Positions 1 through 64,000 of a stretch of 64,000 bases of DNA are shown in pieces. The notes beneath the pieces were generated by a model. It did no database searches. It was given only the letters and a program-made list of their open reading frames with translations, and was not told where the DNA came from. Each line of letters begins with the position of its first letter. Positions within the stretch are counted from its first letter, which is position 1. Source of the stretch: Microglena sp. YARC (taxonomy: Eukaryota; Chlorophyta; Chlorophyceae; Chlamydomonadales; Chlamydomonadaceae); contig CM039463.1 in the NCBI GenBank assembly GCA_022414725.1, forward strand, positions 31,758,064 through 31,822,063. The letters run 5' to 3'. A program made the position numbers and the translations under genes.

Positions 1-284
1 ATGCATTAGACGTACATCTCATGCATCAGACGTACATCTTATGCATCAGACGTATATCTCATGCATCGGACTAGCCGTCTCACCATAATTTGTGAAACTA
101 TAATAAGATTAGTTACTATTTCTTCTTCAAACACTCATATTAGTTGCCGTTCCCTACACATATGTCAATGTGAATCAATCAATAAAAGTACGCCTTATTA
201 CGAGGCTTGATGTTGAGGGGGCCAGCCTGTTCGCTTGCACTAGGGCCAAGCACCAAAATGTGAATCAATACACAATAACCACGC
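1..284. repeat. Short tandem repeat and dispersed repeat fragments at window start
   Basis: Positions 1-70 are 3.5 copies of a 20-bp unit built on ATGCATCAGACGTACATCT. Positions 66-156 resemble 11482-11600: both share a GCCGTCTCACCA start and a TTGCCGTTCCCT end, and that end is the complement of the terminal repeat of the family C MITE at 47251. Positions 185-262 resemble 16855-16925 (GGGCCAGCC..TTCGCTTGCACT). No exon is visible. Confidence 0.55.
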
Positions 285-770
285 TATCATCACTCCTCCT
301 ATGCTATCATCACTCCTCCAATGCTGTCATCACTCCTCCAATGCTGTCATCACTCCTCCAATGCTGTCATCACTCCTCCAATGCTGTCATCACTCCTCCA
401 ATGCTATCATCAAATTGCTCCTCCAATTGCTGTCATCACTCCTCCAATGCTGTCATCACTCCTCCAATGCTGTCATCACTCCTCCAATGCTGTCATCACT
501 CCTCCAATGCTGTCATCACTCCTCCAATGCTGTCATCACTCCTCCAATGCTGTCATCACTCCTCCAATGCTGTCATCACTCCTCCAATGCTGTCATCACT
601 CCTCCAATGCTGTCATCACTCCTCCAATGCTGTCATCACTCCTCCAATTGTCAATGCTGTCATCACTCCTCCAATGCTGTCATCACTCCTCCAATGCTGT
701 CATCACTCCTCCAATGCTGTCATCACTCCTCCAATGCTGTCATCACTCCTCCAATGCTGTCATGCTCATC
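285..770. repeat. 20-bp minisatellite
   Basis: About 24 near-identical head-to-tail copies of CTGTCATCACTCCTCCAATG, with a few shortened or fused units near 405-425 and 645-660. Remnants continue to about 850. Because the unit carries no stop codon in several frames, it creates long spurious reading frames. It lies immediately upstream of the first recognisable exon of the 5'-nucleotidase gene, so it is probably intronic. Confidence 0.9.
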
Positions 771-868
771 ACTGCGTGCTGTCATCACTCAATGCTGTCA
801 TCACGATTGCTGTCATCACTCAATGCTGTCATCACTCCTCCAATGCTGTCATGCTGGCTGTGGTGCAG

Positions 869-1477
869 GGTGCCCAGCAAGCACATGACCTACCAAAGCC
901 TGTACACCCTTGTGGCAAAAAGCTCTGTTCCACACTCACGTTGAGGGAAGCTAAAGGCGGAGATCTGGAGGTAAGCCATCTGTCCATTGAAATAACCCAC
1001 AAACACAAACGAAAACACACACACACACATAAGCCCCCCCCCCCCCCCCCCCACACATACACACACACACACACACATCACACAAACACACACGCGCACA
1101 CAAATACCTCCACAAACACAAATGAATACACACACACAAACGCACACACGTAGAGGGGAAGCTTAAGGCAGAGATCCTGGAGGTAAGCTTTCTGTACATT
1201 GAAATAACCCCACAAACACTAACACAGAAACACACACACACGCACACAAACACACACACGAAGAGGGGAAGGTAAAGGCTGAGATCCTGGAGGTAAGCTC
1301 TGTGTTCATTGTAATACCCCCACAAACACTTACACCCACCCACACACCCACACACCTATACAAACACACACCTACACCTTCACACACAAACACATACACC
1401 CCATCACACACACACACGCACAAACACAAATACCTCCCCCCCCCCACACACACACACCCGCAACCGCACACACACAA

Positions 1478-1522
<45 letters not shown>

Positions 1523-2878
1523 CCCCCCCCCACACAAACACACACCAACACCAACACACATCTACACACATGTGCACACACACATACACTAACACACACA
1601 CAAACGAAAAATACATACAAGCACTCCCCCACACACCCCCACACACCCACGCACAAACACCCACCTACACCTACACACACACAAACTCATACACCCACAC
1701 CCACACAAATACCCACACAAACACAAACAAAAACACGAACCCACACACACACACACCTACATCTACACCTAAAAACACATACACACAAGCACACACACAA
1801 ATACCCCCCCCCCACCCCCACCCCCACCCCCACCCCCACCCCACACACACACGCACACACACATCTACACACACACAAGCACACTCACACATACAGACAC
1901 ACACGCACACCCACAAACTCACCCACAAACAAACAAGAACACACCCACAAACATGCACATAAACGCACACACAAACACACATACACATATGCACACATGC
2001 ACATACACCCACACCCACAAACAAACACCTACAAAACACACACACAAACAATCAGACACACACAAACATACGTATAAACACACAAACGCACACATACACA
2101 AATACAAATACACACAAAACACACACAAAAAATACATACAAAATCAAATACCCCCCCCCCCCCCCCCCCCCAACACACACACACACACAAACACACACGA
2201 TCACACATAAACGCACATACAAAAACACACACACACACACACACATAAGCAAAACACACACACACACACACACAAACACGAACATAAACTCGCATACAAA
2301 ACACACACAGCACTTACATACAAACACACACACGCACTTACATACAAACACACACACGCACTTACATACAAACACACACACGCACTTACATACAAATACA
2401 CACACGCACTTACATACAAACACACACACGCACTTACATACAAACACACACAAACACACACACAGGCACACACAAACACACAAACAAACATAAAAACACA
2501 TGCAAATACACACTAACTGGCACACAAACAAACAAACAAACATCACACAAACACATTAACAAACAAACACACTAACACGCACAAACAAAAACACACACAC
2601 AATCAAACAAACAAACACACACACACACACATACACAAACACACAAATACGCACACTAACACACGTGCACACACAAACCCAAATACACACACACACACAA
2701 ATACACACATACATACGAACACATACATAAACACACACACACTAGCACACACACAAACATGCACTCCCTGGACATCCACCAACCCAGCTCCCCACTCCCC
2801 GGTCTTCCAGGACCCGGAAAAGTTCATTAAGCTGGATGGGGAGATGGTCAAAAAACTTCAGGATAAGTGAGACCCCCC

Positions 2879-2939
<61 letters not shown>

Positions 2940-4860
2940 ACACAATCACACACACACAAACACACAAATCACTGCAGGACCCGGAAAAGTTCATTGAGCT
3001 GGATGGTGAGATGGTCCAGACACTTCAGGACCAGAGAGACAGCGGCAAGCAGCTTCTGCTCATCACCAACTCCGACTACCAATACACGGACCGCATGATG
3101 AGCTTTGCATACAACCGCTTTATGCCTCAAGGAAACACTTGGCGTGATCTCTTTGACGTGGTGCGCATTGGTGGTTTAGGGCTTGGGGTTCAGGGCTTGG
3201 GATTTAGAGCTTGGGTGTTAGGGTTCAAGGCAGCACGTGGCGTGATGTCTTTGACGTGGTGCACAATGGAGGTTTAGGGCTTGGGGTTTAGGGCTTGGTG
3301 GTGTGCAGGTTTAGGGCTTGGAGGTTCAGGGTTTGGTGGTATGATCTTTTCGACGTGGTGAGCATGGGAGGCTTGTGGCTTGGGGTTTAAGGCTTGGGTG
3401 TTAGGGTTCAATGCAACACGTGGCGTGACCTCTTCGACGTGGTGCACAATGGAGGTTTAGGGCTTGGGGGTTAAGGCTAGGGTGTTAGGGTTCAGGGTAT
3501 GATGGCGTGATCTCTTCGACGTGGTGCGCATTGGAGGTTTAGGGTTTGGGGTTTAGGGCTTGGGTGTTACAGTTCAGGGTTTGGTGGCGTGACTTCTTCA
3601 ATGTGGTTCACAATGGAGGGTTTAGGGCTTGGGGTTTAGGGCTTGGGTGATAGGGTTGAGGGTTTGGTGGCGTAACCGCTTAGATGTAGTGTGCATGGGA
3701 GGTGTAGGGCTTAGGATTTAGGGCTAGGGTGTCAGGGTTCAGGGTTTGGTGGCTTGACCTTTTCGACATGGTGGACAAGGAAGATTTAGGGCTTGGGGTT
3801 TAGGGCTTGGTGTTAAAGTTCAGGGTTTGACGGCGTGACCTCTTCGACGTGGTGCGCACGGGAGGTTTAGGGCTTGGGATATATGGCTTGGGTGTCAGGG
3901 TTCAGGGTTTGGGGTTTAGGGATGGTTGCATGGAAGTGGGTGGGTTGGGCATGGGAAGGGGTGGGAGATAAGGTGGGATTACCACCAGCTCAGACTACCG
4001 GTACAGCGACCGTATGGCGAGCTTTGTAAAGGTAATGACTGTATGGCGAGCTTTGTAAAAGTAATGATAACGCCTGGTGGGGTGTGGTATTAAGAGAGCC
4101 CCGTCTTACGGCGGTAGAGAACGGGCTGTGACTTTACCTGGACAAAGCTGCTATGGCGGTTGACAGCGATTCCCTCCTCTTCAAAATGGAAGGTGACCAA
4201 ATTGATGAATTGAACCTCAAACAATTGCAGGTGATCGTCATGGCCCGCAAGCCTGACTTCTTTAATTACCAGATGAGCTTGTATGAGGTTGTCACGGAGG
4301 ACGGCCTGATGAAGCCTGTCCTAGCGGCAGAGCGAGGAGGTCTGTTTTGCGGCGGCAGTGCACGAGTGGTGGAGAAGGCTATTGGGTGAGTTGACTCGAG
4401 AGGGTGGGAAGGGAGTTGGGGGGGGGAGGTCGGGGGGGCGAGGATGACAGCCTTTTGAAGTCTGTCCTAGCGGCAATGCAAGGAGGTTTGTTTTGCGGAT
4501 GTAGTGCACGAGTGGTGGAGAAGGCTATTGGGGTGAGTTGACTCGAGAGGGTGGGAAGGGAGTTCGGGGGGGGAGTTAGGGGTGGAGTGTGTGTGTGTGG
4601 TGTGTGGGGGTGGGGGGGGGGGGAGGGATGCATTCATGCATTCATGCATACATGTGGGTGGGTGGGTGGGGTTGGGGGGCTGCTGTAGATATATACGAAG
4701 AGGGAACTGACATTTGGTAAATCCATGTGTCCTGGCAGCCAAGTGAGGAGGTTTGTTTTGCTGAGGTAGTGCACAGGTTTTTTATTCCGCCGCTATACAT
4801 AGCGATCGCTACTTTTGACCCCGTTTAGGCCCAAATTGCCGCTATAAAGACCCCCCCCCC

Positions 4861-4897
<37 letters not shown>

Positions 4898-7800
4898 CAA
4901 AACGCCCTAAATGGCCCTAAATAGCTATTTAGACTGTAAAAACGCTGTCCCTGGAGGAGGCAAAAACCATGAAGCTAGAAAAAAACCACTTGCAGATTTG
5001 AAACTAAAATCCTTGGTAGTGCACGTGTGGTGGAGAAGGCTATTGGGGTGAGTTGACTCGAGAGGGTGTGAAGGAGTTCGGGGGGGGGGGGGGGGGAGTT
5101 CGGGGGGGCGAGGATGACAGCCTCTGAAGCCTGTCCTAGCGCAATGCGAGGAGGTCTGTTTTGCGGCGGCAGTGCAGGAGTGGTGGAGAAGGCTATTGGG
5201 TCGAGTTGACTCGAGAGGGTGGGAAGGGAGTTGGCGGGGGGGGAGTCTGACAGCCCTCTGAAGCCTGTCCTAGCGGCAATTGCGAGGGTTTGTTTTGTGG
5301 AGGTAGTGCAGGAGTGGTGGAGAAGGCTATTGGGGTGAGTTCACTGGAGAGAGTGGGTAGCAGGGTCAATTCGGTACCAGGACCCATGCGTCACCATGCA
5401 GCGCCGGAATGGCATCACATCATTGAAACTAGAACAGTCAGGGTACTTCCATTGACCAAATTGGCCGGCGCTGAAGCGCACTTGAAAACAAAAAACTGCG
5501 CTATGTAGTGCAAAAAGCGCAAAAAATGCTTGCTGCGCCCACAAGGGGTTGCAAACAACTGTGCGAAACGTGCAGTGGGGCTCAAAAAGGCAGCGCGCCA
5601 GCACGCAAAAGCGCGCAATTGGAAGTACCCTGGTGGGTAGGGAATTGGGGGGGGGGGGAGGGGGGGTCTCTCTTATCCTGAGGGCCTAAACGGGGTCAAA
5701 AGTAGCGATCGCTATGTATAGAGGCGGGGGATGACGGCCTTATGAAGTCTTTCTTAGGGCAATGACGCAAGGAGGATAACATACTAACGTACATAAAGGG
5801 TGCAGAGGGGAAGCCATGTGAGACCCGTGATGCTAACAAAAATCACCGCAGTCCCATCACCCTCGTACGATGAGGGGGGTGACACAGGATAACACGATCT
5901 TATTGAATATCACCACCCTCCCTCTACTACCCTCGTAGGTTTAGGCAGTCATCCATCCCACTACTACCCTCGTAGGTTGAGGTATTCATCCATCCCACTA
6001 CTACCCTCGTAGGTTGAGGCAGTCATCCATCCCACTACTACCCTCGTAGGTTGAGGCAGTCATCCATCCCACTACTACCCTCGTAGGTTGAGGCAGTCAT
6101 CCATCCCTCTAGTACCCTCGTAGGTTGAGGCAGTCATCCATCCCACTACTACCCTCGTAGGTTGAGGCAGTCATCCATCCCACTACTACCCTCGTAGGTT
6201 GAGGCAGTCATCCATCCCACTACTACCCTCGTAGGTTGAGGCAGTCATCCATCCCACTACTACCCTCGTAGGTTGAGGCAGTCATCCATCCCACTACTAC
6301 CCTCGTAGGTTGAGGCAGTCATCCATCCCACTACTACCCTCGAAGGTTGAGGCAGTCATCCATCCCACTACTACCCTCGTAGGTTGAGGCAGTCATCCAT
6401 CCCACTACTACCCTCGTAGGTTGAGGCAGTCATCCATCCCACTACTACCCTCGTAGGTTGAGGCAGTCATCCATCCCTCTAGTACCCTCGTAGGTTGAGG
6501 CAGTCATCCATCCCACTACTACCCTCGTAGGTTGAGGCAGTCATCCATCCCACTACTACCCTCGTAGGTTGAGGCAGTCATCCATCCCTCTAGTACCCTC
6601 GTAGGTTGAGGCAGTCATCCATCCCACTACTACCCTCGTAGGTTGAGGCAGTCATCCATCCCACTACTACCCTCGTAGGTTGAGGCAGTCATCCATCCCT
6701 CTAGTACCCTCGTAGGTTGAGGCAGTCATCCATCCCACTACTACCCTCGTAGGTTGAGGCAGTCATCCATCCCACTTCTACCCTCGTAGGTTGAGGCAGT
6801 CATCCATCCCACTACTACCCTCGTAGGTTGAGGCAGTCATCCATCCCACTACTACCCTCGTAGGTTGAGGCAGTCATCCATCCCACTACTACCCTCGTAG
6901 GTTGAGGCAGTCATCCATCCCTCTAGTACCCTCGTAGGTTTAGGCAGTCATCCATCCCACTACTACCCTCGTAGGTTGAGGCAGTCATCCATCCCACTAC
7001 TACCCTCGTAGGTTGAGGCAGTCATCCATCCCTCTAGTACCCTCGTAGGTTAAGGCAGTCATCCATCCCACTACTACCCTCGTAGGTTGAGGCAGTCATC
7101 CATCCCACTACTACCCTCGTAGGTTGAGGCAGTCATCCATCCCTCTAGTACCCTCGTAGGTTGAGGCAGTCATCCATCCCACTACTACCCTCGTAGGTTG
7201 AGGTAGTCATCCATCCCTCTAGTACCCTCGTAGGTTGAGGCAGTCATCCATCCCACTACTACCCTCGTAGGTTGAGGCAGTCATCCATCCCACTACTACC
7301 CTCGTAGGTTGAGGCAGTCATCCATCCCTCTAGTACCCTCGTAGGTTGAGGCAGTCATCCATCCTACTACTACCCTCGTAGGTTGAGGCAGTCATCCATC
7401 CCACTACTACCCTCGTAGGTTGAGGCAGTCATCCATCCCTCTACTACCCTCGTAGGTTGAGGCAGTCATCCATCCCACTACTACCCTCGTAGGTTGAGGC
7501 AGTCATCCATCCCACTACTACCCTCGTAGGTTGAGGCAGTCATCCATCCCACTACTACCCTCGTAGGTTGAGGCAGTCATCCATCCCACTACACCACCAC
7601 ACACCATGCACCATACACCATACACCATACACCGTGCACCATACACCATACACCACAATTCCACTACCCTCGTAGGTTGAAGGTAATGACATTCTGTATG
7701 TCAGAGACCACATCTACACGGATGAAATGATCCTAACGAATACCACCACCATCCCACTACACCACACACCATACACAATACACCACCATCTCACTATTCT

Positions 7801-8772
7801 CTTAGGTTGAGGGAGATGACATTCTTTACGTTGGAGACCATATCTACACGGATGACATGATCCTGAATAACACCACCACCATCCTTCTACACCACCACAC
7901 CCCATACACCGTGTACCATACGCCATACACCATACACCATACTCTATACACCATCATCCCACTACCCTTGTAAGTTGAGGGAGATGACATTCTATACATC
8001 GGAGACCACATCTACACGGATGCTGCTCTTGCTAAGCTGAACTTTGCACTAACCTCATAGTGCTAAGCTGAACTTCACACTACCCTCATAGGTTGAGGGA
8101 GATGACATTCTGTATGTGGGAGACCACATCTACACGAATGCTGCTCTTGCTAAGCTGAACTTTGCCCTACCCTCATAGTGCTAAGCTGAACTTCACACTA
8201 CCCTCATAGGTTGAGGGAGATGACATTCTGTATGTTGGAGACCACATCTACACAGATGCTGCTCTTGCTAAGCTGAACTTCCGCTGGAGGACGGCTCTCA
8301 TCATCCGTGAGCTGGAGGAGGAGGTGTCAGCTCTCGTTAAGGGCCGACCCCACAGGGACAAACTCAAAGAGCTGATGGAGAAGAAGGAGCTGGTAGGTCA
8401 TAGGGAGCATGTGTGTGTTCATGTAAAGGGTAGGTGAGAGTGTGGGTGGGTGGGTGGGTGGGGGGGGGTGGGGGGGGGGGGTAAGGACAGCTCTCGTGAA
8501 GGCCGACCCCCAGGACTTGCTCAAAGATCTGATGGTAGAAGAAGGAGCTGGTAGGTCATAGGGAGCATGTGTGCAGGGGGGGGGGGGGGGGGGGTAAGGA
8601 CAACACTAGATAAGGCCGGCCCCACAGGGACAAGCTGAAGGAGCTGGTAGGTAATATGGATCATATGTGTGTTCATGTGGAGGGGGGGGGAGTGGTGGGG
8701 TTCAGGACAACACTAGATAAGGCTGGCCCACAGTGACAAGCTGAAAGGCTGGTAGTCATACGGAACATGTGT

Positions 8773-8803
<31 letters not shown>

Positions 8804-9380
8804 GGTAAGGACAACACTAGATAAGGCCGGCCCCACAGGGACAAGCTGAAGGAGCTGGTAGGTCATATGGAGCATGTGTGTGTTCTTCAGGAGGGGGGGG
8901 GGGGGGGACGGGGGGCGGGTAAGGACAGCACTCGTCAAGGGCCGACCCCACAGGGACAAGCTTAACGAGGTAATGGAGAAGAAGGAGCTGGTAGGTCATA
9001 GGGAGCATGTGTGTGTTCTTCAGGAGGGGGGGGGGGTGGGGGGGGGGGGGGGGGGGGGGGATGAGTGTGAGTGTGTGTGTGGGGGGGGAGGGGTAAGGAC
9101 AGCACTCGTGAAGGGCGACCCCACAGGGACAAGCTTAATGAGGTAATGGAGAAGGAGGAGCTGGTAGGTCATAGGGAGCATGTGTGTGTTCTTGAGGAGG
9201 GGGGGGGGGGGGGGGGGGGGGGGGGATGAGTGTGTGTGGGGGGGGAGGGGTAAGGACAGCACTCGTGAAGGGCCCCAGACCCCACAGGGACATGCTTAAT
9301 GAGGTAATGGAGAAGAAGGAGCTGGTCGTCATAGGGAGAATGTGTGTTCATGTAGAGGGTAGGTGGAAGTGCCTGTGTGT

Positions 9381-9411
<31 letters not shown>

Positions 9412-12192
9412 GGATAAGGACAGCTTCCGTGAAGGGCCGACCCCACAGGGACTAGCTCAAAGAGCGGATGGAGAAGAAGGAGCTGGTAGGTCATAGGGAG
9501 CATGTGTGTGTTCATTTGGAGGGTGGGTGGAGGTGGGTGTGTGTGGGGGGGAGAATCTGGAGCGGGAAGGACGACACTAGTCCCACACCACCTATCACAC
9601 ACCTACCACACACCACCACCACCACAACAACAACAACAGCAGCACACAGGTGGGCGACCGTTTCAACCAGCTGCGCTTGGCTCGAAACACACCCACCCGC
9701 CACCGCCACCACACACAACCACCACACAACCACCACACACCACACATTATCACCATAACACACCACACACCACACACAGGTGGGCGACCTTTTCAACCAG
9801 CTACGCTTGGCTCGTCAGCGCTTCGTGTCTGGCGTCCGACTGACTTCCACCTTTGAGGACGAGGATCGACTGAATGAAACCCTTGCACAGCTCCTGATGG
9901 TGATGGAGGTGCTGGACGACAAGATCGGGCCCATGTTGGAGGAGGATGGCAGTGAATTTAACAAGAGGTGAGCTGGTTGGGTGATGGCGGTGAGATTGCA
10001 GGAGGAAGGCAGTAGGAAGGCAGGAGGAGAATGGCAGGAGATTCCACCACCATCACCACCATCACACCATCACCACCATCACACCATCACCATCCAATCA
10101 CCACCACTCCACCACCACTACTCCACCACGACCATCACCACCGCAACTCCACCACACCACAACTTCACCATCACACCATCTAATCACCCAACCACCACCA
10201 CCATAACTCCGCCACCAACGCCACCATCACCATCCAATCTCCCCACCCCAACAACACCAACACAATTACACCATCACCAACACCACCCAGACCACAACTC
10301 CACTATCACCATCACCGCCACCCCACCACCCACCATCACCATCACACCACCCCCCCATCACTATAACTTTACCACCACCACCACACCATTGCCATCCAAT
10401 CACCACACCACCACCGCCAACACACCACCATCACACCACCATCACAGCGCCACCACATCTCCTCCACCACCACCACCACACCACCATCACACCATCACCA
10501 CCCAATCATCCCACCACCACTCCACCACCATAACTCCACAAGCATCACCACACCACCACCACCACACCATCACCATCCAATCACCACCACACCACAACCA
10601 CAGCTGCACCACCACCACCACACCGCCACCACAACCCCACCACCATCACACCATCACCATCCAATCACCACCACACCACAACCACAGCTGCACCACCACC
10701 ACCACACCGCCACCACAACCCCACCACCATCACACTATTTCACCATCCAACCACCACAACACCACACCATAATCACCCTACCACCACAACCACACCAGCA
10801 CCACACCGATACCCACACCCACACCCATACCCACACCTGCACCCATACCCACCCATACCCATACCCATGCCCACGCGTACACCCATACAGGTGGGGCTAC
10901 CTCTCACGAGCAGGTCTGAATGACAAGAGCCAGTTAATCCGCCAGATAGAGAAGTACGCGGACATCTACACCTCTCGCGTCTCCAACTTCCAACGCTACA
11001 CTCCCTACATGTACTTCCGCTCGCCCTCCCAGTCATTGGCACATGATCGCGGGCTAACCTCCTACTACCAGAAGAAGTACGCTGAGGTGGGTTGAAGCGT
11101 ACATCTCACCTCAAGTCTAGCAGTCAACCAATCAACCAACTAACCAACCAACCAACCAACCAACCAACCAACCTGATCGCGGGCTAACCACCTACTACCA
11201 GAAGAAGTACGCTGAGGTGGGTTGAAGTAAACATCTCACCACAGATATAGCAATCAACCAACCAACCAACCAACCAATCAACCAACTAAGAAACAAACAA
11301 ACAAACAAACAAACAAACAAACAAACAGACAGACAGATAAGCAGGCAGACAGACAGACAGAAAGACAGGTGGACATATAGTTTTCAATGACTGACAGAAA
11401 CGCACTTTCACATATGTATGTATGTATGGGTCGGCTATGTTAAATAATATTAGTGAATAAATAATATTAAATAATATTAGTCGGACGAGCCGTCTCACCA
11501 GAATTTCGAATTTATTTGAAAAACTAATATAATTGTGACACTATCATAATATTAGTTAATATTAGTTTTTCAAGCACTAGTAGTAGTTGCCGTTCCCTGA
11601 TCAACCATTTTTTTTTTGCTGCAGCATGATTAAAAGTGGCATAATGTTTTGCTGCCTTTGATTTTTGACATGATCAGCACAACAACAACAACAACAACAA
11701 CATCACCAACAACAGCATCAACACCAACACCAATACCAACACCAGCACCAGCACCAACACCAACACCAACACCAACACCAATATGGAAACTGAACACATA
11801 TCACAGCCATATCAACAATTGTGAGAACTATTATTTACACCTGCGTTCAAACTGCAGCAAGACTGTTTGTCATTACTTAAACCGGCTTAAACCAGCATTG
11901 TTATATGTGTTAGCTTCTAATGGCAGCTTGGTTGGTTGGTTGGTTGGTTGGTAGGTTGTGGTTTCAACCGCCCAGTCCACCGATTGATACAGAAAGCACA
12001 TAAGGTTGGTTACTTAGTTGGTTGGTTGGTTGGTTGGTTGGTTGTGGTTTCAATCACCCAGTCAACACTATGATACCGAAAGCACGTACGACCATTCAAT
12101 CAAGAGCTTACATGGCCCCTAACACTACCTTGCCTTTGCAGCTTACCCCCTCTGAGGATTCTCTCGTCGAGCAGGGACCTTCTTCAAGCTAA
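869..12192 (+). CDS. HAD-superfamily IG 5'-nucleotidase (NT5C2/NT5DC-like), 3' part, seven exons visible
   Basis: Proposed exons: 869-970, 2978-3160, 4231-4385, 8210-8392, 9780-9967, 10891-11086, 12142-12192 (TAA). The family dephosphorylates purine nucleotides in the cytosol. Exon 2 has the HAD motif II region [13 protein letters not shown]; exon 3 starts [11 protein letters not shown], as in NT5C2-type enzymes; exon 4 has the acidic motif [11 protein letters not shown] followed by [13 protein letters not shown]; exon 6 has the conserved C-terminal block [18 protein letters not shown]. The last exon adds [16 protein letters not shown] then stop. The nucleophile motif (DxDxT) must lie in exons before the window. 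Exon 869-970 reads as family sequence ([18 protein letters not shown]) only if about three 1-nt indels are allowed. Exon 3 also lacks one G at its donor: nearby copies have GGGG, which would restore phase 0. These are either homopolymer errors or decay. Phases of exons 4 to 7 are consistent. Family assignment is firm; the exact substrate is not. Confidence 0.88.
971..2770. repeat. CA-rich microsatellite intron with exon-edge copies
   Basis: About 1.8 kb of CA/CACAAA repeats with poly-C tracts (near 1030, 1435, 1805, 2151-2171) and a ~26-bp array at 2310-2450 (CGCACTTACATACAAACACA). Two short copies of the upstream exon end plus donor are embedded at 1153-1182 and 1263-1292; both end GAGATCCTGGAG followed by GTAAGCT. 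The intact copies (GAGGGGAAG) show that the presumed real exon at 869-970 has lost bases. Confidence 0.85.
2810..2870 (+). repeat. Partial copy of exon 2 acceptor and exon start
   Basis: CTTCCAG followed by GACCCGGAAAAGTTCATT matches the start of the true exon 2 at 2978 and then diverges, reaching a stop after ~60 nt. It is followed by a run of about 46 C (2880-2925). Confidence 0.75.
3161..3935 (+). repeat. Exon 2 donor-edge repeat array with telomere-like motifs
   Basis: About seven degenerate copies (roughly 80-120 bp) of the exon 2 end (GGCGTGATCTCTTTGACGTG) plus adjacent intron, interspersed with GGTTTAGGGCTTGGGGTT-type sequence. The TTTAGGG content resembles plant/algal telomere repeat. 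The true donor is taken at 3160/3161 because exon 3 continues the family sequence in phase. Confidence 0.8.
4061..4169 (-). mobile_element. 5'-truncated SINE-like fragment (family S)
   Basis: GTAATGATAACGCC at the start to GGTTGACAGCGA at the end matches, in reverse complement, the body and tail of the tRNA-headed element at 18643-18841. The tRNA-like head is absent. It sits in the intron just upstream of exon 3. Confidence 0.7.
4440..5345 (+). repeat. Copies of the exon 3 end plus donor
   Basis: Degenerate copies of the last ~75 nt of exon 3 and first intron bases lie near 4446-4560, 5018-5065, 5115-5215 and 5258-5350. Each contains GTGGTGGAGAAGGCTATTGG followed by a GAGTT-type intron start. 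Three copies read GGGG at the junction where the presumed exon reads GGG, supporting a one-base deletion in the exon copy. Confidence 0.8.
4774..5015 (-). mobile_element. hAT-like MITE, family B
   Basis: A 242-bp element flanked by a perfect 8-bp direct repeat GTAGTGCA (4766-4773 and 5016-5023). Ends are CAGGTTTTTTATTCC and the complement of CAAGGATTTTAGTTTC. The interior holds AGCGATCGCT and a CA repeat. The same element occurs inverted at 53015-53239. The 8-bp duplication and CAG-start ends fit non-autonomous hAT elements. Confidence 0.8.
5439..5632 (+). mobile_element. hAT-like MITE, family A
   Basis: A 194-bp element with near-perfect terminal inverted repeats CAGGGTACTTCCA / TGGAAGTACCCTG and an interior rich in GCGC (AAAAGCGCAAAAA). 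Homologous to 35945-36166 and, inverted, to 12223-12384. No clear target duplication at this copy. Located in an intron of the 5'-nucleotidase gene. Confidence 0.8.
5676..5735 (+). mobile_element. Family B MITE fragment
   Basis: Contains GGGGTCAAAAGTAGCGATCG and GCTATGTATAG, matching one end of the family B MITE (4774-5015). Only about 60 bp are recognisable. Confidence 0.55.
5930..7592 (+). repeat. 37-bp minisatellite seeded on the exon 4 splice acceptor
   Basis: About 44 head-to-tail copies of a 37-bp unit containing TACCCTCGTAGGTTGAGG. A minority of units carry the variant CCCTCTAGTACC in place of CCCACTACTACC. The core equals the acceptor and first bases of exon 4 (CCCTCATAG then GTTGAGG at 8210), so each unit carries a potential acceptor. 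Units are contiguous with no unique spacers, so this is not a CRISPR-like array. Confidence 0.93.
7593..8209 (+). repeat. Four truncated copies of exon 4 start
   Basis: Acceptor plus the first 60-90 nt of exon 4 (GTTGAGGGAGATGACATTCT) recur near 7675, 7807, 7975 and 8092 before the copy taken as the real exon at 8210. The earlier ones diverge before the WRTALII block. CACCATACACCATACACC repeats separate the first copies. Confidence 0.85.
8393..9560 (+). repeat. Exon 4 donor-edge array with long G runs
   Basis: About eight degenerate copies (roughly 100-150 bp) of the end of exon 4 plus donor (GAGAAGAAGGAGCTG then GTAGGTCATAGGGAGCATG), each followed by GT repeats and G runs of 10-30 nt. The first (8392/8393) is chosen as the true donor because it is continuous with an uninterrupted exon. 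Confidence 0.85.
9645..9700 (+). repeat. Copy of exon 5 acceptor and start
   Basis: CACACAG then GTGGGCGACCGTTTCAACCA matches the true exon 5 start at 9780 for about 45 nt before diverging into CCA/CAC repeats. Confidence 0.75.
10040..10890. repeat. CCA/CAT-rich low-complexity intron
   Basis: CACCAT/CACCAC repeats over ~850 bp, including an ~85-bp duplication at 10565-10730 and ACCCATACCCAC repeats before the exon 6 acceptor (CATACAG/GTGGGG). No coding evidence; it generates His/Thr/Pro-rich reading frames. Confidence 0.85.
11087..11480. repeat. Exon 6 edge copy and simple repeats
   Basis: A second copy of the exon 6 end and donor lies at 11171-11230 (GATCGCGGGCTAACC..TACGCTGAG then GTGGGTTGAAG), flanked by AACC, AAAC and CAGA simple repeats. 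Confidence 0.8.
11482..11601. mobile_element. Dispersed repeat with a family-C-like end
   Basis: Shares GCCGTCTCACCA and AGTTGCCGTTCCCT with positions 66-156. The terminal TTGCCGTTCCCT is the complement of the TIR of the MITE at 47251. The interior is AT-rich with inverted AATATTAG motifs. Confidence 0.4.
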
Positions 12193-12640
12193 AGTGACGA
12201 GAGCGCCTAGTGGGGTGTCGTACAGGGTCCTGCACAGCGCGCGCGGCAGCGCGTATACGCGCTGCCTTTTTAAGCCCCACTGAGCGTTTAGCGCATTTTT
12301 TCAACCCGCTGTGGGCGCAGCGCGCAGTTTTTGCGCTTTTGCACTACAAAGCGCTGACCAATTTGATGAAATGTAGTACCCCTGTCGTGTATTAGAGTAG
12401 CCTGTCAAGCTAAAGTAATAAGAATGCTGTGGGGCGTGGTATTAAGGGAGCCTGTTCAAGCAAATGTGATGAGAACGCCTGGTGGGGCGTGGTATATAGG
12501 GAGCCTTTTCAAGCTAAAGTAATGACAACGCCTGGCGGGGCATGGTATTAAGGGAGCCTTTTCAAGCTTAAGTAATGAGAACGCCTGGTGGGGTATGGTA
12601 TTAAGTGTGCCTGTCGTTCGGAGTTAGTGTATGGGCCTGT
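12182..12640 (-). repeat. Tandem SINE-tail copies beginning at the gene 1 stop codon
   Basis: About five ~65-bp units carrying TCAAGCTAAAGTAATGA and GGGGCGTGGTATTAAGGGAG, the complement of the family S tail. The first unit includes the last codons and TAA of the 5'-nucleotidase gene. A family A MITE (12223-12384) interrupts the first unit. Confidence 0.75.
12223..12384 (-). mobile_element. hAT-like MITE, family A, shorter copy
   Basis: 162 bp, CAGGGTCCTGC to TAGTACCCCTG, with the same GCGC-rich interior as 5439-5632 in the opposite orientation. It splits a SINE-tail repeat unit, so it inserted after that unit formed. Flanks GTGTCGTA and GTCGTGTA look like a degraded 8-bp duplication. Confidence 0.7.
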
Positions 12641-12654
12641 CATACCTGATCTGT

Positions 12655-13575
12655 ACATAGCTACCATGGCGATTGACAGCTACCTGGACATAGCTACAAT
12701 GGCGCTTGACAGTGACCTTATTATATATACCATGGCGATTGACAGCGACCTGGACATAGCTACAAGGGCGGTTGACAGCGACCTGGACATAGCTACAAGG
12801 GCAGTTGACAGCGACCTGGGCATAGCTACAAGGGCGGTTGACAGCGACCTGGACATAGCTACAAGGGCGGTTGACAGCGACCTGGACATAGCTACAAGGG
12901 CGGTTGACAGCGACCTGGACATAGCTACCATGGCGGTTGACAGCGACCTGGACATAGCTACAAGGGCGGTTGACAGCGACCTGGACATAGCTACCAGGAC
13001 GGTTGACAGCGACCTGGACATAGCTACAAGGGCGGTTGACAGCGACCTGGACATAGCTACCAGGGCGGTTGACAGCGACCTGGACATAGCTACAAGGGCG
13101 GTTGACAGCGACCTGGACATAGCTACAAGGGCGGTTGACAGCGACCTGGACATAGCTACAAGGGCGGTTGACAGCGACCTGGACATAGCTACAAGGGCGG
13201 TTGACAGCGACCTGGACATAGCTACAAGGGCGGTTGACAGCGACCTGGACATAGCTACAAGGGCGGTTGACAGCGACCTGGACATAGCTACAAGGGCGGT
13301 TGACAGCGACCTGGGTATAGCTTCAAGGGCGGTTGACAGCGACCTGGACATAGCTACAAGGGCGGTTGACAGCGACCTGGACATAGCTACAAGGGCGGTT
13401 GACAGCGACCTGGGCATAGCTACAAGGGCGGTTGACAGCGACCTGGACATAGCTACAAGGGCGGTTGACAGCGACCTGGGCATAGCTACCATGGCGGTTG
13501 ACAGCGACCTGGACATAGCTACAAGGGCGGTTGACAGCGACCTGGACATAGCTACAAGGGCGGTTTACAGCGGCC
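12655..13575. repeat. 33-bp minisatellite derived from the SINE body
   Basis: About 27 copies of a 33-bp unit containing ACATAGCTACAAGGGCGG and TTGACAGCGACCTGG. The unit is the complement of part of the family S body (compare GCTACCATGGCGGTTGACAG at 56258). A unit length divisible by three keeps frames open on both strands (11-aa repeats), but nothing else indicates a protein. Confidence 0.9.
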
Positions 13576-13729
13576 TGAGCGCTCAGGCGCACCCGAAGAA
13601 ATTCGAACTTCGCACCTGTTTTGTCGAGATGAACGGTCAAACAGTCAACCATTCATCGAAGCGTGATTTCTTCCAAAATAATTAGACCCCTTTTGGGCGC
13701 ATCGCTCAGATTTCCGTTTTCAGTTGAGT

Positions 13730-13975
13730 CAAAAGCGCAACCCAAAAGGAGGCAGTTACGTCAAAAGCGCAACCCAAAAGGAGGCAGTTGTGTCAAAAGC
13801 GCAACCCAAAAAGAGGCAGTTGTGTCAAAAGCGCAACCCAAAAGGAGGCAGTTGGCTTAAAAGCGTAACCTAATAGAAGGCAGTTGCGTCAAAATTGCAA
13901 CCCAAAAGGAGGCAGTTGCGTCAAAAGCGCAACCCCAAAGGAGGCAGTTGGGTCTAAAGCGCAACCCAAGTGCCA
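13730..13975. repeat. 32-bp minisatellite
   Basis: About eight copies of a 32-bp unit containing AAAAGCGCAACCCAAAAGGA and GGCAGTTG. No coding evidence. The stretch 13976-14394 that follows shows only G-rich repeats (GGGTGGGTGTGTGG near 14155) and two copies of a GTTTGTCTGCCCCCGCC segment (14113, 14318). Confidence 0.85.
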
Positions 13976-14394
13976 AAATGTATGGCCGTAGTCTTATCTT
14001 CCTCAAGTTATACGGACATGGTTCTAGATGGTGATGAAATGTGAAACAATTTTATGATGCTTCTGGGACCCTACTAGTCATAAGACTGCAGTTGGGTGGT
14101 TGTGCAGGGTTTGTTTGTCTGCCCCCGCCAAAAAGGCTGCCCCAGCCTAGATTGGGTGTGTGGGTGGGTGTGTGGGTGGGTGGGGTGGGGTGGGGTGGGG
14201 GGGGGCATTATGATTTGACAAGCACGAAAAAGGTGGGTGCAAGATTTGGGGAAGGGAGAGGGGGGATAAAGTGATGTGTCGGTGGTGGGTAAAGAGTGTT
14301 TGGTTGTGGTGGTGGGTTTGTTTGTCTGCCCCCGCCAATAAGGCTGACCCCGCTAAGACTGTGGAGGGCGAGAAGAAGCTACGGCAGTCTGCAC

Positions 14395-14531
14395 CCTGCC
14401 CAGGTTGTTAAACAGGTGCTCAGGGTGTTAAACACCTGTTTATGTACAGCATATACATCATAGATTAAACATGTAGGTGTTGAACAGGTGTTTAAGACCC
14501 TGAACACCTGTTTAAAAACCTGAGCAGGTGG
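14395..14531. mobile_element. Fold-back (inverted repeat) element
   Basis: Two arms of about 45 bp are inverted copies: AGGTTGTTAAACAGGTGCTC on the left and GAACACCTGTTTAAAAACCT on the right, around a ~45-bp loop. No target duplication is clear. Probably a MITE-like palindrome. Confidence 0.6.
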
Positions 14532-14584
14532 AGGCTGCCTTAGGGAGTGGGCCAAGAAGAAGGCCCAGGCCGAGACGTACAAGC

Positions 14585-14905
14585 AGGCCTAGGTATGAAA
14601 CTTGGTACAAGTAGGCCTAGATTTCCAACTTGGTATCCAACTCGGTGCTGACTACAACTGACTACTCCAACAAGTAGGCCTAGGTCTCCAACTTGGTATC
14701 CAACTTGGTGCTGACTACTCCAACTTACTACTCCAACAAGTAGGCCTAGGTCTCCAACTTGGTATCCAACTTGGTGCTGACTACTCCAACTGACTACTCC
14801 AACAAGTAGGCCTAGGTCTCCAACTTGGTATCCAACTTGGTGCTGACTACTCCAACTGACTACTCCAACAAGTAGGCCTAGGTCTCCAACTTTATATTCG
14901 ACTGT
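14585..14905. repeat. ~66-bp tandem repeat
   Basis: Four to five copies of a unit containing CAAGTAGGCCTAGGTCTCCA and ACTTGGTATCCAACTTGGTG. No gene evidence. Confidence 0.85.
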
Positions 14906-14929
14906 TGTTGGCTGTACCAAGTTGTAAAG

Positions 14930-15047
14930 GTAATGATAACGCCTGGTGGGGCGTGGTGTTAAGGGAGCCCGTCGTACGAGGCTGGGGAGCGGTCTCCTAC
15001 CTCAACTGGACAAGCTACCACCGCGGTTGACGACGACCTGCAACGCC
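14930..15047 (-). mobile_element. 5'-truncated SINE-like fragment (family S)
   Basis: GTAATGATAACGCCTGG at the start and GACGACCTGCAACGCC at the end are complementary to the tail and body of the element at 18643-18841. It lies between two tandem arrays. Confidence 0.7.
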
Positions 15048-15049
15048 AA

Positions 15050-15590
15050 GAGCGAACCAAGTTGTAGAGTAGTCATCAGATGAACTCCACTGAACGTCTT
15101 CAGACGACCAACTTGTTACACTGGGTTGTTCCGGCTGTTGTCAGCTGTAGGAAGCTGCTGAGTAGTTAGCAGACAAACCCTTCTGAACGTCTTCAGACAA
15201 TCAAGTTATTACACTGGGTTGTTCTGGTTGTCATCAGACAAACCTTTCTGGACTTCTTCAGACGACCAATACTCTGAGTTGTTCTGGCTGTTGTCAGCTG
15301 TAGGAAGCTGCAAAGTAGTTCCCAGACGAACCCTTCTGAACTTCTTCAGACGACCAAGTCAATACTCTGAGTTGTTCTGGCTGTTGTCCGCTGTAGGAAG
15401 CTGTTGAGTAGTTCCCAGACGAACCCTTCTGAACTTCCTCATACGATCACGTTGATACACAGTTATTTTGGCGGTTGTCAGCTGCAGGAAGCTGTAGAGA
15501 AGTTTTCAGACAAACGCTTCTTTACTTCTTCAGACGATCACATTGATACGCAGTTATTTTGGCTGTTGTCAGCTGAAGGAAGTTGTTGAG
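15050..15590 (+). repeat. ~90-100-bp satellite, orientation 1
   Basis: About five copies of a unit containing GGCTGTTGTCAGCTGTAGGA and CCCTTCTGAACTTCTTCAGA. The same unit in the opposite orientation forms the array at 55438-56050 inside the F-box gene. Confidence 0.85.
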
Positions 15591-15832
15591 TAGCTGCCAG
15601 GCCAAGTTCACAGAACTGACGACCGTAGCTGTCAGGCCAAGTACACAGAACTGACGACCGTAGCTGTCAGGCCAAGTACACAGAACTGACGACCGTAGCT
15701 GTCAGGCCAAGTATACAGAACTGACGACCGTAGCTGTCAGGCCAAGTACACAGAACTGACGACCGTAGCTGTCAGGCCAAGTACACAGAACTGACGACCG
15801 TAGCTGTCAGGCCAACTCCACAGAACTGACGA
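15591..15832 (+). repeat. 35-bp minisatellite
   Basis: About seven copies of a 35-bp unit containing CTGTCAGGCCAAGTACACAG and AACTGACGACCGTAG. No unique spacers and no coding evidence. Confidence 0.88.
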
Positions 15833-15887
15833 TCAAGTTGGTTCACTAGATTTGTTTCGTGCTCGTGATGGCTCTCTTTCATTTAAT

Positions 15888-16076
15888 TGTTTGGCAGTTA
15901 TGATGACAACTTGAAGAGAAAAGGAAAAACGAAACCAGGGTCTGCGTAAACCTCTTCGACCCTCTTCTAGTATCTTTGTGCGCAACGAAGAAGGTTGAAG
16001 AGGTTCGAATAGGTTTATGCATACCCTCACCTGGTTTCGCTTTTCCTTTTTTCTTCAAGGTGTCAGCATAACTGTC
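15888..16076. mobile_element. Long fold-back element
   Basis: Arms of roughly 75 bp are inverted copies: AGTTATGATGACAACTTGAA with GAAAAACGAAACCAGGG on the left, and the complement (CCTGGTTTCGCTTTTCC ... TTCAAGGTGTCAGCATAACT) on the right. The loop is ~35 bp. No open frame inside; a MITE-like or fold-back transposon is likely. Confidence 0.65.
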
Positions 16077-16409
16077 ACACGTGATAATTGTTTACAGGTA
16101 CTTGTTTCTAGATGTGGTATTAGTTGCCCGCCTCGAAACGAATGCTTTGTTGAGGAGGTGAGCGTGGTCGTTGAGGCCACCTTTCATTTGAGTCTGGGGA
16201 TAGCCAGGTCAACGCCTAGTGTCCACTGTTTCGTTTTTGGGGCTACGTCTGGCAGCTTTGAGCCAGCTCCATTAGCCAGCCGCTGGGTCAGGCCCAAAGC
16301 TCTTAGCTGCTTAGGAAGCTTCGAGACACACTAGCGAGCTTCATATTTGTTGCAAGCTCAAGGGAAAGGAGCTGCATATAAGCTGCTATGCGTAGCCCCC
16401 AAAATATAC

Positions 16410-16730
16410 ACTGCTAGTGTCTTATGTCTAGTGTCTATGCTAGTGTCTAGTGTCTATGCTAGTGTCTAGTGTCTATGCTAATGTCTAGTGTCTATGCTAG
16501 TGTCTAGTGTCTATGCTAGTGTCTAGTGTCTATGCTAGTGTCTAGTGTCTATGCTAGTGCCTAGTTTCTACCTCAATAAATTGTCTATGCTTGTGTCTAG
16601 AGTCTATGCTAGTGTCTATGCTAATGCTAAATTGTCTATGCTAGTGCTAATCTATGCTAATGCTAAATTGTCTATGCTAGTGTCAATGCTAGTGTCTAGT
16701 GTCTATCTCAATAAATTGGGCACTGGTACA
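16410..16730. repeat. 19-bp minisatellite and flanking unassigned DNA
   Basis: GTCTAGTGTCTATGCTAGT repeated, degrading towards 16730. From 16731 to 17710 I see no gene. A dispersed repeat with TTACATGGTTTTCAGCCAA lies at 16750, and 16855-16925 matches 185-262. Confidence 0.8.
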
Positions 16731-18642
16731 ACACTGGTATGGATTGGATGGTTACATGGTTTTCAGCCAACTCTGGGCTGGTCACCGTCTTACATTAGGC
16801 AGTTTACAAACTTGTCCAGCGCTGGTTTGTCAGTTCATGAGCCATGAATAAATAGTACTCCTTATTACTAGCGTGAGGGCTGGAAGGGGGCTGGCCCGTT
16901 TGCTTGCACTGGGGCCAACCACCAATTCATGAGACACTGTACATGCATCACATAACATTACATTGTCAACGACAGGGCATTGTTGGCCCAAGACAAGCCC
17001 GCTCCATGTAAATTGGTCGCCAGAGATTCATCATAGGAATCTTCCAATGAGTACAACATCGCCAGGGCATCTGACACATCCTTGCACCAACCGCCTTTGC
17101 GGTCCCTAGCCATAGTGAGATCAGTAAGGGCAACATACCTCATCATAGCAGGGTTGTGCGCATGTATTTATGTATGCTACAGTCCAAGGGTAGGCCAAAT
17201 AGGCTTTGTGAACTTGCCCAACCGTGACAGGATCATACCAAGGTTACTATCACAGTATTGCAAAAATAAGTGAATGACCCCATCCCTCAAAAGTGTGAAG
17301 GCACCCTCTTGCAGCCCCCCCCCCCCGCTATCTCATCCACCACTTTAAAAACCCACTTTCATTCTCTGGTCGATGATGTCACCGTCTAAGACGTCATGTT
17401 GTAAAGGACTTCATTGTGCCCTTCAGTCATACATACATTAGTGATTATTGAAGACCTGAGTATTTTATGCCCGATTGAAGCTCGCATTGCAGACCTGATC
17501 ATTCAAGATATTTGAAGGTGGGCACATTAGGGGGCACGGGGCCCTGACACCCAAGCCCCAACAAACAATGTGACATTGATGATGATGAGTTTCTATGTTT
17601 CAAACATCCCCAATGGTATCGAGACCAACCTCAATGGATAGGCCTTTAAAACCCCTATAAAATGAGCATAATGAGACACCATAACTCTAAGTGGTGGATG
17701 AGCACCGACATTCATCAACACCGTCCGCGCCGTGCATCGACCGGAGAAGAAGGCCCGAAGTTGAGAAAAGCCACAGAAATCTGTCGACCTCCGTGCACAG
17801 GGAGCCGAAGATGCTAGGAGCTCAAAATGGCGCTGCGTACCTGAAATAGGCCACTAGCGAAGGTTTGGTCGTGTTTCTAGTTCCAGTCGTGCAGAGTTGC
17901 AAAATCAGGGTTGCATGCTGGTGCATTCTGAGTGAGTCTAGGCTGCTCCACTAGAGTGCTCATGCACCTCTTGGTGGACTAGCACTCAGCTTTGCATGCA
18001 TGTTATGTTTTTAGCCGGCTATTCAGTGAAGGTTGTTGGGTGGTAATATACCGGTACCCATGTCAGCCCTAAGGATATCAGCCCCAATGTAGGGGGAAGA
18101 CAAGTGTTGCATGTGTGGGTGGCTCATCTAAGGCCAGCCAAACGCGACGTTATGGGTAGGTGAATGAATGTGTGGTTGGATGCACGTATTGATGGGTGGG
18201 TGGGTGGGTAGGTGATTGGGAGGGTCGGTGGGTAGTTTGGGTGGATGGGTGGGTAGGTAGGTGGGTGGATATATGTGTGGGTAGGTGGATTGGTGGGTAG
18301 GTGGATGGATATGTGGGTGGATGTGTGTGTGGGTTGGTGATTGGGTGGGTGTGAAGGTGGCGTGACGTGTGGGTGGGACGGTGGGTGGGACGGTGGTGGG
18401 GGGGGTGGGTGGGACGGTGGATGGGTGCAGGGGGTAGTTCAACAAATCCTTTGCGGGCTTGCTGGAGCTGATGGAGGCAAAGTAGGGCAGCACCCCGGCT
18501 GCATGCAGATAAGGGTATGGCCGTATGGGTGATAATTGAGTTTATGTTTCTTGCTTCTTTGCCGCTCTGCTTTATTGCTTGTACCCTTTAATGTCGGACC
18601 TCCCCCTAACTTGACCAACATAGCTGCAAATAGCCCGTTTCA

Positions 18643-18841
18643 GTGATACGATTGGTCTAGTGGTACACCAAATTGCTGAAACGAAGCGGGGTCGGGGGTT
18701 CGATTCCCCCTACGGTCACCCTGAGCATTGCAGGTCGTTGTCAACCGCGCTGGTAGCTTGTCCAGTCAAGGTGGTAGACCGTTCTCTGCCTGCGTACGAC
18801 GGTTTCCCTTAATACCACGCCCCATCAGGCGTTATCATTAC
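18643..18841 (+). mobile_element. tRNA-derived SINE-like element (family S), unit 1
   Basis: The head resembles a tRNA: A-box-like TGGTCTAGTGG, B box GGTTCGATTCC inside a perfect GGGGG/CCCCC T-arm, and 3' TACGGTCAC. The candidate anticodon loop CTGAAAC (GAA) has a poor stem, and the acceptor stem pairs only in part (GTGA/TCAC), so a working tRNA is unlikely. The body follows (CAGGTCGTTGTCAACCGCGC...) and the tail ends GGCGTTATCATTAC. The body and tail alone recur elsewhere in the window, as expected for 5'-truncated SINE copies. Confidence 0.7.
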
Positions 18842-19014
18842 TAGCTGCAAATGGAATCAGTATTCTCGCCTAAACTGTGAATGGCTGGACTGAATGGGCT
18901 GCTTGCTGCAAGCGTTGGGTGTGACCAGTGTACCATTGGAGTATAGGACGCCACCGAGATTCGAATTGGTGCAAGTGCAAAAACTAACACACGACGTTTA
19001 AGGAGTTTGGGAGG

Positions 19015-19072
<58 letters not shown>

Positions 19073-21583
19073 CGCGTGCATATATGTATCACACAATCCC
19101 TGATTAGGAATTCTGAGGACGCCATTGTGTGCTCCATGGTGTAAATGCCCAGAATCCATGCCGTACCCTGCCGCACCATATATAATTTCAAGTTGTGCCT
19201 AATATTTAAATGTTGGGGGGTTGGGTGGGTGAGGTGTGTGTGTGTGTGGGGGGGGGGGGGGGAGGGGGGGGGGGGGGGAGGGGAGGGGTTACTCCTGAGG
19301 TTAGGGTTTGAAAACATCACCTGATATGCATTCACATTATTTTTTGAGCTCTCTGTCTTCAGCATAAGCGGTCAGATTCTTCAGCATATAATTATGTAAG
19401 TTCGTCAGCATACAAACCAATTTTGGATCTTCGACAGAGTTCCGGCTAAGCTTTTTTGCTTACACTTTAATTCTCGAGGTTGCCTAATGCCCTAGTCTGT
19501 TGTTTGGGGAAATGAAAACATTACAAATCGGAATGCACGATATTGCTCACATTCTTGTCTGACATGTTTTAGACATTGGTCCCTTCTAGGGTTTAGGGTT
19601 TTATCCTCCTTAGGCATGGGAAGAGAGGCATTAGGCAACTCCCTAACCTGAATTAACTGAATACCTGCACTGTCAGAGGTTGGTTGGGTCAAAGCGTTTG
19701 TAGGAGAGACACGATGGAAATAACAGCAGTATCAGCCGACCCAAGTCTCCACCCTACTGCCATTTCTTGGCTTGGCATCAATTTTGAATGTTCACTTCAG
19801 GTTCACTTCGTCCTAATTGGAACTGTGGTCCGAACCTGACGACCTGTCAAGTGTCATCCTGGTGACCTGGCCCAGCTATGCCCCCATGGCAACAGTCTGC
19901 GTCATCCGAAAGATTGAGTCCCGAGCATGCCTAATTGCCGATTCTTTAGCCAAGGCACCGGTCGCTGGGAAACAGTAATTCTCGAACGTGACCGATGCTC
20001 CAGCCAACGTTTCAGACTCCGTGTCCATTGTCCATATCTGAGATGCCGATGGCCGAATTCGCGAACGGCCAATAAAGCAAAAAGTGCATCCTGTCAGTCT
20101 CACTCACGTCCCACCGATGGGCTGGAAGGGCCCATCGACGTTCATCAACACCGTCCGCGCCGTGACAGCGTCACTGCACCTGATCGGTCAACCTTCCCAC
20201 ACAGGGACGGAGTGTACATTTCTACATCCAGGATGATTTAGTTGTCTGTTTTGAATTAAAACAGAAGAGTGTACCAACTGAAGAACAGATCCTGTTCAAG
20301 TACAGTCGATGCAAGAACAGAGGAAATTGGCGGTACACCCCCAGGCAAAAGTCCCAGAAGGTCGGTGGTGGGCAACTCAATTCGCCCCCCGCCACCGCCC
20401 CGGCGGCGACATTAGGGGTCCTGCAACCCGACCCCATGCCCATGCCAAAAGTTCGCGCACGCCACGACCCTTTCAATCCGAGTAGAGACATATACGCGAA
20501 AGTATCCCATACCGCCTTTATTGATTGAATTCTGCCGATTCGATGCAACATTTCTTACTGGACATTCTCAAAACCGAAACCTCTGAAAACAGCTTGCTCC
20601 AAGGAGCGCAGCTACTGGTTCCAAAGGGCTCGATAGTAGAATAGTTGTCCTATCAAGTAATCCCAATCGATTTGGATCGCCGTGCATCGACCGGAGAAGA
20701 AGGCCCGAAGTTGAGAAAAGCCACAGAAATCTGTCGACCTCCGTGCACAGGGAGCCGAAGATGCTAGGAGCTCAAAATGGCGCTGCGTACCTGAAATAGG
20801 CCACTAGCGAAGGTTTGGTCGTGTTTCTAGTTCCAGTCGTGCAGAGTTGCAAAATCAGGGTTGCATGCTGGTGCATTCTGAGTGAGTCTAGGCTGCTCCA
20901 CTAGAGTGCTCATGCACCTCTTGGTGGACTAGCATTCAGCTTTGCATGCATGTTATGTTTTTAGCCGCCTATTCAGTGAAGGTTGTTGGGTGGTAATATA
21001 CCGGTACCCATGTCAGCCCTAAGGATATCAGCCCCAATGTAGGGGGAAGACAAGTGTTGCATGTGTGGGTGGCTCATCTTAGGCCAGCCAAACGCGACGT
21101 CATGGGTAGGTGAATGAATGTGTGGTTGGATGCACGTATTGATGGTGGGTGGGTGGGTAGGTGATTGGGAGGGTCGGTGGGTAGTTTGGGTGGATGGGTG
21201 GGTAGGTAGGTGGGTGGATATATGTGTGGGTAGGTGGATTGGTGGGTAGGTGGATGGATATGTGGGTGGATGTGTGTGTGGGTTGGTGATTGGGTGGGTG
21301 TGAAGGTGGCGTGACGTGTGGGTGGATTGATGGATGGGGGGGTGGGTGGGACGGTGGATGGGTGCAGGGGGGTAGTTCAACAAATCCTTTGCGGGGCTTG
21401 CTGGAGCTGATGGAGGCAAAGTAGGGCAGCACCCCGGCTGCATGCAGATAAGGGGTATGGCCGTATGGGGTGATAATTGAGGTTATGTTTCTTGCTTCTT
21501 TGCCGCTCTGCTTTATTGCTTGTACCCTTTAATGTCGGACCTCCCCCTAACTTGACCAACATAGCTGCAAATAGCCCGTTTCA

Positions 21584-21781
21584 GTGATACGATTGGTCTA
21601 GTGGTACCCCAAATTGCTGAAACGAAGCGGGGTCGGGGGTTCGATTCCCCCTACGGTCACCCTGAGCATTGCAGGTCGTTGTCAACCGCGCTGGTAGCTT
21701 GTCCAGTCAAGGTGGTAGACCGTTCTCTGCCTGCGTACGACGGGTTCCCTTAATACCACGCCCATCAGGCGTTATCATTAC
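21584..21781 (+). mobile_element. SINE-like element (family S), unit 2
   Basis: Same structure as the copy at 18643; differs by GTGGTACCCC in the D-loop side and a one-base loss in the tail (CACGCCCATCAGG). Confidence 0.7.
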
Positions 21782-21957
21782 TAGCTGCAAATGGAATCAG
21801 TATTCTCGCCTAAACTGTGAATGGCTGGACTGAATGGGCTGCTTGCTGCAAGCGTTGGGTGTGACCAGTGTACCATTGGAGTATAGGACGCCACCGAGAT
21901 TCGAATTGGTGCAAGTGCAAAACTAACACACGACGTTTAAGGAGTTTGGGAGGTGTG

Positions 21958-22065
<108 letters not shown>

Positions 22066-24571
22066 CGCGTGCATATATGTATCACACAATCCCTGATTAG
22101 GAATTCTGAGGACGCCATTGTGTGCTCCATGGTGTAAATGCCCAGAATCCATGCCGTACCCTGCCGCACCATATATAATTTCAAGTTGTGCCTAATATTT
22201 AAATGTTGGGGGGTTGGGTGGGGTGAGGTGTGTGTGTGTGTGTGTGGTTGGTGGTGGGGGGGGGGGGGGGAGGGGGAGGGGTTACTCCTGAGGTTAGGGT
22301 TTGAAAACATCACCTGATATGCATTCACATTATTTTTGAGCTCTCTGTCTTCAGCATAAGCGGTCAGATTCTTCAGCATATAATTATGTAAGTTCGTCAG
22401 CATACAAACCAATTTTGGATCTTCGACAGAGTTCCGGCTAAGCTTTTTTGCTTACACTTTAATTCTCGAGGTTGCCTAATGCCCTAGTCTGTTGTTTGGG
22501 GAAATGAAAACATTACAAATCGGAATGCACGATATTGCTCACATTCTTGTCTGACATGTTTTAGACATTGGTCCCTTCTAGGGTTTAGGGTTTTATCCTC
22601 CTTAGGCATGGGAAGAGAGGCATTAGGCAACTCCCTAACCTGAATTAACTGAATACCTGCACTGTCAGAGGTTGGTTGGGTCAAAGCGTTTGTAGGAGAG
22701 ACACGATGGAAATAACAGCAGTATCAGCCGACCCAAGTCTCCACCCTACTGCCATTTCTTGGCTTGGCATCAATTTTGAATGTTCACTTCAGGTTCACTT
22801 CGTCCTAATTGGAACTATGGTCCGAACCTGACGACCTGTCAAGTGTCATCCTGGTGACCTGGCCCAGCTATGCCCCCATGCCAACAGTCTGCGTCATCCG
22901 AAAGATTGAGTCCCGAGCATGCCTAATTGCCGATTCTTTAGCCAAGGCACCGGTCACTAGGAAACAGTAATTCTCGAACGTGACCGATGCTCCAGCCAAC
23001 GTTTCAGACTCCGTGTCCATTGTCCATATCTGAGATGCCGATGGCCGAATTCGCGAACGGCCAATAAAGCAAAAAGTGCATCCTGTCAGTCTCACTCACG
23101 TCCACCGATGGGCTGGAAGGGCCCATCGACGTTCATCAACACCGTCCGCGCCGTGACAGCGTCACGGCACCTGATCGGTCAACCTTCCCACACAGGGACG
23201 GAGTGTACATTTCTACATCCAGGATGATTTAGTTGTCTGTTTTTGAATTAAAACAGAAGAGTGTACCAACTGAAGAACAGATCCTGTTCAAGTACAGTCG
23301 ATGCAAGAACAGAGGAAATTGGCGGTACACCCCAGGCAAAAGTCCCAGAAGGTCGGTGGTGGGCAACTCAATTCGCCCCCCGCCACCGCCCCGGCGGCGA
23401 CATTAGGGGTCCTGCAACCCGACCCCATGCCCATGCCAAAAGTTCGCGCACGCCACGACCCTTTCAATCCGAGTAGAGACATATACGCGAAAGTATCCAT
23501 ACCGCCTTTATTGATTGAATTCTGCCGATTCGATGCAACATTTCTTACTGGACATTCTCAAAACCGAAACCTCTGAAAACAGCTTGCTCCAAGGAGCGCA
23601 GCTACTGGTTCCAAAGGGCTCGATAGTAGAATAGTTGTCCTATCAAGTAATCCCAATCGATTTGGATCGCCGTGCATCGACCGGAGAAAAAGGCCCGAAG
23701 TTGAGAAAAGCCACAGAAATCTGTCGACCTCCGTGCACAGGGAGCCGAAGATGCTAGGAGCTCAAAATGGCGCTGCGTACCTGAAATAGGCCACTAGCGA
23801 AGGTTTGGTCGTGTCTCTAGTTCCAGTCGTGCAGAGTTGCAAAATCAGGGTTGCATGCTGGTGCATTCTGAGTGAGTCTAGGCTGCTCCACTAGAGTGCT
23901 CATGCACCTCTTGGTGGACTAGCATTCAGCTTTGCATGCATGTTATGTTTTTAGCCGCCTATTCAGTGAAGGTTGTTGGTGGTAATATACCGGTACCCAT
24001 GTCAGCCCTAAGGATATCAGCCCCAATGTAGGGGGAAGACAAGTGTTGCATGTGTGGTGGCTCATCTTAGGCCAGCCAAACGCGACGTCATGGTAGGTGA
24101 ATGAATGTGTGGTTGGATGCACGTATTGATGGGTGGGTGGGTGGGTAGGTGATTGGGAGGGTCGGTGGGTAGTTTGGGTGGATGGGTGGGTAGGTAGGTG
24201 GGTGGATATATGTGTGGGTAGGTGGATTGGTGGGTAGGTGGATGGATATGTGGGTGGATGTGTGTGTGGGTTGGTGATTGGGTGGGTGTGAAGGTGGCGT
24301 GACGTGTGGGTGGATTGATGGATGGGGGGGTGGGTGGGACGGTGGATGGGTGCAGGGGGGTAGTTCAACAAATCCTTTGCGGGGCTTGCTGGAGCTGATG
24401 GAGGCAAAGTAGGGCAGCACCCCGGCTGCATGCAGATAAGGGGTATGGCCGTATGGGGTGATAATTGAGGTTATGTTTCTTGCTTCTTTGCCGCTCTGCT
24501 TTATTGCTTGTACCCTTTAATGTCGGACCTCCCCCTAACTTGACCAACATAGCTGCAAATAGCCCGTTTCA

Positions 24572-24770
24572 GTGATACGATTGGTCTAGTGGTACACCAA
24601 ATTGCTGAAACGAAGCGGGGTCGGGGGTTCGATTCCCCCTACGGTCACCCTGAGCATTGCAGGTCGTTGTCAACCGCGCTGGTAGCTTGTCCAGTCAAGG
24701 TGGTAGACCGTTCTCTGCCTGCGTACGACGGGTTCCCTTAATACCACGCCCCATCAGGCGTTATCATTAC
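24572..24770 (+). mobile_element. SINE-like element (family S), unit 3
   Basis: Head with A and B boxes, body and GTTATCATTAC tail intact; almost identical to the copy at 18643. Confidence 0.7.
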
Positions 24771-24942
24771 TAGCTGCAAATGGAATCAGTATTCTCGCCT
24801 AAACTGTGAATGGCTGGACTGAATGGGCTGCTTGCTGCAAGCGTTGGGTGTGACCAGTGTACCATTGGAGTATAGGACGCCACCGAGATTCGAATTGGTG
24901 CAAGTGCAAAACTAACACACGACGTTTAAGGAGTTTGGGAGG

Positions 24943-24988
<46 letters not shown>

Positions 24989-27506
24989 CGTGTGCTTATA
25001 TGTATCACACAATCCCTGATTAGGAATTCTGAGGACGCCATTGTGTGCTCCATGGTGTAAATGCCCAGAATCCATGCCGTACCCTGCCGCACCATATATA
25101 ATTTCAAGTTGTGCCTAATATTTAAATGTTGGGGGTTGGGTGGGTGAGGTGTGTGTGTGTGTGGTGGTGGTGGTGGTGGTGGGGTGGGGGGGGGAGGGGA
25201 GGGGTTACTCCTGAGGTTAGGGTTTGAAAACATCACCTGATATGCATTCACATTATTTTTGAGCTCTCTGTCTTCAGCATAAGCGGTCAGATTCTTCAGC
25301 ATATAATTATGTAAGTTCGTCAGCATACAAACCAATTTTGGATCTTCGACAGAGTTCCGGCTAAGCTTTTTTTGCTTACACTTTAATTCTCGAGGTTGCC
25401 TAATGCCCTAGTCTGTTGTTTGGGGAAATGAAAACATTACAAATCGGAATGCACGATATTTGCTCACATTCTTGTCTGACATGTTTTAGACATTGGTCCC
25501 TTCTAGGGTTTAGGGTTTTATCCTCCTTAGGCATGGGAAGAGAGGCATTAGGCAACTCCCTAACCTGAATTAACTGAATACCTGCACTGTCAGAGGTTGG
25601 TTGGGTCAAAGCGTTTGTAGGAGAGACACGATGGAAATAACAGCAGTATCAGCCGACCCAAGTCTCCACCCTACTGCCATTTCTTGGCTTGGCATCAATT
25701 TTGAATGTTCACTTTCAGGTTCACTTCGTCCTAATTGGAACTATGGTCCGAACCTGACGACCTGTCAAGTGTCATCCTGGTGACCTGGCCGGCTATGCCC
25801 CCATGCCAACAGTCTGCGTCATCCGAAAGATTGAGTCCCGAGCATGCCTAATTGCCGATTCTTTAGCCAAGGCACCGGTCACTAGGAAACAGTAATTCTC
25901 GAACGTGACCGATGCTCCAGCCAACGTTTCAGACTCCGTGTCCATTGTCCATATCTGAGATGCCGATGGCCGAATTCGCGAACGGCCAATAAAGCAAAAA
26001 GTGCATCCTGTCAGTCTCACTCACGTCCCACCGATGGGCTGGAAGGGCCCATCGACGTTCATCAACACCGTCCGCGCCGTGACAGCGTCACGGCACCTGA
26101 TCGGTCAACCTTCCCACACAGGGACGGAGTGTACATTTCTACATCCAGGATGATTTGGTTGTCTGTTTTGAATTAAAACAGAAGAGTGTACCAACTGAAG
26201 AACAGATCCTGTTCAAGTACAGTCGATGCAAGAACAGAGGAAATTGGCGGTACACCCCCAGGCAAAAGTCCCAGAAGGTCGGTGGTGGGCAACTCAATTC
26301 GCCCCCCGCCACCGCCCCGGCGGCGACATTAGGGGTCCTGCAACCCGACCCCATGCCCATGCCAAAAGTTCGCGCACGCCACGACCCTTTCAATCCGAGT
26401 AGAGACATATACGCGAAAGTATCCCATACCGCCTTTATTGATTGAATTCTCTGCCGATTCGATGCAACATTTCTTTACTGGACATTCTCAAAACCGAAAC
26501 CTCTGAAAACAGCTTGCTCCAAGGAGCGCAGCTACTGGTTCCAAAGGGCTCGATAGTTAGAATAGTTGTCCTATCAAGTAATCCCAATCGATTTGGATCG
26601 CCGTGCATCGACCGGAGAAAAAGGCCCGAAGTTGAGAAAAGCCACAGAAATCTGTCGACCTCCGTGCACAGGGAGCCGAAGATGCTAGGAGCTCAAAATG
26701 GCGCTGCGTACCTGAAATAGGCCACTAGCGAAGGTTTGGTCGTGTCTCTAGTTCCAGTCGTGCAGAGTTGCAAAATCAGGGTTGCATGCTGGTGCATTCT
26801 GAGTGAGTCTAGGCTGCTCCACTAGAGTGCTCATGCACCTCTTGGTGGACTAGCATTCAGCTTTGCATGCATGTTATGTTTTTAGCCGCCTATTCAGTGA
26901 AGGTTGTTGGGTGGTAATATACCGGTACCCATGTCAGCCCTAAGGATATCAGCCCCAATGTAGGGGGAAGACAAGTGTTGCATGTGTGGGTGGCTCATCT
27001 TAGGCCAGCCAAACGCGACGTCATGGGTAGGTGAATGAATGTGTGGTTGGATGCACGTATTGATGGGTGGGTGGGTGGGTAGGTGATTGGGAGGGTCGGT
27101 GGGTAGTTTGGGTGGATGGGTGGGTAGGTAGGTGGGTGGATATATGTGTGGGTAGGTGGATTGGTGGGTAGGTGGATGGATATGTGGGTGGATGTGTGTG
27201 TGGGTTGGTGATTGGGTGGGTGTGAAGGTGGCGTGACGTGTGGGTGGATTGATGGATGGGGGGGTGGGTGGGACGGTGGATGGGTGCAGGGGGGGTAGTT
27301 CAACAAATCCTTTGCGGGGCTTGCTGGAGCTGATGGAGGCAAAGTAGGGCAGCACCCCGGCTGCATGCAGATAAGGGGTATGGCCGTATGGGGTGATAAT
27401 TGAGGTTATGTTTCTTGCTTCTTTGCCGCTCTGCTTTATTGCTTGTACCCTTTAATGTCGGACCTCCCCCTAACTTGACCAACATAGCTGCAAATAGCCC
27501 GTTTCA

Positions 27507-27707
27507 GTGATACGATTGGTCTAGTGGTACACCCAAATTGCTGAAACGAAGCGGGGTCGGGGGTTCGATTCCCCCTACGGTCACCCTGAGCATTGCAGGT
27601 CGTTGTCAACCGCGCTGGTAGCTTGTCCAGTCAAGGTGGTAGACCGTTCTCTGCCTGCGTTACGACGGGTTCCCTTAATACCACGCCCCATCAGGCGTTA
27701 TCATTAC
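27507..27707 (+). mobile_element. SINE-like element (family S), unit 4
   Basis: As the copy at 18643, with one extra C after the A box (GGTACACCC) and one extra T in GCGTTACGACG. Confidence 0.7.
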
Positions 27708-27879
27708 TAGCTGCAAATGGAATCAGTATTCTCGCCTAAACTGTGAATGGCTGGACTGAATGGGCTGCTTGCTGCAAGCGTTGGGTGTGACCAGTGTACC
27801 ATTGGAGTATAGGACGCCACCGAGATTCGAATTGGTGCAAGTGCAAAACTAACACACGACGTTTAAGGAGTTTGGGAGG

Positions 27880-27929
<50 letters not shown>

Positions 27930-30455
27930 CGTGTGCTTTATATGTATCACACAATCCCTGATTAGGAATTCTGAGGACGCCATTGTGTGCTCCATGGTGT
28001 AAATGCCCAGAATCCATGCCGTACCCTGCCGCACCATATATAATTTCAAGTTGTGCCTAATATATTAAATGTTGGGGGGTTGGGTGGGTGAGGTGTGTGT
28101 GTGTGTGGGTGGTGGTGGTGGTGGGGGGGGGGGGGGGGAGGGAGGGGTTACTCCTGAGGTTAGGGTTTGAAAACATCACCTGATATGCATTCACATTATT
28201 TTTGAGCTCTCTGTCTTCAGCATAAGCGGTCAGATTCTTCAGCATATAATTATGTAAGTTCGTCAGCATATACAAACCAATTTTGGATCTTCGACAGAGT
28301 TCCGGCTAAGCTTTTTTGCTTACACTTTAATTCTCGAGGTTGCCTAATGCCCTAGTCTGTTGTTTGGGGAAATGAAAACATTACAAATCGGAATGCACGA
28401 TATTGCTCACATTCTTGTCTGACATGTTTTAGACATTGGTCCCTTCTAGGGTTAGGGTTTTATCCTCCTTAGGCATGGGAAGAGAGGCATTAGGCAACTC
28501 CCTAACCTGAATTAACTGAATACCTGCACTGTCAGAGGTTGGTTGGGTCAAAGCGTTTGTAGGAGAGACACGATGGAAATAACAGCAGTATCAGCCGACC
28601 CAAGTCTCCACCCTACTGCCATTTCTTGGCTTGGCATCAATTTTGAATGTTCACTTCAGGTTCACTTCGTCCTAATTGGAACTATGGTCCGAACCTGACG
28701 ACCTGTCAAGTGTCATCCTGGTGACCTGGCCCAGCTATGCCCCCATGCCAACAGTCTGCGTCATCCGAAAGATTGAGTCCCGAGCATGCCTAATTGCCGA
28801 TTCTTTAGCCAAGGCACCGGTCACTAGGAAACAGTAATTCTCGAACGTGACCGATGCTCCAGCCAACGTTTCAGACTCCGTGTCCATTGTCCATATCTGA
28901 GATGCCGATGGCCGAATTCGCGAACGGCCAATAAAGCAAAAAGTGCATCCTGTCAGTCTCACTCACGTCCCACCGATGGGCTGGAAGGGCCCATCGACGT
29001 TCATCAACACCGTCCGCGCCGTGACAGCGTCACGGCACCTGATCGGTCAACCTTCCCACACAGGGACGGAGTGTACATTTCTACATCCAGGATGATTTGG
29101 TTGTCTGTTTTGAATTAAAACAGAAGAGTGTACCAACTGAAGAACAGATCCTGTTCAAGTACAGTCGATGCAAGAACAGAGGAAATTGGCGGTACACCCC
29201 CAGGCAAAAGTCCCAGAAGGTCGGTGGTGGGCAACTCAATTCGCCCCCCGCCACCGCCCCGGCGGCGACATTAGGGGTCCTGCAACCCGACCCATGCCCA
29301 TGCCAAAAGTTCGCGCACGCCACGACCCTTTCAATCCGAGTAGAGACATATACGCGAAAGTATCCCATTACCGCCTTTATTGATTGAATTCTGCCGATTC
29401 GATGCAACATTTCTTACTGGACATTCTCAAAACCGAAACCTCTGAAAACAGCTTGCTCCAAGGAGCGCAGCTACTGGTTCCAAAGGGCTCGATAGTAGAA
29501 TAGTTTGTCCCTATCAAGTAATCCCAATCGATTTGGATCGCCGTGCATCGACCGGAGAAAAAGGCCCGAAGTTGAGAAAAAGCCACAGAAATCTGTCGAC
29601 CTGCCGTGCACAGGGAGCCGAAGATGCTAGGAGCTCAAAATGGCGCTGCGTACCTGAAATAGGCCACTAGCGAAGGTTTGGTCGTGTCTCTAGTTCCAGT
29701 CGTGCAGAGTTGCAAAATCAGAGGTTGCATGCTGGGTGCATTCTGATGAGTCTAGGCTGCTCCACTAGAGTGCTCATGCACCTCTTGGTGGACTAGCATT
29801 CAGCTTTGCATGCATGTTATGTTTTTAGCCGCCTATTCAGTGAAGGTTGTTGGGTGGTAATATACCGGTACCCATGGTCAGCCCTAAGGATATCAGCCCC
29901 AATGTAGGGGGAAGACAAGTGTTGCATGTGTGGGTGGCTCATCTTAGGCCAGCACAAACGCGACGTCATGGGTAGGTGAATGAATGTGTGGTTGGATGCA
30001 CGTATTGATGGGTGGGTGGGGTGGGTAGGTGATTGGGAGGGTCGGTGGGGGGTAGTTTGGGTGGATGGGTGGGTAGGTAGGTGGGTGGATATATGTGTGG
30101 GTAGGTGGATTGGTGGGTAGGTGGATGGATATGTGGGTGGATGTGTGTGTGGGTTTGGTGATTGGGTGGGTGTGAAGCGTGGCGTGACGTGTGGGTGGAT
30201 TGATGGATGGGGGGTGGGTGGGACGGTGGATGGGTGCAGGGGGGTAGTTCAACAAATCCTTTGCGGGGCTTGCTGGAGCTGATGGAGGCAAAGTAGGGCA
30301 GCACCCCGGCTGCATGCAGATAAGGGGTATGGCCGTATGGGGTGATAATTGAGGTTATGTTTCTTGCTTCTTTTGCCGCTCTGCTTTATTGCTTGTACCC
30401 TTAATGTCGGACCTCCCCCTAACTTGACCAACATAGCTGCAAATAGCCCGTTTCA

Positions 30456-30655
30456 GTGATACGAATTGGTCTAGTGGTACACCAAATTGCTGAAACGAAG
30501 CGGGGTCGGGGGTTCGATTCCCCCTACGGTCACCCTGAGCATTGCAGGTCGTTGTCAACCGCGCTGGTAGCTTGTCCAGTCAAGGTGGTAGACCGTTCTC
30601 TGCCTGCGTACGACGGGTTCCCTTAATACCACGCCCCATCAGGCGTTATCATTAC
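30456..30655 (+). mobile_element. SINE-like element (family S), unit 5
   Basis: As the copy at 18643, with one extra A before the A box (ACGAATTGG). Confidence 0.7.
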
Positions 30656-30838
30656 TAGCTGCAAATGGAATCAGTATTCTCGCCTAAACTGTGAATGGCT
30701 GGACTGAATGGGCTGCTTGCTGCAAGCGTTGGGTGTGACCAGTGTTACCATTGGAGTATATAGGACGCCACCGAGATTCGAATTGGTGCAAGTGCAAAAC
30801 TAACACACGACGTTTAAGGAGTTTGGAGGTGTGGTGAG

Positions 30839-30875
<37 letters not shown>

Positions 30876-33442
30876 GGCGTGTGCTTATATGTATCACACA
30901 ATCCCTGATTAGGAATTCTGAGGACGCCATTGTGTGCTCCATGGTGTAAATGCCCAGAATCCATGCCGTACCCTGCCGCACCATATATAATTTCAAGTTG
31001 TGCCTAATATTTAAATGTTGGGGGGTTGGGTGGGTGAGGTGTGTGTGGTGTGGTGGTGGTGGTGGTGGTGGGGGGGGGGGGGAGGGGAGGGGTTACTCCT
31101 GAGGTTAGGGTTTGAAAACATCACCTGATATGCATTCACATTATTTTCGAGCTTCTCTGTCTTCAGCATAAGCGGGTCAGATTCTTCAGCATATAATTAT
31201 GTAAGTTTCGTCAGCATACAAACCAATTTTGGATCTTCGACAGAGTTCCGGCTAAGCTTTTTTGCTTACACTTTAATTCTCGAGGTTGCCTAATGCCCTA
31301 GTCTGTTGTTTGGGGAAATGAAAACATTACAAAATCGGAATGCGGCGATATTGCTCACATTCTTGTCTGACATGTTTTTAGACATTGGTCCCTTCTAGGG
31401 TTTAGGGTTTTATCCTCCTTAGGCATGGAAGAGAGGCATTAGGCAACTCCCTAACCTGAATTAAAACTGAATACCTGCACTGTCAGAGGTTTGGTTGGGT
31501 CCAAAGCGTTTGTAGGAAGAGACACGATGGAAATAACAGCAGTATCAGCCGACCAAGTCTCCACCCTACTGCCATTTCTTGGCTTGGCATCAATTTTGAA
31601 TGTTCACTTCAGGTTCACTTCGTCCTAATTGGAACTATGGTCCGAACCTGACGACCTGTCAAGTGTCATCCTGGTGACCTGGCCCAGCTATGCCCCGCCA
31701 TGCCAACAGTCTGCGTCATCCGAAAGATTGAGTCCCGAGCATGCCTAATTGCCGATTCTTTAGCCAAGGCACCGGTCACTAGGAAACAGTAATTCTCGAA
31801 CGTGACCGATTGCTCCAGCCAACGTTCAGACTCGTTCATTGTCCATATCTGAGATGCCGATGGCCGAATTCGCGAACGGCCAATAAAGCAAAAAGTGCAT
31901 CCTGTCAGTCTCACTCACGTCCCGAACCGATGGGCTGGAAGGGCCCCATCGACGTTCATCAACACCGGTCCGCGCCGTGACAGCGTCACGGCACCTGATC
32001 GGTCAACCTTCCCACACAGGGACGGAGTGTACATTTTCTACATCCAGGATGATTTGGTTGTCTGTTTGAATTAAAACAGAAGAGCGTACCAACTGAAGAA
32101 ACAGATCCTGTTCAAGTACAGTCGATGCAAGAACAGAGGAAATTGGCGGGTACACCCCAGGCAAAAGTCCCAGAAGGTCGGTGGTGGGCAACTCAATTCG
32201 CCTCCCCCGCCCACCGCCCCGGCGGCGACATTAGGGTCTGCAACCCGACCCCATGCCCATCGCCAAAAGTTCGCGCACGCCACGTACCTTTCAATCCGAG
32301 TAGAGGACATATACGCGAAAGTATCCCATTACCGCCTTTATTGATTGAATTCCTGCCGATTCGATGCAAACATTTCTTACTGTGACATTCTCAAACCGAA
32401 ACCTCTGGAAAACAGCTTGCTCCAAGGAGCGCACTAGCTGGTTTCCAAAGGGCTCGATAAGTAGAATAGGTTGTCCTATCAAGTAATCCCAATCGATTTG
32501 GATCGCCGTGCATCGACCGGAGAAAAAGGCCCCGAAGTTGAGAAAGCCACAGAAAATCTGTCGACCTCCGGTGCACAGGGAGCCGAAGCATGCTAGGAGC
32601 TCAAAAATGTGCGCTGCGTACCTGAAATAGGCCACTACGAAGGTTTGGTCTGTCTCTAGTTCCATGTCGTGCAGAGTTGCGAAATAATCAGGGTTGCATG
32701 CTGGTTGCATTCTTAAGTGAGTCCTTAGGCTGCGCCTCCACTAGAGTTGCTCATGCACCTCTTGGTGGACTAGCATTCGAGCTTTGCATGCTAATGTTAT
32801 TTTTTAGCCGTCTATTCAGTGAGCGGTTGTCTGGTGGTAATATATTCCGGTATTCATGTTCAGTCCCTAAGGAGTATTACGCCAATGTAGGGGGAGACAA
32901 GTGTTGCATGTGGTGGGTGGCTCATCTTAGGCAGCCAAACGCGACGTCATGGGTAGTGGTGAATGGAATGCTGTGGTTTGGATGCACGTTTGATGGGTGG
33001 TGGGTGGTGAGGTATGGGAGGGTCGGTGAGGTCTAGTTGGGGTGGATGGGTGGGTAGGTAGGTGGGTGGATATATTGTGTGGGTAGGTGGATTGGTGGGT
33101 AGGTGATGGAGATGTGGTGGATGTGTGTGTGGGTTGGGTGATTGGGTGGTGTGAGTGCGTGACGTGTGGGTGGATTGATGGATGGGGGTGGGTGGGGACG
33201 GTGTGAATTATGGGTGCACGGGGTGTAGTGCAAAAAATCCCTTTCGGGGCTTGCTCGGGCTGATGGAGGCCAAAGGTAGGGCAGCCACCCCGGCTGCTAT
33301 GCAGATATAGGGTATGGCCGTATGGGGATATATTGCAGGTTATGTTTCTTGCTTCTTTGCCGCTCTGCCTTTATTGCTTGTACGCCTGTTAATGTCGGAC
33401 CTCCCCCTAACTTGACCAACATACTGCAAATAGCCCGTTTCA

Positions 33443-33515
33443 GTGATACGAGTGTCTAGTGGTACAGCCAAAATTGCTGAAACGAAGCGGTGGGTCGGGG
33501 GTCGATTTCCCCTAT
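33443..33515 (+). mobile_element. SINE-like element (family S), unit 6, cut by the gap
   Basis: Head only, with several indels (AGTGTCTAGTGG, GGGGGTCGATTTCCCC) consistent with low assembly quality next to the N run. Confidence 0.6.
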
Positions 33516-34515
33516 NNNNNNNNNNNNNNNNNNNNNNNNNNNNNNNNNNNNNNNNNNNNNNNNNNNNNNNNNNNNNNNNNNNNNNNNNNNNNNNNNNNNN
33601 NNNNNNNNNNNNNNNNNNNNNNNNNNNNNNNNNNNNNNNNNNNNNNNNNNNNNNNNNNNNNNNNNNNNNNNNNNNNNNNNNNNNNNNNNNNNNNNNNNNN
33701 NNNNNNNNNNNNNNNNNNNNNNNNNNNNNNNNNNNNNNNNNNNNNNNNNNNNNNNNNNNNNNNNNNNNNNNNNNNNNNNNNNNNNNNNNNNNNNNNNNNN
33801 NNNNNNNNNNNNNNNNNNNNNNNNNNNNNNNNNNNNNNNNNNNNNNNNNNNNNNNNNNNNNNNNNNNNNNNNNNNNNNNNNNNNNNNNNNNNNNNNNNNN
33901 NNNNNNNNNNNNNNNNNNNNNNNNNNNNNNNNNNNNNNNNNNNNNNNNNNNNNNNNNNNNNNNNNNNNNNNNNNNNNNNNNNNNNNNNNNNNNNNNNNNN
34001 NNNNNNNNNNNNNNNNNNNNNNNNNNNNNNNNNNNNNNNNNNNNNNNNNNNNNNNNNNNNNNNNNNNNNNNNNNNNNNNNNNNNNNNNNNNNNNNNNNNN
34101 NNNNNNNNNNNNNNNNNNNNNNNNNNNNNNNNNNNNNNNNNNNNNNNNNNNNNNNNNNNNNNNNNNNNNNNNNNNNNNNNNNNNNNNNNNNNNNNNNNNN
34201 NNNNNNNNNNNNNNNNNNNNNNNNNNNNNNNNNNNNNNNNNNNNNNNNNNNNNNNNNNNNNNNNNNNNNNNNNNNNNNNNNNNNNNNNNNNNNNNNNNNN
34301 NNNNNNNNNNNNNNNNNNNNNNNNNNNNNNNNNNNNNNNNNNNNNNNNNNNNNNNNNNNNNNNNNNNNNNNNNNNNNNNNNNNNNNNNNNNNNNNNNNNN
34401 NNNNNNNNNNNNNNNNNNNNNNNNNNNNNNNNNNNNNNNNNNNNNNNNNNNNNNNNNNNNNNNNNNNNNNNNNNNNNNNNNNNNNNNNNNNNNNNNNNNN
34501 NNNNNNNNNNNNNNN
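33516..34515. other. Assembly gap, exactly 1000 N
   Basis: A run of exactly 1000 N is a placeholder length rather than a measured distance. The left side is inside a tandem repeat unit, so the true number of repeat units is unknown. Confidence 0.99.
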
Positions 34516-34599
34516 AGAGAGGAGATCGTGTGGCGCACGTCGCGTCACTCCGTAATGCTGGCTGGATCACACCTGCTCCCACTCTCGGTTTTGTTGCAG

Positions 34600-37500
34600 C
34601 AGCAGCGGTAACCAGCTAGGACAGCCGGCTAGCGGCGGCGGTGGGAATCAGAAGCGCAACTCTTCTGAGCCGCACCATGTCGGGCTGGACCCTCCGGGTG
34701 CCTATCATGGGCTTACCATGGGCATTGAAGGACAGTGTGAAATATCTCACAGGTAGGTAGGAGGAAGCTAGCCCATTAAGTTAGCCGGGCCCACTTACCT
34801 TAACCCTAACCCTCCTAGTTGCCTAAACCCTAGAAAAACAAACACCAGCGTAAACCCTAAACCTTCAAATCAATCCTAACCCCCAATAAAACCTCAAACC
34901 TTCAAAATCAAAACCCTAAACCACTAAACGCCTAAACCCCCTAGAACCCAGTAAAGTTAAGTGGGGGCTACCTTCCCGCACCACTTGTTTTCTCACAGAC
35001 CTCGCACCAACGCCCCTCGCCATACCCCCAGATTCAACCCACGCACACTACCGCATACTCTACACCACCCACCCATACCCCACACCCTCCACCGACCCAC
35101 CCATACCCCCCAGGTCACAAACCACCAGCACCCTCCCATACCCACCAAGGTTCACACCACACAACAACCGCCCACTACCGACACCGCACCAACTGTCTCA
35201 CAGGACCAGTAATAACCTAAAATTCCCCTAAACCCGTAAACTTAAGTGGGGGGCTAACATTGTGGCTACCTTCCGCCACTGTCTCATAGACCAGTAAATA
35301 GACGCTAATAGACGCATACGGCTTCGCGGCATGTAGGGAAACTTCCAGGGGGCGCATCGCGTGGCCCGTAAGAGGGAAAAATAGCAGAAAAAGGGAGCGC
35401 AAAAGGTGGCTTGACCTTCCCACACCTGTCTCGCAGACCAGGCTTTGTGCCAAATGCTCAACGCCGCGCAAGCGGGGGGCCGGGGGTCCATGCCCATAAA
35501 CCCTTACGAACCACCACGCGGATACCCCCACAGGTTCAACTAACCAACCAGCCACCCAACAACACCACCACCCGTAAACCCCACACGCCTCCCACCACCA
35601 ACCTGTCTCATAGACAAGCTTGTGCCAATCTCAAGCCAGCGGGGGCGCCGGGGGTCCCCTGCATAACCCCTAACACCCACGCCACCCATACCCCCCAGGG
35701 TTTTCCACAAAACCACCAAGCACCCACCAACCACCCACCCAAAACCCGTACACCCAAACCCCTCCCAACCCATCACCTGTCCCCCTCAAAAAATAGACCA
35801 GGCTTTTGTTTTGCCAATCCAACGCCAGCGGGGGCGCCGGGGTCCCCTGCCATAACCTAACACCCCCCACCCACCCATTACCCCCAGGTTCACTAAACCA
35901 CCGCAGCCCACCCCCACCAACACCACCCACCCGTACACCCACACCAGGGTACTTCCATTGACCAAATTGGCCAGCGCTTTAGCGCACTTGTACACAAAAA
36001 AATACTTATAAACAAACAAAGTGCGCTTTGTAGTGCAAAAAGCGCAAAAATTGCTTGCTGCGCCACAGGGGCTGCAAAAAAAAACTGCGCGAAACACCGC
36101 AGTGCGGCTCAAAAAAAAAAGGCAGCGCGCCAGCCGCGCAAAAAGCGCGCGCTTGGAAGTACCCTGACCCACACCCTCCCACCCACCACCTGTATCACAG
36201 ACCAGGCTTGTGCCGATCCCAAGGCCAGCGGGGGAGCGCTGGTGACCATCCTGGCCGTGCTAGCAGACCGCTCCATGCTCTCCTTCCCTGAGGACGAGCA
36301 GCTCAGCCAGGCTGGCAGTGGCAGTGGCAGTGGCACCAGTTCTTGGTCGCTGAAACTGAGCGACCCATTCAACTTATCTTACCAACGCGCTGTGTGTTGA
36401 CCTGGATCTGGATCAAGTGAGGCAAATGAGGTAAGCAGCGCCACACCCACCACCCACCCACACACACACACACCACCCATCCACCATGCCCTAGATAATA
36501 GCTTGAGCCAGCATTTCCTACTTGAAACCCACCCACTCCCGCACGCCCACACACCCACCCACAACCACACACCATGCCCTGGATAATAGCTTGAGCTATC
36601 TGGATCAAGTGAGGCAAATGAGGTAAGCAGCGCTGTATTACTTCAGCCTGATAATGTCTTCTTAACCGAACTAGTTGCTCTCTGTACTGTCGCTATCTGA
36701 ACTGATAACAAGCTATCTGTACTGTCGCTATCTGTACTGATAACTATCTGTATGTCTATCTGTACTGTAAACAAGCTTTATTGTACTATCTGTACTGAAA
36801 CAAGCTATCTGTAAACTGTCGCTATCTGTACTGATAACAAGCATATGTACTGTCGCTTATCTGTACTGATAACAAGCTATCTGTTATGTAAGCTATCTGT
36901 ACTGATAACAAGCTATCTGTAACTTTGTCGCCTACTGATAACAAGCTATCTGTACTATCTTGTCAAGCTATCTGTACTGATAAAACCAAGCCATATGTCT
37001 GATCTAAAAGTAGCTGATAACAAGCTATCTGTACTGTCGCTATCTGTACTGATAACAAGCTATCCGTGTACTGTCGCTATCTGTACTGATAACAAGCTAT
37101 CTGTACTGTCGGGCTATCTGTACTGATAACAAGCCATATGTACTGTCCGCTATCTGTACTGATAACAAGCTATCTGTAACTGTCGCTATCTGTACTGATA
37201 ACAAGCTATCTGTACTGTCGCTATCTGTACTGATAACAAGCTATCTGTACTGTCGCTATCTGTACTGATAAACAAGCTATCTGTACTGTCGCTATCTGTA
37301 CTGATAACAAGCTATCTGTACTGTCGCTATCTGTACTGATAACAAGCTATCTGTACTGTCGCTATCTGTACTGATAACAAGCTATCTGTACTGTCGCTAT
37401 CTGTACTGATAACAAGCTATCTGTACTGTCGCTATCTGTACTGATAACAAGCTATCTGTACTGTCGCTATCTGTACTGGATAACAAGCTATCTGTACTGT

Positions 37501-40137
37501 CGCTATCTGTACTGATAACAAGCTATCTGTACTGTCGCTATCTGTACTGATAACAAGCTATCTGTACTGTCGCTATCTGTACTGATAACAAGCTATCTGT
37601 ACTGTCGCTATCTGTACTGATAACAAGCTATCTGTACTGTCGCTATCTGTACTGATAACAAGCTATCTGTACTGTCGCTATCTGTACTGATAACAAGCTA
37701 TCTGTACTGTCGCTATCTGTACTGATAACAAACTATCTGTACTGTCGCTATCTGTACTGATAACAAGCTATCTGTACTGTCGCTATCTGTACTGATAACA
37801 AGCTATCTGTACTGTCGCTATCTGTACTGATAACAAGCTATCTGTACTGTCGCTATCTGTACTGATAACAAACTATCTGTACTGTCCTTTATCTGAACTG
37901 TAACCAAATTAGTCGTTATGTGTAATCATAACAGTTGTCTCTTTCTCTCGCCTCTTTCAACTGTTGATATCTCGTCTCGAGAAAAAATTCAACCTAGATC
38001 TTAGACCATAAACACCCCTTCCCGGAAATAAGCTTTTATCCGCCACCCCACCCCACCCCACTCCACCCCCCGCCACGCCACCCCACCACCCCCAGGCAAG
38101 CAGCACTGTATTTGCTGCACGTGATGTGTGCGGGTGGCAGTGTCCTAGGCAACTTGGATGCTGCCTCCCAGCTCGGCCATTCTTTGTCAGGCGGTGTTGC
38201 CATGGAGCTCGTGCTGGACACTGAATGCTACTCGGCGTACCTGTGCGGCCTTAACTTGTGGGTACACTTGTGTAACGTGTGGTGTACATTTGTGTGACTT
38301 GTGTAACTTGTGGCGTACATCTGTGCAACTTGTGTAACTTGTGGGAACACCTGTGGGTACACCTGCGTAACCTGTGCGGCCTTAACTTGTGGGTACAATT
38401 GTGTATCGTGTGGTGTACATCTGTGTGACTTGTGTAACTTGTGGTGTACATCTGTGCAACTTGTGTAACTTGTGGGAACACCTGTGTAACTTGTGGGTAC
38501 ACCTGCGTAACCTGTGCGGCCTTAACTTTTGGGTACACTTGTGTAACGTATGGTGTACATCTGTGTATCTTGTGTAACTTGTGGAGTGCATCTGTGTCAC
38601 TCGTGTAACTTGTGGTGCTCATCTGTGTAACTTGTGTGTAACTTGCGGCGTACAGATGGGTAACTTGTGTAGCTTGTGGGTACATCTGTGTAACTTGTGT
38701 AACTTGTGTAGCTTGTGGGTACATCTGTGTAACTTGTGTGTAACTTGCGGCGTACAGATGGGTAACTTGTGTAGCTTGTGGGTACATCTGTGTAACTTAT
38801 GGGTACACCTGTGTAATCTGTGCGGCCTTAACTTGTGGGTACACTTGTGTAACGTGTGGTGTACATCTGTGTAACTTGTGTAACTTGTGGCGTGCATCTG
38901 TGTCACTTGTGCAACTTGTGGCGTACATCTGTGTAACTTGTGTAACTTGTGGGAGCACCTGTGTAACTTGTGGCGTGCATCTGTGTAACTTGTGGGGACA
39001 CCTGCGTAACGTGTTGTATTGAATTGAATTGTGCATCGAATTGTGAGTTGAATTGAATTGTGTATTGAATTGAATTGAATTATGTGTTGAATTAAAATTA
39101 TTTAAATTTAACTGTGTGTTGAATTGAATTATGTGTTGAATTAAATTTCATTTCGTTTAACTGTGGCTTGAATTGAATTTAACTGTGTGTTGAATTGAAT
39201 TATGTGTTGAATTAAATTTCATTTAATTTAATTGTGGCGTGAATTGAATTGAATTGTGTGTTGAATTCTGTCAAATTGAATTGAATTGTGGGCTGAATTG
39301 ATTTGAATTTTGTGTCGAATTAAATTGAATTGAATTTAACTGTGGTTTGAATTGAATTTAATTGTGGGCTGAATGATATAAAATGTAATTGAATTGTGGG
39401 TTGAATTAAATTGAATTAGATTGTGAATTGAATTTTGGGTTGAATTGAATTGTGGGTTGAATTAAATTGAATTTAATTTAATTGTGTATTTAATTGTGTG
39501 TTGAATTAAATTGATTTGTGAGTTAAAATTTAATTAAATTTAATTGTGTATTGAATTGTGAATTTAATTGAATTCAATATGCATGCTCTGCCTTGATGCT
39601 GGTGTTGCATCAACCAGGGGCCAGCATCAGAGTTTTTTGGCGAAGCCCCCCTCCTGGGGGGCGGGATCCCCCAGATTCACCCCGTTGTCCGTCTGTGCGT
39701 CCGACCGCCCCCCTGAGACGAAGCCTGACACGTTAGCCAACTGTTCCGTAACTAGCCTAGACTTCGGTCCGCTCCATTCCGCTCCCACCTGTCGTTCGGA
39801 TAGCCAACACTCTTCGCCAATTTTCTGTAACCCTAGGCTATGTTCAGGTTGCATTGGAGGGGCGGGGGGCGGGGCGAGCAGGGGGCGTGGGCGTGGGTGA
39901 GTTGGGTTGGGGTGGGGTGGAGAGGTTTTAGTGCGGTTCGCTTACAGTGGTGTGCGTAAGACAACATACCAAGAAGGCGACCCTAGCGGCGCTGCCTAGG
40001 ACTTGTTCGCTATAGCCCCTCCTGTCATGGTTGGGCAAGTCCCTTTAGCCTATTTGGTCTAGCTCTGGACTGTAACAACACACACATCCATCAGCCAGGG
40101 ATCTGTACCATAGTGGGTGTGGGTGTGGGTGTGGGAG

Positions 40138-40196
<59 letters not shown>

Positions 40197-40789
40197 CTGC
40201 TTCAGTCAGTACCACCATCGGTGTCATTTGTATGATTACATTTGTCATTTGTACATTTCCCATTTGTATGATTACATTTGTCATTTGTACATTTGTACAT
40301 TTGTTGTTTGTATGATTACATTTGTCATTTGTACATTTGTTGTTTGTATGATTACATTTTGTCATTTTGTACATTTTGTTGTTTGTATGATTACATTTTT
40401 TCTTGGTGCCCTACTGGACCCAAATGTTTAGGGACCGGCCTATCATGTGATGTTGACCAAAGGCGAGTATGATATCATATGATATCATACAAATTGCATC
40501 ATATATATTGTACATAAATGCAAACTTTGTCCTAGTCATACTGATGATATCATACAAATTGCATCATATGATATCATATTGCAGTTCGCTACTAAGGTGT
40601 GGACTCCAATTTTAATTTTGCCTTCTCCCACACCCCATCTCCCCACCCCACCCCACCCCACCCCACCCCACCCCTCGCCCCATCTTCACACCCCACCTCT
40701 CAACTAGGCTCTATCCAAGCTTGCCCCCCAGGCCTTCTTCTAATCAAATTGGTACTTCCTTGTAGACCAGCACTCCCCCCCCCCCCCCC

Positions 40790-40821
<32 letters not shown>

Positions 40822-42920
40822 CACACACACACATACACATACACACATACACACAACACACACACAGGAATGCAGAGGGGTACCTAGGCCACAGGCGGAC
40901 AAGAAACAGCCGCCCCAGTCCAACTGAGCTGGCAGCCTTGCTCGAAGCCCAGTGTGGAGCCCCGAGTGATGTGCAGATTCAGGTGGGTAGGCATACCTCA
41001 GTTGTTTTCTTTTAGACAACGCATCGCCACTGCGTCGCCGTTCCGTCATTGCATGGCGACGCATGGGTTTGGTGCTGCCCCCCGAACCCCCCAGGCTCCG
41101 CGCTTTGCGTTCCGCCATGCGCTCCACCATGCCCCAAGGGATGTCCGGATTCAGGTGGGTAGGCACACCTCAGTTTTTGTATTTTAGACGACGCGTCGCC
41201 ATTCCATCGCTGCATGGCGACGCATGGGTTTGGCGCTGCCCCCCCAACTTCCCTGGGCTGTGTGTTTTGCGCTCCGCCATGCGCTCCACCATGCCCCAAG
41301 GGATGAGCAGATTCAGGTGGGCACACCTCAGTTTTGTTTTCGTGCGACGCATCGCAAATTGAGCGACTCGGTGCCACCCCAGTGTGACGCGCTGCCTCTC
41401 TAACCCCCCCGAGGCTCCACGCTCCGCCCTATACCGTGCTACGCTACAATCCTGTAGTCTGACTTGCATCGCAACTTTCGCCACACAACCTGCCACCCCC
41501 CACCCACCTACTACCTCTTCCCACCCCCACCCACAGCCTACCTTCTCCCACCTTCCACCCCCACCCACACCCTACCTCCTCTACCTCCCATCCCCCACCC
41601 ACATCCTACCTCCCACCCCCTACCCACCTACTACCTCCCACCCCCCACCCCCACCCACCCTCCACCCACCTACTACCTACTAATAACTCCCACCCCCACC
41701 CACTCCCCACCCCTCCACCCACCTCCCACCCCCCACCCACCTCACCCCTCCACCCCTCCACCCCTCCCACTCCCCACTCCCCCACTCCCCACCCACTCCC
41801 ACTCCTCCCACTCCCCCACTCCCCCACTCCCCCACTCCCACTCCCCACCCCCCTCCCCCAGCCACCTCCCCCTCCCCCCTCCACCCCCCACCTCCCCCCT
41901 CCCACCCACCTCCCACCCACCTCCCACCCTCCCCCCACCTCCCACCCACCTACCTCCCACCCCCCACCCACACCACACCCACCTCCCCCTCCCCCCACAC
42001 CACACCCACCTCCACCCCCCACCCTCCTCCCACCTCCACCCACCTCCACCCTCCCACCCCCTCCCACCCTCCACCCACCCCCACCCACCTCCCACCTCCC
42101 CCCACCTCCCACTTCCCCCCCCTCCACCTCCCACCCTCCACTCCCCCCCCACCACTCCCCCCCCCCCCCGATGGCGTGCCACCTCCCTCCCACCCTCCAC
42201 TCCCCCCCCACCTCCACCCTCCACTCCCCCCCCCTCCACTCCCCCCACCCCGATGGCGTGCCACCGGCCGTTTCATCGCAGGGGCCACGGCGTTGCTCTT
42301 TGAGGGGGCCTCTGCCGCCTCCGCCATGGCCCCCCTGCAGCTGGGGCGGAAGTCCCTGGCTGTATACCTCAGCACCCTGGCCTTCAGCGACAAGCACTCA
42401 GGCGGGGGGGGAGATGCGGTCGGCCTCCGAAGCTACACCGGCCGTGTCCAACTCGAGCATCACCGATTTGCTGAAGAGAAGCTCCTTCACACTCTCCACC
42501 TGGTGTCCCCCTCCACCCACTCCATGCCTGCGAGTGCTGCTGCTAGGTCCACACTCGCCCACTGCCCGCTGCTCCCTCCAGTTCCTCCAGCCCTTACCCC
42601 AGCCCTCCAGCGCTTGCAGGCGTTGCTGTTTGCACGCTGCCTGACACTGCCCGAGCAGTTGAGCGAGGCCTTTCCCCGCCACCTGCTCATGGAGTGCTCT
42701 CTACGTGCAGTCACCCGGTTTGGCGTTTACTATGTCATGAATGCCACCCAAGGTCTGGGCGCCTCGGGAATGCCGTTGGATGCCGTAACGGGCTCAGGGC
42801 TTGAGGCCGTGTTGGACGCTCATAAGAGTCCCATCTCTTGGAAGGCTCTGCTCCAATGCTCGCGAAGGGCTGCGATGGGGTCAGAACAACAACAACAACT
42901 GCAACAGCAACAACAAAAAG

Positions 42921-42965
<45 letters not shown>

Positions 42966-45900
42966 CCACGGGTAGTGGGGGGAAGAAGGGCGGGGATGGG
43001 GACGGGGGCAGAAACAGGAAGGAAAAGCAGGAAGGGGAAACAGTAAGGGGCAAGCGCAGTCACGTCATAAATCCCAAGAGGGTATTGTCCGCCTTTTCCA
43101 CCGGCTTCGAGCCAGGGAGTCAGCTAGAAGGGGCCGTGTCCTTTGGTGAATCCTTGGCTCGGGTTCTCAAAGAGGCCGGCTTTGTTGCCATCGCCCCTGT
43201 GTGGGACACCAGCTCCCCACAGGCTGGGTCTGGCTTTGGTGCTGGGTCTGGCCCTGGTGCTCGGTCTGGCGCTGGGCTTGGGTCTGGCGCTGGGTCTGGC
43301 CCTGGCGCTGGGTCTGGTGCTGGGTTTGGGTCTGGCGCTGGGACTGGCGCTGGGTCTGGCGTCTCTGACCGTGTACCCTGGAACCCTCACTCCACTTTGT
43401 GTGGCGTCCACAACTTCTACATCACCTGCACCGTGCTGCGCGGTCGCCACGAGTACAAGCTCAACTTGGGTGGCCACAGGTTGGTAGGGGGAAATTAGAC
43501 CCCACTTCAGTTAGCCCCCACTTACCTAAATTCTAAACCCACCTAGACTGTAAACCCTAAAACCACCTAAACCCTAAACCTTGGAATCAAAACCTGAACC
43601 ACTAAACCCTAAACCTTTGAATCAAAACCTATACTGCTCGACCCTAAACCTTTGAATCAAGACCTAAACCACGAAACCCTAAACCATAAACCCCATAAAC
43701 TGAAGTGGGGGTTAATTGAAGTGGGGGCTAACTTCCCCCCACGGCACGCCACAGGTTGGAACGCCATCAGATCAGTCCACGGGCAGTTCGGGTGGTATCC
43801 GCTCCATTGCTTCCTCTTTCTACCTGCCTGGCAGCTTCCTTCCCCAGCAATAGTGCTGGCTACCCCATGTCGGACCAAGATCAAGGCCCTAGACCCGATG
43901 TGCCGCATGCACGCTTCATGCTCGAGCTCCGACCTGCTGTGGACGACACCGATATGGGTCCATTCCTGGAGGCCATGAGGACAAGGCAGCAGATTCTGGC
44001 CGTACCGGAGATCGCTGGGTCATCCACACAGGTGAGGACCTCCACCAACACCACTACAGCCACAATCACCAACAACACCAACAACAACACAACAACAACA
44101 CAACTCCAACAAAACTCCAACACCCGACCTGCTGTGGACGACACCGATATGGTTCCGTTCCTTGAACCCATGAGGACCAGGCTGCAGAATCTGGCCGTAC
44201 CGGAGATCGTTGGGTCATCCACACAGGTGGGGCACTCCACCAACACCAACACAGCCACAACCACCACCAACAACAACAACAGCAACTACAACAACGCAAC
44301 ACCAACACACAGCTGGGGCCCTCCACCAACACCACTACAGCCACAACAACAACAGCAACGATAACACCAACAACACACCAGCAACACACCAACACCAACA
44401 CCAACACCACACCACACCACACCACACGAACAACACACCAACAACTCACAACACCAACACCACAACTCCTCCATAACTCCACCTACAAACCACCAACAAT
44501 AAGACAACAACAACACAACAACAAAACAACAACACAACAACACAACAACACAACAACAACAACAACAACAACAACAAACAACAACAACAACAACAACAAC
44601 ACAACAACAACAACACAACAAAACCAAGTCCAAACCACCACCACCACAACGCAACTCCACCACCACAGCAGCACCACAACTCCAACACCACACCACGACT
44701 ACACCAACACCTACACCACACCAACACACCACCAACACCAAAACCAACACCACACCACACCAACACAACCCAGGCGGCAGGCAACCCAGCTTTCCCATCT
44801 TGGGCCACGCTGTACGGTTTGTCACCAAGACCACACCAACACCACACTACCACACCACCAACACTCACCAACACCACCAACACACCACCAACACACCAAC
44901 ACACAGGCAACAGGTGACCCGGCGTTCCCATCTTGGGCCAGGCTGTATGGTTCGTCATCAACAGATGCCCGCGGGGAGTTGTTTCGGGTGGTGCCCGGCC
45001 CCCACTGCGCAGCCTCGGACTTCCTGAACATCAGGATGCACCACCAGCAGTCCTTTGCTCTGGGGGGCGGCAGTGCTGGCAATACAGGCAGTACGCTTGC
45101 TGGAGAGGGAGGCCAGGATTGGCAGGTGGTGGTGGTGATTGATGAGGTTCTTGAGTGGAGCCGTCCCACGCTAGATGGTGTGTACAGAGCGGTGAGTCAG
45201 CTGATGGTGATGGTTTTCTTTATAGCCACTCAGGGGATGATTTGGATTTGGGTCTCGTAGTTAGTACGTCCACTTTTTCAGGTCAAATGTACAAAAATTC
45301 TCAGAATTCTCAGAATTCTCGATTCTCAGGCCGAAATTTCATAATTCTCAGGCCAAATTATCAATTTTTATTTCCGGCTCTCAACACACACCACCACACA
45401 CACACACACCTCCACCACCACCCCCATTTCGGCTTAGAAGGCCAATATCTCCCTCACGTATAACAATTAGATGGTGGGAATTGAGAGTATGTTGACCCTC
45501 TTGACGAGATCTATCCAGCGCTGTGTTCAAAAGTTAATTTGGAGTTTTAAAAACAAATCTGTTGGTTCACCCTGTGTTTACCTTGCACAAACTCGAGCTG
45601 AGCCCTGCCAGGGAACTCTGCGAACCGGACCCAACACAACCAAACCCAACTTGATCCAACACAACACAACTCGACCCAACCCAACCCAACTCGACCCAAC
45701 CCAACACAGCTCGACCCAACCCAACTCGACCCAACCCTACACAGCTCGACCCAACCCAACTCGACCCAACCCAACTCGACCCAACCCAAGTAAACCCAAC
45801 CCAACACGACCCACCTTGCACAAACTCGAGCTGAGGCCTACCAGGGAACCCTGCGAACCGGTGGGGGGAAGCTACTACCCACAAAGCTACTACCCACAAG

Positions 45901-46294
45901 CCAGATCTCCTCGGGTTTAGGGGGTTAGGGTTTAGATTATAGGTTTTTGGGTTTAGGGTATAGGAGATCTGGCTTGTGGGTAGTAGCTTTGTGGGTAGTA
46001 GCTTCCCCCCTCCCTGCGAACCGGACCCAATCCAACCCGGCAATCCCCCGCTCCAACCCCACCCTCTAACGAGTAATTCTTTTAAGTCCTCTGAGTTTTC
46101 GATTCGTGGGCAGATTCGGGATGCTCTCATTCAGCCCCCATCTTGGTGGTGTGCGAAACGTTTGAAAAGAAAAGAAATGCATTAAGCCAAGTCAGTGTGA
46201 TTAAGGAAGCTGTCCAAAGGGGGTCCTCGGACAACACCATCGTTCGATTCTGGCCAGGGGTGAAGAGGTTCTTGCTACGAGTCTAGATATTTTG

Positions 46295-46331
<37 letters not shown>

Positions 46332-46640
46332 TCCTCTCCACTGCCCCCTGAACCCCCAGATCTCAGCCTTCAGATATTATTTCAGTTTTTGACGGTTTTG
46401 GGGATTATAGCTTTGCCCCAGACAATTAATATTGATTTACATCAATGCCGTCTTCCCTCCTCCCATGCTCCCCTCACACTCCCATGACACCCACCACAGG
46501 AGGACTTATCTTTTGACTCTGCTGCCACCCGCCGCATTGAGGTGGAGATGCACCTGCGGGGGGGGAGCGCTGAGCAGTGGCCGTGGCTGCCCATTGCTGC
46601 ACACCACACTGACCATGGAGGAGGCAGGCAGGCTGTGTGA
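34600..46640 (+). CDS. Unidentified large protein with poly-Gln and Gly/Ser/Ala repeats (5' end missing)
   Basis: Proposed exons: 34600-34752, 36201-36430, 38096-38257, 40868-40982, 42282-43479, 43755-44031, 44907-45191, 46500-46640 (TGA). I do not recognise the family. Visible blocks: SGGALVTILAVLADRSMLSF (exon 2), RQAALYLLHVMCAGGSVLGN (exon 3), GRKSLAVYLSTLAFSDKH, FPRHLLMECSLRAVTRFGVY, a poly-Q run with LQQQQQK (42885-42965), SFGESLARVLKEAGFVAIAP, a GSGAGSGPGAGSG repeat (43215-43365), VDDTDMGPFLEAMRTRQQIL, and VVPGPHCAASDFLNIRMHHQ. Phases agree at most junctions. Exceptions: exon 1 to 2, a TGA near 36400 curable by one base, and exon 4 to 5 (start of 42282 uncertain). The last exon could instead read TMEEAGRLCEVWLSAGVVTG if the 8-G run at 46558 is off by one. 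The 5' problems lie in indel-rich sequence near the gap. No signal peptide or membrane segment can be judged without the N-terminus. Confidence 0.7.
34753..34990. mobile_element. Telomere-core palindromic element (family T), at a gene 2 donor
   Basis: Begins exactly at the donor after TATCTCACAG with GTAGGTAGGAGGAAGCTAGC; the core is degenerate CCCTAAA repeats (ACCCTAACCCT, AAACCCTAAACC). The right end GTGGGGGCTACCTTCCCGC mirrors the left end. TTCTCACAG follows, so the exon edge is repeated on both sides. Same family as 43485-43747 and 45862-46011. Confidence 0.6.
34991..36200 (+). repeat. Serial copies of the exon 2 acceptor edge of gene 2
   Basis: At least five degenerate copies of a TGTCTCACAG-type acceptor followed by ACCAG or the longer ACCAGGCTTGTGCCAAT and AGCGGGGGCGCCGGGGTCCC occur near 35190, 35282, 35430, 35604 and 35797 before the copy judged real (36191-36200, exon from 36201). 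Short CCCCAGGTTCA-containing spacers lie between. Only the last copy continues into an open exon. Confidence 0.8.
35945..36166 (+). mobile_element. hAT-like MITE, family A, with target duplication
   Basis: A 222-bp element, CAGGGTACTTCCATTGACC to GCTTGGAAGTACCCTG, flanked by perfect 8-bp direct repeats ACCCACAC (35937-35944, 36167-36174). The surroundings are CA-rich, so the duplication alone is weaker than it looks, but the inverted ends and the homologous copies support the call. Confidence 0.85.
36650..37910 (+). repeat. 35-bp minisatellite in a gene 2 intron
   Basis: About 35 copies of a 35-bp unit containing GATAACAAGCTATCTGTACT and GTCGCTATCTGTACT. Units before about 37270 carry many single-base indels while later units are almost perfect, matching the fall in assembly errors with distance from the N gap. 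An exon 2 edge copy (GATCAAGTGAGGCAAATGAG then GTAAGC) sits just upstream at 36602-36630. Confidence 0.92.
38258..39030 (+). repeat. Exon 3 donor-edge array of gene 2
   Basis: Repeats of TGTGTAACTTGTGGGTACA with four copies of the longer exon-end segment GTGCGGCCTTAACTTGTGGG (38244, 38376, 38514, 38820). The array therefore expands the exon 3 end and its donor. Confidence 0.85.
39031..39580. repeat. TTGAATTGAATTGTG AT-rich repeat
   Basis: Degenerate 15-25-bp units of GAATTGAATTGTGTGTT over 550 bp. Intronic, no coding evidence. Confidence 0.85.
39630..39850 (+). repeat. Hairpin-flanked dispersed repeat (family E)
   Basis: Starts TTTTTTGGCGAAGCCCCCC with a C/G hairpin (CCCCCCTCCTGGGGGG), continues CACCCCGTTGTCCGTCTG and ends CAATTTTCTG. 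Homologous to 50165-50385 (inverted), 52475-52705 and 56945-57150. No terminal inverted repeats are apparent. Confidence 0.65.
40153..40420. repeat. 44-nt G run and TTTGTATGATTACA repeat
   Basis: A run of 44 G (40153-40196) follows GT repeats. Then GTATGATTACATTTGTCATT-type units of ~35-45 bp repeat to about 40400. Confidence 0.85.
40429..40588. mobile_element. MITE family C, right end missing
   Basis: TAGGGACCGGCC at the left end and ATGATATCATATGATATCAT palindromes inside match the complete copies at 47251 and 56696. The right TAGGGA-type terminus is not seen. Confidence 0.6.
40983..41345 (+). repeat. Donor-edge repeat of gene 2 exon 4, about three units
   Basis: Units of ~155 bp carry CAGATTCAGGTGGGTAGGCA (exon 4 end plus donor) followed by CACCTCAGTTTTTG and CGACGCATGGGTTTGG. 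The first junction (40982/40983) is continuous with the open exon and is taken as real. Confidence 0.8.
41490..42260. repeat. C-rich CCCACCCACCT low-complexity intron
   Basis: About 770 bp of CCCACC, CTCCC and CTACCTCC repeats. Two CGATGGCGTGCCACC segments near its end (42169, 42251) look like a duplicated edge of the next exon. Long Pro-rich frames here are not supported as coding. Confidence 0.85.
43485..43747. mobile_element. Telomere-core palindromic element (family T) forming an intron
   Basis: The left arm TAGGGGGAAATTAGACCCC and right arm (complement GGGGGGAAGTTAGCCCCC) are inverted repeats of ~38 bp around a core of CCCTAAACC repeats. It is flanked by a perfect 12-bp direct repeat GCCACAGGTTGG (43473-43484 and 43748-43759). 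The left repeat provides the donor CACAG/GTTGG, the right one the acceptor. Splicing 43480-43754 regenerates a single GCCACAGGTTGG and keeps the frame (GHRLER). Confidence 0.8.
44130..44760 (+). repeat. Copy of exon 6 end, then CAA/CAC repeats
   Basis: 44130-44227 repeats the last ~100 nt of exon 6 of gene 2 (GTGGACGACACCGATATGG ... TCATCCACACAG then GTGGGG). CAACAC/CAACAA microsatellite follows to 44760. At 44770-44822 a copy of the next exon start (GGCAACCCAGCTTTCCCATC) precedes the real one at 44907. Confidence 0.8.
45590..46030. repeat. CGACCCAACCCAACT repeat and duplicated GCGAACCGG segment
   Basis: A segment with TTGCACAAACTCGAGCTGAG and CTGCGAACCGG occurs at 45584 and 45815; between them are CTCGACCCAACCCAA repeats. 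The second segment is the site of the family T element at 45862. Confidence 0.75.
45862..46011. mobile_element. Telomere-core palindromic element (family T), near-perfect copy
   Basis: A 150-bp element whose ~48-bp arms are almost perfect inverted copies (GGGGGGAAGCTACTACCCAC / GTGGGTAGTAGCTTCCCCCC) with AGATCT near the loop and a GGGTTTAGGG-rich core. Flanked by a perfect 13-bp direct repeat CCCTGCGAACCGG (45849-45861, 46012-46024). It lies in the last intron of gene 2, away from splice sites. Confidence 0.82.
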
Positions 46641-46654
46641 GGTGTGGCTGTCAG

Positions 46655-46930
46655 CAGGGGTGGTGACAGGCCAAGCCATCTACAAGGCTCTACAGTGCTC
46701 TGGTCGCGCCCATGGGGTCTGAAAAAAAGTGGTGACAGGCCAAGCCATCTGCAAGGCTCTACAGTGCTCTGGCTGCGCCCACGGGGTCTGAAAACAAGTG
46801 GTGACAGGCCAAGCCATCTACAAGGCACAGTGGAAAAAAGCTATCTACAAAACTGTATAAAGGCCATCTAAGAGACACAGTGGAAACGAAGTGATGACAG
46901 GCAAAGCCATATATAGGGCACAGTGCTTTG
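46655..46930 (+). repeat. ~65-bp tandem repeat after gene 2
   Basis: Three to four copies of a unit containing GTGGTGACAGGCCAAGCCAT and CTACAGTGCTCTGG. The first may still be coding if the alternative frame of the last exon is right. Confidence 0.75.
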
Positions 46931-48819
46931 GCCCCCAAAGAAAAGAAAGATGCACACAGTTGCGTCAGCAGTGATGAGGATGAGGAGCACCTTTTTTTAG
47001 TTATAAAAGGACTTTCACCCCAGGAGGTGGGTCTCCTGACACAAAACAGGGACATCGAGGATTCAGTTCGAATGGCGTTGCCACTCCTACAAAAGAGTTC
47101 TTTGTTGCCGCTGGGCCGCTTGATCCTCATCGTTTTCTTTTCTTCACCTTCTTCGACTGGTCTAACAAGCCAGATTCCAAAATCGTGCAAATTCAAAGAT
47201 TATAATTCCAGTCCTTGTCGAAGTCTCCTGCGTTCCACTGTGCTCATATGTAGGGAACGGCAACATGATATCATATGATATCATGTCACCATTTGATATC
47301 ATATGATGCCAGCAGTCTAGCTATGCCAAAGTTACCTTTTATGTAAACAATCATATGATGCATTTTGTAAGATATCATATGATATCATGCTTGCCTTTGG
47401 CTATAATCATATGATATGCCGATCCCTACTCATATGAGGCGAACATCCTTCTTGTGAAAAATAAAAAAGGGGGCTGACAATGGAGAGGCTACTGTAATAA
47501 TAATAATAATAATAATAATAATTGTTACAAGGTTCTATACACCACTGTAGCGAGGATACTGAGGGAGAATACTGAGGGTTAAGTCTTGTTCTGGGTAGGA
47601 AAGGCTCCGCCACATCAAATATATCCCTGGACTGTAACATACCGTATATACGCACATCCAAATATATAAAGTGTCGAAGACCTGTCGTGTGGGGACTGGG
47701 AACTACATATATGAATATATGATATATAATTAGTCGGGGACAAGCCCACATGTTTTTTTCATTTAGCCCGTCCTAGTAACTTGGCTACATATCCCTAAAC
47801 ATAATTATGTATATACTGTTTTTGCAAGGCTGTGGAAATCCTTCAAGCCTTTGTATTTGGGTGTAATATTTATGTAAACCCCAGTGCAAGCAAACGGGCT
47901 GCCCCCCTCAACTTTATGCTTGGTAATAAGCCGTACTATTTATTTATTGTATTTCATTTATCTGGTCCTATCGTCACATGCCTGGCACAACGCCACAGGA
48001 CTGCTTGGAGATTAGCCATCCATCATAACATAGTAATAAATACATAGGCCATAGTTGACCCTAGACAAGCCCGCTACACAGCAGCCCGGGGGGGTCGCCC
48101 ATTCATGCGAAGCGAAGATGATAGAAGAAAGTAAGAATGTACAGTATTGCGACTTATCTCAAGGAAGAGCATTCCAGCTGAGACTTGAAGTGTAGTGTTC
48201 CTATTAGGGTTCGCTGGTTCGAGGGGATAACCGCAGGTGACACGTCAGCTGGTGCTGAGCTGGTCAGGGACGCATGCGTGATTGCGTGAGATGGCGAAGG
48301 ACGGTGGAGTCCCGAAGAATGTTAGGCACTCGATAAAAAAACAATGCTGAGGCTTACAGCGCCACGCATCGACAAGCGTGAATGGGACGACGCGACTTAT
48401 CGCGCTATCTATCTTGGGATCGTTGGCACTGGCTGATGAAGTCGGCGGTTGGCGTGGCTTGATCCAGTCCCGTTTCTGTGAAGTCAGCACAAGTCAAACT
48501 TCGAGGGTCGTGACCGGGTCGTAACTGCTGCTGCCCATCGGGCTCGTGGCTGCGCTACGCAACGCGGTTGACGGGCGACAAGCAATAACCGACCCCTTAA
48601 AGCTTCAATTACAGTTTGAGGCACTATCAATCGTGTTGGTGCTGTCCCTCGCGTCCTGTTATAAGGCCCAAAGCTACGTCGCTGCGCGTCCTTTTCTATT
48701 CATCCCGATTTTCAGCTAAGCGCAGTACTCCGACTGCCCCAGTGCCATATTTGTCTTTGTCCTCCCTTTCTCTCTCGCACCCTTCCATCCCATCAGCTGC
48801 TTCTCGTTCCGTACCAACA
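46931..48819. other. Intergenic region between gene 2 and the F-box gene
   Basis: Apart from the MITE at 47251-47428 and an (AAT)n tract near 47490-47522, I see no exon or RNA gene. No convincing TATA box is visible before the F-box start codon; the promoter should lie within 48100-48819. Confidence 0.6.
47251..47428. mobile_element. MITE family C with 8-bp target duplication
   Basis: A 178-bp element with termini TAGGGAACGGCA / TGCCGATCCCTA and many ATATCATATGATATCAT palindromes inside. Flanked by perfect 8-bp direct repeats CTCATATG (47243-47250, 47429-47436). The 8-bp duplication suggests hAT ancestry. Confidence 0.85.
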
Positions 48820-51800
48820 ATGCCCAGACCCTCGGCCAGCTCATCTCTTGACGTTCTGCCCGATGAAATATTGCTTCAGGTTGGTGCCGCTGCAAGCGTG
48901 TCTTGTACGTGACGAGAGCATAGACAGGGAGATGCGCCCCAGAACCGAGCGAAACGCCGCTCCTGTCTCCATCCCTGCCTTGATTAGACGATACTGCTGC
49001 TGATGCTGGTGCTAATTTGATGATGCCATTGCACGCACTTCCAATTGCGTCAGTGGGGTGGGCATAGATAGACCTCAAGACAGGAAAGAATTCATCTTCT
49101 CTCCAACTCAGGTCATCATGGCAGCAGTAGCACGGTTCACTCGCTCCGTTACCATATCGCCCCTTGAATAGTTCACAGCCCATGGACTATCAGGCTTATT
49201 GATGATGGTGGTTGTGGTAATGGTGTTGGTGGTGATGGCGCTGGTGGTGTTGGTGGTGACGTTATCCTGGTGCCCTACTGGACTCCTAATGCGCCCTCAG
49301 CTTGGCGGACTCGAAGGGGACGCATGGTAATCATTCCCCTCACGTTCGCATGCTGCGCTGCATCAGGTGTTTACCCATCTCATAGACGCCGGCCCCCCCG
49401 TGGACACTGATGAAGACCGGGAAGACCCATGGTACATCCGCAATCTGCCGTTCCGCAACAGCGACAGAGAGGATCAGCCTAATCCGGGAATGAGGGCCTA
49501 TCCATTCCTTGGACAGGTGAGTTCCATTAACATAATAACCGAAACCTGCCGAAACAAAACCAGTCAGAACCAGCTGAAACCTGCTGTAACTAGCTGAAAC
49601 CAGAGATTAAGGGGAAACTGAATTCAATCCCCTTGGCGCCCAGCAGAATTCTGCTGGGCACCAAAACAGCACTTGCAGAGCCTGTTACAGTTGTCCCCGG
49701 GGTAGGCCCTGCACACTCATCTTCAAATTGAGAATCCTGGAAGTTCCTTAAGCCGAAGTTGCATGAAGCAACTGCCTGAGCCATGCCCTATATACCCATC
49801 TTTGGGGTTTATGGGAAACCCAACGTACCTGAAGCCAAGCCAAATACCCTGTATGCCCATCATTGGGATTTATGGGAACCACAACGTACCTGAAGCCAAG
49901 CCAAATGCCCTGAGAAAACACTTGGCCCCTGCTCTAGTGTCGGCCCTCATGCCTTCATGCCCGCAGATGTTAGTTGCTTATTTGTAACCTTCTATGTGGT
50001 TGTGTGCATGTTATGTTATACATTTTTAAATTGTTACATGGTTCTTCAGCCAACTCTGGGCTGCTAACCGTCTGCCAATTCCAAGTCCCTCGGAGTGATA
50101 CCCACGGAAACAAGGGAGCACACGAGACATATTATACGATTAAAATACTTGTCCAGTTCAATACCGACAAGTTCTATGCAGCGTCGCCTGCGACGCTAAA
50201 AAATGGAGGAGAGTGATCGCGAGGGAGCAACAGGTAGCAACGGAAGCGAGTTAGTTACGAGACCGTTGGCTGACGTGTCGGGCTTCATCACGGTCAGACG
50301 GATGGACGAACGGACAAATGGGTAACACTGGGGGCTCCCCCCCCAGAAGGGGGGGCTCCGCCAAAAAGATTGACAGAAAAGAAACACAAGACACAATATC
50401 AGTATTGACGTACGCGCCTTAAGTATTGGCAAACGGATTAGGATCGAGCCTGAGACCACTCCAGGTGGTTGGCCTTTGCCAAGTTACTGTTACCATGGTA
50501 CATCGCAGTACACCGGTTTGATTTTTTTAACCTCGCCCACAAGGCAGCACTCGAGCTTCCCCTCCTGCCACGGTTGGGCAGGTCTCTTTAGCCTATTTTG
50601 CTACCATTGGATAGTAATATCCTGATGATGTTGGGAGCATGGACAGCCTTGGTAAGCAGCCGAGATGTGATGATGCTGAGTGGACCCTGGTTGTATGCTG
50701 AGAAAGTTTAAAGTGAACATTGCCTTGCACTATCTGCATTTCTGTCTTACATTTTATTTTTACTGCCGAAGACATGGTTAAATGTCCAAGCCAATGATAT
50801 TCTTGATGCTTATGCCCAGAATAACTCATTTGAGTCACACTCGAATCTGGTTTGAATTTAAAAATGTAAAAAGGATTACGCCACTGGTAACATGACCTCG
50901 AACTTGGTTACATGGCCACAGCCAGCAATTTGGCTGGCTGGAGCCATATACTGGTCTAGCTAATAAGACCTAGCAAGTTTTATACTCCTGATTTGAATTG
51001 TTACATGGTTTTACAGCAAGCTTGGGCAGACTACTTTGTGAACATGTAACAAGAAAATATATCAAAAAATTTGTAAGCAAAAAGACGATTTGCCAACTGG
51101 ATTTCAGGTCTGAACTTGAGACAGTCAAAGCCAGACCCCTTTGCCAAGTTAGTTTTACCATGCTTTTCTGAGACCCAGTTTCGAGGGAACATTTGCCACA
51201 ATTAATCTCGTCAATACTTAAGACGCTTACAGTAATCAACCAATATCATTATCAATCAATATCAACATTAATCAATCAAGATCAATATTAATCAATCAAT
51301 ATCAATATTAATCAATCAATATCAATATTAATCAATCAATATTAATCAATCAATATCAATATTAACCAATCAATATTTATCAATCAATATCAATATTAAT
51401 CAATCTATATTAATCAATCAATATCAATTTTAATCAACCAATATTAATCAACCAATATCAATATTAATCAATCAATATTAATCAATCAATATCAATATTA
51501 GTCAATCAATATTAATCAATCAATATCAATATTAATCAATCAATTTTAGTCAATCAATATCCAAATATTAATCAATCAATATCAATATTAATCAATCAAT
51601 ATTAATCAATCAATATCAATATCCAAATCTAGAAAGCAGGTACTACGGAAGCGGCGAAAACGATCTTGCCTCATGTCGGCCTAACACACAAATACACATA
51701 AGCATACCTTATATTACACTACATTACATATACACATACAACTAAGCATAACTAAGCAACACTACATTACATATACACAAACAACGAAGCATACAACGAA

Positions 51801-53525
51801 GCAATATGAAAACAACAATTCATATACAATATGCACCATGCACACAACCATGCAACCATGTGTGCAACATGCAACTCATGTGGATGCAACTTACACAACC
51901 ATGCACCATGCACACAACCATGCAACCATGTATGCAACATGCAACTCATGTGGATGCAACTTACACAACCATGCACCATGCACACAACCATGCAACCATG
52001 TGTGCAACATGCAACTCATGTGTATGCAACTTACACAACCATGCACCATGCACACAACCATGCAACCATGTATGCAACATGCAACTCATGTGGATGCAAC
52101 TTACACAACCATGCAACATGCACACAACCATGCAACCATGTGTGCAACATGCAACTCATGTGTATGCAACTTACACAACCATGCACCATGCACACAACCA
52201 TGCAACCATGTATGCAACATGCAACTCATGTGGATGCAACTTACACAACCATGCACCATGCACACAACCATGCAACCATGTGTGCAACATGCAACTCATG
52301 TGGATGCAACATGCACAACCATGCAACCATGTATGCAACATGCACAAGCACCCACACAAATAACCATACGCCTATCTGACTCTTTATTCGTTTCCATGTG
52401 GTGAATTCGTGACAGGTGTGTCATAAGTGGAAAAATCTCTTAGCGACTACCATTGCTCAGGTAAGAATGAGGCACCCCCATTAGGATTTTCGGCAGAGCC
52501 TCCCCTTCTGGGGGGGGGCGGGAACCCCCAGGGTCACTGCTTTGTCCGATTGTTTGCATGTTTGTTTGTCCGTCACTTTCCAACCCTGGGCGTTGAAACC
52601 CACTCCCCACCCTACCAAACCTTGGACAGCTCGAACCTCGCTGTCAATTTCGAACCCACTCTCTGCCAATTTTCTGCGTCGCTTGCGACGCGCCTAAGAC
52701 TTGTCGTGAGGGTGCTATATATAGCACTTGTTAATTTAATCAATTATGCACCTTAGTGTTTTATGGGTGCTACATTAGAGTCTTTTAGGGTCCTTCTGGA
52801 GCCCTCAAAGCTGCTAGTAGCAACCCCAAAGGTACTAGGAGCACCATGGTGCTCTGTAAAGACACTGTTTTGTTTTCTTACAAAAACCCTGGTCCCCATG
52901 TCTTGGGTCCTGGATGATGACAGTGGAGTACAATCTTCAAATCTGCTAGTTTTGTTACATGGTCTATCAGGCTGCTCATCTTCTGCAGGCCGAGTAAATA
53001 TGGGTAGTGTAATCCAGTGATTTTTTTTCAAATCTGAAAGTGGGTTTCTCCTAGCTTTAAGGTTTTAAGCCTCCTCCAGGGACAGCGTTTAGGAGCTTTC
53101 TATAGCTTTTTGTAGCTTTTTAGGGCTATTTAGGGCAAAAAGAAAAAAACTTTTTTTTTTACTTTTTTTAGAGCGATAATTTCGCTAAAACGGGGTCAAA
53201 ACTAGCGATCGCTATATATAGCGGAAATAAAAACCCCTGGTGTAATCGGGCAGTACAGATGTTGCAGTGCCGCACTCTTCCAGGGGAGGTTGTTTGAGTT
53301 GGGTTTATAACTATGAGTAGTTGGCTACTTGGATTGGTGTGAAATGCACAAATCATATGTGTGTGTGTGTGTGCGAATGTACGCATGTATGCGTGCAAGT
53401 GTGTGCATGTGTAATTACAACCTTCCTGAATGTACAAACGAGTGCACTCCTCCTCCTGCTCTTCTTCATCGTCCTCCTCATCCTCCTCATCCTCATCCTC
53501 ATCGTCCTCATTATCATCATCATCG

Positions 53526-53589
<64 letters not shown>

Positions 53590-53617
53590 CACCATCACCA
53601 TCATCATCATCATCACC

Positions 53618-53649
<32 letters not shown>

Positions 53650-53686
53650 CACCATCATCATCTTCATCATTATCATCATCACCATC

Positions 53687-53759
<73 letters not shown>

Positions 53760-56700
53760 CCATCATCATCATCATTGCTATCTGCAGAAACAACTGTGGG
53801 GAAGTGTAGTTGTGGACTTTGGCCATGAGCTGGTCACATCCATCCACACTCCTTTGGCTTGGAGTAATGAGCGACCATCACCTGACGAATTCATGGAGGC
53901 ATACACACAGACCTCGCTCTCATCCCTCAAGGTATGTACCTCGCAATGTATGTACCTCGCAAGGTATGTACCTCACAAGTACGTACCAAACAATACTGAC
54001 CTGGCTGTCATCACTCTAAGTACGTACCAAACAATGCTGACCTGGCTGTCATCACTCAAAGTATGTACCAAACAATACTGAACTGGCTGTCATCACTCAA
54101 AGCACGCACCTCCAAATGCCAACCTCGCTTTCACCAGAGAGTATCTGAGCCTCATTAAGAGTCCAAATATGCACAAGTATAATGCATGTACCCCCCCCCC
54201 CCCCCCCCCCCCCACACACACACACCCTCTTCCCCCCTCACCCCCTGCCTCACCCCACAGTGTGATCCCTCCTTGCAGGTTATTGACTTCATTCTGCAAC
54301 TCGTATCTCCCCCCCTCTCCCTCCCCTCTATCCCCCCCCCCCCCCTGCCCTCCCTGCAAGACCCCCCCACCCAATCCTCTTCCCCCCCACCCCCACCCCT
54401 CCCTGCCGCCCACCCCCTGCCTCACCCCACAGTGTGATCCCCTCTTGCAGGTTATTGACTTCATTCTGCATCGACAGTCTAAGCTCACGTCGCTCACTTT
54501 GTGCAACAGCGAGGGATTCTGGGGAGAGGAGGGAGAGTACCTGAACCTGGGTGGGAAACACAACTTCAGTGCCTCGCACTTGGGCATGCTGCTTGGCACT
54601 CTTCGACTCCACTTGCAGGTAGAGCAGGGCCTTTGTTAAAATCTCTTCGGATCTTCAAATTCTTCAATTTGTTTCAAATCTTCAAAATATTTAAATATTT
54701 TTCAAATCTGAATGTGGCCTTTTTCTAGCTTAATGGTTTCAGGCCTCCTCCAGGGACAGCGTTTTAGTGCTTTTCATAGCTTTTTAAAGCTTTTACAGAA
54801 TTTATAGCTTGCAGGTAGAGAGCTTGCACTTGGTTACATGGCTGTAAGGCTGCTCACCATCTTCGTCTCTAATTACATAATATAATCAATTCATGCCAAG
54901 TCGATTCATGTATATCATATTTGTTTGTTGACGAATTCATGTATATCATATTTGTTTGTTGAAGAATTCATGAATATCATATTTGTTTGGACGAATTTCA
55001 ATCTTATGTCCCTCTGGTCGTTAAAGTAATTCAGAGCGCAAGTATAATATCAAATAAAAGTATACCGTAATTATAGAATATAATACATTCAAATCTGCTC
55101 GGTACTCTTTGGCTCCACTTGCAGCTAGAACTTGAACTTGGTTACATGGCTCAAGCCCTTTAAGGCTGCTCACCATCTTCGACTATAACATTATCAATTC
55201 AAATCCAAGCATAATTATCAAAATATATATAAATATAAAATATTAATAATACGATAATATAATAATAATACAAAATAAATAAATAATGCATTCTTATCAA
55301 AATAAATTCGATCCAGTCTCTCCATACAATCATGGATAAACAAAGGAATGAAGAGAAACAGTAGCCTCCCTTTTATGGAGCCCTTGCCAATTATGTGGTT
55401 AATTGTTTTTAGGGTTTAGGGTTTAAGGGTTTCCTACAGCGTCCTACACCTACCTGCTTTTACAGCTTCCTACAGCTGACAACAGCTAGAACAACTCAGA
55501 GTATTGACGTGATTGTCTGAAGATGTTCAGAAGGGTTAGTCTGCTAACTACTCTGCAGCTTCCCACAGCTGACAAGAGCCAAAATAAGTGCGTATCAACT
55601 TGATCGTCTGAAGAAGTCTAAAAGGGTTAGTCTGGGAACTACTCTGCAGCTTCCTACAGCTGACAACAGCCAAAATAAATGCGTATCAACTTGATCGACT
55701 GAAGAAGCCCAAAAGTGTTAGTCTGCTAACTACTCTGCAGCTTCCTACAGCTGACAACAGCCAAAATAAGTGCGTATCAACTTGATTGTCTGAAGAAGTT
55801 CAGAAGGGTTAGTCTGCTAACTACTCTGCAGCTTCCTACAGCTGACAACAGCCAAAATAAGTGCGTATCAACTTGATCGTCTGAAGAAGTTCAAAAGGGT
55901 TAGTCTGCTAACTACTCTGCAGCTTCCTACAGCTGACAACAGCTAGAACAACTCAGAGTATCGTCTTGATCGACTGAAAACATTCAGCAACGTTCGCCAG
56001 ATAACAGCCAGGACAACTCAGTGTAACAACTTGAGCGTCTGAAGAAGTTCAAGTTGCTATATGCAAGTTGTTATTTAAGTTGAGTCAAGTGGATGTTGCT
56101 GACATCCACTTGACTCATGACCACAAGACTCTCACAACCCACTCCTCATCTCTGACCTCCAAAAAATAAGTAATGATAACGCCCTGTGGGGCATGGTATT
56201 AAGGGAGCCCTGACTTACAGTGGTAGAGAACGGGCTGCTACTTTACCTGGACAGTGCTACCATGGCGGTTGACAGCGACCGCGAACACTAGAGCGCACCT
56301 GTAGGGATTCCAAGTCCACACCTTCTGCTTGATTTCAACGAACTCAACCATCGAGCCAATCGACAAAATGGGAGATGTGACCTGCAATGTGATGCAGGGG
56401 CTGAAGCTTTTAGTGCCCCCCCTCACTGCCCCCCCAGCTCGCACCCACTCCTCGTCTGTGACCTGCAATGTTATGCAGGAGCTGAAGCTTTTCAACTGCA
56501 GCGATTTGATATCTGGGGACCAGGGTCTGTGGAGCATTGCTGGCTTCTGCACCAACCTCCGTACACTTGCCGTGGAAAACATTAACATGAAGGTCAGCGG
56601 GACAGAGATGGAGCAGTTTTCTCGATTGCAAAAGGTGGGTTCTTGATTTGACCAATCATCAAATGAATGATATGATCACTTTCATTTGATTTGTGTAGGG

Positions 56701-59700
56701 ACCGGCAATATGATATCATGTCATCATATGATGCCGGCAGTCAGACTAGGCCAAAGCTACCATTTGTATGCAATATCATATGATGCAAGTTGTATGATAT
56801 CATACTCACCTTTGGCCAACATCATACGATATGCGGATCCCTAGATATATGGGGACCAAGGTCTGTGGAGTATTGCTGGTCTCTGCACCAACCTCCATAT
56901 CCTGGCTGGGGAGAACGTTAATATGAAGGTCTGCAAGGCAGAGGTGGGGCAATTTTTGACGGAGCCCCCTCTTCAAGGGGGTGGGAGCCCCCAGGGGCAT
57001 CCCGTTGTCTGTGCGTGTGACCGTCTGACCGAGACAAAGCCTGATACGCCAGCCAACGGTCTTGAACTAACTCGCTTACATTGCCACCTGTCACTTCGTT
57101 GCAAACACTCTCGACCAATTTTTAGCATCGCTTGCGATGCTGCATATAACATGTTGTGATTGGGACTACTGTATTTGATCACCAGCAATACACAGAAATG
57201 GCTTGTTGGTTTGGAATCATTGTAACCAATTTTCTGCACCAACCTCCATACACTGGCTGTGGAGAACGTTAATATGAATGTCTGCGGGACAGGGATGGGG
57301 CAGATTTTGCGATTGGAACTACTGTATTTGATCACCAGCAATACACAGGAATAGATTGTTGGTTTGGATCATTATAACACATTTTTTTAATACCAATGAA
57401 TACAACCAATTTTTACTGACTTGCCTTTGACTTGATTTTTTGTTACTTTTACCGGCTTTTACATACACAAAAATGAATCCCTCCCCACTCCCTACCCCCA
57501 CCCACAATCCCCAACCCCAACCCCACGCTATAATACCAATTGTGTCTGCCCCTCAAATGAACCTTGTGCAGTTGGAGAAGCTCTCCGTGATTGGAGTGTG
57601 GGTACAAACTACAAACTACGAGACCCAAATCCAAATTATCCGCTGAATTGCTATAATACTAATAATTGCTGTAACACCAATTGTGTCTGCCCCTCATATG
57701 AACCTTGTGCAGTTGGAGAAGCTCTCCGTGATTGGAGTGTGGGTACAAACTACAAACTACGAGACCCAAATCCAAATTATCCGCTGAATTGCTATAATAC
57801 TAATAATTGCTGTAACACCAATTGTGTCTGCCCCTCATATGAACCTTGTGCAGTTGGAGAAGCTCTCCATGATTGGAGTGTGGGTACAAACTACAAACTA
57901 CGAGACCCAAATCCAAATTATCCGCTGAATTGCTATAATACTAATAATTGCTGTAACACCAATTGTGTCTGCCCCTCATATGTACCTTGTGCAGTTGGAG
58001 AAGTTCTGATACCAATAATTGCTATAATGCTAATAACTGCTGTAGTACCAATTGTGTCTGCCCCTCTTATAAATTTTGACACAAGAGACAATTTGCTGTT
58101 GCCACTGCCTTGCCTTTGACTTGACTTCAAATTTATTAACACATGTTTTGACTTTTTCATACAAAACAATTTTTTGACTTTATTGAGATATCTGAGATGA
58201 TGAGATACATACAAAAGATGTTTTGGCTTTTACCAGCTTTTACATACAAAAAAATGTGTTGAATTTTATATCAAAAAAATGAACCCTGTGCAGTTGGAGA
58301 AGCTCTCCGTGATCGGAGAAGAGCGAGGGAACAGTGTTGCACAGCAATCGCTGATAGGCATGGACTCCATGCCCCAGTCATGGTCCAAGCTCACCTCGTT
58401 GACCTCTTTGGAACTGAGGGGCCACTGGATGTTGGACACGTGAGTCTCACTTTTTCACTTTTTTGCGAGGCCACTTAGGCTTGGTATGAGAGTCAGTCTG
58501 TCGGGTTTAGGGACCAAGGTCACCTCGTTGACTCCATTGGAACTGAGGGGCCATTGGATGCTGGATACGCGAGTCTCAGTTTTCTCCTTTTTTTGCGTTG
58601 CAGACTGTATGCTTTGTATGAGATACAGTTTCTTTAGGGTTTAGGGACCAAGCTCACCTCGTTGACCTCTTTGGTGAGGGCCCCCTGTACGCTAGGAACA
58701 AGAGTCAATTGTTAGGGTTTAGGGTTTAGGGACCAAGCTCACCTCGTTGACCTCTTTGGTGAGGGCCCCCTGTACGCTTGGAACAAGAGTCAATTGTTAG
58801 GGTTTAGGGTTTAGGGACCAAGCTCACCATGTTGACCTCTTTAGAAGTGAGGAGCCACTCACTGGATGCTGGACACGTGAGTCTCACTTTTTTACGGGGC
58901 AGACCGTACCAGTTTTTCGTGAGTATGCGTGAGTACCAGTTTTTCACCTTTTTTGCGGGCCTCTGCACACTTGGTGCGGGAGTCAGTTTTTAGGGTTTAG
59001 GGTTTAGGGACCAAGCTCACCTAATTTACTTCTTTGTAACCGAGGGGCCACTCACTGGATGCTGGATACGCGAGTCTCGTATTTTTTTGTGGAGCACCCC
59101 TTCTGGGAGCGGGAGTAAGGGGCCGTGTCCTTGGGTGAATCCTTGGCTCGGGTTCTCTAGGAGGCAAGCTTTGTTGCCATCCCACCTGTGTGGGACACCA
59201 GCTCCCCACAGCCTGGCCCTGGTGCTGGGTCTGGCGTATTTTTTTGTGGAACACCCCTTCTGGGAGCGGGAGCCCCCCGTGTCACCCTGTGTCCGTTTGA
59301 CCAAAATACCATGGCCACTGGATGCTAGAAACGTGAGTCTCAGTTTGTTTTCATCTCTTCTCCTGGTTCCTCCACCTCTTCCACCTTATTCTATACCTTA
59401 ACTGGACCTAAGCTGTAAGTATGACCCATGGATGTTTTGTTAGTTCATAAAGTGGGGTTTTTATGGCTTAATGGGTTTAGGTCTCCTCCAGGGACAGCGT
59501 CCTAATAGCTTTTAAGCCCACCACCCCATCCCATTCCACCCCACCCACCACCATCCCCACCATCATCTTCACACACACACACACACTGTTTTAATATTTA
59601 TTTGTTTTTATTCTCTATTAGGTCTTCCAGTCGAGGGTGGGTATCTCCCACCTACCCTAAGTGCGCCTACTTTTTGTAGGAGTGGCAACGCCATTTGAAC

Positions 59701-62288
59701 TGAATCCTCTTGGTCGCTGGTTTGTGTCGGGAGACACACCTTCTGGGGTGAAAGTCCTTTCACATTTTCAAAAGAATATCAGTTGAAGATATTGAACGTT
59801 ATCTAATCACTACCACTTTCACCACACCCTCAGTATCCCAACGTGGCTGAAGGATTTGCCTTCTTTGAGGCTTCTGGACGTCAGCAGCAATGCGTCAATC
59901 CAACTTGATGCGCTTACCACTCTCACACAGCTTGAGGTGCTAGTCCTGCAGGTAAGCGGTCGCATACATCTTGCATACATCAGAGTTTTTTCCATTTCAG
60001 AAAGGGGGTCTTTTGGTAGCGATCAGGGTTTTGGCGCCTTGGGCTCCTGGTCCTTTGATTTGGGTAGTTGGCCCAAAGGCCCCCCCTGCCGGGCCGGGCG
60101 GGGCGGGAAAGTCGCAGGGCTGCGGAAGTTTTTGCCAAAACAGGGCCCCAGGTAGCGATTGCTAGTAGGGGAGATAAAAAAAGTTCCGTCGCATACATAC
60201 TTGAACTTGGTTACATGGCTCCAGCCAGCAATTTGGCTCCTCGCTGTCTGTGGCAGTAAAAATAACCAATGACCTGGAATACTTGGCTTGGCTTGGCTTG
60301 AACTTGATTACATGGCTCCAGCCAGCAATTTGGCTGCTTACTGTCTTTGGCAGTACAAATAATTACCCTCACATGCTACATGCCAATAATTACCATTACC
60401 ATCGTATACATACATATACATCCATTCAATCATCACGTCATAATGACTATCGGACATATCTTGTCTGTAACTGTTCCCTTCAATCAACCATCACATTCCA
60501 CCTGTATGCAGCATCTGGAGCTTAGTCAATCCCACCCACCTACTACCTCCTACTACCTCCCCCCACCCCCCACACACACCTCCTACTACCTCCCACCCAC
60601 CCCCACACCTACTAATACTCCACCTTCTACCACCCACCCACCTCCCACACACCTCATACCTCCTCCTACCTCCCACCCCCCACACACCTCATGCTCCCTA
60701 ATACCTCCCTCCACACACAAAAACACCTCCTACTGCCTCCCACCTTCTACCTCCCCCTCACACACCTCCTACCCTTACTTCCACCCCCCAACACACACAT
60801 GCACACACCTCCTACAACCTCCCCCCCCAGAACCTACTACCTCCCACCCCACACACACACCTCCTACCTCCTACTACCTCCCACCCACCCTCCACCCCCC
60901 ACACCTCCTAGCTCCCACCTATCTACCACACACACACCTCCTACAATCTCCCCCCCCCCCCCCCCCCTCCCCCTCCCCCCCCCACACACACCTCCTAGCT
61001 CCACCTATCTACCACACACACACACACATACCTCCTACTACCTCCACCCACCCTCCACCCCCACACCTCCTAGCTCCTAGCTCCCACCTATCTACCACAC
61101 CCATACCTCCTACAATCTCCCCCCCCCCCACACACACACCTCCTACTACCTCCCACCCACCCTCCACCCCCCACACCTCCTAGCTCCACCTATCTACCAC
61201 ACACCCATAACCTCCTACAATCTCCCCCCCCCCCCCCCCCCCCCCCCACACACACACACCTCCTACTACCTCCCACCCACCCTCCACCACCCACACCTCC
61301 TAGCTCCCACCTATCTACCACACACCCATACCTCCTACAATCTCCCCCCCCCCCCCAACACACAACACACACAACACACATGCACACACCTCCTACAATC
61401 TCCTCCCCCCACACACACACACATGCACACACATGCACACACCTCCTACAATCTCCTCCCCCCCACACACACACACATGCACACACCTCCTACAATCTCC
61501 TCCCCCCCCCACACACACACATGCACACACCTCCTACAATCCCCCCCCCCCACACACACACAACACACACACACATGCAGGCACACCTCCTACAATCTCC
61601 CCCCCCCACCCACACACACACACACACATGCACACACCTCCTACAATCTCCTCCCCCCCCCCACACACACATGCACACACCTCCTGCAATCTCCTCCCCC
61701 CCCCACACACACATGCACACACCTCCTACAATCTCCCCCCCCCCCCCCCCCCCGACACACACACACACATGCACACACCTCCTACAATCTCCCCCCCCCA
61801 CACACACACACATGCACACACCTCCTACAATCTCCTCCCCCCCACACACACACACATGCACACACCTCCTACAATCTCCTCCCCCCCCCACACACACACA
61901 TGCACACACCTCCTACAATCTCCTCCCCCCCCACACACACACATGCACACACCTCCTACAATCTCCTCCCCCCCCACACACACACACATGCACACACCTC
62001 CTACAATCTCCTCCCCCCCCCCACACACACATGCACACACCTCCTACAATCTCCTCCCCCCCCCCCACACACACACATGCACACACCTCCTACAATCTCC
62101 TCCCCCCCCCCCCCACACACACATGCACACACCTCCTACAATCTCCTCCCCCCCCACACACACACATGCACACACCTACAATTCCTCCCCTTCCCACACA
62201 CACACATGCACACACCTCCTACAATCTCCTCCCCCCCCCCACACACACACATGCACACACCTCCTACAATCTCCCCCCCCCCCACCCC

Positions 62289-62319
<31 letters not shown>

Positions 62320-63969
62320 ACTCCTGCTACCTCCCACCCAAAACCTACTACCTCCCACCCCTCACCCACCTACTACCTCAATACTCTGCCAATGCAGCGT
62401 TTGGAGCTCAGCCAATCACCGCATGGAGGTGATGTGATCAGCTCACAAGCCCGACGCATTCTGCCTAACTTGGCCCCTCTTGGGATTCGGCTCAGTGCTC
62501 TCTCGCTTTCGGACAACAAGTTCACCAGACTGCCGGATTGCTTGGTCAAGCTTACCGCCATGCAGATACTTGACCTCAGCGGTACGACCATGCAAATCCT
62601 GAAATTGTACTGCTCCTAAACTTGTTCTGACTGCTTGATAAACCTTACTGCCATGCAGATACTTGACCTCAGCAGTACGTCCATGAGAATCCTGAAATTG
62701 TACTGCTCCTTTACTAGTTCTGACTGCTTGATACCTTAATGTCATGCAGATACTCTATAAGTACCTGTAATTTCAAGCGGTACTTATGTTGTAACTTGGT
62801 ACCAGGACTGCTCTATCTGAGCATTAATTTGCCCCATCTGTGTTCAAGAGGTCTCTCTTTCCCTCCCTCCCTCCCTCTTACGCCCCCTCCCCCCTTTGCT
62901 CCCTCCTTCTTTCCCTCACTCCTTCTTTCCTCCCTCCCTCTCTCCCTCTTACGCCCCCCCCCTCCTTCCCTCCCTCCCTCCCCCCTCCCTCTTACACTCC
63001 CTCCCTCCCTCTTATGCCCCCTCCCCCCTCTTATACTCCCTCCCTCCCTCTTACACCCCCTCCCTCTGCCCCCCCCCCCCCCCCCCTCTCACACTCCCTC
63101 TTTACTCAACACAGGCAACAAAGAGCTCCAGCTTCTCTCACCACTGACCCCTCTTCTAGCTGCTATGCCCCAAGTCTCGGTCCTTGATTTCCGCGCAATT
63201 CATAAGGAGAAGGGGTCCAACTACTGGTGCGTTACATGCGTCATAAGTACCATCCCTATGATGCTCAAAGTGTGCTAACCCCAATACATGCCTATGAAGC
63301 CCACTGTACCCTTCACACTCAGTAGCAGTACTTCTCCCTTCTATCCCCCACTCACCCAAGTACCCCCCATCCCACGCACACTCCACACACACCACACACA
63401 CACACACACACCAGCCCAACCCAGCCGTGCAATTCATAAGGAGACGGGGTCCAACTACTGGTGCGTTACGTATCCGTTATATTTGGAATCCAGCAGGGTA
63501 CCAGAATTCTAATCACCTCCCTTTCGCTGTCCTTGTCCAATCATTGGGGTTTGGAAACCAATCTGTTCCCTCAGACAGACAGATGCCGGGGTGGTGGTGG
63601 TGCAATCTATGGGGACACCACAAACCCAAACCCACTCGAGGAACCCAATTTTTTTTTGGGGGGGGGGGGGGGGGGGGGGGGGGGGTAGAAGCCTTCTTCC
63701 AATTTTTTGGGGGTAGGGGGGGGGGGGGGGGGGGTAGGGTAGAAGCCTTCTTCCCATTTTTAATCCACAACCACAACCCCTACCACATCATGGACCCGTG
63801 GTGCAATCTATGCCCTTGGGTGGATTGACTTCTACAAACTTATAATGTCCCATTTCACATCTCCTGCAGGTCTGATGAAAAGTGTGCAACCATGAAGTAT
63901 CTTGCTGCGGCCTCAAAACTCTTGAAACGCCGGAAGTACCCTCATCGTGTCATTGTAGACGAAGAATGA
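48820..63969 (+). CDS. F-box / leucine-rich-repeat protein, complete 11-exon model (460 aa)
   Basis: Exons: 48820-48879, 49367-49516, 52416-52460, 53788-53931, 54451-54618, 56479-56634, 58294-58439, 59834-59951, 62398-62581, 63115-63226, 63870-63969. All introns are GT..AG, phases agree throughout and the model totals 1383 nt including TGA. The F-box is split: LDVLPDEILLQ (res. 10-20) and VFTHLID (21-27), then VCHKWKNLLATTIAQ (71-85) and LWGSVVVDFG. Exon 2 inserts ~43 acidic/Pro residues in the middle of the F-box. Leucine-rich repeats follow from ~134 (LTSLTLCNS, LQELKLFNCSDL, LRLLDVSSN, LSALSLSDN, MQILDLSGNKELQLL). A basic tail with LLKRRKYPHRVIVDEE ends the protein. F-box proteins link substrates to the SKP1-CUL1 ubiquitin ligase, with LRRs as the binding surface; the substrate is unknown. 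The 45-nt exon 3 was placed by the VCxxW motif and its splice sites. Introns are packed with exon-edge copies and MITEs. Confidence 0.9.
50165..50385 (-). repeat. Hairpin-flanked dispersed repeat (family E)
   Basis: Inverted copy: GCAGCGTCGCCTGCGACGCT hairpin at the left, GGGGGCTCCCCCCCCAGAAG hairpin and CCGCCAAAAAG at the right. Lies in intron 2 of the F-box gene. Confidence 0.65.
51236..51630. repeat. ATCAATCAATATCAATATTA repeat
   Basis: About 20 degenerate units of AATCAATCAATATCAATATT in intron 2 of the F-box gene. AT-rich, no coding evidence. Confidence 0.9.
51825..52350. repeat. 70-bp tandem repeat with alternating subtypes
   Basis: About seven copies of a 70-bp unit containing ACCATGCACCATGCACACAA and GCAACATGCAACTCATGTG. 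Units alternate GTGTGCAAC/GTATGCAAC and GTGGATGC/GTGTATGC, suggesting a higher-order duplication. Open in three forward frames because the unit lacks stops. Intronic. Confidence 0.9.
52475..52705 (+). repeat. Hairpin-flanked dispersed repeat (family E)
   Basis: GGCAGAGCCTCCCCTTCTGG then GGGGGCGGGAACCCCC, ending CAATTTTCTGCGTCGCTTGC with the GCGTCGCTTGCGACGC hairpin. Begins 14 bp after exon 3 of the F-box gene. Confidence 0.65.
53015..53239 (+). mobile_element. hAT-like MITE, family B, with target duplication
   Basis: A 225-bp element, CAGTGATTTTTTTTC to ATAAAAACCCCTG, flanked by perfect 8-bp repeats GTGTAATC (53007-53014, 53240-53247). The interior contains CCTCCAGGGACAGCG and AGCGATCGCT, shared with 4774-5015 in the opposite orientation. 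Located in intron 3 of the F-box gene. Confidence 0.85.
53480..53780. repeat. (ATC)n microsatellite before exon 4 of the F-box gene
   Basis: About 300 bp of CATCATCAC triplets ending seven bases before the acceptor CTGCAG/AAACAA. Gives poly-His, poly-Ser and poly-Ile frames that are not coding. Confidence 0.93.
54186..54450 (+). repeat. Copy of F-box exon 5 acceptor edge in C-rich DNA
   Basis: CCCCACAGTGTGATCCC..CTTGCAG then GTTATTGACTTCATTCTGCA occurs at 54255-54299 and again at the real exon (54451). Poly-C tracts lie on both sides. The first copy diverges after 22 nt. Confidence 0.8.
54690..54800 (+). mobile_element. Family B MITE fragment
   Basis: TTTTTCAAATCTGAATGTGG and CCTCCTCCAGGGACAGCGTT match the left half of 53015-53239. 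A further short fragment (TCTCCTCCAGGGACAGCGTC) is at 59483-59502. Confidence 0.6.
55438..56050 (-). repeat. ~92-bp satellite, orientation 2
   Basis: About six units containing GCTTCCTACAGCTGACAACA and GAAGAAGTTCAGAAGGGTTA, the complement of the array at 15050-15590. Followed at 56170 by a family S fragment. Intron 5 of the F-box gene. Confidence 0.88.
56170..56280 (-). mobile_element. 5'-truncated SINE-like fragment (family S)
   Basis: GTAATGATAACGCC to GCGGTTGACAGCGACC, complementary to body and tail of 18643-18841, without the tRNA-like head. Confidence 0.7.
56370..56478 (+). repeat. Copy of F-box exon 6 acceptor edge
   Basis: TGTGACCTGCAATGTGATGC then AGGGGCTGAAGCTTTT at 56375-56411 is repeated as the true acceptor region (GACCTGCAATGTTATGCAG/GAGCTGAAG) at 56460-56488. 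Confidence 0.8.
56696..56843. mobile_element. MITE family C
   Basis: A 148-bp element, TAGGGACCGGCAATATG to CATACGATATGCGGATCCCTA, with internal ATGATATCAT palindromes. Flanks GATTTGTG and GATATATG match at 6 of 8 positions. It sits inside a degenerate copy of exon 6 of the F-box gene. Confidence 0.8.
56844..57320 (+). repeat. Degenerate copies of F-box exon 6 and a family E element
   Basis: GGGACCAAGGTCTGTGGAG to AATATGAAGGTCTGC (56850-56955) and CTGCACCAACCTCCATACAC to GGGATGGGGCAGATTTTG (57232-57313) are copies of exon 6 internal sequence. A family E repeat (GGAGCCCCCTCTTCAAGGGG; 56957-57150, ending TTGCGATGC) lies between them. Confidence 0.75.
57530..58080 (+). repeat. 141-bp array seeded on F-box exon 7 acceptor
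   Basis: Four copies (141-bp period: 57571, 57712, 57853, 57993) of CTTGTGCAGTTGGAGAAGCT plus ~100 bp of intron (TGTAACACCAATTGTGTCTG). The true acceptor is the later copy at 58294, which alone continues into an LRR-coding exon. As 141 is a multiple of three, a Cys-rich 47-aa repeat frame stays open; it is judged spurious. Confidence 0.85.
58490..59080 (+). repeat. F-box exon 7 donor-edge array
   Basis: Five to six copies of the exon 7 end (AAGCTCACCTCGTTGACCTC ... GGCCACTGGATGCTGGACAC then GTGAGTCTCA) separated by GGGTTTAGGGACC telomere-like motifs. The first junction at 58439/58440 is continuous with the open exon. Confidence 0.85.
59083..59310 (+). pseudogene. Captured fragment of gene 2 exon between family E ends
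   Basis: 59117-59236 closely matches gene 2 coding sequence near 43128-43330 (GTGAATCCTTGGCTCGGGTT, TGTGTGGGACACCAGCTCCC) but carries an in-frame stop (CTCTAGG) and lacks most of the Gly/Ala repeat. It is bounded on both sides by TATTTTTTTGTGGA and CACCCCTTCTGGGAGCGGGA, which resemble the family E 5' end. It is non-coding inside intron 7 of the F-box gene. Confidence 0.8.
59981..60190. mobile_element. Possible MITE, family D
   Basis: A 210-bp segment, CAGAGTTTTTTCCATTTC to AAAAAAAGTTCCGTC, flanked by the 8-bp repeat GCATACAT (59973-59980, 60191-60198). Ends are only weakly inverted (T/A-rich). The interior has GGTAGCGATCAGGG and AGGTAGCGATTGC. Confidence 0.55.
60199..60350. repeat. Two copies of the TTACATGGCTCCAGCCAGCA dispersed repeat
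   Basis: CTTGGTTACATGGCTCCAGC followed by CAGCAATTTGGCT at 60203 and again at 60299. Relatives of this short repeat occur at 16750, 50035, 50903, 50998, 52954, 54830 and 55137. Confidence 0.7.
60505..62390. repeat. CCTCCTACAATCTCC / CA / poly-C intron array with exon 9 edge copy
   Basis: Begins with a copy of the exon 9 acceptor edge (TGTATGCAG then CATCTGGAGCTTAGTCAATC, 60505-60532), then CCCACCTACTACCTCC repeats. From 61380 to 62280 there are about twenty ~42-45-bp units with CACCTCCTACAATCTCCTCC and CACACACATGCACA. Long Thr/His/Pro frames here are spurious. Confidence 0.9.
62582..62760 (+). repeat. F-box exon 9 donor-edge copies
   Basis: GCCATGCAGATACTTGACCTCAGC at the true junction is followed by copies near 62648 and 62743, each followed or preceded by CATGAGAATCCTGAAATTG-type sequence. 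Confidence 0.75.
62850..63105. repeat. CTCCCTCC pyrimidine tract
   Basis: About 250 bp of TCCCTCCCTC and CTTACACCCCC repeats directly before the exon 10 acceptor; it may act as an oversized polypyrimidine tract. Confidence 0.8.
63424..63475 (+). repeat. F-box exon 10 donor-edge copy
   Basis: GCAATTCATAAGGAGACGGG then GTCCAACTACTGGTGCGTTA repeats the last ~35 nt of exon 10 plus donor (63197-63233). Poly-G tracts with a duplicated GTAGAAGCCTTCTTCC follow to 63760. Confidence 0.8.
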
Positions 63970-64000
63970 TGAGTGGTGACAATTTTGGACGTGCGTGGTT

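Follow-up and report, generated by a model that had tools for sequence, protein, structure and literature searches.

The locus described here raises the question of how an intron can come to consist of little else than a palindromic mobile element. In the window (the whole stretch of 64,000 nucleotides of Microglena sp. YARC DNA that was analysed), the initial annotation had described the intron at 43480-43754 as made almost entirely of one element of a palindromic family, T, with a CCCTAAA-type core, and had proposed that a DNA transposon made this intron through duplication of its target. We estimate at about 0.92 the probability that T is a non-autonomous DNA transposon, a Mutator-like MITE, whose insertion into exons would give rise to spliceosomal introns. 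T is called Mutator-like because it combines a 9-bp target-site duplication (TSD) with long inverted arms. That the element is spliced, and what part each signal plays, is what we infer from the sequence.

An intron built from a single element

The composition of the intron (275 nt, phase 2, plus strand, as are the other features of the gene) was confirmed, with corrections. From its donor (CAG/GTTGGT, where slashes mark junctions) to its acceptor (CCACAG/GTT), it contains three bases of the left TSD, the T element (43483-43743, GGTAGGGGG...CCCCCCACG, with termini defined from the genome copies), five extra bases (43744-43748) and six bases of the right TSD, and nothing remains. The left (43484-43523) and right (43703-43742) inverted arms, previously given as ~38 bp, measure 40 nt each and are 88% complementary, and they enclose a telomere-like (CCCTAAA) minisatellite core of 3.8 units of 35 bp (43552-43685). 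As RNA, this element, hereafter copy 1, is predicted to form one long hairpin of -74.4 kcal/mol (z -6.7, a stability equalled by 0 of 200 shuffles), whose base lies close to the splice sites. The right arm holds a C-rich tract and the motif CTAAC (43728-43732), which corresponds to the branch-site consensus and lies 27 nt upstream of the acceptor, an interval free of AG.

The perfect 12-bp repeat reported at both flanks, GCCACAGGTTGG, is present exactly and occurs exactly twice in the window (43473-43484 and 43748-43759); as a background for such a repeat, at least 12 bases around the site are common to 446 of 373,447 random pairs of CAG sites. Its reading as a 12-bp duplication did not hold, because the genome-wide duplication is of 9 bp and the TSD of copy 1 is therefore CCACAGGTT (left copy 43474-43482, right copy 43749-43757), the remaining three bases (G, GG) being further matches at its flanks; on the left side the GG belongs to the terminus of the element. 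The two TSD copies match perfectly, but the right one lies five bases further out than usual, at offset 5. With the AG inside the TSD alone the distance from CTAAC to the acceptor would be 22 nt, and the five extra bases bring it to 27 nt, which may be a coincidence. Since this TSD contains CAG/GT, the donor would come from the GT of its left copy and the acceptor from the AG of its right copy, with the target exactly restored by splicing.

A protein homologue spans the splice junction

When the spliced window protein was scored against the 8000 candidates with most words in common with it, a sole homologue emerged, P0012 (932 aa, 49% identity, E 1.1e-122). The alignment continues without gaps over the copy-1 junction (LNLGGHR/LERHQISPRAVRVV), from EYKLNLGGH to ERHQISPRAVRVV, and thereby fixes both splice sites at 43479/43755, in agreement with the earlier proposal that the left repeat copy gives the donor and the right one the acceptor, and with the frame kept on splicing. 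Searches of the window with P0012 using tblastn returned coding blocks, with approximate ends, at 36194-36418, 38097-38213, 40869-40985, 42254-43210 (E 4e-75), 43373-43483 (E 5e-11), 43750-44031 (E 1.5e-23) and 44925-45146, so that genes 1 and 2, previously annotated as separate, are one gene. The fourth and fifth blocks fall in the coding exon 5' of the copy-1 intron (42254-43479) and the sixth corresponds to the coding exon 3' of it (43755-44030). No Pfam domain was found in P0012, and no convincing match was obtained from Pfam for the window frames, from the PDB for the copy-2 peptide or from the protein search with pieces of the gene, after which the longer query gave P0012.

This alignment also bears on two explanations in which T would not have created the intron. 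According to the first, the element entered a pre-existing intron or its donor, and the true acceptor is at 43847 (TTCCTTCCCCAG) or at another later AG. The segment 43755-43847 indeed has no stop codon in any of the three frames, a strong pyrimidine tract stands at its end, and the frame is kept alike by the 43755 and the 43847 routes. However, P0012 encodes this segment (LESHYISPRAVRVVSAPLLPLS against LERHQISPRAVRVVSAPLLPLS), so that it is exon rather than intron and the later acceptor is refuted at the protein level; in addition, the copy-1 intron is made only of element, TSD and five bases. We consider this explanation extremely improbable. According to the second, the insertion is a plain mutation, with the element lying unspliced in a copy that is dead or not expressed. 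Exons on both sides that are 49% identical to P0012 with an undamaged frame, the CTAAC placed before the acceptor without an intervening AG, and closely similar layouts at four other T copies (L023, L026, L037 and L097) argue against it, whereas the stop found 16 bases into the intron in the unspliced frame and the donor GTTGGT, which we take to be sub-optimal, count in its favour; on balance it is very improbable.

Among the 40 places scored in a search of the host genome (an assembly of 568 Mb in 2390 contigs), which were mostly T copies, the copy-1 exons were found at their own position and in a tandem duplication within the window (44124-44225) and nowhere else, and no element-free version of the copy-1 locus was seen. 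The tandem duplication has a length of 195 bp (43929-44307) and covers the exon end, the donor and the intron start.

T copies carry a 9-bp duplication across the genome

The T arm GGTAGGGGGAAGTTAGCCCCCACTT gave 671 matches in the host genome with up to 3 mismatches (361 forward and 310 reverse), compared to 0 for the reversed-pattern control, and the termini of the family are conserved (GGTAGGGGGAAG...CTTCCCCC(C/T)ACC). The T loci that we examined were taken from about the first hundred places among the matches listed. The sample began with 137 loci, from which we removed L001 (phage), L003-L009 (each coinciding with a later locus), 44 loci without an arm pair at 6 substitutions and 6 repeat pairs, leaving 80 elements that include copy 1 (L002).

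The genome-wide flanking duplications expected by the initial annotation were found in these elements: with up to 2 mismatches, the 9-base stretches preceding the left GGTA and following the right terminus agreed in 28/80 copies, compared with 20/1600 at other offsets (Fisher 5e-27; control offsets up to 2 from zero were excluded). Within the 28, which were selected for a near match there, the match rate per column was 0.75-0.96 over the nine columns and at most 0.61 outside them. When 16 offsets were permitted (-3 to +12), a laxer test, at most 1 mismatch was found in 26/80 elements paired with their own flanks (offset 0 in 18 cases), versus 6/1576 flanks mispaired between elements. A TSD at offset 0 is absent from the other 52/80 copies, and 36/79 copies have no recognisable TSD within -3 to +12, the same 16 offsets being allowed in the coding-score sample (79 elements, L002 excluded). 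One copy with a perfect TSD, L048, is nevertheless outside the 28.

These duplications weigh against a further explanation, in which T introns spread through reverse splicing of RNA instead of DNA transposition. Such a mechanism has a precedent, since PMC9860276 describes it as a proposal for fungal introners without TSDs or terminal inverted repeats. T elements, by contrast, have 9-bp TSDs and inverted arms, and in sense orientation 34/43 copies with a TSD lack a splice-ready target, leaving next to no probability for reverse splicing.

The arm pattern matched viral contigs once, in an unrelated phage contig, and two further patterns gave 0 matches there. T arms or pieces of them also appear as short tandem series at G000:C2:67500947-67501231 and G000:C1445:11675-12805, which suggests local amplification of the element.

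Two proposed routes to the splice sites

The proposal that a DNA transposon makes introns through target duplication was supported by the coding copies, but most of them take the donor from the element end and not from the TSD. In 6/7 coding copies the donor derives from the element terminus GGTA (AG/GTAGGG) and the acceptor is formed by the final A of the TSD and the next target G, so that copy 1, with both sites from the TSD, represents the rarer route among the coding copies seen. In this commoner case, the TSD would end in A, which together with the first G of the element would create AG/GTAGGG, an element-borne donor; the right arm would supply CTAAC or CTACC as the branch site and TTCCCCC as the pyrimidine tract, and the final A of the right TSD and the adjacent target G would complete the acceptor. 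At L023, L026, L037 and L097 the layout reads NNCA+G/GTAGGG (GTAAGC in L097), then GGGCTA(A/C)CTTCCCCC, the terminus, and the TSD ending in CA followed by G. In copy 1, L026 and L097 the distance from CTAAC to the acceptor is 26-27 nt, and CTACC takes the place of CTAAC in copy 2, L023 and L037. The sequence common to these six copies extends from the start of the AG/GT to the end of the TSD-derived AG, and their status as introns is assigned from frames and homology.

At the unlinked locus L023, excision joins a frame of 333 codons, the unspliced frame stops 5 codons past the junction, and the protein, with an NPHP3_N domain in the same frame, aligns without gaps through GLHM/QGLS in 7/7 aligned homologues (the best 7 of 9 found); a PDB search with it gave no convincing match. 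Excision also joins frames of 264 codons at L026, 169 at L037, the least complex of these three, and 238 at L097. For L078 the codon-model score is that of coding sequence. L048 (G000:C1:171394600-171396100) lies in a homologue of ALKBH6 (PDB 7vjs, E 1.5e-10), and its TSD, GCAGGTCTC, contains CAG/GT in the same design as copy 1, with too few residues before the junction to place the site mid-exon. At L020, a coding insertion with an intact TSD, the AG is absent from the expected place, and another acceptor may be used.

Copy 2 is a second T intron of the window gene, and a diverged one. Its left TSD, TATCTCACA (34743-34751), is directly followed by GGTA twice and has right counterparts in tandem acceptor units: TTTCTCACA and TGTCTCACA with 1 mismatch each and TGTATCACA with 2. 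The element together with the first acceptor end occupies 34752-34998, beginning with GGTAGGTAGG, with its donor CACAG/GTAGGT at 34753 and the first acceptor AG ending at 34998. The present-day intron (34753-36200) has been lengthened by tandem copies of the acceptor end, and homologous exon starts at 36201. Over this junction the spliced protein aligns to P0012 without gaps (33/55 identical), with weak conservation in the ten residues upstream of it. The fold of copy 2 is no better than that of shuffles (z -0.45), and the hairpin is thus not retained in every copy. A reading of copy 2 in which the donor GTNGG belongs wholly to the element and the TSD has 7-8 bp was rejected, since the genome copies give 9 bp. 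At 34990-36240 each tandem unit repeats the acceptor end of the copy-2 intron together with the beginning of the exon that follows it, and decayed copies of that exon are included; this is a case of intron growth by tandem duplication.

Orientation and coding context

The coding copies that have a splice arrangement, seven in number (copies 1 and 2, L023, L026, L037, L078 and L097), are all in sense, a call made from the count of CTAAA/CCTAA versus TTTAG/TTAGG in the core. The CCCTAAA strand of the core has nearly no AG or GT and many CTAAA/CTAAC branch-like motifs, whereas the TTTAGGG strand abounds in cryptic acceptors: in the inner core, AG occurs at 1.87 per 100 bp on the former strand and 10.95 on the latter, and CTAA[AC] occurs 6.9 versus 1.1 times per element, an asymmetry that is partly built in and is descriptive, not an independent test, because orientation was assigned from core motifs. 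Copies whose TSD shows the splice arrangement (AG-type) were 6/28 in sense and 2/28 in antisense (p 0.13), or 9/43 and 2/39 with a free offset (p 0.036), an excess that is suggestive only; 0/2 of the antisense AG-type copies are open across the junction. A tentative possibility, to which we give rather less than even odds, is that the telomere-like core makes T splice-competent in one orientation, so that T would act as a facultative one-way introner, yielding an intron only if it lands in sense orientation at an A^G or CAGGT site. Under such a scheme, a MITE would have become splice-competent by gaining telomere-like repeats.

The length of the open reading frame through the junction was rejected as a coding test, given that 36% of controls have frames of at least 100 codons there. 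When a codon model was trained on 599 codons of the window gene that have homology support, it scored 4/9 sense AG-type copies above 0.1 across the junction, and 1/34 sense copies with a TSD and no AG (p 0.005, with small numbers and a cut-off chosen post hoc); at the preset 0.15 the values were 3/9 and 1/34 (p 0.024). Copies coding across the junction are thus mostly those in which splicing could work, and the check on enrichment at splice sites set by the initial annotation came out in its favour. T overall shows no excess of coding junctions: 4/79 T copies in sense and 22/632 control positions exceeded 0.15.

Relation to known introners and MITEs

Mutator-like MITEs and foldback elements have 9-bp TSDs, long palindromic arms and short direct subrepeats within the arms. 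Subrepeats of about 16 bp are present in the arms of T and of about 15 bp in those of a relative at 45860. In comparison with Mutator-like MITEs, no transposase with T termini was found at the three MULE-domain matches of the genome (3.2-kb loci), near which T termini are absent. The introners of Micromonas and Aureococcus, which Huff et al. are said to have described in 2016, are reportedly MITE-like and take a splice site from the TSD, a likeness to T by description.

T would be a new family of an already known kind, the introners. The work of Gozashti et al. 2022 on aquatic eukaryotes (PMC9860276) attributes to introners DNA-transposon signatures, TSDs and several modes of splice-site recruitment. 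T resembles the introners reported there in being repeated introns that are alike to near both splice sites and bear DNA-transposon signatures, the earlier families having insertion repeats of 3-9 bp. The commoner route of T recalls the Chrysochromulina case, in which the element carries the 5' splice site and co-opts the 3' site, and copy 1 the Florenciella case, in which both sites come from the insertion site (PMC9860276). Unlike these families as described there, T has a telomere-like minisatellite core, and both recruitment routes seem to occur within one family. PMC7789003 presents the introner elements of Amoebophrya as similar to T in that an inverted-repeat hairpin joins the exon ends and direct repeats lie at the boundaries; those elements are found among non-canonical introns with direct repeats of 3-5 nt, unlike the GT-AG introns and 9 bp of T. 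Among titles and abstract openings of the open-access literature we found no description of a telomere-like introner core.

How new introns originate has long been asked, and the cases that let each step be followed in the sequence are few. In the present case one genome displays a transposon family, an exact TSD, two splice-site routes, non-exonic relatives and uninterrupted protein homologues, and the family should permit a direct measurement of the fate of insertions, as introns or as losses, and of the role of orientation and branch-site content in deciding it.

Related palindromes and other features of the window

A MITE family related to T, the second in the window, provides an example of such an element moving with a duplication of this type at a place outside the known exons. 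Its element at 45860-46013 (plus strand, tip GGGGGGAAGCTA) has a TTTAGGG core and a near-perfect palindrome of 52 nt, and lies outside the exons found by homology. The direct repeat seen around it spans 13 bp, of which the T rule assigns 9 to the TSD: CTGCGAACC stands at 45851-45859 on the left and its right copy at 46014-46022, and a near-identical empty site is present at 45618. Another palindromic element, at 14395-14528, has 46-nt arms (91%) with AACACCTGTTTA repeats and is not T-like. AGGT-type direct repeats at 54612 and 14431 were considered as introners and rejected, as they lie within segmental or palindromic repeats.

Between approximately 18000 and 32200, copies of a tandem unit of ~2.95 kb carry, on the minus strand, five genes for U3 snoRNA; these match the plant model (Plant_U3), in keeping with a green-algal host. 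Pairs of TAGGGGGAA within this U3 repeat were rejected as T arms, with about 10 matching bases inside a stretch read as tRNA-like; ARAGORN found no tRNA in the window. Finally, TTTAGGG-like units and minisatellites are also present outside T elements, at 3127-3912, 55413-55430 and 58500-59010, and are common in this DNA.
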